Shown here in pieces: positions 1 through 48,478 of a stretch of 48,478 nucleotides of DNA; positions within the stretch are counted from its first letter, which is position 1, and each line of letters starts with the position of its first letter. The position numbers were made by a program, and so were the translations under genes. Location of the stretch: assembly GCF_015523185.1 (NCBI RefSeq), contig NZ_WAKV01000030.1:1-48478 (forward strand). The letters are read 5' to 3'. Below the pieces are notes generated by a model, which did no database searches, was not told the DNA's origin, and worked only from the letters and a program-made list of their open reading frames with translations. The stretch comes from Thermococcus sp. (lineage in GTDB: Archaea; Methanobacteriota_B; Thermococci; Thermococcales; Thermococcaceae).

Positions 1-1074
1 AAGCGCGCCGCCGAGTACCTCGGCTATGAGGACGAGCCCTATGACGCTTTGCTCGACCTCTTCGAGGAGGGACTGACCACTAAAGAAGTCGAGAGGATGT
101 TTGACAAGCTGGAGAAGGAGCTCAAGCCCCTCCTTGAGAAGATAATGGAAGAGGGCAAAGTTCCAAGGGAGCACCCGCTTGAGAAGGAGAGGTATGAGAA
201 GGAGCAGATGGAGCGCGTTAACATATGGATTCTCAAGAAGTTCGGCTTTCCGCTTGGAGTCCGCTCAAGGCTCGACGTCTCCGCTCATCCATTCACGACA
301 GAGTTCGGTATAAGAGACGTTAGGATAACCACCCGCTATGAAGGCTACGACTTCAGGAGGACGATTCTAAGTACGGTTCACGAGTTTGGGCATGCACTCT
401 ACGAGCTCCAGCAGGATGAGAGGTTCATGTTCACGCCGATAGCAGGTGGCGTTTCCCTTGGAATCCACGAGAGCCAGAGCCGCTTCTGGGAAAACATAAT
501 CGGAAGGAGTAGGGAGTTTGCTGAACTCATCTATCCCGTCCTCAAGGAGAACCTACCCTTCATGGCGAACTACACCCCTGAGGATGTGTACCTCTACTTC
601 AATATAGTTAGGCCGGACTTCATAAGGACCGAGGCTGATGTAGTTACCTACAACTTCCACATACTGCTCCGCTTCAAGCTCGAGAGGATGATGCTCAACG
701 AGGGCGTTAAGGCGAAGGACTTACCCGAGCTCTGGAACGAGGAGATGGAGCGTCTCCTAGGAATAAGGCCTAAGACCTACGCGGAGGGAATCCTCCAGGA
801 TATCCACTGGGCGCACGGAACGATAGGCTACTTCCCGACCTACAGCATAGGTACGCTCCTCGCGAGCCAGCTCTACTACCACATCAAGCGCGACATCCCG
901 GACTTCGAGGAGAAGATAGCCAAGGCCGAGTTCGAGCCGATTAAGGCCTGGCTCAGGGAGAAGATACACCGGTGGGGAAGCATCTATCCGCCGAAGGAAC
1001 TCCTAAAAAAGGCCATCGGCGAAGAATTAAACCCGGACTACTTCATCCGCTGGGTAAAGGAGAGGTACCTTTGA
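1..1074 (+). CDS. M32 metallocarboxypeptidase (carboxypeptidase Taq family), 5' end missing
   Basis: Zinc carboxypeptidase that removes C-terminal residues from peptides in the cytoplasm. The frame is open from base 1 with no stop, so the gene begins outside the window; 357 residues are present against about 500 usual for archaeal M32 enzymes. The zinc motif HEFGH (in STVHEFGHALYE) is encoded near 379-393. The later IHESQSRFWEN segment supplies the downstream glutamate typical of the family, and HWAHGTIGYFPTYSIG near the C-terminus is another M32 signature. The TTG at 49 is internal to the gene and is not the start. A T-rich stretch follows the stop. Family assignment is secure; peptide preference cannot be read. 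Confidence 0.93.
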   Translation, partial: KRAAEYLGYEDEPYDALLDLFEEGLTTKEVERMFDKLEKELKPLLEKIMEEGKVPREHPLEKERYEKEQMERVNIWILKKFGFPLGVRSRLDVSAHPFTTEFGIRDVRITTRYEGYDFRRTILSTVHEFGHALYELQQDERFMFTPIAGGVSLGIHESQSRFWENIIGRSREFAELIYPVLKENLPFMANYTPEDVYLYFNIVRPDFIRTEADVVTYNFHILLRFKLERMMLNEGVKAKDLPELWNEEMERLLGIRPKTYAEGILQDIHWAHGTIGYFPTYSIGTLLASQLYYHIKRDIPDFEEKIAKAEFEPIKAWLREKIHRWGSIYPPKELLKKAIGEELNPDYFIRWVKERYL

Positions 1075-1090
1075 TTTTCTTTTTCTATTA
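1075..1090 (+). terminator. T-rich tract after the carboxypeptidase gene
   Basis: The bases directly after the TGA stop are almost all T on the coding strand (TTTTCTTTTTCT). Oligo-T runs of this kind end transcription in Thermococcales without needing a hairpin. The call is by base composition only. Confidence 0.4.
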
Positions 1091-1144
1091 TCTGTTGGGG
1101 CAATGCTTGAATATGATGCATGCACACAATATATTGGTGAGAGC

Positions 1145-1381
1145 ATGGTAAAGACGATAACGATTTCTGATGATGTTTACAACGAACTCGTTCGAATTAA
1201 GGGTAAAAAATCCTTCAGCGAGCTCTTTAGAGAGCTTTTGCGGGAGAGAAAGGGAAACGTTGATGCCCTGCGTCGCCTCTATGGAATTCTGAGTGAAGAA
1301 GAGTACCTGGAAGCGAAGAGAAAGCTCAAAGATATCGAGGAGGAGTTTGAAAAATGGGGGCAGTCCTTGAGACAAACGTGA
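1145..1381 (+). CDS. vapB: VapB-type antitoxin (DUF217 family)
   Basis: Small antitoxin of 78 residues, expected to bind and neutralise a PIN-domain VapC RNase and to repress its own promoter. The N-terminus MVKTITISDDVYNELVRIK is the swapped-hairpin/ribbon DNA-binding part of the DUF217 (VAPB_antitox) family. The charged C-terminal half (LSEEEYLEAKRKLKDIEEEF) is the toxin-binding part. The ATG at 1145 follows GGTGAGA by a few bases; the upstream GTG-like starts add unconserved residues. It overlaps the vapC remnant by 28 bases, the usual antitoxin-toxin arrangement. The antitoxin is intact while its toxin is broken. Confidence 0.8.
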   Translation: MVKTITISDDVYNELVRIKGKKSFSELFRELLRERKGNVDALRRLYGILSEEEYLEAKRKLKDIEEEFEKWGQSLRQT

Positions 1382-1721
1382 TAATCGAGATTGCCAGGGG
1401 CAACCGTGAAGTCTTTGAAAAAGTCACTGCTCTGGACAACTCCTTTTGAATAACTGCTACAACAAAGTTCGAAATTCTTGTGGGAATGCCTAAGAAAGAT
1501 GAGCTTATATGGCTTGAAACGCTGATTGAGCTTCCCTTTGATGGAAATGTGCTGAGATGGCGTCGTATCTTCATAAAAGGCTGATGAAGCATGGAACACC
1601 AATGTCATTCAGGGACCTTTTCATTGCTTCCATTGCCATTGTCAATGGCATGCCAATAATAACCTTGGACGAGGATTTCAAAGTTTTAAAGGAACTGGGG
1701 TTTGATGTTCACGTTATTTAG
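1354..1721 (+). pseudogene. vapC: VapC-type PIN-domain toxin, broken by a nonsense codon and a frameshift
   Basis: The translation from the ATG at 1354 starts MGAVLETNVIIEIARGN, with the first PIN aspartate position apparently E/T-altered (usually D-T-N/S). It reaches an in-frame TGA at 1447-1449 where GGA would give the expected FGITATTKFEIL. After LIELPFDGNVL the frame shifts at about 1554-1555; restoring one G gives EMASYLHKRLMKHGTPMSFRDLFIASIAI, then GMPIITLDEDFKVL and a stop at 1721. The rest of the PIN fold, including the later acidic residues (RDLFIA, TLDEDF), is preserved. This looks like a recent double lesion that inactivated the toxin, unless one lesion is a sequencing error. Confidence 0.82.
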
Positions 1722-1722
1722 A

Positions 1723-2058
1723 TTACTCAATCCACGCGACCGGTTCGACCTCTATAGCTACCACCCCGTACTTTTTCTCTTTCTCCTCTGAATAAAATCT
1801 CCTGTAGACCTTAACACCCTCTTCAATGCTCTTCACTCCGGGCAAAACGTTCTCAAGGCCCTCCTTTTCCAGCATTTCCCTGAAGGATGAGTAGACCCTC
1901 AGGTCCTTTACAACACACACCAGTTTGTTCTCGAAGACTATCTCATCTCCGGGTTTTATGGCCTGCCTCTTCTCATCGTACAAACGGCCCTCGATTTTCT
2001 TTTTTCCTTCTGCTATTGCCTTCAGGTACTCCTCTTGGAGACCCATCTTCCACCTCAT
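1723..2058 (-). CDS. ASCH-domain protein
   Basis: A 111-residue protein of the ASCH superfamily, a PUA-like beta-barrel fold proposed to bind RNA or modified nucleotides. The signature is visible: EEYLKAIAEGKKKIEGRLYDEKR near residues 9-31, followed by IKPGDEIVFEN, the core strand of the family. The C-terminal half ends in KYGVVAIEVEPV, the last strand. The ATG at 2058 is preceded by GAGGTGAG. It lies 9 bases downstream of the flavoprotein gene on the same strand, so the two are probably cotranscribed. It ends 1 base from the vapC remnant on the other strand. The exact ligand is unknown. Confidence 0.8.
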   Translation of the reverse strand: MRWKMGLQEEYLKAIAEGKKKIEGRLYDEKRQAIKPGDEIVFENKLVCVVKDLRVYSSFREMLEKEGLENVLPGVKSIEEGVKVYRRFYSEEKEKKYGVVAIEVEPVAWIE

Positions 2059-2067
2059 AGTCTCACC

Positions 2068-3180
2068 TCACAGCAGGGCCTTAATCAGACTGGGGCTGAC
2101 CTTTATGAGCTTTGCGAGAAGTTTTGGCCTCTTTAGGAGGGCCTTTGCGGTTCTGAGATGGTCGTCGAAGTCGGCCTGGGTTTCTATGACCTCCCTGGCC
2201 TCTTCGCTTCCGAGAACCTCAAAGATTCTCTCTATTGCATCTTGGTCGAGTCCCGTGAAGAGCCTCCTGAACTTAAGCCCAAAGCTTATCTGTCTTCTCA
2301 CCCACGAGCAGTAGTCCCAGTACTTCTCGGGTTTCCCTTCGTAGAGGGCTTTTTTCAGGTTCTCGGCACATAGCATGCCATAAACTATTCCCCCGGCTGT
2401 CGTTGGCTTAATCTGGAGTGCTGAATCACCGACAAGTGCAACGTTTCCCTTAACCCAGGGCTTTCTCCATCCGAAACCAACCGGGCCGGCCTTGAACTCA
2501 AGTATCTTCGTTGGTTCTAGCCTTCTCAGTCTTAAAAACCTGCTCAGGGCTTCCATTTTTCCAAAGGTCCCAACCCTGGCAGTTTCCCCATCAATCGGGG
2601 TGACCCACGCGAAGAAGTCGGGCGTTATCTCTTTGTTGACCCATACCTCAACGTTTCTCCTATCGAAGCTCCCCAGAACTTCAACCTCGTAACCGCTCAG
2701 GAATTCTGCCCGGGTTTTGGTCCCGATGACCTTCGCCACGGTGCTGTTCACGCCGTCGGCTCCGATGTAGAAGTCTGCCTTAACCTCAAGCGTCTCCCCC
2801 ATGTGCTGAAGAACGGCCTTTCCGTTCCTGAATCCTCTGAAGGTCGTGCTCATCAAATAATCAGCTCCTTTTTTCATAGCTCTCTTCGCCAGTTCCCTCT
2901 CTAGGGTCTTCCTGTCCACGAGGTAAGCCTGAGGACTCTTCCTCCCTATCGAAAAGCTCTGGATTCGTGAGTAAAATGTTGCACCGTATAGTTCGTTTAG
3001 AATGGCTTTTTTCGGCAGATTGAGTCTCTCGTAGTTTTCTGCCCCTATTATGCCGGTGCAGGCCTTTCCTCCGAAGGAGCTCTTTTTCTCGACAACGGCA
3101 ACGCTGTAGTCCCTCGCGAGAAGGTTTGCCAGATAATTCCCAACGGGTCCGGCACCGATGATTAGGATGTTGTACCTCAT
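2068..3180 (-). CDS. Geranylgeranyl reductase-like FAD oxidoreductase
   Basis: Flavoprotein of 370 residues resembling archaeal geranylgeranyl reductases, which saturate isoprenoid chains of membrane lipids at the inner face of the membrane. The N-terminus MRYNILIIGAGPVGNYLANLLA is the FAD dinucleotide-binding loop. FGGKACTGIIG carries the cysteine position seen in this family. DFYIGADGVNSTVAK and GNVALVGDSALQIKPTTAGGIVYGM are the second and third FAD motifs of the para-hydroxybenzoate hydroxylase-like fold. The ATG at 3180 is chosen because the longer frame would run into the divergent pcp gene. A TTTTAAA element at about 3201-3208 lies between the two genes. The substrate could also be quinone-like. 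Confidence 0.75.
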   Translation of the reverse strand: MRYNILIIGAGPVGNYLANLLARDYSVAVVEKKSSFGGKACTGIIGAENYERLNLPKKAILNELYGATFYSRIQSFSIGRKSPQAYLVDRKTLERELAKRAMKKGADYLMSTTFRGFRNGKAVLQHMGETLEVKADFYIGADGVNSTVAKVIGTKTRAEFLSGYEVEVLGSFDRRNVEVWVNKEITPDFFAWVTPIDGETARVGTFGKMEALSRFLRLRRLEPTKILEFKAGPVGFGWRKPWVKGNVALVGDSALQIKPTTAGGIVYGMLCAENLKKALYEGKPEKYWDYCSWVRRQISFGLKFRRLFTGLDQDAIERIFEVLGSEEAREVIETQADFDDHLRTAKALLKRPKLLAKLIKVSPSLIKALL

Positions 3181-3241
3181 CCTCACCCCTCGCCTGGAGT
3201 AGCTTTTAAACCCTAAAAACCTACCCTTTTCCGGTGGTTCC

Positions 3242-3841
3242 ATGAAGGTTCTCGTTACAGGCTTCGAGCCTTTTGGCGGTGAAAAAATCAACCCCTCATG
3301 GGAGGCCGTGAAGGCCCTGCCCGATGAGCTCGGCGGTGCAACTCTCGTAAAGGTTCAGCTTCCAGTTTCCTTCAATGGAGTCAGGGAGCTCCTGCCGAGG
3401 CTCATAGTTAAGGAAAAGCCGGATTTCGTCCTCCTCACCGGCCAGGCTGGAGGAAGGCCCAACGTAACCGTGGAGAGAGTTGCGATAAACGTGATGGACT
3501 CAGAAATGCCGGACAACGACGGTTTCAAGCCGGAAGACGAGCCGATCTTTGAAGGGGCGCCGAGCGCTTACTTTGCTACCATACCTATAAAGCGCGTCGT
3601 CAAAACCCTTAGAGGGGCAGGGATTCCGGCCGGGGTGTCGAATACCGCCGGTACCTACGTCTGCAACACGGCGATGTTCACCGCTTTGCACACGGTAGCA
3701 GTATCTGGGATGGAAACGAAAGCGGGCTTTATCCACGTTCCCTTCAGCCATAACCAGGCCCTCGAAAAGCCAAGGCCATCTATGGCTCAGGAAACGATAA
3801 ACCGTGCCATAGAGCTTTCCATTAGGTCACTCCTTGAATAG
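3242..3841 (+). CDS. pcp: Pyroglutamyl-peptidase I (pyrrolidone-carboxylate peptidase)
   Basis: Cysteine peptidase (C15) that removes N-terminal pyroglutamate from peptides in the cytoplasm. At 199 residues it has the standard length. The N-terminus MKVLVTGFEPFGG is the family signature. The catalytic triad is visible as E78 (VTVERVAIN), C141 (GTYVCNTAMF) and H165 (FIHVPFSH). It is divergent from the flavoprotein gene, with a TTTTAAACC TATA-like element around 3203-3210. Its 3' end overlaps the convergent gene by 15 bases. Confidence 0.96.
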   Translation: MKVLVTGFEPFGGEKINPSWEAVKALPDELGGATLVKVQLPVSFNGVRELLPRLIVKEKPDFVLLTGQAGGRPNVTVERVAINVMDSEMPDNDGFKPEDEPIFEGAPSAYFATIPIKRVVKTLRGAGIPAGVSNTAGTYVCNTAMFTALHTVAVSGMETKAGFIHVPFSHNQALEKPRPSMAQETINRAIELSIRSLLE

Positions 3842-4156
3842 CTCGTTGAAGTCTATCTCGTAAACGACGGAACCGTTGAAGCTCTGGGCCTCTTTGAAGC
3901 GTGCTATCAGAGAGCTGAACGTCTCAACTAAGGCACCTCTAATTTCGCTCATTATTTTTTCGGCCTCTTCCCTCGTGCTCGCCTTGAAGATCTTTCCAGT
4001 CAGCTCGTTGAGGCTTAGCCCCTCGCCCATGACCTTAACCTTTGGGTCGAAGCCGTCAACTATCGTCTTCAGCTCCTCGTCCAGGTCGAGCTCCCTGACG
4101 CTTACCAGGTACTCCCCCGTCAGAATATCGTACTTTTTGTCAAAGACGAGGCGCAT
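3827..4156 (-). CDS. Thermococcales hypothetical protein (109 aa)
   Basis: Not recognised. The product is an acidic soluble protein without membrane segments, starting MRLVFDKKYDILTGEY. The middle (EEAEKIMSEIRGALVETFSSLIARFKEA) should be helical, and the last strand reads SVVYEIDFNEL. The ATG at 4156 sits 9 bases from a GGGGTGAT site; a GTG two codons upstream is the alternative but lies too close to that site. Codon use matches the surrounding genes, so the frame is credible. It overlaps the end of pcp by 15 bases on the opposite strand. Confidence 0.65.
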   Translation of the reverse strand: MRLVFDKKYDILTGEYLVSVRELDLDEELKTIVDGFDPKVKVMGEGLSLNELTGKIFKASTREEAEKIMSEIRGALVETFSSLIARFKEAQSFNGSVVYEIDFNELFKE

Positions 4157-4262
4157 CTTCACACTATCACCCCGGGATTGAATATAACTCCGGTTCTAAA
4201 TAACGGTTTTGGTGACCTAAACCTAAGGGTTAAAAAGATACCGTCCCTCAGTTTGCTAGAGG

Positions 4263-6257
4263 GTGGTGCTCATTCTCATAATCGGCCTTGACGTAATCGG
4301 CGAGAACCCGAGGCGCTTTGCAGTGGTGAGCTGGTACAACGGAAAACTTGAGCGAAAGGGCGAGTTCACTCTGTACAGGCTAATCCGGTTTATTCGCACT
4401 AAAAAGCCCGATATAGTGGCTATAGACAGCGTTACGGAACTTGGAGACGATTTGAGAATGTTTCTCAGGGCACTTCCCCCGGGAACCAAGCTCGTTCAGG
4501 TTACCGGAAGGCCCGGCGAACAGCGAAGTTTGCAGAGCCTCGCTAGGGAACACGGGATAAGAACGAGCGACCGCTTTGACCCATACGAGGAGGCGAAGCT
4601 TTCAGCCCTGCTCGCGAGCAAAGGTATAGGCTACGAGGTTCTGGCTTTTGAGGATGAAGTCATAGTGAAGGTTACCCGGGGAAGGAGCCATGGCAAAGGA
4701 GGTTGGAGTCAGGACCGCTACAGGAAGAGGGTGCACAACCTAGTGAGGGACAAGGTGAGAGAAATTGAAGACAGGCTGAGAAGAGCTGACATACCCTTTG
4801 ACCTTGAGACCGAGGAAAAGGACTACGGCTTAGCCAGGGGCGAGTTCAGGGTTTACGCGAGCAGGGAAGAGCTGGCCGGTATCGTCAGGCCGATGCGCGG
4901 TGGGGACGTTGAGGTCAGGATTTATCCGGTGGAAAGGGCCGAGCTCGGTTTTGCCCCGCTCAAGGGAGAGGAGGCTATAAAGGAGCGGAAAAGCATTATA
5001 GTGGGCATAGACCCGGGGATAACAGTTGGAATAGCCGTCATCGACCTGAACGGGAACATAATCGCCCTCCACAGCGAGAGGAACATGCCCGTCGGCGAGA
5101 TCTTCAGGTTCATAAGCGAGATTGGGCATCCGGTTATAGTTGCCACGGACGTTTCTCCGGCCCCGGGATTCGTCGAGAAGATAGCGCGCTCCTTTAAAGC
5201 CAACCTCTTCGTCCCGCGGGAGAGCCTCAGGGTTGATGAAAAGAACGAACTCCTCAGGAACCTTGGAATAAAGGTCGAGGATGACCACCAGAGGGACGCT
5301 CTGGCTGCAGCTTACAAGGCCTACCTCAGGCTCAAGCCGAAGCTTGAACACGTTGAGGCCAAGCTCCGCGAGGCCGGGCTGAGCAAGAGGGCCGATGAGG
5401 TTAAGGCTCTGGTCATTCAGGGCTACAACCTCGGCGAGGCGATGCAGAGGGTAACCGCTAGGCGGGAGGAGAGGAAGCCCGAACCCCAGACGGAGGAAAC
5501 GACGAGCGTTGACATGAGGCCTTACCTTAGGAAAATCAGGGAGCTGGAGGAGCGGATAGAGCTCCTCGAGCGGGAGAACGAGGAGCTGAGGGGCATCATT
5601 AGGGAGCAGAGGAGAACCATCGAGAGGCTCGAAAGGAGAATAGCGGACTATGACGAGGAAGTGAGGAGAAAGGTCCTCCGCGAGAGGGAGCTTGAGGCGA
5701 AGGTGAAGCGCATCGAAGTCCTTGAGAAACAGCTGAAGGAAGCAAAGGCTGTAATAGAGCGCCTCAGCAGGGATTTGGTCAAGGTCAAGAGAATGAACGT
5801 GGTGGAGGTTCGCGGTAGTGCAGTACCTTTAAAGGTTCTTAGGACCCTGAGCTGGCGCGAGCTCGAGAGGATTGAGCGTGAGGTTGGTTTGAGACGGGGC
5901 GATGTCCTCTTCGTAATCAACCCAGCTGGAGCTGGAAAGGCCATAGCAGAGGAGCTTGTCGAGAAGGGGATAAGGGCTTTGATAACAGAGAAGTCCCTCC
6001 CGGAGCCCGTCAAAGAGGTTCTGAGAGATTCCCACGTGCCATTCTTCACGAGCGAGGAGCTCGACGTGAAGAGGGTTGACGAGTTTGCAGTTGTCGAGAG
6101 GGAGACCCTTGAGAGGGCCATCGGGGAACTGCTGGAACGCTGGAAGGAAGAGGACGAGGAGAGGGAAGCCGAGAGGTTCCTGAAACTTGTTGAGGAGTAC
6201 AGGATTGAGCGCATTAAAGAACTCAGGAGAAAGGCAGAGGAGGAGTCTATAAACTAG
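4263..6257 (+). CDS. DUF460 protein: RNase H-like domains with a long coiled coil
   Basis: A 664-residue archaeal protein of the DUF460 family, which has an RNase H/RuvC-like fold; its substrate is not established. The N-terminal region starts IIGLDVIGENPRRFAVVSWYNG and continues to DIVAIDSVTEL, a first RNase H-like half. Around residues 245-345, SIIVGIDPGITVGIAVIDLNG, then VIVATDVSPAP and DDHQRDALAAA give the G-I-D-P-G strand and later acidic residues of a RuvC-like site. A coiled coil of about 100 residues follows (IRELEERIELLERENEEL onward), then a C-terminal mixed domain. TTAAAAA at 4230-4236 lies about 27 bases before the GTG, which suggests a leaderless or near-leaderless mRNA. Confidence 0.8.
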   Translation: MVLILIIGLDVIGENPRRFAVVSWYNGKLERKGEFTLYRLIRFIRTKKPDIVAIDSVTELGDDLRMFLRALPPGTKLVQVTGRPGEQRSLQSLAREHGIRTSDRFDPYEEAKLSALLASKGIGYEVLAFEDEVIVKVTRGRSHGKGGWSQDRYRKRVHNLVRDKVREIEDRLRRADIPFDLETEEKDYGLARGEFRVYASREELAGIVRPMRGGDVEVRIYPVERAELGFAPLKGEEAIKERKSIIVGIDPGITVGIAVIDLNGNIIALHSERNMPVGEIFRFISEIGHPVIVATDVSPAPGFVEKIARSFKANLFVPRESLRVDEKNELLRNLGIKVEDDHQRDALAAAYKAYLRLKPKLEHVEAKLREAGLSKRADEVKALVIQGYNLGEAMQRVTARREERKPEPQTEETTSVDMRPYLRKIRELEERIELLERENEELRGIIREQRRTIERLERRIADYDEEVRRKVLRERELEAKVKRIEVLEKQLKEAKAVIERLSRDLVKVKRMNVVEVRGSAVPLKVLRTLSWRELERIEREVGLRRGDVLFVINPAGAGKAIAEELVEKGIRALITEKSLPEPVKEVLRDSHVPFFTSEELDVKRVDEFAVVERETLERAIGELLERWKEEDEEREAERFLKLVEEYRIERIKELRRKAEEESIN

Positions 6258-6263
6258 GTATTT

Positions 6264-6461
6264 TTAACCCCCTGCTCTGGCTAACCTTAGCCTCTCCATG
6301 AAGCGTTCAATTTCCTCGGGAGTTCCCTCAATTAGGGTCCTGTTTAAGGTTATACCGTTCCTTTCGGTTTTTCCTAGGAGAACCAGCTCGACCTTTGCTT
6401 TACTCCTTTTCTTGAGTTCTTCGAGCTCTTCAATGCTTATCGGCGTCTCAATAACCCTCAA
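6264..6461 (-). CDS. Small hypothetical protein (65 aa) behind an ATPase remnant
   Basis: Not recognised. From a TTG at 6461 the frame reads MRVIETPISIEELEELKKR, then KAKVELVLLGKT and a helical acidic/basic tail EIERFMERLRLARAGG. The start lies inside the last codons of the ATPase remnant (stop at 6448), so translation may be coupled. A longer frame reaching an ATG at 6515 only shadows the remnant and has no support. There is no clear Shine-Dalgarno site. Real but small, or a fragment; confidence is limited. Confidence 0.4.
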   Translation of the reverse strand: MRVIETPISIEELEELKKRSKAKVELVLLGKTERNGITLNRTLIEGTPEEIERFMERLRLARAGG

Positions 6462-6888
6462 GAAGGAACCCCCACAGCGGGACGATTTTGATTCCATCAA
6501 CCTTTTTCTCGGCATCCCACGTTACCAACACTGCCTTTTTCCAGTGGAAGAGCTTCCTTACCTTTTTCAACGCCCTGAGCTTGCGTTTCATGGTCTCGGG
6601 GTTTGAAACGTCGTAGCTAACCTGAATTAGCGTCTCTTCATCCGGCAGGACAAAGTCAATCTCCCAGTTGTCCCCAAGGGCGTAGTTCACCTCTTTTCCC
6701 CTCCTTAAGAGTTCAATGAACACTGTGTTTTCCATGAGCCTTCCGAAGTTCTCGCTGAACTTTATGCTCAGGAACGTTATGAAGGCGCTGTCAACGAAGT
6801 ACACCTTTTTGGGATGCTGGATTCTCAGCTTGACTTTTGGGAAATAGACCTCAACTGGAAACGCGAAGTAGCACTGTGTACCGATACT
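6448..6888 (-). pseudogene. C-terminal remnant of an archaeal AAA-type ATPase (DUF4143/PD-(D/E)XK-like tail)
   Basis: The frame is open from just after a TAA at 6889-6891 and has no ATG. It begins SIGTQCYFAFPVEVYFPK and continues with PKKVYFVDSAFITFL, the typical junction after the winged-helix part of archaeal ATPases (P-K-K-x-Y-x-x-D). NFGRLMENTVFIELLRRG, NWEIDFVLPDEETLIQVSYD and KKAVLVTWDAEK follow; E-I-D-F and I-Q-V give the PD-(D/E)XK-like pattern of these tails. The whole P-loop half, about 250 residues, is missing. A GTG at 6804 could start a 118-residue product, but this is most simply a decayed gene. An inverted repeat and two TATA-like elements lie at its truncated end. Confidence 0.75.
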
Positions 6889-6898
6889 TTATAAAAGT

Positions 6899-6916
6899 TG
6901 TTTAGTATGCTAAACA
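6899..6916. repeat. Inverted repeat TGTTTAG-TATG-CTAAACA between two TATA-like elements
   Basis: Perfect 7-base arms separated by 4 bases. It is flanked by CTTTATAAAAG (6887-6897) and GTTTATAAAG (6920-6929). The spacing and symmetry look like an operator or the end of a lost element at the truncated edge of the ATPase remnant. Nothing downstream on either strand clearly uses it now. Confidence 0.6.
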
Positions 6917-6952
6917 GGTGTTTATAAAGAGCTGTTCAGTGCAATGACCACC

Positions 6953-7927
6953 TCACTCAACCCTGAAGGTTATTCCCTTTTCCCTCGCTTTCCTCTCGAC
7001 CTGAAGGCGGAACTGGCAGGCCTTGCATATCTCCCCTGTTGTAGGCTGTCCACATATCTTACAGCGGTTAAGTTCGCTGGTTTTCTTGGTGTATGTCTTC
7101 GCGATGAGCGGGAAGAGCTTGTCGTAGCTCCGCAGGATTTGATACTTCGTTCCCGGGTGTCTCTCCTCCATCTCGTTGAGCCAGTCCCTTATCTCCGCCC
7201 TGAATGCTTCAACTGCGTAGGGGCACTCGCTAAGGTCAACCTCAATGTTGTTCAGAACAGCGTAGAGGACTATCTCTTTCTCTGGAATCTCACGGAGGGG
7301 CTTTATCCTCGGAACTAACTCTGGGTGGATTTCCTCGTAATAGGGACCGGTTCTTCCGAGTCTGGCTATATCCCCGCGGAGAATGTTCATTATGAACATC
7401 TGGACTTCATCATCAAGGTTATGGCCTACCGCTAATTTATCCGCCCCGACGTCCTTGGCCGCGTAGTTTAAAAGCCACCTTCTCCAGACGCCACAGTAGG
7501 AACAGGCACCGACTCTTTCACCCTTCTCGAAGCTCCCCATTATCTCGACTGTCTCGTCCAATGTAAAGCCGATGTATTCCTTGAAGGAATAAATTCTGTG
7601 CTCTATGCCGAGTTTTTTCGCGTTCCTCTTCGCTATCTCCACACTCGGTGGTCTGTACCCGGCTATGCCCTCATCTATCGTTATAGCGACGAGCTCAAAG
7701 GGGAACTTCTCGCGGAGCTTTGCTAGGAGGTGCATCAGAACCACGCTGTCCTTCCCACCGGAAACTCCAACCGCTATCCTCTCGCCCTTTTCGATTAGGT
7801 GGTACTTCTTGACTGTTTCCTTGAACTTCTTCTCCACCATCTCGTTAAAGTGCTTGTGGCAGTAGTAGAGTCCGCTGTAGCGTGCGTGGTAAACCGCTGG
7901 CCTTTCGCACTTTGAACACTTTGACAT
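6953..7927 (-). CDS. tRNA 2-thiolation enzyme, Ncs6/TtuA family
   Basis: ATP-dependent tRNA sulfurtransferase of 324 residues that thiolates uridine in tRNA. The pyrophosphatase loop SGGKDS is in VGVSGGKDSVVLMHLLAKL. Zinc-finger cysteines occur at both ends (CSKC and CHKHF at the N-terminus, CKICG and CKAC at the C-terminus). The three cysteines that hold an iron-sulfur cluster in this family fit CSYC and SECPYAVE. A second member of the family is at 37106-38026. That one looks like TtuA (position 54), so this copy is more likely the wobble-uridine enzyme (NcsA/Ncs6); the division is inference. It is divergent from the RecA-like gene. Confidence 0.85.
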   Translation of the reverse strand: MSKCSKCERPAVYHARYSGLYYCHKHFNEMVEKKFKETVKKYHLIEKGERIAVGVSGGKDSVVLMHLLAKLREKFPFELVAITIDEGIAGYRPPSVEIAKRNAKKLGIEHRIYSFKEYIGFTLDETVEIMGSFEKGERVGACSYCGVWRRWLLNYAAKDVGADKLAVGHNLDDEVQMFIMNILRGDIARLGRTGPYYEEIHPELVPRIKPLREIPEKEIVLYAVLNNIEVDLSECPYAVEAFRAEIRDWLNEMEERHPGTKYQILRSYDKLFPLIAKTYTKKTSELNRCKICGQPTTGEICKACQFRLQVERKAREKGITFRVE

Positions 7928-7987
7928 GGGTTGCCTTACGAAAATGCTTTTAAAAAGATTGGGTCTTTTCCTTATCCGGGCGAGAGC

Positions 7988-8734
7988 ATGGGGTACAAAG
8001 TGTTCAAAACTGGATTGTTACATCTTGACAGAATGCTGGGAGGGGGTATCATAGAGGATGGTACCCTGCTTGTGGTGTATTATACTGGCTCATATGGATG
8101 GGCTCTAGGCGTTGAAATATTTAAGTCGTTTCTGTCAAAAGGATGGTATGGTATTGTGGCTAACTACTCTTTACCCTATGGTTTGCTTAGAAAGTATGCA
8201 ATGGCCGTTCGTTTTGCACTTCAAACCCTAGGCAAAGAGGAACGACTAGCTGTTATAGACGTCTTTGGTTCAGTTAACGGAATTCAGCCTAAAGAATCCT
8301 TTGTCTATTCCTTTGGTCAGATTGACGGGAGTACTTTTCTGCCCAAGATTCTCGCTCTCTATAAGAAGATGATAGAGGGGAGGCCAAAGAGGATAGGCAT
8401 TACCGTAACTGTCGATGGTTTTGTTGAGATTTTTGGGGAAAATACTGGCATGAAGATTCTCAAAAGGAACATGGCTCTAAAGGAGAACTTTCCCCGTTCC
8501 AAGGGTGAGGAAGTTCTTAATATCTTCCTCGTGAACAGGGATAGAGTTTCCCCTAGGTTCCTATCGTGGCTCTCACAGTATGCGGAGCACATTGTTGAAT
8601 TTAAGCCGACTTCACGGCCGGGTGTTGAGGAAATTCGAGTTGTTAAATCTCTTCTTCCGGACTTTGAGCCGTCAGGGGGGATATTCAAATTCAAAAAAGG
8701 AATGGTGGAGATACTTCCTACCTCGCGAGATTGA
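7988..8734 (+). CDS. RecA/KaiC-like protein with degenerate P-loop
   Basis: A 248-residue protein with the layout of a KaiC-type RecA fold. VFKTGLLHLDRMLGGGI matches the KaiC N-terminus (G-x-x-x-L-D-x-x-L-G-G-G). Where the Walker A loop should be, it reads LLVVYYTGSYGWALGVEIF, without the Gly-Lys-Thr. The Walker B-like strand is ERLAVIDVFGS. ATP hydrolysis is therefore unlikely. The ATG at 7988 follows GGGCGAGAG, with TTTTAAAAA about 35 bases upstream; an earlier start adds unconserved residues. A broken paralogue follows a chemoreceptor remnant at 42183. The 3' end overlaps the protease gene by 17 bases. Function unknown. Confidence 0.7.
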   Translation: MGYKVFKTGLLHLDRMLGGGIIEDGTLLVVYYTGSYGWALGVEIFKSFLSKGWYGIVANYSLPYGLLRKYAMAVRFALQTLGKEERLAVIDVFGSVNGIQPKESFVYSFGQIDGSTFLPKILALYKKMIEGRPKRIGITVTVDGFVEIFGENTGMKILKRNMALKENFPRSKGEEVLNIFLVNRDRVSPRFLSWLSQYAEHIVEFKPTSRPGVEEIRVVKSLLPDFEPSGGIFKFKKGMVEILPTSRD

Positions 8735-9878
8735 GTATGGCAGGTATGACGTTAACGGCCAGGAGGAACAGCCCGATTCCAATTGTGGCGTATCTAATGG
8801 GCTTGGCCACTTTCTCTGGCAGGTACTCCTTTATAACGTCGTCTAGCATTCTACCCCCGTCCAGTGGAACCAGCGGGAAGAGGTTCATGAGACCTATCCC
8901 GATGTTTAGGAGGTAAATCCAGTAGAGAGAGAAAAACAGTGGAAGTATAAGCCAGTCATGTCCAATCTTCGACTTCACGTGCTGGGTCGGTCTTATCCCT
9001 ATGAAGCCCTTGCCAGGGTTTTCGGGATTTTCGGCCAGCGTGAGCTTGAGGTTCATCTCCTTTCCATTTCTAATAACGGTGAGGGTTATGGTTTCTCCGG
9101 GCTTCGTCTTGTTCATAAGCGATATAAACTCCTCCATTGTTTTAACGCTCTGTCCGTTTATTGCAACTATAACGTCTCCCTTGTGGAGGATGCCATCCGC
9201 CGGTGCGCCCTTGATGACCTCACTAACCCCTATACCATCGGGCACAAGGAGAGGGGTCACTGCGTAGCTGAGAATGAGGGCTGTTATTATTGCCGTCGTC
9301 ACGTTCGCCATCGAACCGGCCCCGTAAACCCTGAGCCTGGAGCGCAAAGGAGCTTTTGAGAGCTTCTCCTCGTCTGGCTCCACAAAGGCTCCCGGTATTA
9401 CGGCGAGTAGAACTAGGCCAACCGATTTGAGGGGAAGCTTTTCGGCCCTCGCTACAACACCGTGGCTCAACTCGTGGACGACCATAACCACGGCGAGGCC
9501 TATGAGGCCGTACCAGAGGGGAATCGTCACACCTGGTATTACCAGCTGAACCCCTGCGGGGCTCTTCTTCGTCTGGAGGGTCTTCAAAGCCGTCATGAGA
9601 AGGGCATAGAAGACGTAGACCATTCCCATGTAGCCGAGGGCTATCCCTATGTCACCATAAACCTTCCAGAACCGGGGGTTGAGCTTTGAAAGCCTGTCTA
9701 TGAAGCCAAGGAGCCTCTTGGTCCTCCACATGGCGATTAGAAAGTCAACGCTTAACCCCTCTTCCTTTTCTATGGGCTCTCCCGTTTCGGGGTCTATCTC
9801 CTTCTTTCCGAACAGGGAGTAGAGAACGAGCCAGAAGACGGTTATCGCCATTATCACTATAACCGCGGTGCTCACCAT
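8718..9878 (-). CDS. Site-2 protease (M50) with PDZ domain
   Basis: Intramembrane zinc protease of 386 residues, expected to cut membrane-bound regulators or signal-peptide remnants. The zinc motif is H135-E-L-S-H139 in VVMVVHELSHGVVARAE. The third ligand is D340 in the motif MNLFPLVPLDGGRM. A PDZ domain lies between at about residues 216-285 (GVSEVIKGAPADGILHKGD, VIVAINGQSV). An N-terminal membrane helix, a cytoplasmic stretch and several further helices match the family. The gene is divergent from the GT4 gene. The target is not indicated by the neighbours. Confidence 0.93.
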   Translation of the reverse strand: MVSTAVIVIMAITVFWLVLYSLFGKKEIDPETGEPIEKEEGLSVDFLIAMWRTKRLLGFIDRLSKLNPRFWKVYGDIGIALGYMGMVYVFYALLMTALKTLQTKKSPAGVQLVIPGVTIPLWYGLIGLAVVMVVHELSHGVVARAEKLPLKSVGLVLLAVIPGAFVEPDEEKLSKAPLRSRLRVYGAGSMANVTTAIITALILSYAVTPLLVPDGIGVSEVIKGAPADGILHKGDVIVAINGQSVKTMEEFISLMNKTKPGETITLTVIRNGKEMNLKLTLAENPENPGKGFIGIRPTQHVKSKIGHDWLILPLFFSLYWIYLLNIGIGLMNLFPLVPLDGGRMLDDVIKEYLPEKVAKPIRYATIGIGLFLLAVNVIPAILNLAR

Positions 9879-9952
9879 GGTTCAACACCCTTTTTCCGCT
9901 GGGCTAATCTCATTAGATGGTCTTATAAACGTTAGCGGACAAATCCGTGGCG

Positions 9953-11071
9953 ATGGAGAGTTTGAGAATAGCCTTCGTCTACGACGTTATCTACCCCTGG
10001 GTTAAGGGTGGAGTTGAAAAGAGAATCTACGAGCTCGCGGTTAGGTTAGCAAAGTCCCACGAGGTTCACGTTTACGGTTACAGGCACTGGGAAGGGAGTT
10101 CCGAAGTCGAGCGTGATGGGGTTTACTACCACGGCACGGTTCGCGTTAGTAATCTCTATTCTGGCGGAAGGCGTTCAATACTCCCCCCTTTACTCCACTC
10201 CATCTCCCTCGTTCCCCTGCTCAAAGGTGAGCGCTTTGATGTTATAGACTGTCAGGCGAGCCCGTATTTGCCGGCACACTCTCTTAGAGTTCTCGACAAA
10301 GAGAACGTCTTTATAACTTGGCACGAGTTCTGGGGGGGCTACTGGCTTGACTACCTCGGGTGGGCTGGTTTAATAGGGAGAACCATTGAGAGGGGCCTGT
10401 TCTCCTTCGAGAGGCACATCTCTGTTTCCCAAAAGACGAGGCTTGACCTAATCGGAGCGGGCCTTAGAAAGCCAATCTATCTTGTTCCCAACGGGATAGA
10501 TATTAATCTGATTCGTTCGGTGAAGCCTGCTGAACTTAAATCTGACTTCATATTTGTCGGCAGGCTAATTCCGGAGAAGGGTGTTGATTTTCTACTAACT
10601 TCGTTGGCCCTCCTCAAAGGCGAATTTCCTGACTTTAGGGCTATCATTGTCGGCGACGGTCCGGAGAGAAGAAAACTTGAACTTCTTGCGCGGGAGTTGG
10701 GGATTAAGAAGAATGTTATCTTCACGGGCTTTCTGGAGGATTACCGGGATGTCCTCTCGCTTATGAAAGCCTCCAAAGTTTTCGCCTTTCCCTCAAGAAG
10801 GGAGGGATTCGGTCTTGTCGTTATGGAGGCGATGGCCTCTGGAATCCCAGTTGTTACAGTGGAACACCCGATGAACGCCTCGAAGTACCTTGTCGAGAAC
10901 GGGAAGAACGGCTTTATCGTTGATAACAGTCCAAAAGCGTTCGCACAGGCTCTCCTCAGGGCATATGGGAGTTCCAGAAAGTTCGGCCTCTTTGCGAGGG
11001 AAAAAGCCAAACATTACGACTGGGGCGATGTTGTAAAGATGCTCCTCAGGGTCTATCGGGGTGAGGGCTGA
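9953..11071 (+). CDS. GT4-family glycosyltransferase
   Basis: Retaining GT-B glycosyltransferase of 372 residues that adds a sugar to a lipid-linked glycan at the inner membrane face. The N-terminal domain starts LRIAFVYDVIYPWVKGGVEKR. The C-terminal donor-binding domain shows FIFVGRLIPEKGVDFLL and the E-x7-E signature REGFGLVVMEAMASGIPVV. TTATAAAC at about 9922-9929 lies some 27 bases before the ATG at 9953, so the message is probably leaderless; a GTG at 9947 is the alternative. It is the first gene of the glycan locus and overlaps the next GT4 gene by one base (TGATG), implying coupling. Confidence 0.9.
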   Translation: MESLRIAFVYDVIYPWVKGGVEKRIYELAVRLAKSHEVHVYGYRHWEGSSEVERDGVYYHGTVRVSNLYSGGRRSILPPLLHSISLVPLLKGERFDVIDCQASPYLPAHSLRVLDKENVFITWHEFWGGYWLDYLGWAGLIGRTIERGLFSFERHISVSQKTRLDLIGAGLRKPIYLVPNGIDINLIRSVKPAELKSDFIFVGRLIPEKGVDFLLTSLALLKGEFPDFRAIIVGDGPERRKLELLARELGIKKNVIFTGFLEDYRDVLSLMKASKVFAFPSRREGFGLVVMEAMASGIPVVTVEHPMNASKYLVENGKNGFIVDNSPKAFAQALLRAYGSSRKFGLFAREKAKHYDWGDVVKMLLRVYRGEG

Positions 11072-12045
11072 TGAGAATTTGCCTAATCGTCAGGCGCGTT
11101 AATACGAAAGCTGGGGGGATAGCGGTCTACACGAGAAACCTAATGAAGAGACTGGCGAAAGAGGGGCATGAGGTTGAACTTTCTCCTCCCGAGAGGCTCT
11201 TCTACCTTCTCTGGCAGTTTTTTAAAGTCCCCCTCTGGCTCGTTCGTTCTAGGTGTGACGTTTACCATGCCGTCGGCGTTATCGAGGGGATAGCGCTCCC
11301 CCTTCTCAAGCCAAAGACCGAGAAGAGGATAACCATCCACGACCTAATACCCCTGAAGCATCCGAGAAAGGGTCTAAAGGGTTTTCTGGAGAGGTTTTTC
11401 ATCCGTCTCGGCCTCCTCTCGGCGAGAGGATACGACATTGTTTACGCCGTGTCCCATCTCACCAAGGTTGACCTTGTCCGCCTCGGAGGGATTTCAGAGG
11501 ATAAAATCCGTGTTGTTCACCAGCCGATAGACGAGCGCTTTTTCACGGTTCCAAGGGGAGTGGGTAAGTTTAAGGAGCAGAGGACTTTCACGATAGGCTA
11601 CATCTCAAGGATGGACTACCACAAGAGGCATGCTCTGCTCGTTGAGCTCTTCAAGCGCTGGAACAACCCGAGCGCTAGGTTACTCCTCGCCGGAACAGGG
11701 GAGGAGTTTGAGAGGGTTAGAGGGCTTGCTGAAGGCGACAAACGGATAAAACTCCTCGGTTTCGTCCCTGATGGGGAGCTGATTGAGTTCTACGACTCTC
11801 TGGACGTTTACGTTCATGCATCAAAGTACGAGGGCTGGGGACTGCCGATATTGGAAGCTTTGGCGAGGGGAAAGCCCGTTGTGGTTTTTGATGATGCGGA
11901 GATTCCAAATGAAGTAGCAACTTTTTGTTTGAGAATGTCTCCAATGAGTTTTAACTTGGAGCTTGAGAAACTTTTTGAAAACAGAAAACAAGCTAAAAAG
12001 CTCTCCATTTTAAAATCAAAAGCCTTGAGAACTCTTCTTCACTAA
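11071..12045 (+). CDS. GT4-family glycosyltransferase with apparently truncated C-terminus
   Basis: Second GT4 enzyme, 324 residues, translationally coupled to the first. It starts MRICLIVRRVNTKAGGIAVYTRNL. The donor domain shows FTIGYISRMDYHKRHALLV and KYEGWGLPILEALARGKPVVV, with both glutamates of the E-x7-E motif. GT4 enzymes usually continue about 30-50 residues further with a final helix returning to the N-terminal domain. Here the sequence turns AT-rich after about 11,890 and ends soon after. The last 53 bases overlap the convergent GT2 gene. The end may have been replaced by recombination at the island boundary; activity is uncertain. Confidence 0.85.
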   Translation: MRICLIVRRVNTKAGGIAVYTRNLMKRLAKEGHEVELSPPERLFYLLWQFFKVPLWLVRSRCDVYHAVGVIEGIALPLLKPKTEKRITIHDLIPLKHPRKGLKGFLERFFIRLGLLSARGYDIVYAVSHLTKVDLVRLGGISEDKIRVVHQPIDERFFTVPRGVGKFKEQRTFTIGYISRMDYHKRHALLVELFKRWNNPSARLLLAGTGEEFERVRGLAEGDKRIKLLGFVPDGELIEFYDSLDVYVHASKYEGWGLPILEALARGKPVVVFDDAEIPNEVATFCLRMSPMSFNLELEKLFENRKQAKKLSILKSKALRTLLH

Positions 12046-13087
12046 TTTTCCTCTTGACATTATTTCTTTCTCTTATAGCTCTTGGAAGAGCTGAGAGAAG
12101 CATCAAATAACCCTCAGCAACTGCTTTTATTTTTCTTCTCAAGATAAAGTTGTAGAGGGCATATACAACGTTACCTAGAACGTATAGGGGAGCGTACTTC
12201 TTTGGAAGGTTAATTATTGCACAAAGCAGATGGCCCTTGAGGGAATGGGAAACTACCAAGTCACTGATTTCAAGTCCTTTTGTACTTTTTCCCCCATAAT
12301 GATAAGCTACTGCAGAGGGTTCATAGATTAACTTTTCCCCTGCCCACCTTATTCTCGATGCTAAATCGGTGTCCTCATAATAAAGGAAAAATAGCCTGTC
12401 GTTGAATAATCCTGCTTTTTCAAGTGTCCGAGAAGAATAAAGAGAACATGCTGCACAGACTGTGGAGACTTCTTCCCGATTGTTGAACTCTCTAGACGGT
12501 TTAAACTTTCCCCTATCAAAGCTGTATCCGTTTTTTGAATATTCCCCACCCGCGCTGTCAATTAGATGGGGATTTCTCGCCCAAAGAATTTTGGGAGTAA
12601 CAACACCTGCCTTGAGGGTTTCTGCACTCTCAACTAGTCTAGAAAGGGTTTTGGGAGCTACTAGGGCGTCATTATTGAGAAGAAGGATATAGTCCGGTTT
12701 AAGAACGGTAAGAGCGAATTTAATCCCAACGTTGTTTCCTCCACCGAACCCATAATTTTTTCTGTTTCTAATTAAAATAAGTCTTCTGTCTGGGTCTATC
12801 TTTCTATAGAGGGCCTTGTTGAACTTTCCTCTCTTGGCTTCTCCCTCCGACAGTTCAAAGATGTGGAGAGGTTTGTTGAGTGAGTTCATTGTAAGGTACT
12901 TGGAAGTTAGTCTTATGTTGCCTACTGAATACTCTTTTATTTTTTTAACTGATTCATCTGTGGACGCGTTATCAACAACTATAACGTCATAATCTTCAAA
13001 ATTGGAGCGATGAACCGATTCTATTGCCTCGATTGTGGCTTGCCAGTTGTTCCAGTTTAATATAATAATTGAAACTCGTAATGGCAT
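11993..13087 (-). CDS. GT2-family glycosyltransferase, rhamnosyltransferase-like
   Basis: Inverting GT-A enzyme of 364 residues. VSIIILNWNNWQATIEAIESV and DVIVVDNASTDESV give the nucleotide-binding start. NYGFGGGNNVGIKFAL and YILLLNNDALV carry the metal-binding D-x-D equivalent (N-N-D-A). FFLYYEDTDLASRIRWAG is the acceptor-side motif typical of WbbL-like rhamnosyltransferases. A hydrophobic C-terminal stretch (PLYVLGNVVYALYNFIL) suggests membrane contact. Rhamnose as donor fits the rmlABCD block but is inference. The gene is AT-rich and faces the preceding GT4 gene with a 53-base overlap; upstream it is divergent from the ketoisomerase gene. Confidence 0.85.
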   Translation of the reverse strand: MPLRVSIIILNWNNWQATIEAIESVHRSNFEDYDVIVVDNASTDESVKKIKEYSVGNIRLTSKYLTMNSLNKPLHIFELSEGEAKRGKFNKALYRKIDPDRRLILIRNRKNYGFGGGNNVGIKFALTVLKPDYILLLNNDALVAPKTLSRLVESAETLKAGVVTPKILWARNPHLIDSAGGEYSKNGYSFDRGKFKPSREFNNREEVSTVCAACSLYSSRTLEKAGLFNDRLFFLYYEDTDLASRIRWAGEKLIYEPSAVAYHYGGKSTKGLEISDLVVSHSLKGHLLCAIINLPKKYAPLYVLGNVVYALYNFILRRKIKAVAEGYLMLLSALPRAIRERNNVKRKISEEEFSRLLILKWRAF

Positions 13088-13145
13088 TGAATCACCGATA
13101 TTATTATAAGTTTTCTATTCTAAAAGTCTGTTGGTGGCGGATTTA

Positions 13146-13625
13146 ATGGACAATGCTGTAAAGTCAGGAAGAATAAATTTGTGCAAAATCATTTCATTTC
13201 CTGTTGTTCATGATTATCGGGGAAATCTGACCTTCATAGAACAATATAAGCACATCCCATTTGAGCTGAAACGGATATACTATCTTTACGATGTCCCTAC
13301 GGGCGCCGTAAGGGGAGGTCATGCCCATATTTCATTAGAGCAAGTAATAATTGCAGTAAGTGGCAGTTTTGAAGTCGTGATTGATGATGGATACCGGAAA
13401 AAGAGTTTCTTCTTGAACAGGCCTCATTATGGGCTTTATATCCCTCCGGGAATGTGGAGAGAATTAGTAAACTTTTCATCTAATTCCGTTGCTTTAGTGT
13501 TGGCTTCTGAAATTTATGATGAGGACGATTACATCCGGGATTACGACACATTCAAGCGCATGGTCAGGGAGGGGGTTTGGGATGAGTCTGATAGGAGAGT
13601 TGCAAAAAAAATATCAAGACTATAA
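13146..13625 (+). CDS. dTDP-4-keto-6-deoxyglucose 3,4-ketoisomerase (FdtA/QdtA type)
   Basis: Small cupin, 159 residues, that moves the keto group of dTDP-4-keto-6-deoxyglucose from C4 to C3, the first step towards 3-amino-3,6-dideoxy sugars. The signature is [13 protein letters not shown] followed by [12 protein letters not shown] with active-site histidines H59 and H61. [14 protein letters not shown] and [14 protein letters not shown] close the family pattern. The ATG at 13146 follows GGTGGCGG; the GTG at 13131 is within that site. Whether the C4 product is galacto (FdtA) or gluco (QdtA) cannot be told by eye. Overlaps the next gene by 44 bases. AT-rich. Confidence 0.85.
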
Positions 13626-14241
13626 CGAGCGCTTGGTAAGAATAAGAAAAAAACTTGAGCAAAAGGGAGTTTTTATTCATCCTAATGCTCTCGTTGAGAG
13701 TGAACACGTTGGAGAAGGAACAAGAATCTGGGCATTTGCTCATGTTCTTCCGGGTGCAAAAATTGGTAGAAATTGCAATATCTGTGACCATGTATTTGTG
13801 GAAAACGATGTTATTGTGGGTGACAATGTTACAATAAAAAATGGCGTTCAACTATGGGATGGGGTAAGAATAGAAGATAATGTATTCATTGGACCAAATG
13901 TAACCTTCACAAACGATTTACGGCCTCGGAGTAAAGTGTATCCTCCTAAATTCATCAAAACATACATAAAGGAGGGGGCAAGCATTGGAGCAAATGCTAC
14001 CATAATATGTGGTGTGACAATTGGACGGTGGGCAATGATAGGTGCTGGCTCTGTTGTTACTAAGGATGTGCCGGACTATGCATTGGTTTATGGTGTTCCT
14101 GCAAGGTTACGGGGTTGGGTTTGCGAGTGCGGGAGAGATTTAGAGTTTAATGAAAAAGGATACGCAAAATGTGTCTGTGGAAAAGAATATAAAAAAATCA
14201 TAGATGAAACTGGTAACGAAAAAGTGGTGAGAATGTTATGA
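13582..14241 (+). CDS. Left-handed beta-helix sugar N-acetyltransferase with C-terminal zinc-ribbon-like tail
   Basis: Hexapeptide-repeat acyltransferase, 219 residues, expected to acetylate the 3-amino group made by the adjacent aminotransferase (FdtC/QdtC or WbpD role). Repeats run from [19 protein letters not shown] through [19 protein letters not shown] to [16 protein letters not shown], then [21 protein letters not shown]. The tail carries two Cys-x-Cys pairs (WVCECG and KCVCG), a small metal-binding ribbon also seen in archaeal WbpD-like enzymes. The ATG at 13582 follows GGGAGGGGG and overlaps the ketoisomerase gene. The next gene starts at an ATGA overlap. Confidence 0.87.
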
Positions 14242-15338
14242 TACCGCTGGTAGACCTAAAACGGGAATACCGGGAGATTAAGGAGGAAATAGACCTTGCA
14301 ATAGGCAGGGTTCTTGAGAGAGGATGGTTTATTTTAGGGGAAGAGCTTGTAGCTTTTGAAAGGGAGTTTGGCCAATACATTGGAACAAAGCATGTGATTG
14401 GTGTGAATTCTGGTTCAGATGCATTATATCTTGCTGTAAAAGCCCTAGGCATCGGAAAGGAAGATGAAGTTATAACGGTTTCTCATACTTTTATCTCAAC
14501 TGTTGACGCTATTACGAGGAATGGTGCTAGACCGGTATTTGTTGATATAGATCCTGAGACATATACGATGGACGTATCCCAACTTGAGAATGCAATTACC
14601 GAAAGAACAAAGGCCATCATCCCGGTGCATATTTACGGTCATCCTGCTGACATGGCTCCTATAATGGAAATAGCAAATGATTATGGACTGTATGTGATAG
14701 AAGATGCAAGCCAGGCTCATGGAGCGGAGTATAAAGGAAAAAAAGTTGGTAGTATTGGGCATGTGTCTTGTTTTAGTTTCTATCCAACCAAAAACCTTGG
14801 GGCATATGGTGATGCCGGTGCGATAGCTACAAATGATGACGAACTTGCTGATAAATTGAGAATGATGAGAAACTATGGGTCGCCTCGGAAGTATTATCAC
14901 GAGTTTGTGGGTGTTAATAGTAGACTCGATGAGATTCAAGCGGCTGTTTTGAGAGTGAAGCTGAAGTATCTGGATAAATGGAACCAAAGAAGAAGGAAAA
15001 TCGCTCGGGTATATAAAGAGCTCTTAATAGATACAGATATAATCACGCCTATTGAAAAAGAATGGGCTAAACATGTTTACCATCTATATGTTGTTCAACA
15101 TGACAAACGGGATGAACTTGAGAAGTGTCTCCTTAGTAAAGGTATACACGTTCAGATACATTACCCTGTTCCAGTTCATCTTCAACCTGCGTACACTAAG
15201 CTTGGTTTCAATGTTGAGCTACCCATTACAGAACGTGTGTCCCAAAGAATACTATCAATCCCAATGAGTCCTTGGCTTAGTGAGGAGGAAGTAAAATACG
15301 TCGCGGAGGCTATTAGGGGGTGTCTTGTTGCCAAGTAA
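14238..15338 (+). CDS. DegT/DnrJ/EryC1 PLP aminotransferase (FdtB/QdtB type)
   Basis: PLP sugar aminotransferase, 366 residues, expected to aminate the 3-keto sugar made by the ketoisomerase. [16 protein letters not shown] is the cofactor phosphate loop. [15 protein letters not shown] provides D156, which pairs with the PLP nitrogen. [18 protein letters not shown] provides the Schiff-base lysine K185. [22 protein letters not shown] is the usual family segment. Length is normal. It overlaps the acetyltransferase gene by four bases (ATGA) and the next gene by 14 bases, so the island genes form one operon. Substrate is inferred from the three-gene set. Confidence 0.9.
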
Positions 15339-16242
15339 ACTCAAAGTCACTTGCATAATGCTTGCAAGAAATTTAGTTTCTCAGGGATATCCATTTTTAG
15401 AAGTAATTCTGTCTGTGCTTCCTTATTGTGATGAGCTGATGATATGTGAGGGTTATAGCGATGATGAAACTTATACAATCTTGAAAAAACTTCAAGAGAT
15501 GCATGAGGATAAAGTTTTTATAGTTCGGAAGAAGTGGGTGTCAAATAAAAGAGTAAAATCTCATGTTTTTTCGGATCTCTTAAATAAGATTATAGAAGAA
15601 AGTTCTGGTGACTACATTTTAAAACTTGATCCTGACCATTTTTTTGAGAGGGATACAATAGAGTATTTATTGTTCCTAGCAAGTATGTACCGTAATATCA
15701 AGATTTTCTATGTTCCCTACCTCTATTTTGTTGGGAATTGGGTTATTAAGCCTGAACTATGGGCTCCTACTTTTTTCAAAAAAGATGACCATATTAGACT
15801 ACTTGGGGATAGTGGCAGTGTGTTTTTTACCCCCTTAGGGATTTTGGAGAGTATAATAAAAAACATACGACATCCCTTGAATGTTTTAAAGTCAATTCAT
15901 TACGCGTATGTGCCTAAACCTGTGCATCATTACTACGCAATTTTCCCAGGGAATTACATTAGAAGAATAGAGGAACACAAAAAGTTTTACAACAAACACA
16001 ATTGGGCATACTATGATGAGATATTAAAAAGAATAAAAGGAATTAGAGATTGGGATACTTTCTGGAGAATTATAGCAAAGGAACTTGTTGAAAAGACATG
16101 GGAGTGGTACGGCCCTAGAAAGGTTACAAAGTACACTGGTGAGTTGCCAGCCCTTATAAAGCCTCTCTGGGGAGAGTGGAAATATCGTGTCAGATTTGAA
16201 CTAATATCAAGCGAGGGTAGTGAGGATGGGGGAGCTACCTAA
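15325..16242 (+). CDS. GT2-like glycosyltransferase (GT-A fold)
   Basis: A 305-residue protein that looks like a divergent GT2 enzyme. The N-terminus [20 protein letters not shown] and the strand [18 protein letters not shown] match the nucleotide-binding start. [22 protein letters not shown] holds a D-P-D-H metal-binding motif. Aromatic patches ([22 protein letters not shown]) follow. The start is a TTG (15325 or 15328) behind GGGGGTG inside the aminotransferase gene. It is very AT-rich. The acceptor is unknown; presumably it adds a sugar to the same glycan. Confidence 0.7.
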
Positions 16243-17578
16243 CTTAATAGTTATCATATTAGATACCCTCAGGAAAGACTACGACATTCCTGTTAGAAAT
16301 GTGTTGGAAAAGTTCGGATTTGTTTCCTATGAGCGGGCAATAGCTCCCGCCCCTTGGACTATTCCAAGTCATGCTTCAATGCTCACAGGACTGTACCCCG
16401 CTTTTCATGGGGCTCATGAAACAAAAAATAGAAAGATACCGAGTGTTAAACTCGATAAAAAGGACAATCTACTAACGTTTAAATTAAAGGAATTTGGATA
16501 TAATACCGCTCTATTGACGTCTAACTTTTTCGTTCATCCTCATTTTGGCTTTGTTGGATTTGATAATGTCTATTATGTCCCACCAATACCTGAGATAAAG
16601 TTTTTGTCGGATTCAGATAGGGAAATACTTCGAAAAATTGTTCCGAATCAGAGCAACTTCCGGAATATATTTTTAGAGCTAGTGCGAAAGAACCACTACG
16701 GATTACTCTTAAAGGGCGGTGCTCAATACTTAATGCAGATATTTTATAAACATTTTTTTGCACTGTTTAAGCATTGGCCAACTGAAAAAGGAATATCACA
16801 AATTATATCTTACTTAAACAGGTATCTTTCCAAAAATAAGTCCGAGAATATGTTCATCTTTATAAATTCAATCGAAATGCATGAACCCTATCTCGTCAAC
16901 GACAATTTAAAAATCCTATCTGATAACCTAAAGACGAATTCTTTGGACATGGGTCTAGTGACTGCATGGAGACAAAGGTATGTAACGGAATCTGAGTATC
17001 TTGGGAAAAAACTATTTGAGTTGCTTTCTGTTTTAAAAAAGCACAATGTCCTAGATAACTCTCTTGTTGTTGTAACGAGTGATCATGGTCAGTTGCTTGG
17101 AGAGCACGGTAGAATTGGTCATGGGAATTTTTTATATGATGAGCTATTAATGGTTCCTCTCTTTATAAAATATCCCCAATGGATGTCCCCTAACTTGGAT
17201 AAAACAGTGGTTCAGGGCTCTTGGATTAGTTTAACGTCACTGAAATCCCTTATTACACACGTTGCTCTTGGTAAAATACCTTCAAAAAAGGTGCTGTTCT
17301 CTGATACTGTTTTTGCGGAGTCCTATGGGATTGCAGGGAGGGTCTCTATTAATTCAAAACGAGAAAAACTATTTGTCAAAAAACTCGAAAAGTATCGTAT
17401 TGCAGTGTATCATAGAGCATTCAAGGCAATCTTTAACGTTAATGATTGGAAGTTTGAATACATTAAGCCGTATGACCCGACAACAGAGATTGATGATATC
17501 ATTCTGAGACACATGAAAAGAGAAATTACAAAATTTTTGCGAGTGGTTACATCCACCAAGATATCCTCCATACGCTAG
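16226..17578 (+). CDS. Sulfatase/alkaline phosphatase-fold protein
   Basis: A 450-residue member of the alkaline phosphatase superfamily. LIVIILDTLRKD gives the first metal aspartate. APWTIPSHASMLTGLYP is the nucleophile segment, with Thr where true sulfatases have the Cys (C/S-x-P-S-R) that becomes formylglycine. VVTSDHGQLLGEHGRIGHGN gives the D-H and H metal ligands. Without cysteine it may be a phospho- or sulfo-transferase/hydrolase without formylglycine. There is no signal peptide. The ATG at 16226 follows GAGGGT. It converges on a homologous gene and shares a CTAG in which both stops lie. Confidence 0.8.
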   Translation: MGELPNLIVIILDTLRKDYDIPVRNVLEKFGFVSYERAIAPAPWTIPSHASMLTGLYPAFHGAHETKNRKIPSVKLDKKDNLLTFKLKEFGYNTALLTSNFFVHPHFGFVGFDNVYYVPPIPEIKFLSDSDREILRKIVPNQSNFRNIFLELVRKNHYGLLLKGGAQYLMQIFYKHFFALFKHWPTEKGISQIISYLNRYLSKNKSENMFIFINSIEMHEPYLVNDNLKILSDNLKTNSLDMGLVTAWRQRYVTESEYLGKKLFELLSVLKKHNVLDNSLVVVTSDHGQLLGEHGRIGHGNFLYDELLMVPLFIKYPQWMSPNLDKTVVQGSWISLTSLKSLITHVALGKIPSKKVLFSDTVFAESYGIAGRVSINSKREKLFVKKLEKYRIAVYHRAFKAIFNVNDWKFEYIKPYDPTTEIDDIILRHMKREITKFLRVVTSTKISSIR

Positions 17579-18912
17579 GATATCTCGTCCCTTGCGAGTA
17601 TGGAAAGTAGTCTCCCTTTGAAGGGTTTTATAGCATCCTCATCCTTTATAGGATTGAGTTCATTTTTATCCCTATCAAGAGAGAATAACCATTCAACTTT
17701 GTCATCGGGGGCATGGAGTAATTTCCAATCCTTTACAATAAATGCCTTCTTTTCATAGCCATAACCAGTAGCCTCGCTAAGAAGGAACTTTTTTGGTCGT
17801 TTAAGAAGAGACCGCCCGTCTGTTTTGTATGGGAGCTCGACTTCCCATAAATCCATGATTGTGGAAAATACATCAACAAGGGAACGTCTTTTAATTTTAA
17901 CATTTTCTATTGGCCCTTCAATTGCAAGGGGAACTTCTATAATCTCCCTGAAGACATTATGACCATGTCCTACGCCATAAATTCCTCTAGGGTCATAGAA
18001 GTATTTGGCTTCAAGTTTCGAATGTTCCCAGAACTCTTCCCCATGATCGGCCGTAAAAATAATGAGAGTATCCTTTAGCAATCCTGCCTTTTCAAGGCCA
18101 TTATATAGTTCTTCAAACAGCCAGTCTACGTATCTGATAGTATTATCATATAGGAGAATTTTATTCTCCTTAAACCTTTCAAATTCCTCACCTTTTTGTT
18201 CTTCTATGCGCTGAAATGCCCATCTCTCAATGTTTGGTATGTTCTCAACTTCCCCAAAATAGTTCCTGAACTCCTTTGGGGGATTGAGAGGTTCGTGAGT
18301 ATCTCCGAGATGGATATATGCAAAAAAGTTTTTGTTTTTTTCTTTTTTGGCCCATCTTAAAAAGTCATTTACCAACGTAATTCCCCTTGTTTCTCCTGGA
18401 TAAATTTTTACAGGACTCCTTCCCCTCATAGGGAAGGACGCAACGTCTATGGAAGTCGCAAAATATACATCATAACTATTTAAGGCACTAATCTCTGGTA
18501 TTGTTAAATACTTCCGTCTTATCCCTTTAATGTTCCTTGGATTATCAAAGTTTCTAAGCTTAGAGTGGATGTAGGCACCATGATTATGGGGATACATTCC
18601 GGTCATAATTGATGCAACAGAGGGGTGGGTCCAAGGTGCCGCGGATACTGCTTTTCCTTTTATCGAAAGAGAATTCAAAAAGGGAGTTGTATCTCGTTCA
18701 TAGTTGTTGAGGCTAGTGTTTTTAAATCTCATGCAGTCCGCGACGACTATAATAACGTTGAATTTATTTCTTATCTTTACATTTATATCTTTAATATTTT
18801 TTATCCTGTTTCTAAATGCATTGTTGTATTCTCTCTCCTTTTTCATTTTATATCCAAGATGTAAGACTCTCTTTATTGGTTTAGCACGTAAGGCAAGATT
18901 TTTCACTGACAT
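17575..18912 (-). CDS. Sulfatase/alkaline phosphatase-fold protein, second copy
   Basis: A 445-residue homologue of the preceding gene on the opposite strand. FNVIIVVADCMRFKNTS gives the first aspartate. SAAPWTHPSVASIMTGMYPHNHG is the nucleophile segment, again with Thr instead of Cys. FFAYIHLGDTHEPLNPP and LIIFTADHGEEFWEHS carry further metal ligands, and GVGHGHNVFREIIEVPL the last histidine. A basic 60-residue N-terminal extension precedes the domain. AAGGAGGAT sits 8 bases before the ATG at 18912, which supports this start although it overlaps rmlD by 32 bases. AT-rich, like the rest of the island. Confidence 0.8.
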   Translation of the reverse strand: MSVKNLALRAKPIKRVLHLGYKMKKEREYNNAFRNRIKNIKDINVKIRNKFNVIIVVADCMRFKNTSLNNYERDTTPFLNSLSIKGKAVSAAPWTHPSVASIMTGMYPHNHGAYIHSKLRNFDNPRNIKGIRRKYLTIPEISALNSYDVYFATSIDVASFPMRGRSPVKIYPGETRGITLVNDFLRWAKKEKNKNFFAYIHLGDTHEPLNPPKEFRNYFGEVENIPNIERWAFQRIEEQKGEEFERFKENKILLYDNTIRYVDWLFEELYNGLEKAGLLKDTLIIFTADHGEEFWEHSKLEAKYFYDPRGIYGVGHGHNVFREIIEVPLAIEGPIENVKIKRRSLVDVFSTIMDLWEVELPYKTDGRSLLKRPKKFLLSEATGYGYEKKAFIVKDWKLLHAPDDKVEWLFSLDRDKNELNPIKDEDAIKPFKGRLLSILARDEIS

Positions 18913-19771
18913 TGAATATATCCTCCTTGAGGTATCTTTTTAGACCATCTTTCCATGAGGGCATCTTGAGATTGAGCCTGTGGAGTTCCATGTTTTCAAG
19001 TGCCGAAAATTTTGGCCTCCTAGCTGGCCTGTTGAGCTCACTTGACTTTATGGGTTTTATCTTAACGTCCCATCCTAAGATTTCAAATATCGTTTTAGCG
19101 AACTCGTACCATGAGCAGTAGCCTTCGTTGACCATGTGATAGATTCCCCACTCAGGCGAGATTTTCAGAAACTCCTTCAGAGTCTTTGCAACGTCCATAG
19201 TATATGTTGGGCTCATGAACTGGTCGTTCACAATTTTCAGCTCATCTCCCAGCTTTGCTCTTTCAATAACCCAATTTACAAAGTTGCCACCCTTTCCCCT
19301 GGCTCCAGCCTTCCCGTACAGGCTTGCAACCCTGATAATATAGTACTTTTCGGAATAATTCCTCGTAAAAATCTCTCCGGCATACTTGCTGGTTCCATAG
19401 ATGTTTATTGGATTTGGGGCGTCTTCCTCAGTATAAGGTTTTCTTTTCTTGCCGTCAAAGACGTAGTCTGTGCTGATGTAGACGTTGATGGCATCAATAT
19501 CACGGGAAATCTTGGCAACGTTCAGCGCACCGATGGCGTTGACGGCAAAGGCCTTCTCCGGATAAAGTTCGGCGTCATCAACCCTCACATATGCGGCTGT
19601 GTTGATGATAATGTCAGGCTTCAGCTCTTTCAGCACCTTCATGGTCTCGGGAACAGTAACGTCTAAGTCTTTATGAGTCAGTGGGATAACATCAAAAGAC
19701 GGGTCTTCTCCGAAGACTTCCACTAGATCTGTCCCAAGCTGACCGCTGGCGCCGATTATCGCAACCCTCAT
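18881..19771 (-). CDS. rmlD: dTDP-4-dehydrorhamnose reductase
   Basis: Last enzyme of dTDP-L-rhamnose synthesis, reducing dTDP-4-keto-rhamnose with NADPH in the cytoplasm. It is a short-chain dehydrogenase of 296 residues, the usual length. G-A-S-G-Q-L-G at residues 7-13 binds the nucleotide, and INIYGTSKYAGE carries the catalytic Tyr-x-x-x-Lys. NTAAYVRVDDAELYPEKAFAVNA and ISTDYVFDG are typical RmlD segments. It is in an operon with rmlC (9 bases upstream) and followed by the sulfatase-fold gene. Confidence 0.95.
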   Translation of the reverse strand: MRVAIIGASGQLGTDLVEVFGEDPSFDVIPLTHKDLDVTVPETMKVLKELKPDIIINTAAYVRVDDAELYPEKAFAVNAIGALNVAKISRDIDAINVYISTDYVFDGKKRKPYTEEDAPNPINIYGTSKYAGEIFTRNYSEKYYIIRVASLYGKAGARGKGGNFVNWVIERAKLGDELKIVNDQFMSPTYTMDVAKTLKEFLKISPEWGIYHMVNEGYCSWYEFAKTIFEILGWDVKIKPIKSSELNRPARRPKFSALENMELHRLNLKMPSWKDGLKRYLKEDIFNVSEKSCLTC

Positions 19772-19780
19772 CTAATCACC

Positions 19781-20338
19781 TCAAAAGACCCATCCTCGCT
19801 TAATTGCCTCCTTTAGTGTTGGCCATTTCTTGTCTTTTTCCGAGACTATTGGATTATCAACGGGCCAGTTTATGCCTAACTCTGGGTCGTTCCAGATTAT
19901 TCCGCCTTCATAATCTGGTGCATAGACGTTGTCCACCTTGTAGACTACTTCAGCAACGTCACTCAGCACAACGAAACCATGAGCGAAGCCCCTTGGAATG
20001 TAGAGCTGCCACTTGTTGTGCTCGGAGAGTATGACCTCTATATATTTGCCAAATGTTGGCGAGTCCCTTCTTAAATCCACGGCGACATCGTAGATAACCC
20101 CTCGTATGACTCTAACAATTTTGGCCTGAGCGTAGGGCTCGCGCTGGAAGTGGAGACCTCTTAAAACACCGTATTTCGAGCGAGAGTGATTGTCTTGAAT
20201 GAATTCTCCTTTTATTCCAGCTTTCTCAAAATCAGGTTTTTTGTAAGTTTCCATAAAAAAGCCCCGGTCATCTTCAAAAACACGGGGTTTGATTAGGATA
20301 ACATCTGGAATTTCAAGATGTCTGAACTTGAATGACAC
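19781..20338 (-). CDS. rmlC: dTDP-4-dehydrorhamnose 3,5-epimerase
   Basis: Cupin that epimerises dTDP-4-keto-6-deoxyglucose at C3 and C5. VFEDDRGFFMETYKKPDFEKAG, FIQDNHSRSKYGVLRGLHFQ and IPRGFAHGFVVLSD are family signatures; the catalytic His is in RGLHFQ and the Tyr in VVYKVDN. A GTG at 20338 gives 185 residues beginning MSFKFRHLEIPDV, the normal start of archaeal RmlC, with GGTGGTG just upstream. GTG codons at 20344 and 20347 and an ATG at 20359 are alternatives that add residues overlapping rmlB. It sits between rmlB and rmlD in the operon. Confidence 0.93.
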   Translation of the reverse strand: MSFKFRHLEIPDVILIKPRVFEDDRGFFMETYKKPDFEKAGIKGEFIQDNHSRSKYGVLRGLHFQREPYAQAKIVRVIRGVIYDVAVDLRRDSPTFGKYIEVILSEHNKWQLYIPRGFAHGFVVLSDVAEVVYKVDNVYAPDYEGGIIWNDPELGINWPVDNPIVSEKDKKWPTLKEAIKRGWVF

Positions 20339-20340
20339 TT

Positions 20341-21342
20341 TCACCACCCTATTTTCCATGGTGTTGGGTGGAGAATCTTCTCGTTTACCAGTGGCCTCCA
20401 CCACCATTCGTTTTCAAGATACCACCTGACCGTCTTCTCTATGCCTTCCTCGAAGCTATACCTTGGCCTCCACTTCAAATCCCTCGTTATCTTCCACGAA
20501 TCGAGCGAGTACCTTAAATCGTGTCCGGGCCTGTCTTCAACAAACTCTATTAGCGACTCATCCTTTCCGAGGAGTTTGAGAATTGTTTTAACGACTTCAA
20601 TGTTTGTCTTTTCATCTCCTGCAGAGATGTTGTAAATTTCCCTTGACTCGCCCCTGAGCAGAACGGCCTCGATTGCCCTCACGTGGTCTTCGACGTAGAG
20701 CCAGTCCCTCACGTTCTCCCCGGTGCCATAAATTGGGACTTTCAGCCCCATGCTGGCCCGTATAATTGTCTTGGGGATGAGCTTTTCCGGGAACTGGTAG
20801 GGGCCGTAGTTGTTTGTACAGCGTGTTATAGATGCGTTCAAGTTGTAGGTTCTCGTCCAGCCGAGAACAAGAACATCGCTTGCGGCTTTGGTTGCGGAGT
20901 AGGGTGAAGAGGGCATCAACGCGTCCTTTTCGGTGAATGAACCCTTCACAATGTCCCCATAAACCTCATCAGTGCTGATGTGGACAAATCTAACTTCTGG
21001 ATTCTCCTTTCGTATTGCTTCGAGAATCGTATAAGTGCCGATTACATTGCTCCTCAGGAAGTGCTTGGGACTTGAAATGCTCCTGTCCACGTGGCTTTCG
21101 GCGGCGAAGTTCACGATAGCGTCAACCTTCTTCACGAGTTCCCTCATCAGCTCAAAGTCCGTTATATCCCCCTTAACAAAGGTGTACCTTGGGTCGTTCT
21201 CTATATCCTTCAGGTTCGCCGGATTTGAGCCATAGCCGAGCTTGTCAAGGTTTATTACTTCCCAGTCATCGTGTTTCTCAAGTATGTAGTGGATAAAGTT
21301 ACTCCCTATGAAGCCCATTCCTCCTGTTACTAGGAGTTTCAT
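20341..21342 (-). CDS. rmlB: dTDP-glucose 4,6-dehydratase
   Basis: NAD-dependent dehydratase making dTDP-4-keto-6-deoxyglucose, the branch point for both rhamnose and the 3-acetamido sugar of this locus. GGMGFIGSNFIHYIL binds NAD. HISTDEVYGD supplies the Thr-Asp-Glu catalytic set, and PYSATKAASDVLV the Tyr-x-x-x-Lys. RCTNNYGPYQFPEKLIP and RDWLYVEDHVRAI are strong RmlB signatures. At 333 residues it has the normal length. Nine bases separate it from rmlA. Confidence 0.96.
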   Translation of the reverse strand: MKLLVTGGMGFIGSNFIHYILEKHDDWEVINLDKLGYGSNPANLKDIENDPRYTFVKGDITDFELMRELVKKVDAIVNFAAESHVDRSISSPKHFLRSNVIGTYTILEAIRKENPEVRFVHISTDEVYGDIVKGSFTEKDALMPSSPYSATKAASDVLVLGWTRTYNLNASITRCTNNYGPYQFPEKLIPKTIIRASMGLKVPIYGTGENVRDWLYVEDHVRAIEAVLLRGESREIYNISAGDEKTNIEVVKTILKLLGKDESLIEFVEDRPGHDLRYSLDSWKITRDLKWRPRYSFEEGIEKTVRWYLENEWWWRPLVNEKILHPTPWKIGW

Positions 21343-21351
21343 TCTTCCACC

Positions 21352-22410
21352 TCACAGGATTATGCGCGAGTTATCGCCTACGACGAGCTTCTTTCCAAGT
21401 GGGTGGGTTTCACTCTTTAGGATCTTAACCCTTCTCCCGATAAGGCTCTCGACGATTCTACCTGCGTTTCGTATTTCAGTATCTTGAAGCACGATGGAAT
21501 CTTCTATCTCGGTGTTCTCAATAACAACGTTGTCACCAATGCTCGTGTAGGGTCCTATGTAGGAGTTCTTTATCCTGACGTTCATTCCAATAACAACAGG
21601 ACCCTTTATCACCGTGTTCTCGTCTATTATGGTGCCCTTGCCAATGACAACCCTTCCATGGATTCTGGCTTTAGTTTCAACTTCGATGTTAGTTTTTATG
21701 TCATCCAGTATGAGCCTGTTTGCCTCAAGTAAATCCTCTGGTTTTCCTGTGTCCTTCCACCAGCCAGTGACTTTTGTCCAGCCCACCTTGTAGCCGTGGT
21801 CTATGAGCCATTGGATTGCGTCGGTTATTTCAAGCTCGTTTCTCCATGAGGGTTTTATGCTTCTAACGGCCTTGTGAATAATGGGCTTGAAGAAGTATAT
21901 ACCAACCAGCGCAAGGTTACTAGGAGGAACCTTGGGTTTTTCAACGAGTCTCTTTATTGTTTTTCCATCTTCACTCAGCTCTGCAACACCGAACTGCTGG
22001 GGATTCGGAACCTCTGTAAGGAGTATGCTCGCGTCGTAGTTTCCTTTCTCAAAGTGTTCTTTGTGTTTGACTATGCCCTCCTTGAGGATGTTGTCTCCGA
22101 GGTACATGACGAAGTCTTCATCTCCAAGGAAATCCTTGGCGACCAGAATTGCATGTGCCAGGCCTTTGGGTTCGCCTTGGTAAATGAATTCTATTTTGGC
22201 GTCCCATTTTCTGCTTAAGACTGTTTTTTTAACCTGCTCTGCGTTGGGTCCGACGATGATTCCAATTTCATCTATTCCCGCTTCTATAACGTCCTCGATA
22301 GCGTAGAACAGGACTGGCTTGTTGGCGACGGGAATCAGTTGCTTCTGTTGGGAATAAGTTAGGGGTCTTAACCGAGTGCCGTAACCACCTGAAAGGATAA
22401 GAGCTTTCAT
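21352..22410 (-). CDS. rmlA: Glucose-1-phosphate thymidylyltransferase, long form
   Basis: Makes dTDP-glucose from dTTP and glucose-1-phosphate, feeding both dTDP-sugar branches. GGYGTRLRPLTYSQQKQLIP at the N-terminus is the nucleotide-binding signature with catalytic Arg and Lys. FVMYLGDNIL carries the metal aspartate. The last 110 residues form a left-handed beta-helix (ARIHGRVVIGKGTIIDENTV, VRIKNSYIGPYTSIGDNVVI), so this is the 350-residue long type found in archaea and actinobacteria. It is the first gene of the rmlABCD operon, with GGGGGGAAAG before the ATG. Confidence 0.94.
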   Translation of the reverse strand: MKALILSGGYGTRLRPLTYSQQKQLIPVANKPVLFYAIEDVIEAGIDEIGIIVGPNAEQVKKTVLSRKWDAKIEFIYQGEPKGLAHAILVAKDFLGDEDFVMYLGDNILKEGIVKHKEHFEKGNYDASILLTEVPNPQQFGVAELSEDGKTIKRLVEKPKVPPSNLALVGIYFFKPIIHKAVRSIKPSWRNELEITDAIQWLIDHGYKVGWTKVTGWWKDTGKPEDLLEANRLILDDIKTNIEVETKARIHGRVVIGKGTIIDENTVIKGPVVIGMNVRIKNSYIGPYTSIGDNVVIENTEIEDSIVLQDTEIRNAGRIVESLIGRRVKILKSETHPLGKKLVVGDNSRIIL

Positions 22411-22500
22411 GACTTTCCCCCCGAGTTATTTATCATTGGGTTATTTTGGAGATTCCTTGTTTATGTGATGTGGTTTCTACTAAAAACTTATCCTTCTTAA

Positions 22501-24030
22501 TCAACTGCTAAACCTTTTAATGAGTCTTGCTATGAGACCTGCCCTTACGCCAAACTTTTTTTCAGCAAGTTTTATTATATCAACGTCAACTTTGTCGAAG
22601 GCTCCACTAACGAGAATAACTGCATAGAATGTAAGGGACACCAAAAACGTGTACATAACTGCGGAGAATATGCTCTCCGCTTTAAGGAAAAGTGCAACCC
22701 CTGTCATGGCGATTCCCGTTATGAGAATTTTTACGTAATTCTTCTCAAAGGGGTGTATCCCTCGATTGGCAAGCACTATGCTTTTATATATATTGGCGAC
22801 AACATATGAAACTGCCGTGGCTATTGAGGCACCTACCATTCCATAGAGCGGTATCAAGATGTAGTTCAGAACTATGTTAAGCGTTGCCCCTATGAGGTTT
22901 CCCTTCATATCCTCACTAGGTTTCCCCATCGTGATTAGGGTTAACCCGTTGGGACCAACTATCGAGTGGAACATGAAGCCAACAGCCAGGATTATCATAG
23001 GTTTCCAGGCAGATACGTACTGTTCCCCGAAGAACGTCCTCAGAACAGGTATTGGGTAGGCAACTATGAGTATAAACAACGGGAACGTTAGAAGAACCAC
23101 CCATTTTGTTATTGAAACGTAGAACTTTCTGATTTTTTCGATTTCACCCCTTGAGTAAAAACCCGTTGTAAGTGCGGTGTATATGACTGTAAAAGAGGCT
23201 AGAAACACTGGTATGAACCTCGTTATTGGGCCCGCGGCGTTGTAAATTCCGACTATTTTATCCCCCAAGAAGTGCCCGAGCATTAAAGTGTCGGTCCATG
23301 TCATTATGAATGCAACCAGATTGGAGGCCATGAGGGGTATTGAAAAGAGAACCAGGAGCTTGGCGAGTTCTTTTGAGAACATTAACCCTCCCGGCAGGAT
23401 GTTTTTTCTGAGAAGGTCCTCCGTGAGAACTGTGAGAAGAATGAGATACGTCGTTAGGAATGCGATTGGAACGTAGGTTATTTTTCCTGCCACGAGGATT
23501 ACGATAACAGTCAGGAGAAAGTACGTCAGCGGCATGCCTATCTTTCCGTAGAACAGAAATTCCCTGACCCTACCAAACCCTTGTGTTGTGGCTATCATTA
23601 TATTAAAAACAGCGTTCAGGGGAAGTGCAAGGGCCAGAACTCCCAGCATTTCTGTGAAGAGCTCCCCTCCCCCGATGTACGCCGGTAAAATACCCTTTAT
23701 AACCTCAAGAACCAGCAGGCCTCCGGTGGAAGTCAGGGTTATCAGAATCAGCCCCGTGGATATGAGCTCTGGCGTTTTTTCCCTTCTGGTGTTGAGAAAA
23801 TAGGAGACCTGCCTCTGGATTCCCATGGGAAAGCCCAGCATGACAACAACGAGGGTTATCGTGAAAACGGTCATCGCCAAGTTGTAGGTTCCATACTCCT
23901 TGGGACCGAAATATCGGCCTATCACGGCCCTCACTAGAAATCCTAACACCGCCGAGACAACCATTCCAACCAATGCTATTGCCCCGCCTCTCGCGGCCCT
24001 TCCAAGCTCGGTTACAACCTCGTCGCTCAT
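22501..24030 (-). CDS. Polysaccharide flippase (Wzx-like, MOP superfamily)
   Basis: Membrane protein of 509 residues with about 12-14 predicted helices that should flip lipid-linked glycan across the membrane. The N-terminus RAARGGAIALVGMVVSAVLG, then AVIGRYFGPKEYGTYNLAMTVF is characteristic of the archaeal/bacterial Wzx-like (RfbX) family. The mid-protein segment AWKPMIILAVGFMFHSIVGP and GATLNIVLNYILIPLYGMVGA are also typical. It follows the TSUP transporter gene by 10 bases and so lies at the end of the sulfate-activation run, 90 bases before rmlA. Confidence 0.88.
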   Translation of the reverse strand: MSDEVVTELGRAARGGAIALVGMVVSAVLGFLVRAVIGRYFGPKEYGTYNLAMTVFTITLVVVMLGFPMGIQRQVSYFLNTRREKTPELISTGLILITLTSTGGLLVLEVIKGILPAYIGGGELFTEMLGVLALALPLNAVFNIMIATTQGFGRVREFLFYGKIGMPLTYFLLTVIVILVAGKITYVPIAFLTTYLILLTVLTEDLLRKNILPGGLMFSKELAKLLVLFSIPLMASNLVAFIMTWTDTLMLGHFLGDKIVGIYNAAGPITRFIPVFLASFTVIYTALTTGFYSRGEIEKIRKFYVSITKWVVLLTFPLFILIVAYPIPVLRTFFGEQYVSAWKPMIILAVGFMFHSIVGPNGLTLITMGKPSEDMKGNLIGATLNIVLNYILIPLYGMVGASIATAVSYVVANIYKSIVLANRGIHPFEKNYVKILITGIAMTGVALFLKAESIFSAVMYTFLVSLTFYAVILVSGAFDKVDVDIIKLAEKKFGVRAGLIARLIKRFSS

Positions 24031-24040
24031 GTTCTCACCG

Positions 24041-24781
24041 TCACGTGAGCCTTTTGATTACTATTGCCAGCCCAATGAGGAGTATTATCAGATTAATGGC
24101 CTTTTTCAGTTTTTCCTTATCAACCCAGGCATTGACGTGCGTTCCGAGGTAGACTCCTGGGATGGTTCCAATGATAAGTGCTCCGGCTAGGAAGTAATCA
24201 ACACTCCCCATACTCGCGTAGCTCAGGAAACTCATTGCCGACAACACCAGCCCATAGAGAATCGTCGTCCCGACGACTTCCTTGGGGTTAATACGTGCGA
24301 TGTTCATAAGGGTGAAGCTGACTATTACCCCAGCCCCAACGGAGGTGAACTGAACCGTTAAACCAACGATGAAGCCGAGAAGATAAACGTAGGCCCACCT
24401 CGGCTTTACAGGAACCTTTATTTCTCCTTTCAGGATTCCCAGCGTTGCAGTTATTATTAGAATCGACCCGAGAACGAGCGTTAGGTAATGGTTGAGGATT
24501 TCCGTTGGAATGTGTCTCACGGCGTAGCTCCCTATGAGAACCGCCGGAACGCTTCCTGCAAGGAGCCGGAAGGCTATGTCCTTCCTCACGTGCCCCCTCT
24601 TCCCGTGGAAGAAAACTCCAAAGACCCTTGTGACGGTAGCGTAGAGCAAATCGGTTCCAACGGCCGTTAAGGGCTGGACGCCAAGAAAAATGAGGGTGGG
24701 CGTCATCAGCGAACCCCCGCCCACGCCGGTGAGACCTATGAGGAACCCAACGATGAAACCCAGAACGATGAACGTTATCAC
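24041..24781 (-). CDS. TSUP (TauE/SafE-family) anion transporter
   Basis: Membrane protein of 246 residues with about eight helices. The N-terminal repeat IVLGFIVGFLIGLTGVGGGSLMTPTLIFLG is the TSUP signature, and the second half repeats it (LLGFIVGLTVQFTSVGAGVIVSFTL). The family carries sulfite, sulfate, sulfoacetate or related anions. Its position 9 bases after apsK and in the same run as sat suggests sulfate uptake, or export of a sulfur anion; the direction cannot be read from sequence. Confidence 0.85.
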   Translation of the reverse strand: MITFIVLGFIVGFLIGLTGVGGGSLMTPTLIFLGVQPLTAVGTDLLYATVTRVFGVFFHGKRGHVRKDIAFRLLAGSVPAVLIGSYAVRHIPTEILNHYLTLVLGSILIITATLGILKGEIKVPVKPRWAYVYLLGFIVGLTVQFTSVGAGVIVSFTLMNIARINPKEVVGTTILYGLVLSAMSFLSYASMGSVDYFLAGALIIGTIPGVYLGTHVNAWVDKEKLKKAINLIILLIGLAIVIKRLT

Positions 24782-24790
24782 TAAACCACC

Positions 24791-25324
24791 TCACAGGTAA
24801 CCGAGCTCCCTGACCTTCTCTATTACTGCATCTACCTCCTCCTCTGGTGTCATCTTTGAGCTGTCCACCTTTACCTCCGGGTTCTCAGGCTCCTCATAAA
24901 CCCCGTCATAACCTGTTAGACCTCTAATTTCACCCTTGATGGCCTTTGCGTAGAGTCCCTTGGGGTCGCGCTGGATTCTGACCTCCAGGGGGGCGTAAAC
25001 GTAGACTTCGATGAAATTCCCTATCTCCTTCCTCGCGTACTCGCGGACGGCTTTGTAGGGTGAGATTAACGAGACTATCGCTATAACCCCGTTCCTGCTG
25101 AGTAACTTTGCCATGTGGATGACAACTCGGTTGTGCAACTCTCTGGCCTCTCTGGAGAACCCAAGGTTCGGGTAGAGTGTCTTCCTGATTGTGTCGCCAT
25201 CGAGTATTTCAACGCGGTAGCCCATCTCCTTTAATCTTTTTGCGAGTTTCACCGCTAGAGTTGTCTTTCCTGCACCGCTTGGGCCTGTAAGCCATATCGT
25301 GAAGCCTCTCTCAAGGTTCTTCAT
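24791..25324 (-). CDS. apsK: Adenylylsulfate (APS) kinase
   Basis: Phosphorylates APS to PAPS with ATP in the cytoplasm. At 177 residues it is a stand-alone kinase. The P-loop GPSGAGKTT is at residues 14-22. VEILDGDTIRKTLYPNLGFS is the APS-binding signature, and IVSLISPYKAVREYAR the family serine/arginine segment. EVYVYAPLEVRIQRDPKGLYAKA is also diagnostic. The ATG at 25324 follows GGGGAT; a longer start adds eight odd residues. It belongs to the run sat, DHH, phosphodiesterase, apsK, TSUP, flippase. Confidence 0.94.
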   Translation of the reverse strand: MKNLERGFTIWLTGPSGAGKTTLAVKLAKRLKEMGYRVEILDGDTIRKTLYPNLGFSREARELHNRVVIHMAKLLSRNGVIAIVSLISPYKAVREYARKEIGNFIEVYVYAPLEVRIQRDPKGLYAKAIKGEIRGLTGYDGVYEEPENPEVKVDSSKMTPEEEVDAVIEKVRELGYL

Positions 25325-25372
25325 TTTTATCCCCAGTATTAAGCCCATTAAGGACTTAAAAAATTAAGGGAC

Positions 25373-26803
25373 TCACGGGAGGATGCTTTGTCCCCTCAGC
25401 CTCTCCGCCTCCTCCCTCAGGCCAAAGAGGTTAAGTACTGTTGGTGCAACATCGTAGATTGTGAGCTGTGTCTGCTTCTTCTCATCTAATCCGGGCAGGT
25501 AGAGCGAGAATACGCCAACCTCTGAGTGGTTGGCATCATCTGGACCGGTATCGTTCTCCGGGAGATAGTTGCTCTCCCAGCCGACGGTTCCAGCGGCACG
25601 CCAGTTCAGGTTGTCGAAGTAGACCATTATGTCAGGCTTGCTACCCCTGGTGACAGGATAGATATCCTCTGGATAGTAAACTCTGTTGTCCCACTTCTCG
25701 CCGTTTGGCCCCCTAATTGAGCGTATAAGCTCAGCAACCTCGTCCCTTACCTCATCGAATTTGCTCTTCGGAACCTTTCCGAAGAGCTCCCTGCCCTTTA
25801 CGTTGAGGAAAACTCTGGAGTAGTAGCCGCCCCATCCCCACGCCGTCGTTTCCTTCCAGTCCACCTTTATCTGCTCGAAGCGTTTAATCTTCCCGTCGTG
25901 GAGAACCTCCGGGTTCTTTACCTTCAGGAGACCCTCCTCGGCAAGCCACTGGTTGACGGCGAAGTTTCCGTGCATGGCCTTTATTCCGTGGTCTGAGACT
26001 ATCATAACAGCGGTTTCGTCGAGGTCTATCAACTTCAGTGTCTTTCCGATTTCCCTGTCCAGAAGCTTCCAGTAGTCTGGAATAACGGTCTCGTATTTGT
26101 TCCCTTTTCCAGGATAGAGGTGGTGGTTCGGGTCGAAGTAGCGCCAGAAGGCGTGGTGAACCCTGTCGAGGCCAATCTCGACAAAGTGGAAGTAGTCCCA
26201 CTCCTTCTCCTGAAGTAAGTATCTGATGACCTCAAACCTCTTCTCCGTCATCTCCCAGAGGCCTTCCTTGACTTCGTCTTTGGCCTCCTTTCTGAAGGGG
26301 ACGTCGAAGATGTACTCGCCGACTAGACGTTCAATCTCACCCTTGAGCTCCTTCGGATAGGTGTAGTCCACGCTAGCATCGGGGGTTATAAAACAGCTGA
26401 CGAGATGGCCTTTAATTGGCTTCGGTGGATAGGTTGGTGGGACGCCGACTATTATAGATTTCCTTCCTTTTTCGCCAAGATAATCCCAGAGGGTTGGTTC
26501 CTTCACCTTCTTACTGTGGGCAATCCAGTACTCGGTGTAGCTATAACCCCTTCTGTGTCGGAAGCCGTAGAGTCCTAGTTCACCCGGAGTCTTTCCTGTC
26601 ACCATCACCATCCACATTGGAATCGTTATGGCCGGGATCCCTGTTTTCATAGGCCCATGAATCGAGCGCTCGATGAGCTTTCTGAGGTTCGGTAAATCAT
26701 CGTAAAACTTCCCGAAGAGCAACTCCGGCGGAGCTGAATCGAGGCCTATGACGAAGAGCCTCTTTGTCTCGGCCATACCTTCCCTAACCTTCTCCTCAAA
26801 CAT
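25373..26803 (-). CDS. Type I phosphodiesterase/nucleotide pyrophosphatase family protein
   Basis: Alkaline phosphatase-superfamily enzyme of 476 residues. RLFVIGLDSAPPELLF gives the first metal aspartate. MKTGIPAITIPMWMVMVTGKTPGELG holds the Thr nucleophile. FHFVEIGLDRVHHAFWR and AVMIVSDHGIKAMHGNFAVNQW carry further Asp/His metal ligands, and DANHSEVGVFSLYLPG the last one. Archaeal relatives act on nucleotide or phosphoester substrates. Between the DHH and apsK genes it may act on a sulfo-nucleotide or a glycan ester, but this is a guess from context. Its ATG lies one base after the DHH stop, so they are coupled. Confidence 0.85.
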   Translation of the reverse strand: MFEEKVREGMAETKRLFVIGLDSAPPELLFGKFYDDLPNLRKLIERSIHGPMKTGIPAITIPMWMVMVTGKTPGELGLYGFRHRRGYSYTEYWIAHSKKVKEPTLWDYLGEKGRKSIIVGVPPTYPPKPIKGHLVSCFITPDASVDYTYPKELKGEIERLVGEYIFDVPFRKEAKDEVKEGLWEMTEKRFEVIRYLLQEKEWDYFHFVEIGLDRVHHAFWRYFDPNHHLYPGKGNKYETVIPDYWKLLDREIGKTLKLIDLDETAVMIVSDHGIKAMHGNFAVNQWLAEEGLLKVKNPEVLHDGKIKRFEQIKVDWKETTAWGWGGYYSRVFLNVKGRELFGKVPKSKFDEVRDEVAELIRSIRGPNGEKWDNRVYYPEDIYPVTRGSKPDIMVYFDNLNWRAAGTVGWESNYLPENDTGPDDANHSEVGVFSLYLPGLDEKKQTQLTIYDVAPTVLNLFGLREEAERLRGQSILP

Positions 26804-26804
26804 C

Positions 26805-27743
26805 TTACCACCTCAGACGCTTTTCTATTGCATCCAAGACCATTTCAACTTTTTCTTTCTCGCAGATGCAACCGAGAACCTCTCTCTTTCCTCCAGCGTT
26901 GGTGCCAAGTTGTTTAACTTCCTTTATTATACTGGCCATGTCGATTCTCCCTGCAATTTCGGGCGAGACCCTGAAGTAGAGCTGTGCCTTCCCGTGGAAG
27001 TCCCCGTTTATTACGATTGCTCCCTGATATCCCTTCTCCCACACGAGCTTTCTCGCGACTTTGGAGATAATGTTGAAGGGACTTTCAAACCTGACGAGGA
27101 CAAAGCCTTTTCTTTCCTCTACCCTGGACATTGCATCGTCAACGGCTTTTCTTATCGCCTCGACTTTTTTAACCCATGGTTCATACTCAAGGAGGTCCCT
27201 GACGTTGTTTTCAAGGAGGACCCCAACGGCTTCCTCCACGGCTCTCCTGTCCATTGTTATGTAGTTGGAGTCGATGAGCTCTACCACCCTCAGGGCCTCT
27301 TCCTCGGACAGGCCTTCCCTTTTGAGAAGTTCCCTGACTGTATTTAACCCAAAGGCTCTCTTCCCTATATCTCCCACAACTCCAAGGGCTGTCCACGCGT
27401 TGAATAACTCGAAAAGCTCCGAAACGACGAGGGAGCACGAGGGATAGTAGTTTCCTTCAAGAGAGGGGTTTATCTGTTTTACTAGGGGGTTCTTGATTCT
27501 CCCCTGATTATGGTGGTCGATGAAGAGCGTGGGGATTTTCACATTCTTAACTTCCCCGGGAACGTTGAAATCGAGGACGTAGAGCTTTTCGGCCCTGCCT
27601 ATGGCCTCCCAGATTCTCTCATCGAACCTGAACTCACCTATTGGTGCGGTTAGGTTAGTGAACTCCTCCAGTTTGAGGGCCTTAATGAGAAGGGCCGTTG
27701 AGGTTATTCCATCGGTGTCCCAGTGGTGAATGATTAGGTTCAC
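26805..27743 (-). CDS. DHH-family phosphoesterase
   Basis: A 312-residue DHH/DHHA1 phosphoesterase. LIIHHWDTDGITSTALLIKAL is motif I (His-x-Asp-x-Asp-Gly). LYVLDFNVP is motif II, and TLFIDHHNQG the DHH motif. The C-terminal DHHA1 part ends ...SIIKEVKQLGTNAGGKREVLGC, with the G-G-K/R substrate loop. The family includes NrnA-like enzymes that remove phosphate from 3'-phosphoadenosine 5'-phosphate (PAP). Since APS kinase and ATP sulfurylase flank it, clearing PAP after PAPS use is an attractive role; nanoRNase activity is the alternative. Confidence 0.85.
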   Translation of the reverse strand: MNLIIHHWDTDGITSTALLIKALKLEEFTNLTAPIGEFRFDERIWEAIGRAEKLYVLDFNVPGEVKNVKIPTLFIDHHNQGRIKNPLVKQINPSLEGNYYPSCSLVVSELFELFNAWTALGVVGDIGKRAFGLNTVRELLKREGLSEEEALRVVELIDSNYITMDRRAVEEAVGVLLENNVRDLLEYEPWVKKVEAIRKAVDDAMSRVEERKGFVLVRFESPFNIISKVARKLVWEKGYQGAIVINGDFHGKAQLYFRVSPEIAGRIDMASIIKEVKQLGTNAGGKREVLGCICEKEKVEMVLDAIEKRLRW

Positions 27744-27773
27744 CTAACTCACCCCGCAAAAATATATAGAAAG

Positions 27774-28913
27774 TTACTCAACGAACGGATTCTCGAAGCT
27801 CCTAACGACCTCATAAACTTCAGGCCTCATCATATACCCTGGAGGTTGCTCGCCAGCCATTATCATCTTCCTGAGCTTGGTTCCGCTTATGTGGACGTGG
27901 AACTCCTCACTGTGGGGGCATATCTTTGCGTTAACCATTCCACCACACTTCTTGCAGTAGAAGGCCTCCCTGATGAACATTGGGGTTATGCCAAGGTCTG
28001 GGAAGTTGTCGAACATATCCCATGCTTCGTAGGGACCGTAGTAGTCGCCAACGCCGGCATGGTCTCTTCCCACTATGAAGTGAGTTGCACCCATGTTCTT
28101 CCTCATTATCGCATGGTGGATTGCCTCTCTGGGTCCGGCGTAACGCATCTCGTAGCGAACCGTCGCAAGTGTCGCGCTGTCCTTTGGATAGTAGTGCTTG
28201 AACAAAGCTTCGTAGGCCTTTATTATGACTTCATCCTTGTAGTCGCCCTTCTTCTTTCTGCCGAGGACGGGGTTTACAAAGAGCCCGTCAACGAATGTCA
28301 AGGCCGCTTTTTGGACGTACTCGTGGCCGAGGTGCGGAACGTTCCTCGTCTGGAAGGCCACTATAGTCTTCCAGCCGAGCTCCTTGAAGAGAACCCTAGT
28401 CTCCACGGGTCTGAGCGTGTACTTGGCGAAGGGGTTCGGAACCTCGTTAAGGAGCTCAATCTCACCGCCGACAAGATAATCCCCCATCTCCATTACCCTG
28501 GCAACGCCCGGGTGCTTTATATCATCTGTCTTGAAGACCTTAACTGCAAACTCCCTCTTGTCGTATTTGTAAATCTCCTCAACGTGCATCCTCGCTATGG
28601 GGATATCCTTGTGGTAGAGTAGTATCGCGTCGCCCTCCTCGAAGTTCGGTTTCTTCACGTCCAGAACTATCGGAATCGTCCAGGGCAGGTCGTTGCTCAG
28701 GCGCATATCATCTAGAACGCTCTGGAAGTCGTCGCTTGTCAGGAAGCCCTTGAGGGGAGAGTAAACACCGTGGGCTATGTTCTCAAGGTCTATGGCCCTA
28801 CCGTGCTCAATCTCAACTCTGGGATACTCGTTCTGCTCGTTTAAAATCCTCTCGCGGGTTCTCTCGGCAACTATTCTCCTCACAAGCTTTCCACCATGGG
28901 GTTTTGAAACCAT
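27774..28913 (-). CDS. sat: Sulfate adenylyltransferase (ATP sulfurylase)
   Basis: Activates sulfate with ATP to APS. It is the 379-residue archaeal/bacterial Sat type. The Q-T-R-N-x-x-H motif is at residues 188-194 (AFQTRNVPHLGHE), and VGRDHAGVGDYYG at 281-293 is the second nucleotide-binding motif. C320, C323 and C332 with nearby His residues (YCKKCGGMVNAKICPH) form a likely zinc site. GVYSPLKGFLTSDDF is also diagnostic. GAGGTGGT precedes the ATG. It begins the sulfate-activation run, 35 bases after the ribbon-helix-helix gene. Confidence 0.96.
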   Translation of the reverse strand: MVSKPHGGKLVRRIVAERTRERILNEQNEYPRVEIEHGRAIDLENIAHGVYSPLKGFLTSDDFQSVLDDMRLSNDLPWTIPIVLDVKKPNFEEGDAILLYHKDIPIARMHVEEIYKYDKREFAVKVFKTDDIKHPGVARVMEMGDYLVGGEIELLNEVPNPFAKYTLRPVETRVLFKELGWKTIVAFQTRNVPHLGHEYVQKAALTFVDGLFVNPVLGRKKKGDYKDEVIIKAYEALFKHYYPKDSATLATVRYEMRYAGPREAIHHAIMRKNMGATHFIVGRDHAGVGDYYGPYEAWDMFDNFPDLGITPMFIREAFYCKKCGGMVNAKICPHSEEFHVHISGTKLRKMIMAGEQPPGYMMRPEVYEVVRSFENPFVE

Positions 28914-28948
28914 TCTACCACCTCAGTTTGAGTTAAAAAGAATAGGAA

Positions 28949-29164
28949 TCAGTCAAGGTAGCCGAGGGCACGAAGCCTCTCCTTGACCTTCTCTTCCTCC
29001 TCCTCGCTGAAGACCTCTTCCTCTTCCTCCTCGAGGCTCGCCAAGACTTCTCTAAGGACGTAGGTGACGTACTCGTCAACACTGTCAAAACCAGCCTCTT
29101 CAACGCGTTCTTTTATCCTGTCGTAGAGGCTCTTGGGTATCTTAACTTCGACGAACTCTTCCAT
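28949..29164 (-). CDS. Ribbon-helix-helix protein with acidic tail
   Basis: Small protein, 71 residues. VEVKIPKSLYDRIKERVEEAG, then VDEYVTYVLREVLASL matches a ribbon-helix-helix DNA-binding fold, where the first strand contacts DNA. After it comes a very acidic stretch (two runs of five to six Glu) and KVKERLRALGYLD. The ATG at 29164 lies four bases after GGTGAT; a second ATG at 29170 overlaps that site. CTTTAAAAATT upstream (about 29196-29206) is a TATA element. It heads the sat run and may regulate it, though the acidic tail is unusual for a repressor. Confidence 0.75.
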   Translation of the reverse strand: MEEFVEVKIPKSLYDRIKERVEEAGFDSVDEYVTYVLREVLASLEEEEEEVFSEEEEEKVKERLRALGYLD

Positions 29165-29254
29165 TGACATCACCGTTACCAATACATGTGTCAATTTTTA
29201 AAGAGTTATGCTTTCCCTTGAAACCTTTTTAAGTTCTGGCCTGAACTTATACAG

Positions 29255-29312
29255 CGCGATGATGAGTGATGGGCGAACCGAGTGGTGAGGAAGGAAAGGT
29301 GATCGCTGAGCA
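29255..29312 (+). ncRNA. C/D-box guide sRNA (1 of a tandem pair)
   Basis: Box C ATGATGA at 29259-29265, D' CCGA at 29278-29281, C' GTGGTGA at 29282-29288 and D CTGA at 29306-29309. The C-D' guide is the usual 12 bases (29266-29277). The C'-D guide is 17, longer than normal, and the D'-C' spacer is zero, so the internal boxes are less certain. A TTTTTAAG element at 29226-29233 lies about 27 bases upstream of the predicted start. The last nine bases of the second guide, AGGTGATCG, are complementary to CGATCACCT, the conserved 3' end of archaeal 16S rRNA. The fifth base from box D would direct methylation to the C in CGAUC, near E. coli position 1533 (inference). Confidence 0.78.
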
Positions 29313-29344
29313 ACCCTTTTAAGTTTCCCTTTCAACTTTTTCAG

Positions 29345-29398
29345 GGATGATGAGTTCAGCCTTGTCCGAGCTGTGACGAGGGAGTGACGGACTGACCG
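29345..29398 (+). ncRNA. C/D-box guide sRNA (2 of a tandem pair)
   Basis: Fully canonical spacing: C ATGATGA 29347-29353, 12-base guide, D' CCGA 29366-29369, 3-base spacer, C' GTGACGA 29373-29379, 12-base guide, D CTGA 29392-29395. A TTTTAAG element at 29317-29323 is about 25 bases upstream and starts right after the preceding sRNA. The first guide contains TTCAGCCTTG, complementary to CAAGGCTGAA. That matches a conserved archaeal 16S segment upstream of the 915 region, predicting 2'-O-methylation of a G near E. coli position 902 (inference). The second guide predicts a target UCCGUCACUCCC. Confidence 0.9.
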
Positions 29399-29469
29399 TT
29401 CTCCTTTTAAATTGGTCTAATTGAATTCGAAAACCTAATAACCTTCAGGGTGTAAAGGAAAATTAGAAA

Positions 29470-29499
29470 AGTTTAAATGTTTTGTGCATATGCACAAAA
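29470..29499 (+). promoter_or_regulatory. TATA element and 20-bp palindromic operator of the cation-efflux gene
   Basis: AGTTTAAATG around 29469-29478 is the TATA element. TTTTGTGCATATGCACAAAA at 29480-29499 is a perfect 20-base palindrome between TATA and the expected transcription start. A protein bound there would block polymerase, so repression is the simplest reading. A metal-sensing ArsR- or DtxR-type repressor would fit the downstream gene. The Shine-Dalgarno GGTGGT follows at 29501. Confidence 0.75.
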
Positions 29500-29509
29500 A
29501 GGTGGTAAC

Positions 29510-30370
29510 ATGGAGGAAATCTACAAGCCGATTTGGGTCAGCATAATCGGCAACGTTTTCCTCGCGGTCATAAAGCTTGTGGTCGGCCTCCTTTACTCAA
29601 GCATAGCCCTCATCTCAGACGGAGTTCACTCGCTCAGCGACGTAATAACGAGCGTTGCCGGGTACTTTGGTATAAAGATTGCATCAAAACCTCCAGACCG
29701 GGACCACCCCTTCGGGCACTCCCGATTTGAGCCCCTCGTGGCTTTCCTGATAGGTGAAGCCCTTCTGGTAGTTGCTTATGAGATTGGAAGGGACTCTCTG
29801 ATGAGACTTCTCCACGGCGAAAGCATAGAGGTAAACGGAATAATGCTCGGGGTAACGGTTCTCTCGATAGTGGCCAAAGAGGCAATGTTCCGTTACTCCG
29901 TTTACGTTGGCAGAAAGCTCAACAGCCAGATTCTTATTGCAGATGCCTACCACCACAGGAGCGACGTTCTGAGTAGCGTCGCTGTTCTTATTGGCCTCGG
30001 CCTTCAGAAGTTTGGGTTCTCGAGGGGCGACGCCCTTGCCGGGTTAGTCGTGGCGGTATTCCTCGTCAAGGTCTCCTTTGAAATCATACTTGAGAACGTC
30101 GGCTACCTCACCGGGAGAGCACCACCCTTTGAACTCTGTGAGGAGATTAAGAAGCGTGCCCTCAGCGTTCCAAACGTCCTTGGAATCCACGACCTGAGGG
30201 CCCACTACGTCGGAAACAAACTCCACGTCGAGCTTCACGTTGAGGTTCCCTCGACACTCTCCCTTAAGGAGGCCCACGACGTAAGCGAGGAAGTGAAGAA
30301 GAGAATAGAGGAAATCCCTGAGGTTGACAGGGTCTTCGTGCACGTGGATATAAGGGGAGTTACAAAGTGA
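29510..30370 (+). CDS. Cation diffusion facilitator (CDF) family efflux protein
   Basis: Membrane transporter, 286 residues, that exports divalent metals such as Zn, Mn or Fe in exchange for protons. Six helices are predicted. SSIALISDGVHSLSDVITS gives the first metal-binding Asp pair (D37, D44), and LIADAYHHRSDVLSSVAV the second site. DRDHPFGHSRFEPL is the typical loop after helix 2. The C-terminal cytoplasmic domain ends VLGIHDLRAHYVGNKLHVELHVEV. The ATG at 29510 follows GGTGGT; the upstream TTG/ATG frame crosses the operator. It overlaps mfnA by 11 bases at the 3' end. Confidence 0.93.
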   Translation: MEEIYKPIWVSIIGNVFLAVIKLVVGLLYSSIALISDGVHSLSDVITSVAGYFGIKIASKPPDRDHPFGHSRFEPLVAFLIGEALLVVAYEIGRDSLMRLLHGESIEVNGIMLGVTVLSIVAKEAMFRYSVYVGRKLNSQILIADAYHHRSDVLSSVAVLIGLGLQKFGFSRGDALAGLVVAVFLVKVSFEIILENVGYLTGRAPPFELCEEIKKRALSVPNVLGIHDLRAHYVGNKLHVELHVEVPSTLSLKEAHDVSEEVKKRIEEIPEVDRVFVHVDIRGVTK

Positions 30371-31511
30371 GGATCTCCTTTAAATCTTCCAGAAACTCCT
30401 CCAGATGCTCCCTCTTCACGTGGGGCATGATGACTATTCTGATGTAACCGCGATGGGCGCTTATGCCCCAGCCCTTCCTTTTAAGCTCTTTCTCAACGGC
30501 TTCAAGGTTCTCCGTTGAGAATGAGACGATGTTTAAAACCGGCTCCCGGATTAGCCTAACGCCGGGCATCTTCTTGAGCTCCCCTGCGAACCACCGGCTC
30601 AGCTCCATCGCCTCCCTTACGATTTCCTTGTATCCTTTAAAGCCGAGGTGCTTAATCATGGCCCACACCGCTAAGGCGTTCGCCCCGGGCCTTGTTCCAG
30701 TTATGGTCGCCTGCCATATCTTGCCCCCGGCGAGATAAGGGGCTAGAACGCTTATCGCGTCTACGTATCTCCTCTCGCGGAAGATTATTCCCCCGGCTGG
30801 AATAGGCACCATGCCCATCTTATGGGGGTCTATGGTTATGCTCTTTACCCCCTTGAGCCTGAAATCAAAGTCCGGAATCTCGTAGCCGAGGGCCTTTGCG
30901 AAGGGAATCACAAAACCACCGAAGGCGGCATCCACATGTAAGGGAAGGCCGTAGTCCAAAGCTAAATCGCTCAGGGCAGGGATGTCGTCAACGACGCCCA
31001 AACCGGTTGTTCCCGCTATGCCGACTATTCCAATTGTGTTGTCGGTGATTTTGTTTTCAACGTCCTTTACGTTGACCGTGTAATCTTTATTCAGCTCGGC
31101 CCAGATGAGCTTAACGCCGAGCATCTCGCCGGCTTTGATAAACGAGAAGTGCGCGCTCTTTGGCAGGATAAGTTCCGGCTTTTCGGCATCGCTCAGATTT
31201 CGAAAGGCCCTCACAGCTAGAATGTTCGCCTCCGTTCCGCCGGAGACTATGTGGCCATGGCCCTTCTCCAGGCCGAGAAGGTTAGCTAGCATGTCAATGG
31301 CCTCTTCCTCGACTTTTCTGCTTCCGGTGTGCAAACCCGGGTCGCCGAGGTTTCTGTCTATGAACTCGGTTATGATTTTAACGGCGAAGGGGTGAGGATA
31401 CGTACACATTGAACCCAGGATTTTGCCAGAATCAAACGTTAAATCCTCCCTAGTTTTCCGCCTTAGCTCCTCAAGAACCGCCTCCTCGTCCGCGCCTTTC
31501 TCCGGGAACAT
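30360..31511 (-). CDS. mfnA: PLP-dependent L-aspartate/L-tyrosine decarboxylase
   Basis: Group II decarboxylase, 383 residues. In Thermococcus relatives this enzyme decarboxylates aspartate to beta-alanine for coenzyme A synthesis; in methanogens it makes tyramine. HIVSGGTEANILAVRAFRN is the PLP phosphate loop, LHVDAAFGGFVIPF the Asp that pairs with PLP, and SITIDPHKMGMVPIPAGG the Schiff-base lysine K231. Start at ATG 31511. It converges on the CDF gene. Confidence 0.92.
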   Translation of the reverse strand: MFPEKGADEEAVLEELRRKTREDLTFDSGKILGSMCTYPHPFAVKIITEFIDRNLGDPGLHTGSRKVEEEAIDMLANLLGLEKGHGHIVSGGTEANILAVRAFRNLSDAEKPELILPKSAHFSFIKAGEMLGVKLIWAELNKDYTVNVKDVENKITDNTIGIVGIAGTTGLGVVDDIPALSDLALDYGLPLHVDAAFGGFVIPFAKALGYEIPDFDFRLKGVKSITIDPHKMGMVPIPAGGIIFRERRYVDAISVLAPYLAGGKIWQATITGTRPGANALAVWAMIKHLGFKGYKEIVREAMELSRWFAGELKKMPGVRLIREPVLNIVSFSTENLEAVEKELKRKGWGISAHRGYIRIVIMPHVKREHLEEFLEDLKEILTL

Positions 31512-31544
31512 GCTCTCACCTGGGGGGCGTTGGGTTCACTGAAT

Positions 31545-32717
31545 TTAAGCCTTTGCCCTTTCGATGTATTTCTTAAAGAATATCGGCGTTGTGAGTGCGG
31601 TGAGCATTGAAACTGCCACGACACTCGCGAAGAGCGTCTGGTCTATTATCCCGCTCCTTAATCCGAAGGTCAGTATTGCCAGTTCGAGGCTTCCTCTACC
31701 GCCCATGCCTATTCCGACCGTTATCGAGTCCCTCCAGTCGAGGCCCGAGAGCTTGGCACCGAGCCCACAGCCGATTAACTTTCCAAGAACGGCCGAGGCA
31801 TAAAGGAGGCCGATTAAAGTCAAATTGAGGTCGTGAACCGGTGGGTTGAAGACTAGGCCAACGTAGATGAAGAAGAGCGGTATGAAGAACTCCGTAAGAA
31901 CCACCTGAAGGTCCTCGATGAGTTCGTTGAGCTTAATCCTCGTTACCACGAGTGGGTCCTTCCTCTCACGAAGTCTGCTTATCGTCAGTCCCGCCAGATA
32001 GGCTCCGATAATCTGGTTTAGGCCGACCCATTCGGCTATTATAGCGAGTGTAAAGGTCAGTATGAGTGTAAACGTGAAAAAGACATTGAGGTTCCTGACG
32101 ATGGAGTAAAACCATCTGGCCCTCTTAAAGACCAGCTCCGAGACGAGGAGCGTTGAACCGATGAAGACAAATATTTTCACTGTCAAAACGCCGAAGGAAA
32201 CGGGGTCAAGGCTTCCCTTCGTCATGCCCGTTATTATGCCTATCAGATAGACCGCCACGATGTCATCCACGAACGCTGCTCCCATCAGAATCGAAGAGAC
32301 CTCTCTCTTTACCCTCTCCTTGACGAGAACACCGCTAGTGACTTCTATCGCGGTATTGCCCAGTGTCGCACCTATGAATATCGCCGCGGCGATGCCCTTG
32401 CCGAAGAAATACACCGTGAGGAAGCCAAAGAGGAAGGAAAAAGCAACCCCGAGAATCGCGACGAGAACTGCCTTCCCCGTGTTCTGGGCTATCGCCGAGA
32501 AGTTGCTGGTCAGGCCCATGTAGAGCATCATCATTATAAGCCCGAACTCGGCCAGAACCCTGAGCTCTTCCCCGGGTTCGACTATCCCGAGGGCGAAGGG
32601 GCCGAGAACGATTCCCGTGAGAACGTGGGCTATTATCGGGTGTATTTCAATCCTCTCGAAGGCCCATTCGAGGCTCTTGGCAACGACCAAAAGAAGGGCT
32701 AGATAGCCGAGGTACAC
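31545..32717 (-). CDS. Monovalent cation:proton antiporter, CPA2 family (NapA/Kef-like)
   Basis: Membrane antiporter, 390 residues, about 12 helices. The signature pieces are HPIIAHVLTGIVLGPFALGI, LIMMMLYMGLTSNFS, GATLGNTAIEVTSGVLV and GAAFVDDIVAVYLIGIITG, which holds the Asp pair used for Na+/H+ exchange. LNQIIGAYLAGLTISRLRERKD and GIGMGGRGSLELAILTFGL complete the family pattern. The start is a GTG at 32717 with GGAGGGGATG before it, one base after the end of the DUF131 gene, so the two are cotranscribed. There is no NAD-binding TrkA domain. Likely exports sodium. Confidence 0.9.
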   Translation of the reverse strand: MYLGYLALLLVVAKSLEWAFERIEIHPIIAHVLTGIVLGPFALGIVEPGEELRVLAEFGLIMMMLYMGLTSNFSAIAQNTGKAVLVAILGVAFSFLFGFLTVYFFGKGIAAAIFIGATLGNTAIEVTSGVLVKERVKREVSSILMGAAFVDDIVAVYLIGIITGMTKGSLDPVSFGVLTVKIFVFIGSTLLVSELVFKRARWFYSIVRNLNVFFTFTLILTFTLAIIAEWVGLNQIIGAYLAGLTISRLRERKDPLVVTRIKLNELIEDLQVVLTEFFIPLFFIYVGLVFNPPVHDLNLTLIGLLYASAVLGKLIGCGLGAKLSGLDWRDSITVGIGMGGRGSLELAILTFGLRSGIIDQTLFASVVAVSMLTALTTPIFFKKYIERAKA

Positions 32718-32718
32718 T

Positions 32719-32967
32719 TCATCCCCTCCTGGCAAGGAGAACTCCCACAATCCAGAGCACCATGAGGAGAAGAGCCAGCAGTGAGGCCAGAGTTACAGCG
32801 CCCCTGCTGGTGCCGAACACTATCGGGATGGGCCCTATCATTATAACTCCTCCGCCCTCGACGTTCCCTTCGCTACTGAAGGCCGAAATCAGAGTCCCTA
32901 TAAACACCAGCAGGAAGCCTATGAGTATCAGCGCTATCCCGGCTCCAATGAGAACTTCTCCCCTCAT
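32719..32967 (-). CDS. Small membrane protein, DUF131 (TIGR00304) family
   Basis: An 82-residue archaeal protein. EVLIGAGIALILIGFLLVFIG and the C-terminal ASLLALLLMVLWIVGVLLA are two membrane helices around the conserved EGGGVIMIGPIPIVFGTSR loop of the TIGR00304 family. Function is unknown. The ATG at 32967 lies about 28 bases from a TTTTAAAC element (about 32991-32999), so the mRNA would be leaderless. It comes first in an operon with the antiporter; a role in the same ion transport is possible but not shown. Confidence 0.75.
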   Translation of the reverse strand: MRGEVLIGAGIALILIGFLLVFIGTLISAFSSEGNVEGGGVIMIGPIPIVFGTSRGAVTLASLLALLLMVLWIVGVLLARRG

Positions 32968-32989
32968 CGGGATTGAGTTCAGTCCTCTG

Positions 32990-33020
32990 TTTTTAAACTT
33001 TCCCACCGAAGGGTTTAAAG
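32990..33020. promoter_or_regulatory. Back-to-back TATA elements of a divergent leaderless pair
   Basis: TTTTAAAC at about 32991-32998 serves the DUF131 gene on the minus strand (ATG at 32967), and GGGTTTAAAG at 33011-33020 serves the HAD gene on the plus strand (ATG at 33041). Each lies about 25-28 bases from its ATG, so both transcripts should start at or within a few bases of the initiation codon. Confidence 0.65.
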
Positions 33021-33040
33021 GCCCGTTTCCAACTCCCGAC

Positions 33041-33736
33041 ATGCTTGTAATCGTTGACCTTGACGATACTCTGTGCAACACTTGGGAGGCCGGAAAGAGG
33101 ACCATGCTCTGGGCCGTTCCCTTTCTCCTAAAAAAGGTGAAGCTAAGGGCTCTCCTGTACCTTGTTACTGCTAGGTATAAACAACTAGAAAACTCTGAGA
33201 AGTTTCATATTCTTGACCTTCATGAGCTCGTCGAGGAGCTTTTCAGTAGGATATACCCGGGAATAAGCAGAAAAGAGCTTGATGAGCTTGTTTCCTTTGT
33301 GGAGGAGCATTTTTTCAGGCACCTTCGCCTTTACGAAGACGCTATCCCCTTCCTTGAAGGGCTCAAAGGAATGAATGCAAAAGTTGTTCTCGTGACCGAT
33401 TCCTCAACTAACTGGCAGAGGAGGAAGATTGACGTCCTCGGCATCGGCGGTTACTTTGATGACGTGATAATAAGCGGTGAAACCGGTCACAGCAAGTTCG
33501 AGGACTACAACTTTCGGCTTGCACTCAACCGCTTTCCCGACGGGGAGGTCTACGTTGTTGGGGACAGGGACGAGACGGACATGGCCGGGGCGAGGGCCAT
33601 CGGTGCAGTGGGGATACTCGTGAAGAGGGGCTACTTCAGTGGAAAAAAGGTTGAAAACGCTGATTACGTCGTTAGAAACCTCCATGAGGCTCTAGAGGTG
33701 ATTGAGAGTGAGCATAAAAATAGAACTGAAGCGTAA
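33041..33736 (+). CDS. HAD-superfamily hydrolase
   Basis: A 231-residue phosphatase-like protein. LVIVDLDDTLCNTWEAG is motif I with the nucleophile Asp. KVVLVTDSSTNWQRRKID is motif II, GHSKFEDYNF supplies the motif III lysine, and VYVVGDRDETDMAGARAIGA is motif IV. The cap domain between motifs I and II is helical, as in type I HAD enzymes (phosphoglycolate phosphatase or haloacid dehalogenase-like). The ATG at 33041 begins close to the expected transcript start. Substrate unknown. It overlaps the next gene by 29 bases. Confidence 0.87.
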   Translation: MLVIVDLDDTLCNTWEAGKRTMLWAVPFLLKKVKLRALLYLVTARYKQLENSEKFHILDLHELVEELFSRIYPGISRKELDELVSFVEEHFFRHLRLYEDAIPFLEGLKGMNAKVVLVTDSSTNWQRRKIDVLGIGGYFDDVIISGETGHSKFEDYNFRLALNRFPDGEVYVVGDRDETDMAGARAIGAVGILVKRGYFSGKKVENADYVVRNLHEALEVIESEHKNRTEA

Positions 33737-34328
33737 GGCGCTCCATCTCACGGGGCTAACAGTTCCGGCCGTTTACCTTCTTCTGGGCAAAGCCTACACT
33801 CTCACCTTCATAGGCATTGCCTTTGCCCTCTTTGTAATCCTAGAACCCTTCCGCGTAATCGAGGAATGGAGGGATAAAATAAAGGAGAAACTCGACCTCT
33901 ACGTCTCTCCTGAGGTCGTTGAGAAGATAGAGCTTCTCGAAAACCACATCAACGACATAACTCGCGAACACGAGCGGAACCGAGTCGCGGCGCACATCTA
34001 CTTCGCGGCCGCCTCGTTCATAATCGTGTACTTCTTCCCTGAGAATGTTGCCATAGGTGCCATAGCCCTCGCGACACTCGGCGACGCCCTCGCTGCCATA
34101 ATCGGGAAGACCTTTGGGAGGCACCGCTTTTCAAACGGCAAAAGCGTTGAGGGAAGCCTGGCGTACTTTCTCACTGGAATGGTGATTCTGACTCCGCTCG
34201 TTGGAATTCTTCCGGCGTTGATAGGCTCCCTTGCGGGAACAATAGCGGAGTTCTACAACCTGCCTCCAGATGATAACTTCTCCAACCAGCTTGCTGTGGC
34301 CCTGGCCGTCTATTTCCTCCACCTCTGA
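33708..34328 (+). CDS. Dolichol kinase-like (SEC59-related) membrane protein
   Basis: A membrane protein of 206 residues with about five helices. KIELKRKALHLTGLTVPAVYLLLG is the start typical of the CTP-dependent dolichol/phytol kinase family. IGAIALATLGDALAAIIGKTFGRHRF, then GKSVEGSLAYFLTG is the conserved D-A-x-A-x-x-x-G-K and S-x-E-G motif of that family. It may phosphorylate dolichol used as a glycan carrier, which would serve the N-glycan or surface-glycan pathway. A GTG at 33708 preceded by GGTGAT is preferred over the TTG at 33702. Confidence 0.8.
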   Translation: MSIKIELKRKALHLTGLTVPAVYLLLGKAYTLTFIGIAFALFVILEPFRVIEEWRDKIKEKLDLYVSPEVVEKIELLENHINDITREHERNRVAAHIYFAAASFIIVYFFPENVAIGAIALATLGDALAAIIGKTFGRHRFSNGKSVEGSLAYFLTGMVILTPLVGILPALIGSLAGTIAEFYNLPPDDNFSNQLAVALAVYFLHL

Positions 34329-34332
34329 GGGG

Positions 34333-34358
34333 AAAAAGTTATATCACGTTTGGTGATA
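34333..34358 (+). promoter_or_regulatory. TATA region and Tgr operator (TGM) of the GH57 gene
   Basis: TATCAC-GTTTG-GTGATA at 34342-34358 is a perfect match to the Thermococcales glycolytic motif TATCAC-N5-GTGATA bound by the regulator Tgr (TrmBL1). It sits just downstream of the AAAAAGTTAT element at about 34334-34343. In this position the family rule is repression that is lifted when maltodextrins bind Tgr. Nothing else in the window carries the motif. Confidence 0.9.
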
Positions 34359-34378
34359 CTACTCTGTTGGTGAAGGCG

Positions 34379-36310
34379 GTGAAGTTCATCTTCGGAATCC
34401 ACAACCACCAGCTCCTTGGGAACTTCGGCTGGGTTTTTGAAAATGCTTACGAAAGGGCTTACAGGCCCTTCCTTGAGACCCTTGAGGAATACCCTAACAT
34501 GAAGGTTGGCGTGCACTACTCCGGCCCGCTCCTTGAGTGGATTGCCGAACACAGACCCGAGCACATAGAGCTTTTGAGAGACCTCGTTAGAAGGGGCCAG
34601 CTAGAGATAATGGTTGCCGGTTTTTATGAGCCTGTTCTAGCCTCTATCCCCGAAGAGGACAGGATAGAGCAGATTAACCTCCTCAAGGGCTTCGCAAAAA
34701 GGCTCGGCTACGATTCAAAGGGCCTCTGGCTGACTGAACGCGTCTGGGAGCCGGAACTTGTGGGGGCCTTAAAAAAGGCAGGGATAGAGTACGTAATCGT
34801 TGATGACTACCATTTCCTCAGCGCCGGCCTGCCGAAGGAAGACCTTTACTGGCCGTACTACACAGAAAACAACGGTGAGAGCATAGCTGTCTTCCCGATT
34901 GACGAGAGACTGCGCTATTTGATTCCGTTCCGCTCCTTTAAGAGGACCCTTGAGTATCTCCACTCACTTGATGACGGCGATGAGAGCAAGGTCGCCGTTT
35001 TCCACGACGATGGGGAAAAGTTCGGGGTCTGGCCGGGAACCTACGAGTGGGTCCACGAAAAAGGCTGGCTGAGGGAGTTCTTCGATGAAGTTTCGAGCGA
35101 CGAAAAAATAGAGGTTCTCCTCTACTCCGAGTATCTTTCGAAGTTCAGGCCGAGGGGGCTTGTCTACCTTCCGATAGCCTCTTACTTCGAGATGAGCGAG
35201 TGGTCTCTGCCGGCTGAACAGGCGAGGCTCTTCGTTGAGTTCGTGAACTGGTTGAGGGCTCGGGGCGTTTTTGAGCGCTACCGCGTCTTCGTCCGCGGTG
35301 GTATATGGAAGAACTTCTTCTTCAAGTATCCTGAGGGCAACTTCATGCACAAGAGGATGCTCATGGTGAGTAAACTCGTAAGAAACAACCCTAAGGCGAG
35401 GCGCTTCATTCTCAGGGCCCAGTGCAATGATGCTTACTGGCACGGCATTTTTGGGGGCATTTATCTCCCCCACCTCCGCAGGGCAGTGTGGGAGAACATC
35501 ATAAGGGCCAACACTTTCGTTTCCACTGGAAGCTTTGTGGGGGATATTGACTTCGATGGCAGAGATGAGGTCTTCATCGAGGGCGAGAACTTTTACTACG
35601 TCTTCAAGCCGGGCCTCGGCGGTTCCCTCGTTGAACTCAGCTCAAAAAACAAGCTCGTTAACTATGCCGATACTTTAACGAGGTGCTACGAGCACTATCA
35701 CTCCGTTGGAAGTGCCGTTCCAGAAGATACCGGGGAAGGTGTTGAGAGCATCCACGAGCTCTCTGAGGGCATACCTGAGGACGTAAGAAATGAGATTGCC
35801 TACGATTCAGTTAGGAGAACCCTTCTCCAGGACAGGTTTCTGAAGCCGAAAACAACCCTTGATGCTTTCAGACTGAATCGTTATGACTCCCTGATGGACT
35901 TCTCGAACAAGCCCTACGGTTATTCCCTTGAAGACGGAAAGCTGAGGCTCCGGAGAAGCGAAAGTGAGTTTTCGGTTGTTAAAACGTTTAAGCCCACCGA
36001 TGAGGGTTTTGTAGTCGAGTACTCCGTTGCCGGGTGCGGAACCTTCGCTGTCGAGCTCAACGTAGCGGTCCACAGCGTAATGGAAAGTCCGGAGGAGCTT
36101 CACGGTTCCGGGATTGAGGTTAATGACAGATACGCCGTCGGCAGATTCTCCATCGAGCTCGATAGTGAGGCAAGGATATGGAAGTTCCCGGTAAAAACGC
36201 TGAGCAAAAGCGAAAGGGGATGGGACTTCATACAGCAGGGGGTGAGCTACACCTTCCTGTTTCCTGTTGAGGGGACACGGTCTTTTTCAGTAGCATTCAG
36301 AGAGCTCTAG
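34379..36310 (+). CDS. 4-alpha-glucanotransferase, glycoside hydrolase family 57
   Basis: GH57 enzyme of 643 residues that transfers alpha-1,4-glucan chains, used in maltodextrin and starch use in Thermococcales. The N-terminal FIFGIHNHQLLGNFGWVFE is the family start. The nucleophile E120 lies in GLWLTERVWEPE, and the acid/base D211 in AVFHDDGEKFGVWPG. The C-terminal beta domain starts near GDIDFDGRDEVFIEG. Compared with the Thermococcus litoralis enzyme the catalytic residues are offset by three, which supports the GTG at 34379 with GGTGAAGG in front. Earlier TTG/GTG codons are alternatives. It is controlled by the Tgr site upstream. It shares a CTAG stop overlap with the convergent DUF257 gene. 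Confidence 0.93.
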   Translation: MKFIFGIHNHQLLGNFGWVFENAYERAYRPFLETLEEYPNMKVGVHYSGPLLEWIAEHRPEHIELLRDLVRRGQLEIMVAGFYEPVLASIPEEDRIEQINLLKGFAKRLGYDSKGLWLTERVWEPELVGALKKAGIEYVIVDDYHFLSAGLPKEDLYWPYYTENNGESIAVFPIDERLRYLIPFRSFKRTLEYLHSLDDGDESKVAVFHDDGEKFGVWPGTYEWVHEKGWLREFFDEVSSDEKIEVLLYSEYLSKFRPRGLVYLPIASYFEMSEWSLPAEQARLFVEFVNWLRARGVFERYRVFVRGGIWKNFFFKYPEGNFMHKRMLMVSKLVRNNPKARRFILRAQCNDAYWHGIFGGIYLPHLRRAVWENIIRANTFVSTGSFVGDIDFDGRDEVFIEGENFYYVFKPGLGGSLVELSSKNKLVNYADTLTRCYEHYHSVGSAVPEDTGEGVESIHELSEGIPEDVRNEIAYDSVRRTLLQDRFLKPKTTLDAFRLNRYDSLMDFSNKPYGYSLEDGKLRLRRSESEFSVVKTFKPTDEGFVVEYSVAGCGTFAVELNVAVHSVMESPEELHGSGIEVNDRYAVGRFSIELDSEARIWKFPVKTLSKSERGWDFIQQGVSYTFLFPVEGTRSFSVAFREL

Positions 36311-36960
36311 GCTCGGATTGTAAGGCCCTCTGCGTCCCTTTTTATTGACTTGACGACCTTAAACTCTCCTATTCTTCCGTGGGAGGATACCCTTATGATT
36401 GTTGTCGCGATGTCCTCGATAAGGTTGAGGAGGTACCTGTGTTCTTCTCCGAGGAGGGGTGCTTTTATGAGATGTACTGTAAGTCTATCCCTGTTGCCAA
36501 CGTACTCTGAGAGCAGACTGAGCGCCAAATGAACGCTCTTAGGTAGTACGTCCGATGTTACAAAGAGCTTCTCCACTCCCAGGGCAATGGTTAAAACCGG
36601 CGAGTTCTCCTTTAGGAATCTCTCATACGCCTCCTTGAACTTCCCAATTAAAATGACGGGCTCGGTCAAGTCGCTTATCCAGGCTATAACGTTTCCCCTT
36701 TTTACACGTCCTCCTACTTTTATCACATCGGTTGTGTCAAAACACTCACAGTCCAGACCGGCGAGCCTTGCCTTTGAAGTAAGTATGTGGAATGAATCGA
36801 CGACGTCAACTATGAGCACGGTATAACCCTTCGAACGGCCCCAGCTCATAAGCTGGTGGAGTCCAAAGTACTGGTCTTTCAAATCCATTCTCTCCACGAG
36901 GACTATCTCCCCCAGTTGAAGTGAATCCCAGAGCTCTCTCATCAGGTCCCCTGTTGTCAT
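36307..36960 (-). CDS. DUF257 family protein (RecA-like fold, Thermococcales-specific)
   Basis: A 217-residue protein of the DUF257 family, found mainly in Pyrococcus and Thermococcus and without known role. The pattern SLQLGEIVLVERMDLKDQYF, WGRSKGYTVLIVDVVDSFHIL, DTTDVIKVGGRVKRGNVIAW and PVLTIALGVEKLFV is typical. It resembles a RecA-like layout but has no Walker A Gly-Lys-Ser/Thr. The ATG at 36960 follows GGAGGGAG, and TTTTATATACC (about 37010-37020 on the plus strand) is the TATA element. The last codon overlaps the GH57 stop in a shared CTAG. Confidence 0.75.
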   Translation of the reverse strand: MTTGDLMRELWDSLQLGEIVLVERMDLKDQYFGLHQLMSWGRSKGYTVLIVDVVDSFHILTSKARLAGLDCECFDTTDVIKVGGRVKRGNVIAWISDLTEPVILIGKFKEAYERFLKENSPVLTIALGVEKLFVTSDVLPKSVHLALSLLSEYVGNRDRLTVHLIKAPLLGEEHRYLLNLIEDIATTIIRVSSHGRIGEFKVVKSIKRDAEGLTIRA

Positions 36961-37055
36961 TATAGTCTCCCTCCAAGCTGAGACTTATCATTTTTCTTTT
37001 TTTACATTTAGGTATATAAAAAATTCGAAATACCATCATCGCTGGAAATATGTCC

Positions 37056-37112
37056 GGGCCTCAGATAGGGTGGCCATCGTCACATTTCGGGGCCCGAAAT
37101 TTTCATCATCGA
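37056..37112 (-). ncRNA. C/D-box guide sRNA overlapping the ttuA stop codon
   Basis: On the minus strand: C ATGATGA (37109-37103), 12-base guide, D' CCGA (37090-37087), 3-base spacer, C' GTGACGA (37083-37077), 12-base guide, D CTGA (37064-37061). All spacings are canonical. The ttuA stop TGA (37108-37106) is part of box C. The RNA could be processed from the ttuA message or start at a TATA-like CGATAAAC within the last ttuA codons. Predicted targets are GGCCCGAAAUUU (methyl at its fifth base, C) and AUAGGGUGGCCA (fifth base, G). A T-rich stretch follows on the same strand. Confidence 0.88.
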
Positions 37113-38026
37113 CTCACCCTGAAGTTTATCGGCTTCTCCAACCTCCAGAACCTGCAGAAGGAACAGACCTCACCGCTCGACGGCATGCCGCAGATTTTAC
37201 ACTCCCTTAGTTCTGCTTCATATAGTTCTGCCTCAAAGAGGTGCTTTTTCCTCAGGAAGCCCTTGACGAAGTTTATCTTCGTTCCGGGCCTCTTCTCCTC
37301 CATCTCGTTGAGTATCTCCTTGTACTCGATTGTCGTGGCACCCACTGCGTGGGGGCACTCCTCCATCATGTAGTCTATTCCGCTCGCCAAAGCGTATGCA
37401 ACGACTTCCCTCTCTGTGACCTCGTAGAGCGGCTTGACCTTCTTCACGAGCTTGCCGTTGAACTGGCTCGGCGTTACGGGCCCCTGCTTCGCTAAATACT
37501 GAGTATTCCAGTGCATCATGTTGCTGAAGATGAAGCTCGCCTCGTCGTCGAGGTTGTGGCCGGTGGCAACGACGTCGAATCCGTTGTCGTAGGCGAACTT
37601 GTTGAAGATGTAGCGCTTCGTTAAGCCACAGTAGGAGCAGGTAGGTCTACGCGTCCTCACCTCGCCTATGCCCTTACCGAGCAGTTCCTTGACGCGGACG
37701 ATGTGGAGAGGGGCACCTATCTTCTCGCACTGCCTCTTTGCATACTCCTCGCTCTTCTCACTGTACTTGCCAATGCCGAGGTTTATGTGGAGGCACTCGA
37801 TGTTGTAGCCGAGCTTTTTAAGGATGTAGGCGGTAACGGCTGAGTCCTTTCCGCCCGAGACGACCACCAGAACCTTCTCATCAGGTTTCAGCATCTTGTA
37901 TCTCTCTATCGTCCGCTTTACCTTTCTCTCAAAGTATTCCTTGAAGTGCTCCTCACAGAGGTACATTTTTGGGTAGTGGAGCTTGATAAAGGCTGGTTTA
38001 TCACAGAACTTGCATTTCACGGGCAT
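37106..38026 (-). CDS. ttuA: tRNA-5-methyluridine-54 2-sulfurtransferase (TtuA)
   Basis: Thiolates uridine 54 of tRNA to raise heat stability. The 306-residue protein starts CKFCDKPAFIKLHYPKMYLC, with the N-terminal zinc finger. The PP-loop is VVVSGGKDSAVTAYILKKLGY. The cluster-binding cysteines lie in RRPTCSYCGLTKRY and MEECPHAVGATT. The C-terminal zinc finger is CKICGMPSSGEVC..C. The sequence closely follows the Pyrococcus horikoshii TtuA whose structure is known, more than the paralogue at 6953-7927 does. GGTGGAGAG precedes the ATG, and TTAAAAG (about 38062-38068) is the TATA element. A guide RNA begins at its stop codon. Confidence 0.92.
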   Translation of the reverse strand: MPVKCKFCDKPAFIKLHYPKMYLCEEHFKEYFERKVKRTIERYKMLKPDEKVLVVVSGGKDSAVTAYILKKLGYNIECLHINLGIGKYSEKSEEYAKRQCEKIGAPLHIVRVKELLGKGIGEVRTRRPTCSYCGLTKRYIFNKFAYDNGFDVVATGHNLDDEASFIFSNMMHWNTQYLAKQGPVTPSQFNGKLVKKVKPLYEVTEREVVAYALASGIDYMMEECPHAVGATTIEYKEILNEMEEKRPGTKINFVKGFLRKKHLFEAELYEAELRECKICGMPSSGEVCSFCRFWRLEKPINFRVSR

Positions 38027-38085
38027 TTTCTCTCCACCGGAAATAGGGGAGGAGGGGGGCTTTTAACGTTAACCTTCTGGTTGAC

Positions 38086-39093
38086 TTAACTTCGTCTCTT
38101 CCTAACAAAAAACATGGTGCCCACCACAATAATCACTATCAGTCCGGGTCCGCAGATGCTCTTTTTGCTGGAAGTTTGAGGTGAGGGCGATGTTTTGTTC
38201 GTTTTTTCAATGGTGTTCGTGGAAGAACGAGTGGTGCTCCCCTGGGCAGACGTTTGAGTCTTGGTTTCGTTCAAAGTGGTATTCTCCCGGGGGGCAGTTG
38301 ACTTGCAGACCGTTACATTTACGATTTTAACACTCTTAGGAAACCAAAAAATGGGCACGGCGGTGTTTGGTGGGAGTCTGTTGAAAAAGTCCTCTAGAGT
38401 GGTGTTCATGTTCAGGTAGATCACGGTTACATTTCTTGTGTGATTTCCCCGTCTGAGAGTGAAATAAACTGGAAAGACGCTTGAATTTGCTAAAATAACA
38501 GATGGACAACATTCATGGGCCCAGCACCATGCGTTCTTGCTCATCGTGACACATATGTCATTCATCGGTGTTTCAATCTGCCAGCCGTTTATCACTGCGG
38601 TGGAGGTACCATTTTTTGAAAGTTGGGACCAGTTACGGCCAACTGGTTCAACGCAAAAATTCCTCTGGTTAAACTTATAGACCTTCTCGATACCCTCAGA
38701 TGAATCCTGAGGGTAAGCCGTTATATTCAAATACCAGCTCCTGTTAACGAAAACTACCCCGTTATAGTCCACGAACGTTGAGTTCGTTGCTTTTGTAAAG
38801 TCCAAAGAGTATCGTCGAGAGCCGTTGAAATAGAGTAGAGATCCGCCTATGGGCGTCATGTCAAAGTCATAGCAAAAGCCAGCCTTGCACACGGGCGCAT
38901 ATTGGAAAAGTTGAAGATAAACGAAAGCATCACTTCCGCTTGATATAACGGAGTATTCAATCCTGTAAACGTAATCCTCTAATGGGCCATGCTTCAAGTC
39001 CACGTTGTTGCAGGTTTCGTTTGAGGCTTGAGCTGGAACAACGCTGAGAAGGAAAATTAGGGATATGAAAACGGCCTCAAACGTACGGTTCAT
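38086..39093 (-). CDS. Secreted CGP-CTERM surface protein
   Basis: A 335-residue exported protein. The signal peptide is FEAVFISLIFLLSVVPAQA, with likely cleavage after AQA. A beta-rich ectodomain with scattered Cys and many Asn-x-Ser/Thr sites follows. A Ser/Thr-rich linker (STTRSSTNTIEKTNKTSPS) leads to ICGPGLIVIIVVGTMFFVRKRR, the Cys-Gly-Pro, hydrophobic helix and basic end of the CGP-CTERM sorting signal, a Thermococcales feature. The ATG at 39093 follows GGAGGGAA and overlaps the preceding gene by 17 bases. The ectodomain is not recognised. Lower GC than the flanks. Confidence 0.82.
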   Translation of the reverse strand: MNRTFEAVFISLIFLLSVVPAQASNETCNNVDLKHGPLEDYVYRIEYSVISSGSDAFVYLQLFQYAPVCKAGFCYDFDMTPIGGSLLYFNGSRRYSLDFTKATNSTFVDYNGVVFVNRSWYLNITAYPQDSSEGIEKVYKFNQRNFCVEPVGRNWSQLSKNGTSTAVINGWQIETPMNDICVTMSKNAWCWAHECCPSVILANSSVFPVYFTLRRGNHTRNVTVIYLNMNTTLEDFFNRLPPNTAVPIFWFPKSVKIVNVTVCKSTAPRENTTLNETKTQTSAQGSTTRSSTNTIEKTNKTSPSPQTSSKKSICGPGLIVIIVVGTMFFVRKRRS

Positions 39094-40114
39094 TGAGTTC
39101 CCTCCGGCATTGCTCTTGGAGGGTGTCTATTACTTTGAAATCTGTGCTGAAGTAGTATGCTAAGTTTGATGGTTTCCATCCGATATCGCTTAGTGCTTTA
39201 ACGTAATCCAGGGCGTAATCAATCGCCTTCTGTGGCTGGTGTTCCCTGCAGTGCTCATAACACTTTTCAAGGTTGCAGTCGCACTTCATGTTCTCAGGGC
39301 AATTATGTCCATTGTCACAGTTGCAGGGAATTCCCAGTATGGTCCTGTCGGCTTCCATTTCTATCGAAATTTCTGTGTTTGGGTTTTTAATGTTCCTTGG
39401 GAGTTCTTCATAAAACCAGCGGATCTTCTCGACTAACTTCTCGTATGAGTACGGAAACGTTTGTTTATGCCCGTTAATGTACTCAATACAGACACTGTTC
39501 TGATAGTAGTTAGGCTGAATGAACACATAGTCAAAATAACCACCAATATTGAGAATTCCATCGAAAGACTCCTCACGCAAGTAGGTTACACCCCTATCCC
39601 TAGTCGCCGGAATCCAAATTAGTTCCAGCCCATTGCTGTGAATGTAGTTGCTCATGTACTGGATGAACTCCTTCGTAACGTGGGCTCCATCGTAAGAGGT
39701 AGTCTGAAGGCAACTCTCGTAACTCCAGTAGAATCCAGTAGGGTCAGTGTTATCAACGCTTGGAACACCATCAATCCAGCCCTTGTAATATGAGTTCGCG
39801 CCAGAGTACTCAAACGGCATCTGCACTTGATCCCGTGGAAATCCCTCGGGGCGGCTAAAGGGTATTGTTATATACAATGGCATCCCGTATATGTGGTTGG
39901 ATACCCATCTTGCAAATTCCCTTCCATCGTTGTATCCCGAATTATAAAATGGTCCGCTGTACTTAATCCCCTTCCCTTCTCCGCTGAGAACGACAACCCT
40001 ATCGAAGCCCCTCTCCCTGAAGTCCTCGACGGTGGCTTTTCTATTTCCGACAGTCATCCGTGACTCGTAGTCAGAACCATTCCACCGAACCCACCACAAA
40101 CCAAACTTCGACAT
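39077..40114 (-). CDS. DUF4855-like protein with a cysteine-rich insert
   Basis: A 345-residue protein, probably of the DUF4855 family, which looks like a TIM-barrel glycosidase relative. FGLWWVRWNGSDYESRMTV opens it, and EFIQYMSNYIHSNGLELIWIPA, GYFDYVFIQPNYYQ and ISIEMEADRT are barrel-like strands with acidic residues. About residues 255-295 a cysteine-rich insert (PCNCDNGHNC, KCDCNLEKCYEHC) interrupts the fold and could bind metal or be disulfide-linked. No signal peptide is seen. TTTTTATATATT upstream on the minus strand is a strong TATA element. Coupled to the CGP-CTERM gene by a 17-base overlap. Family call is by memory of motifs. Confidence 0.55.
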   Translation of the reverse strand: MSKFGLWWVRWNGSDYESRMTVGNRKATVEDFRERGFDRVVVLSGEGKGIKYSGPFYNSGYNDGREFARWVSNHIYGMPLYITIPFSRPEGFPRDQVQMPFEYSGANSYYKGWIDGVPSVDNTDPTGFYWSYESCLQTTSYDGAHVTKEFIQYMSNYIHSNGLELIWIPATRDRGVTYLREESFDGILNIGGYFDYVFIQPNYYQNSVCIEYINGHKQTFPYSYEKLVEKIRWFYEELPRNIKNPNTEISIEMEADRTILGIPCNCDNGHNCPENMKCDCNLEKCYEHCREHQPQKAIDYALDYVKALSDIGWKPSNLAYYFSTDFKVIDTLQEQCRRELNEPYV

Positions 40115-40257
40115 AAAGAATCACCAATTTCAAGTAGTTAATTAATATATAAAAACCCTATGGTCAAACAAACACTCTTAAAACAAACAAAAAGTTCCAA
40201 AACAATCAAATGTAATAAAAAGTAAAGGATTACAACGCCCTTTCCATGAATTCAGAT
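40115..40257. other. AT-rich intergenic region
   Basis: 143 bases, strongly AT-rich, between the DUF4855-like start and the end of the flavoprotein gene. The minus-strand TTTTTATATATT at about 40145-40160 is the promoter of the DUF4855-like gene. Apart from this nothing is seen. Confidence 0.6.
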
Positions 40258-41724
40258 TCACGCTTCCATCCCCTCAATTTTCTCCTTCCAGTTCCCCGGC
40301 TTCCTGAAGTCCTTCTCAGCGTAGAGGCCCTCCTTCTTCAGTATCCCGCGAGCCGCAAGAAGGCCAGTTGCCGCGGCATTAACGATGTCCCTGCTCAAAC
40401 CGGCGCCGTCTCCAGCGGCGAAAATTCCTTCGATACTAGTTTCGAGGTTCTCATCGACCTCGACTTTCATCGCGTAGTATTTTATCTCCGGTGCATAGAG
40501 TAGCGTATGGTCGCTCGCCACTCCAGGGAGAACGCGGTCGAGCTTCTCCAAGCCCTCGATGATGTTGGTGACAACGCGGTGGGGCAGGGCCATCGCTATG
40601 TCCCCTGGAGTTACGTTCTTCAGCGTCGGCTCGACGTCGCTCCTCCTTATCCTCGTCCATGTGCTCCTCCTCCCCCTCCTCAAATCTCCGAGGCGCTGGA
40701 TTAGTGGCTTGCCCCCACCTATGGTCGTTGCCAGCTGGGCTATGCTCTTCCCGTAGGCCGTTGTGTCTTCCACTGGCTCCGTCAGCTCAATCCTGCTCAG
40801 GAAGGCGAAGTTAGTGTTGTTGCTCTTCTTCTCGTGCATCGAGTGGCCGTTAACACCGACGTAGCCGTCGTAGCGCTCCTCGACGACGAAACCGTTCGGG
40901 TTTGTGCAGAAGGTTCTCACAAAGTCGTCGTAGGTGTCGGTATAGATGTGGAACTTAGGGTCGTGGTTTATGCTCGTTATCGGCTCCATCACTATTGCCG
41001 GAACCTCTACCCTAACTCCAACGTCAATCGGCCCGTGCCTCGCTTTCAGCCCTATTTTTTGGGCAACCTCGTGGAACCAGTCAGCACCACCTCTGCCGGG
41101 GGCAACTATAATGTATCTCGCCTTAATCTCGAAGACGTCCTTTCCGCGCCTGACTTTAACCCATCCCTGGCTGAACTCCAGAGCTTTGGTCCATAGAAGG
41201 AACTTCACACCTTTGCTTTCCAGGTGCTTCTTTATGTCTTCTATAACCTCGGGCGTTCTGTCCGAGCCGATATGACGCTGAATTATCGGGATGAACTTTA
41301 CTCCAGCCTGAGCCGCCCTCTGCTCCCAGTAGCGAACCTGCTCCTGCTTTCCCTTGAAGAGGTTCCCCGGGGCTTTGTGCTTCAGGAAAATCTGGTCTAC
41401 TTCCCAGACGAGCTGCCAGGCGTAGTTTTCATCGCCCGTCAGCTCGCTTAAATCACCGCCTATGTCCGGGCGGAGGTTTATCGTTCCGTCGCTTAATCCA
41501 CCGGCACCGCCGACGCCACTCATTATGTGGCAGGGCTTACACTCTATACAGTAGCCGAGCTCGAACATCGGACAGACGCGCTGTTTGACGTCACCACCTT
41601 CGTCGATGACGAGAACACTTAGCTTACTCTTTTCTGAAAGCTCGTAAGCCGCGAAAAGGCCGGCCGGTCCGGCACCGATAATCACAACGTCGTAGAACCT
41701 TCCTCTTCCTTCACCGGAAACCAT
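40258..41724 (-). CDS. FAD-dependent oxidoreductase (COG2509-like)
   Basis: A 488-residue flavoprotein. YDVVIIGAGPAGLFAAYEL binds FAD. KQRVCPMFELGYCIECKPCHIMSGVGGAGGLSDG carries four cysteines and the G-G-A-G loop typical of the COG2509 group. APGRGGADWFHEVAQKIG, VDVGVRVEVPA-like and GIFAAGDGAGLSRDIVNAAATG complete the family pattern. CTTTTTAAGGG (about 41755-41765, minus strand) is the TATA element. Substrate not known; the cysteines may form a metal or cluster site. Confidence 0.85.
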   Translation of the reverse strand: MVSGEGRGRFYDVVIIGAGPAGLFAAYELSEKSKLSVLVIDEGGDVKQRVCPMFELGYCIECKPCHIMSGVGGAGGLSDGTINLRPDIGGDLSELTGDENYAWQLVWEVDQIFLKHKAPGNLFKGKQEQVRYWEQRAAQAGVKFIPIIQRHIGSDRTPEVIEDIKKHLESKGVKFLLWTKALEFSQGWVKVRRGKDVFEIKARYIIVAPGRGGADWFHEVAQKIGLKARHGPIDVGVRVEVPAIVMEPITSINHDPKFHIYTDTYDDFVRTFCTNPNGFVVEERYDGYVGVNGHSMHEKKSNNTNFAFLSRIELTEPVEDTTAYGKSIAQLATTIGGGKPLIQRLGDLRRGRRSTWTRIRRSDVEPTLKNVTPGDIAMALPHRVVTNIIEGLEKLDRVLPGVASDHTLLYAPEIKYYAMKVEVDENLETSIEGIFAAGDGAGLSRDIVNAAATGLLAARGILKKEGLYAEKDFRKPGNWKEKIEGMEA

Positions 41725-41897
41725 ATTTCCCTTACCGAGTTCTATGGCTTCGCCCTTAAAAAGCTTTTGGCAAGTTTTTGGTTAATTATGGGCTATCTTT
41801 ATCTCAAGTTTAACTTGTCTATGCCAACAGCAGACCGAAGCCTTTAATACCTTCCGCGGGAACTTTCAAGGATGTGATACAATAGAGCGTCCACTGA

Positions 41898-42180
41898 GGG
41901 TTAAGGCCAAAAAGGCGAGGGTTCTTCACACGAAGAAAAAGCTTCTCCGAGCTCAAGTCTGAGATAGAAAAAACAAGCGAAGAAGTAGAAGAAGCCAAAA
42001 AGGCTCTTGAAAACTTAGCTGCGAGTGCTGAGGAAACCACAGCCAGTGCTCAGCAGGTCAGTGCGAGCGCCCAGGAGCAGGCTTCTGCTCTTGAGGAGGT
42101 TAAGAGGAATATCCTTGACCTTAGAAAGATAGTCAACGAGCTTAGGAGTGCTATTGATTTTATCCGGGTGGAGGGCTGAG
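41898..42180 (+). pseudogene. C-terminal remnant of a methyl-accepting chemotaxis protein
   Basis: The frame is open after a TGA at 41895-41897 and has no start codon. It reads ...RRKSFSELKSEIEKTSEEVEEAKKALENLAASAEE (written here in parts: FSELKSEIEK, TSEEVEEAKK, ALENLAASAEE), then TTASAQQVSASAQEQASALE and EVKRNILDLRKIV. The A-S-A-E-E-T/Q-E-Q-A-S-A pattern is the methylation helix 2 of a chemoreceptor. The sensor, HAMP and signalling tip are gone. It stops at 42180 and the RecA-like pseudogene starts 3 bases later. Confidence 0.75.
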
Positions 42181-42182
42181 AT

Positions 42183-42937
42183 ATGGAACCAGTACTAGAG
42201 ATGGATGTTGTTGGAGAGCTTCTCAAGGGTAGCTTGGAAAATGGCTCTGTAACTTCCATTCTCTATGATGCATACTCTTTAGGATGGACACTTGGCTTTG
42301 AGGTCTTTAGGACATTATTGGATGGGGGCTTTTTTGGAGTTATTCACAACTACTCTCTCCCAGTTCCACGGCTTGTTTCTCGGGCTTTGTTTATGGGACT
42401 TAATATTACGGAGCTTTCTAAAAAGAACTCTCTGAGAATTGTTGATATCTTTGGATCTCGTTATAGCGTACCAATATCAGACCCCTATGTTATTAGAGTA
42501 GAAACCCCAGTGAAGACACGCTAACACCAAAAATTGAAAAGATATACCGGGAGAGTATTTACCTGGTTTCAGGGGATAGGGGTATAATAAAGCTAGTTTA
42601 TACACTTGATGGAACGGTTGTAATGTTTGGAGAAAAGCCAACGCTCAGGCTTTTAAACTCAGAAGTCGCATTTCTCGCGAGAGAATCCATTAGTCATAGA
42701 ATATCAGCAATAATTCTTCTTAACACTGATGTAGTTTCAGAGCGACTTGTTGCGTGGGTATCGAGTATCTCAGACACAATGGTTGCCTTCAGGTCAAGCA
42801 TAAAAGAAGATGAACTAGTTGAGAGAATGATTATTCTAAAGACTCCTAGCCCTCATTTTGAACCTGTGACATATGAATTTAGGATATCCACTGAAAATGG
42901 AAAAGCTCATAATCTTCACTTTGAGAGGCTTAATTAG
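42183..42937 (+). pseudogene. RecA-like protein with degenerate P-loop, frameshifted
   Basis: Paralogue of the gene at 7988-8734. The first part reads YSLGWTLGFEVFRTLLDGGF, then FGVIHNYSLPVPRLVSRALF and SLRIVDIFGSRYS, matching GSYGWALGVEIFKSFL, GIVANYSLP and LAVIDVFGS of the intact gene. At about 42506 the frame changes. Restoring one A in GAAACCCC gives VENPSEDTLTPKIEKIYRES, and reading then continues to the TAG at 42935-42937 through VYTLDGTVVMFGEKPTLRLL and RISAIILLNTDVVSERLVAW. One base lost in a short homopolymer is the simplest cause; a sequencing error is possible. Confidence 0.78.
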
Positions 42938-42990
42938 CTCGGCCAACCGAGTGCTCATCACGACTCAGCCAGTGCCGGTATCGTCATCGC
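42936..42990 (-). ncRNA. C/D-box guide sRNA divergent from the MarC-family gene
   Basis: On the minus strand: C ATGACGA (42987-42981), 12-base guide, D' CTGA (42968-42965), 3-base spacer, C' GTGATGA (42961-42955), 12-base guide, D CCGA (42942-42939). Spacings are all canonical. The TATA element ATTTAAAAAG (about 43010-43019 plus coordinates) lies about 25 bases upstream. Predicted targets are CCAGUGCCGGUA (fifth base U) and CCAACCGAGUGC (fifth base C). It touches the stop of the RecA-like pseudogene. Confidence 0.88.
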
Positions 42991-43009
42991 CTTCCAAAGT
43001 TGGCATAGC

Positions 43010-43019
43010 TTTTTAAATC
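43010..43019. promoter_or_regulatory. Shared bidirectional TATA element (MarC-family gene and C/D sRNA)
   Basis: TTTTTAAAT reads as TATA on both strands. Its centre at about 43014 is 25 bases from the ATG at 43039 on the plus strand and about 25 bases from the predicted sRNA start near 42989 on the minus strand. No second TATA is visible for either gene. Confidence 0.6.
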
Positions 43020-43038
43020 GCTTTCCCCAGCTCCAGTC

Positions 43039-43653
43039 ATGAGCGAGCTTTCAACGATACTCAGCTCTGCACTGCTCATGCTCATCATGATAGACCCGAG
43101 CGATAAGATACTCCTGGTTACGTTTCTCCGCGAGGACTTCCACATAGAGGATATAAAGGCCCTTATAATCCGGGCGAACCTCATAGGTTTCCTCCTCCTC
43201 GCGAGTTTCGCCGTTGCGGGTCAGATAATCCTTCAGGAGATTTTTCACATCGATATAAGCGCCCTAAAGGTAGCTGGTGGCTTCGTTCTCTTCAAGATAG
43301 GCCTTGAGGCCCTCGAAGGCGGTGGAATGTTCACCCTCAAGAGGGAGAGGGACATACTGGCCTTAGCGGCAGTTCCGGTAGCGATGCCTCTCATAGCCGG
43401 TCCAGCAGCCATAACCGCGGTAATCACCCTCACAGCTGAATACGGCTACGTTGTTTCCCTCTCCGCTACGGCCATAGCGATAGCGCTCGTTGCCATCTCA
43501 ATGTTCATAGCGCTCTACATGATGAAGTCCGTGAACAAAACTGCGCTAAGCGTTACAATCAGGATAATAGGCCTCTTCATAATGGCTATCGGGGCCCAGA
43601 TGATGGTCGAGGGCGTCGTTGGAATCTACCTCCTCATGACTTCCGCCGGATGA
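43039..43653 (+). CDS. MarC/UPF0056 family membrane protein (SnatA-like)
   Basis: A 204-residue protein with six predicted helices. [32 protein letters not shown] and [21 protein letters not shown] are typical of the MarC family. A Thermococcus member, SnatA, transports small neutral amino acids such as glycine and alanine with sodium or protons, so this role is likely. The ATG at 43039 is about 25 bases from the TATA element, giving a leaderless mRNA. Confidence 0.88.
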
Positions 43654-43716
43654 ACATCCAAAAGGCCGGGATAACCTTTTAACTTCTCCCTTCCCTCTTC
43701 CGAAAAGGTGAAAGGC

Positions 43717-45024
43717 ATGAAGGTAGAACGCGTTAAGGGAACGAGGGATTTTCTTCCCGAGGAAATGGCGAAGAGAAGGTGGGTATTCGAGAGAATACGA
43801 GAGGTCTTTGAGCGTTACAACTTCACCGAGGTTCTCACTCCTACATTTGAATACACGGAGCTCTTCAAACTGAGGAGCGGTGAGGAGGTCGTCAAACAGC
43901 TCTACGCCTTCGTTGATAAAGGGGGAAGGGACATCTCCCTCAGGCCGGACATGACTTCGAGCGTCGCCCGCTTGTATGTCAACTCGTTCCAGACCGCTCC
44001 AAAGCCGATAAAGTGGTACTACATAGCCAACATGTTCCGCTACGAAGAACCTCAGAGCGGTCGCTTTAGGGAGTTCTGGCAGGCTGGAGTGGAGCTCATT
44101 GGTAGCGATAAAGTTGAGGCCGATGCGGAGGTTATAGCGCTCTTCGTTGAGAGCTACCTCGCGACCGGTTTAGAGGACTTCACGGTGAACATCGGTGACA
44201 GGATTTTACTCGACGAGTTCGCTAAGATGCTCAACGTTGAAGACGACATCGGACTTATGAGGCTTATAGACAAGAAAGACAAACTCTCCAGAGAGGAGTT
44301 TGTTAACGCCCTGAAGGACTTCGGGCTGGGCGATGAGGGTGTAGAGAAAGTGCTCTCGCTGATTGAAATCAAGGGAAATCCAGATGAAGTCCTTCCAAAG
44401 GCCGAAGAGCTTTTTAGGAGTGAAGAGGCTAGGGCCGAAATTAAGAGGCTCTACGAACTCGTTGACCTCCTCGATGCCTACGGCGTCTCAAGGTGGATTA
44501 AGATAGACCTCGGAATCGCTCGCGGTTTCGACTACTACACCAGCGTCGTGTTTGAGGCGATAGCGCCTAACGACCTTGGAATCGGCTCGATTGGTGGGGG
44601 TGGACGTTACGACAACCTCATAGAGGTCTTTGGTGGAAAACCGACTCCCGCAACTGGCTTTGCCATCGGCCTTGAGAGACTAATTCCAATTCTCGAGTGG
44701 AAGGGCCTTATTCCCGAGGTCAAGCTCAGGCCAGATGTTTATGTGATTCCCATCGGGGACGAGAAGGAAATCAAAAGGACTGCAGTTGAGGTTCTCTCCG
44801 CTTTGAGGAGGGCGGGAATCAAGGCCGACATCGAGCTGATGGGGAGGAAGCTCAGGAAAGCTTTGGACTACGCGGGCAGGCTTAAAGTACCTTACGTTGT
44901 CCTCGTCGGCAAGAGGGACCTTGAGAAGGGCAACGCCACAATCAGGGACATGGAGAGCGGGGAGCAGATTGTTGTGAAGAAGGAGGAAGTAGTCAGCGAA
45001 CTCACGAGACTGCTGGGAGTTTAA
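43717..45024 (+). CDS. hisS: Histidyl-tRNA synthetase
   Basis: Class II synthetase, 435 residues. MKVERVKGTRDFLPEEM is the usual start. YTELFKLRSGEEVVKQLYAFVDKGGRDISLRPDMTSSVARLY (in pieces: FKLRSGEEVVKQ, LRPDMTSSVARLY) gives motif 2 surroundings. MFRYEEPQSGRFREFWQAG is motif 2, LGIARGFDYYTSVVFEA the histidine-A motif, and GGGGRYDNLIEVFGG plus ATGFAIGLERLI motif 3. The anticodon-binding domain is C-terminal. The ATG at 43717 follows AGGTG; a GTG at 43708 overlaps that site. TTTTAAC upstream is the TATA element. Confidence 0.96.
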   Translation: MKVERVKGTRDFLPEEMAKRRWVFERIREVFERYNFTEVLTPTFEYTELFKLRSGEEVVKQLYAFVDKGGRDISLRPDMTSSVARLYVNSFQTAPKPIKWYYIANMFRYEEPQSGRFREFWQAGVELIGSDKVEADAEVIALFVESYLATGLEDFTVNIGDRILLDEFAKMLNVEDDIGLMRLIDKKDKLSREEFVNALKDFGLGDEGVEKVLSLIEIKGNPDEVLPKAEELFRSEEARAEIKRLYELVDLLDAYGVSRWIKIDLGIARGFDYYTSVVFEAIAPNDLGIGSIGGGGRYDNLIEVFGGKPTPATGFAIGLERLIPILEWKGLIPEVKLRPDVYVIPIGDEKEIKRTAVEVLSALRRAGIKADIELMGRKLRKALDYAGRLKVPYVVLVGKRDLEKGNATIRDMESGEQIVVKKEEVVSELTRLLGV

Positions 45025-45182
45025 AGCTTGAACTCCCTTGCCTTTCTTTTCATTCTCCACTCCTCGAGTTTCCTCACGAAGGGACACCGGGAGCGCCACC
45101 TTTGAAAGGCCCTCCTTATAACACCGCACACGCGAACCACCAGAGTTTATAATGGATAACCGTTAAAATCCTTTGTGTCATA

Positions 45183-45236
45183 GGGATGATGAGTCTGGAG
45201 CCCCCTGAGTAATGATGAGGTTTCGCGGGGCTGACC
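45183..45236 (+). ncRNA. C/D-box guide sRNA between hisS and the coiled-coil gene
   Basis: Textbook form: C ATGATGA 45186-45192, 12-base guide GTCTGGAGCCCC, D' CTGA 45205-45208, 3-base spacer, C' ATGATGA 45212-45218, 12-base guide GGTTTCGCGGGG, D CTGA 45231-45234. Both internal boxes match the consensus perfectly. TATA-like elements at 45146-45153 and 45163-45168 lie upstream. Predicted targets are GGGGCUCCAGAC (fifth base C) and CCCCGCGAAACC (fifth base G). The coiled-coil gene begins 5 bases after box D. Confidence 0.93.
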
Positions 45237-45239
45237 GGT

Positions 45240-45533
45240 ATGAAGAGGCGCCTCTGTAAGGAATACATTCAGGAGATTGAGAGGCTCGAACGTTCAATCC
45301 GCGAGCTGGAGGAGGAGATAATCGAGCTAAGGATGCAGTTGAGGCTTAAGGTTGACGAGGCCAACAGACTGGCTATAGAAAACGAGAGCCTCAGGTACAA
45401 GCTTGAGTTAGCGAAAAGACGCGAGGCTTACCTCCTCGAGCTCCTTCAAAAGCTCAAGAGACCCCTGGTTATTGTTAATCCCGATGAGTTCGAGGACGTT
45501 AATGTTGATTTGAACCCTGACTTGAGGGAGTGA
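45240..45533 (+). CDS. Coiled-coil hypothetical protein (97 aa)
   Basis: Not recognised. Residues about 8-70 form one continuous heptad coiled coil ([40 protein letters not shown]). The tail [20 protein letters not shown] is a strand and an acidic end. There is no good Shine-Dalgarno before the ATG, which lies 5 bases after a C/D sRNA, so it may be translated from a leader containing that RNA or from a processed transcript. Codon use fits a true gene. Confidence 0.65.
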
Positions 45534-45588
45534 GAAAACCTTAATAGGACTCTCCCTTTTCTTAAGTCAGTTCAAAGGGGTGAAAGTT

Positions 45589-48330
45589 ATGAGCATGGAC
45601 ATGACGACCAGAATGTTTAAGGAGGAGGGCTGGATTAGGAAGAAGTGCCCAAAGTGCGGTAAGTACTTCTGGACGCTCGACCCTGACAGGGAAACCTGTG
45701 GCGACCCGCCCTGTGACGAGTACCAGTTCATCGGAAAGCCCGGAATACCGAAGAAGTACACCCTAGATGAGATGCGCGAAAAGTTCCTCAGCTTCTTCGA
45801 GAAGCACGGCCATGGCAGGGTTAAGCGCTACCCCGTCCTTCCGCGCTGGAGGGACGATGTACTCCTCGTTGGCGCTTCAATCATGGACTTCCAGCCGTGG
45901 GTTATAAGCGGCGAAGCGGACCCACCGGCGAACCCTCTAACCATAAGCCAGCCTTCAATAAGGTTCACAGATATTGACAACGTCGGAATAACGGGAAGAC
46001 ACTTCACGATTTTTGAAATGATGGCGCATCACGCCTTTAATTATCCGGGCAAGCCAGTATACTGGATGGACGAGACGGTCGAGCTTGCCTTCGAGTTCTT
46101 CACCAAGGAGCTCAAAATGAAGGCTGAAGACATAACCTTCAAGGAGAACCCCTGGGCCGGTGGAGGAAACGCAGGACCGGCCTTCGAGGTGCTCTACCGC
46201 GGTTTAGAGGTGGCCACCCTCGTTTTCATGCAGTATAAGAAGGCCCCAGAAAATGCAGACCCGAGCCAAGTTGTCGAGATAAAGGGTGAAAAGTACGTTC
46301 CGATGGAGACGAAGGTCGTAGATACCGGCTACGGCCTTGAAAGGCTTGTGTGGATGAGCCACGGGACGCCAACGGCTTACGACGCTGTCTTAGGCTATGT
46401 CATTGAGCCACTCAAGAAGATGGCTGGAATAGAGAAGATAGACGAAAGAATCCTGATGGAGAACTCTAGATTGGCTGGAATGTTCGACATCGAGGACATG
46501 GGTGACCTGCGCTATTTAAGGGAGCAGGTGGCAAAGCGCGTCGGCATAACCGTCGAGGAGCTTGAGAAGGCTGTAAGACCCTACGAGCTCATCTACGCGA
46601 TAGCGGACCACACCAAGGCCTTAACCTTCATGCTAGCGGATGGTGTCATTCCCTCCAATGTCAAGGCCGGTTACCTAGCGCGCCTGCTCATTAGAAAGAG
46701 CATAAGGCACCTCAGAGAGCTTGGCCTTGAGATACCGCTGAGTGAGATAGTTGCGATGCACATAAAGGAGCTTTCTCCAACTTTCCCCGAGTTCAAGGAG
46801 ATGGAGGATGTGATTCTGGACATAATCAACGTCGAGGAGAAGCGCTACCAGGAGACGCTGAAGAGGGGAAGTGAGCTGGTGAAGAGGGAAATAGCGAAGC
46901 TCAAGAAGAAGGGCATCAACGAGCTCCCGCTGGAAAAACTCATACTCTTCTACGAGAGCCACGGCTTAACGCCAGAGATAGTGGCGGAAGTGGCCCAGAG
47001 GGAGGGCATCAAAGTTCACATACCGGACAACTTCTACACCCTCGTTGCCAAGCAGGCCGAGAAGACAGAAAAGAAAACAGCTGGAGAATACGTGGTGGAC
47101 TTCGAGCTCCTCAAGGATTTGCCGGACACGAGGACGCTCTACTACGAGGACCCCTTCATGAGGGAGTTCGATGCGGAAGTGCTTAAAGTAATAGACAACT
47201 GGGTAGTGCTCAACCAGACAGCCTTCTATCCTGAAGGTGGCGGTCAGCCCTACGACACTGGAATTCTGGAGATCAACGGCGAGGAGGTCAAGGTGACCAA
47301 CGTCCAGAAGGTCGGGAAGGTCATCCTGCACAAGGTCGAGAGACCGGAGCTCTTCAGGGAAGGGGCCAAAGTTCACGGTCGGCTCGACTGGGAGAGAAGA
47401 ATCCAGCACATGCGCCACCACACGGGAACGCACGTCCTCATGGGCGCCTTAGTGAGGGTTCTCGGAAAGCACGTCTGGCAGGCAGGTTCACAACTCCACA
47501 CCGACTGGGCTAGGCTTGATATAAGCCACTACAAGCGCATAACCGAGGAGGAACTGAGGGAAATTGAGCGCTTAGCGAACCGCGTCGTCATGGAGAACAG
47601 GAAGGTCACCTGGGAGTGGTTGCCAAGAACGGAGGCGGAAATGAAGTATGGCTTCAGGCTCTACCAGGGTGGAGTCGTTCCCGGAAGGGTTATCAGGGTT
47701 CTCAAGATAGAGGACTGGGATGTGCAAGCGTGCGGTGGAACGCATCTCCCCAACACTGGACTAATCGGCCCGATTAAGATTCTGAGAACGGAGCGCATAC
47801 AAGACGGCGTTGAGCGTATCATATTTGCGGCTGGAGAGGCGGCTATAAATTGGATGCAGGAGACGGAGAGGCTCCTCAAGAGAACTGCCGAAATCTTCCG
47901 CGTTCCTCCGGAGAAAGTTCCAGAGACTGCCGAGAGGTTCTTCAACGAGTGGAAAGAGGCCAGAAAAGAGGTCGAAAAGCTAAGGAAAGAGCTGGCAAAG
48001 CTTCTCGTCTACGAGCTTGAGAACGAGGTCGAGAAGATTGGCGAGGTGGAGTTCATAGGCAAGGTCGTTGAAGGAACTATGGACGACCTCCGTGAGGCGG
48101 CCAACAGGCTCAGGAAGGATAAGCGCGTTATCGTTCTCATAAGCAGGGAAGGCCACTTCGTCGTGGCCGTTGGCGATGGCCTCGACATCAAGGCGGGCGA
48201 GCTTGCCAGGGTAATAACTTCCGTCGCCGGCGGTGGCGGAGGCGGAAGGAAAGAATTAGCTCAGGGCAGGATAAAGAACCCGCTGAAGGCCGAAGAGGCC
48301 ATTGAAGAGGTGAAGAAGAGACTCGGCTGA
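45589..48330 (+). CDS. alaS: Alanyl-tRNA synthetase
   Basis: Archaeal-type AlaRS of 913 residues. The N-terminal [20 protein letters not shown] is a zinc-binding start typical of archaeal enzymes. [28 protein letters not shown] (in pieces) and [11 protein letters not shown] carry class II motifs. The editing domain shows [20 protein letters not shown] and [13 protein letters not shown], the H-x3-H and C-x3-H zinc site. The C-terminal coiled coil and DHHA1 domain end [14 protein letters not shown]. The ATG at 45589 follows GGGGTGA; a GTG at 45580 overlaps that site. Confidence 0.97.
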
Positions 48331-48353
48331 GCTTCCCTTCTTTATCCTTTGGG

Positions 48354-48478
48354 GTGCCCAAAATCAAGGTCAAGACCCTAACACGGGAAATAGTTAATCT
48401 CACTCAAGAACTCGGCCTGAAAGCTGTTCCAGAGTATAGAACACCGGACGGAACGCGGATAGACGTGGCGATTCTGAA
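48354..48478 (+). CDS. Start of an unrecognised gene, cut by the window end
   Basis: From a GTG at 48354 the frame is open to the last base, 41 codons. It reads VPKIKVKTLTREIVNLTQEL, then GLKAVPEYRTPDGTRIDVAI. The Glu/Asp with R-I-D-V-A-I resembles the core of PD-(D/E)XK-type nuclease-like proteins, but too little is present to decide. It starts 23 bases after alaS. Confidence 0.5.
   Translation, partial: MPKIKVKTLTREIVNLTQELGLKAVPEYRTPDGTRIDVAIL

Follow-up and report, generated by a model that had tools for sequence, protein, structure and literature searches.

The ttuA gene of Thermococcus sp. ends inside an archaeal C/D-box guide RNA, sR47, whose box C contains the ttuA stop codon, and across the family the form of this guide RNA is kept at one orthologous locus while the host gene, the reading frame and the strand change. 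We consider it very probable that sR47 is an ordinary two-guide C/D sRNA produced from the 3' end of its host mRNA. The form found in the window (the whole 48,478-nt stretch that was analysed) probably arose through the deletion of a block of genes. The kind of overlap is already known; what is new is the evolutionary series, and with it the history, at the sR47 locus, and no description of the ttuA-sR47 locus was found in the open-access literature.

According to a 2021 review reporting Tripp 2017 (PMC7994747), an overlap with the 3' end of the upstream gene, its stop codon included, is seen for 25% of archaeal C/D sRNA genes; each of the four boxes can hold the stop, and box C does so in almost half of the cases. 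The window resembles the overlaps reported there in having the host stop in box C, the commonest case, whereas here a single orthologous sRNA is tracked through 33 genomes, which gives a series with three boxes that can hold the stop (C, D' or C'), two hosts on the same strand and one form on the opposite strand.

sR47 at the 3' end of ttuA

Positions 37059-37113 of the minus strand match the Rfam family sR47 (RF01131) at 48.0 bits (E 5.2e-08), above its gathering score of 40, and the window copy covers 55 of the 55 model positions. sR47 is an archaeal C/D-box sRNA, a class that guides 2'-O-methylation. The protein encoded immediately upstream scores 531.8 bits with NF049949 (cut-off 450) and matches the PH0300 structure chains with an E-value of about 1e-164. 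The features of the locus are the following:

34367..36310, plus strand: convergent gene (open reading frame; synteny), which we take to be glucanotransferase-like, GH57
36307..36960, minus strand: DUF257 gene, downstream of sR47 (PF03192, 122.1 bits)
37059..37113, minus strand: sR47 (RF01131) C/D-box sRNA (Rfam gathering match; terminal-stem covariation over 32 copies)
37061..37064, minus strand: box D, CTGA (sequence)
37065..37076, minus strand: D guide TGGCCACCCTAT, 12 nt (sequence; pairing with 23S CUAGGGGGGCCC in relatives, mismatch here)
37077..37083, minus strand: box C', GTGACGA, consensus TGATGA (sequence)
37087..37090, minus strand: box D', CCGA, consensus CTGA (sequence)
37091..37102, minus strand: D' guide AAATTTCGGGCC, 12 nt (possible target 23S rRNA GGCCCGAAA)
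37103..37105, minus strand: second in-frame TGA directly after the ttuA stop (sequence, open reading frame)
37106..37108, minus strand: ttuA stop TGA inside box C (sequence, open reading frame)
37103..37109, minus strand: box C, ATGATGA (sequence and alignment of sR47 copies)
37106..38026, minus strand: ttuA, tRNA-5-methyluridine(54) 2-sulfurtransferase, 306 aa (NF049949; PH0300 structures)

Read along the minus strand, the order is ...AGT CGA TGA, the ttuA stop, followed by TGA AAATTTCGGGCC CCGA AAT GTGACGA TGGCCACCCTAT CTGA GGC, with boxes C, D', C' and D all present in order. A sequence-only reading of this DNA had placed a C/D guide sRNA at the ttuA end with the stop codon inside box C, and both points are confirmed by the Rfam match, by the order of boxes and guides and by the position of the TGA within box C. 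The same reading had called all spacings ideal, which holds for the spacings (12-3-12) but not for the boxes, since D' (CCGA) and C' (TGACGA) are each one base off consensus. These two changes (37077-37090, minus strand) presumably hit the positions of the usual U-U pair of the k-loop, leaving C-C here. Together with an altered distal part of the D' guide, they are what distinguishes the window copy from RF01131. Under the stricter filters of the many-genome search, the Rfam model gives the window copy 34.9 bits, below the cut-off. The folding of the window sRNA is unremarkable (z -0.49) and its D' guide is able to fold on itself.

As an sRNA of the L7Ae/Nop5/fibrillarin type, sR47 would guide 2'-O-methylation of rRNA, probably of the 23S molecule. 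It probably has no promoter of its own and would be made from the 3' end of the host transcript, which in the window is that of ttuA; the box C TGA serves at the same time as the ttuA stop. Going by the literature, the boxes would form k-turns, the sRNP proteins would shield the body of the RNA and nucleases would trim the rest. This is consistent with the review cited above, which describes C/D sRNAs as processed from longer transcripts and, reporting Tripp 2017, states that an own promoter is unneeded for most of them and that maturation depends on the boxes but not on the flanks (PMC7994747).

A scan of the window for bacterial-type promoters and terminators gave nothing useful, the motif models being bacterial and not archaeal. 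Just behind sR47, a TATA-like TTTATATA lies at 37011-37023 (minus strand), about 55 nt before the DUF257 start; we take it to match the archaeal promoter motif, and it is likely the own promoter of the DUF257 gene.

Distribution, host genes and stop positions

A sequence model, R1, was built from 20 sR47 copies and run on 94 family genomes, some of them incomplete, with stricter filters under which weak matches are lost; copies of 46 bits or more were called strong, the scores of the 20 training rows, the window copy among them, being circular. Strong copies were found in 33 of the 94 genomes and the next best match reached 28.3 bits. By genus, they are present in 17/61 genomes of Thermococcus, the window's genus, 7/9 of g12, 5/13 of g13, 4/7 of g14, 0/3 of g11 and 0/1 of g15, and in the remaining 61 genomes, incomplete ones included, the R1 search gave no strong copy. 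At an E-value of 0.001 the tally is 47/94, the 14 extra genomes having only weak matches (28.3 bits or less) that are taken for other C/D sRNAs. With the stricter filters, only 5 genomes give a match above the cut-off of Rfam's own sR47 model, out of 61 that include 37 from the window's genus. Genus g12 would be Pyrococcus, since the TtuA of G066 is identical to the PDB chains 3vrh_A and 5mko_A (P. horikoshii PH0300).

In the window's own genome, a second stretch (C48:42616-42673) obtains 36.1 bits with the Rfam model under strict filters, slightly above the window copy. Model R1, which was built with the window copy included, gives 57.0 bits to the window copy and 22.0 bits to C48:42616-42673, which is perhaps a related C/D sRNA.

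The gene upstream of the 33 copies is ttuA in 19 and a 744-aa membrane protein gene in 9; 4 copies lie on the opposite strand and 1 is degenerate. The 744-aa protein belongs to the PTPS_related membrane proteins (PF10131), and this host is unrelated to ttuA. The host stop codon falls within the sRNA in 20 of the 33 copies, namely in box C (8), on the first base of box C (1), in D' (6) or in C' (5), and the overlap that the sequence-only reading had proposed to look for in relatives is accordingly a recurrent one. The same-strand arrangements are distributed as follows:

ttuA host, stop in box C, 7 copies: G000, G035, G004, G082, G092, G032, G075
ttuA host, stop on the first base of box C, 1 copy: G019
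ttuA host, stop beginning 13-14 nt before the box C GATGA, 5 copies: G026, G078, G080, G074, G079
ttuA host, stop in D', 6 copies: G101, G100, G105, G098, G104, G066
744-aa host, stop in C', 5 copies: G033, G073, G091, G071, G067
744-aa host, stop in box C, 1 copy: G072
744-aa host, stop upstream of sR47, 3 copies: G068, G064 and G069, the gene end in G069 being placed by the tblastn end only

In G066, TtuA ends in ...KVSSTDEEPFGP; box C and the D' guide encode its final seven residues, which means that annotated protein C-termini, including that of the crystallised PH0300, can be translated guide-RNA sequence.

In four genomes (G113, G114, G115, G111) sR47 has the reverse orientation to ttuA and follows the convergent GH57-like gene, which is the nearest same-strand gene upstream of the inverted sR47 in genus g14. 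A transposase-like gene (L197 844-2127, minus strand), which we take to be TnpB-like by its zinc-ribbon motif, stands between ttuA and the inverted sR47 in G111. In the other three genomes, the last ttuA codons and the stop are antisense to the inverted sR47, an arrangement also reported for 16 potential snoRNAs of T. kodakarensis, which are antisense to the 3' ends of genes (PMC4247193); the passages of that work on these snoRNAs mention no orthologue in relatives that lies on the sense strand of the same gene. Decayed remnants of an inverted sR47, with the boxes broken as judged by eye, are seen at the ttuA 3' end of G110 and G116, where there is no strong copy, and the copy of G017 (L199 about 4137) lacks the box C side and keeps its second half.

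This variation bears on the meaningful pairing of a tRNA thiolase with a methylation guide that the sequence-only reading had suggested, and on a functional coupling in which a single transcript would supply tRNA thiolation and rRNA methylation at a fixed ratio, ttuA and sR47 being kept together for that purpose. In favour of such a coupling, none of the 33 strong copies is more than 5 kb away from ttuA and 19 of them sit directly at its end; this neighbourhood is, however, explained by the shared ancestry of the locus, and a membrane protein gene in the upstream position in 9 copies, the other strand in 4 and 61 of 94 genomes without a strong copy all speak against the coupling. We rejected the functional link on the host variation and regard it as very unlikely.

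The position of the stop in a box that forms a k-turn could also point to regulation, L7Ae on the k-turn or cleavage of the 3' end competing with termination in box C and thereby tuning the level of TtuA. Precedent comes from Sulfolobus, where L7Ae is described as repressing its own translation by way of a k-turn in the leader of its mRNA (PMC5539422). The stop nevertheless shifts between positions upstream of sR47, in C, in D' and in C', with no place seen to be kept, and 3' overlaps are reported as neutral or slightly negative for reporter transcription (PMC7994747), so that we hold such regulation to be unlikely. An ordinary sRNA sharing a stop codon with whichever gene precedes it remains the reading that we prefer.

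History of the locus

In relatives that carry a 4.5-kb block, ttuA and sR47 are separated by genes for a 164-aa protein, a GT2 protein (on the other strand), a 143-aa protein and the 744-aa PTPS_related protein, in this order; in G033 and G091, sR47 is in turn followed by DUF257 and GH57. The window has the order ttuA - sR47 - DUF257 - GH57, and the 4.5-kb block is absent. Among the 86 of the 94 genomes entered in the synteny table, the block is present in 18, and 9 of these 18 are without a strong sR47; for two of the 9, G112 and G087, the available stretch stops within the block. In two genera the 744-aa gene enters sR47 in an identical frame, its stop falling in C' and its C-termini reading MRRLSGPER and MRPLSGTDR, whereas ttuA joins sR47 in several registers. 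For this reason the join of the 744-aa gene looks older than those of ttuA, which were probably later and repeated.

We propose that the 4.5-kb block between ttuA and sR47 was probably deleted in the lineage of the window, bringing the own stop codon of ttuA onto box C. TtuA is 306 codons long in each of the 3 block-carrying Thermococcus genomes; among 6 box-C-type genomes lacking the block that were compared, 5 have this length as well and the sixth, G019, has 305. The 744-aa protein was sought in 9 fused genomes; no match was obtained in 7, and G004 and G104 gave only a 36-37% paralogue elsewhere. At the junctions, a microhomology of 7 nt is present in 3 of 9 block-plus genomes, a length that 3-4% of random stretches also give, and the remaining 6 share 4-5 nt, which is the length expected by chance.

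The direction and the number of these events are inferred from the TtuA tree and the gene orders. In the tree, which comprises 85 of the 94 genomes, G033 (with the block) is sister to G035 (without it) with support of 98/84, and at least 7 changes are needed for the state 'sR47 without block'. Given this sister pair and the many changes of state, recombination could also have brought the block back.

Reading-frame closure, constraint on the RNA and guide targets

In its common form, sR47 has one TGA in each frame, at offsets of 2 (in box C), 21 (in D') and 28 (in C') counted from GATGA. In the 32 of 33 copies considered for frame closure and for the stem described below (G017 was left out), all three frames are closed by the end of C' in 24, compared with a mean of 6.5% for shuffled stretches; the window copy, because its D' is CCGA, belongs to the 8 in which closure is incomplete. 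A gene joined to a C/D body would tend to end inside it, since the body holds several TGAs, and the sR47 series suggests in this way why stop codons often fall in C/D boxes. A stronger proposal, to which we give only tentative credit, is that the C/D body acts as a portable three-frame stop cassette, permitting host swaps and sRNA-encoded protein tails and seeded by microhomology between box C and gene overlaps of the form ATGAG. If it were true, upstream deletions or insertions would fuse almost any gene safely to sR47, which would pass between hosts while being itself conserved.

Three-frame closure as a general trait of C/D sRNAs found no support, as only 7 of 23 copies with perfect consensus boxes are closed by the end of C', in a sample that is small, biased and partly orthologous (9 from G000, 8 from G035 and 6 from G004). 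The longest same-strand frame ends inside a box in only 2 of these 23 copies (75 and 124 codons, perhaps not genes), and a stop in a box is thus not the rule in this biased sample.

The closing stem adjoining boxes C and D covaries. Of 29 distinct copies, 29 form pair 2, 24 form pair 3 and 19 form pair 4, values matched by 4, 0 and 15 of 2000 shuffles, respectively, kinship among the copies inflating such tests. Pair 3 is GC in 17, AT in 7 and TA in 3 of the 32 copies; the occurrence of three kinds of pair in several genera speaks for selection acting on the RNA. No covariation beyond shuffles was found in the other pairs, 5 and 6 being no better than shuffles and pair 1 hardly varying. The TtuA tails, for their part, differ in length and sequence among relatives. 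It had been supposed that the box cannot change without altering the end of the protein; the constraint appears to run the other way, the covarying terminal-stem pairs indicating that the RNA is the constrained part and the protein tail free.

No rRNA was found in the window's own assembly, and the pairing of the guides was checked on the rRNA of relatives. The D' guide of the window forms 9 contiguous Watson-Crick pairs with 23S GGCCCGAAA (about position 566 in relatives), equalled by 3 of 200 shuffled guides; with G-U pairs allowed, its best match lies elsewhere and is equalled by 21-38 of 200. The D' guides of 5 of 6 relatives form 10-11 Watson-Crick pairs with 23S GGCCCGAAAG, equalled by 3-5 of 200 shuffles; this site is at position 566 in G035, the putative target C being its fifth base, and it aligns to a gap in the E. 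coli 23S near 521. For G066, a G-U pair is needed at the 23S site and the match is no better than shuffles. Once G-U pairs are permitted, none of the D' matches, whether of the window or of its relatives, stands clearly above shuffles (21-139 of 200). The D' guides of G035, G004 and G104 also pair at 11 of 12 positions, with one mismatch, to a 16S site at about 532, with a better score than at the 23S site. The D guides of G026, G104 and G113 pair over 11 nt, G-U included, with 23S CUAGGGGGGCCC (about 1879, near E. coli 1764), and those of the window, G035 and G004 have a central mismatch to it; the match to CUAGGGGGGCCC is mostly no better than shuffles, that of the window's guide included.

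The degenerate D' and C' of the window copy, taken with the relics of G116 and G110 and the G017 copy without box C, could indicate that the ttuA 3' end holds a C/D-like remnant which is no longer an active guide in this genome. We find this quite unlikely, as boxes C and D, both 12-nt guides and three terminal pairs (one of them G-U) are intact and the 9 pairs to 23S are kept.

Some further observations concern related genes. A second thiolase-like paralogue, 40% identical to TtuA, is encoded at 7004-7921 (minus strand) of the window, and the TtuA match of G022 contains one in-frame TAG. The window also carries the C/D sRNA sR23 at 45184-45236 (plus strand, 74.3 bits), as well as sR1 and sR60 at 29255-29311 and 29343-29397 (plus strand), two C/D sRNAs in tandem with 31 nt between them, which therefore probably derive from one precursor.
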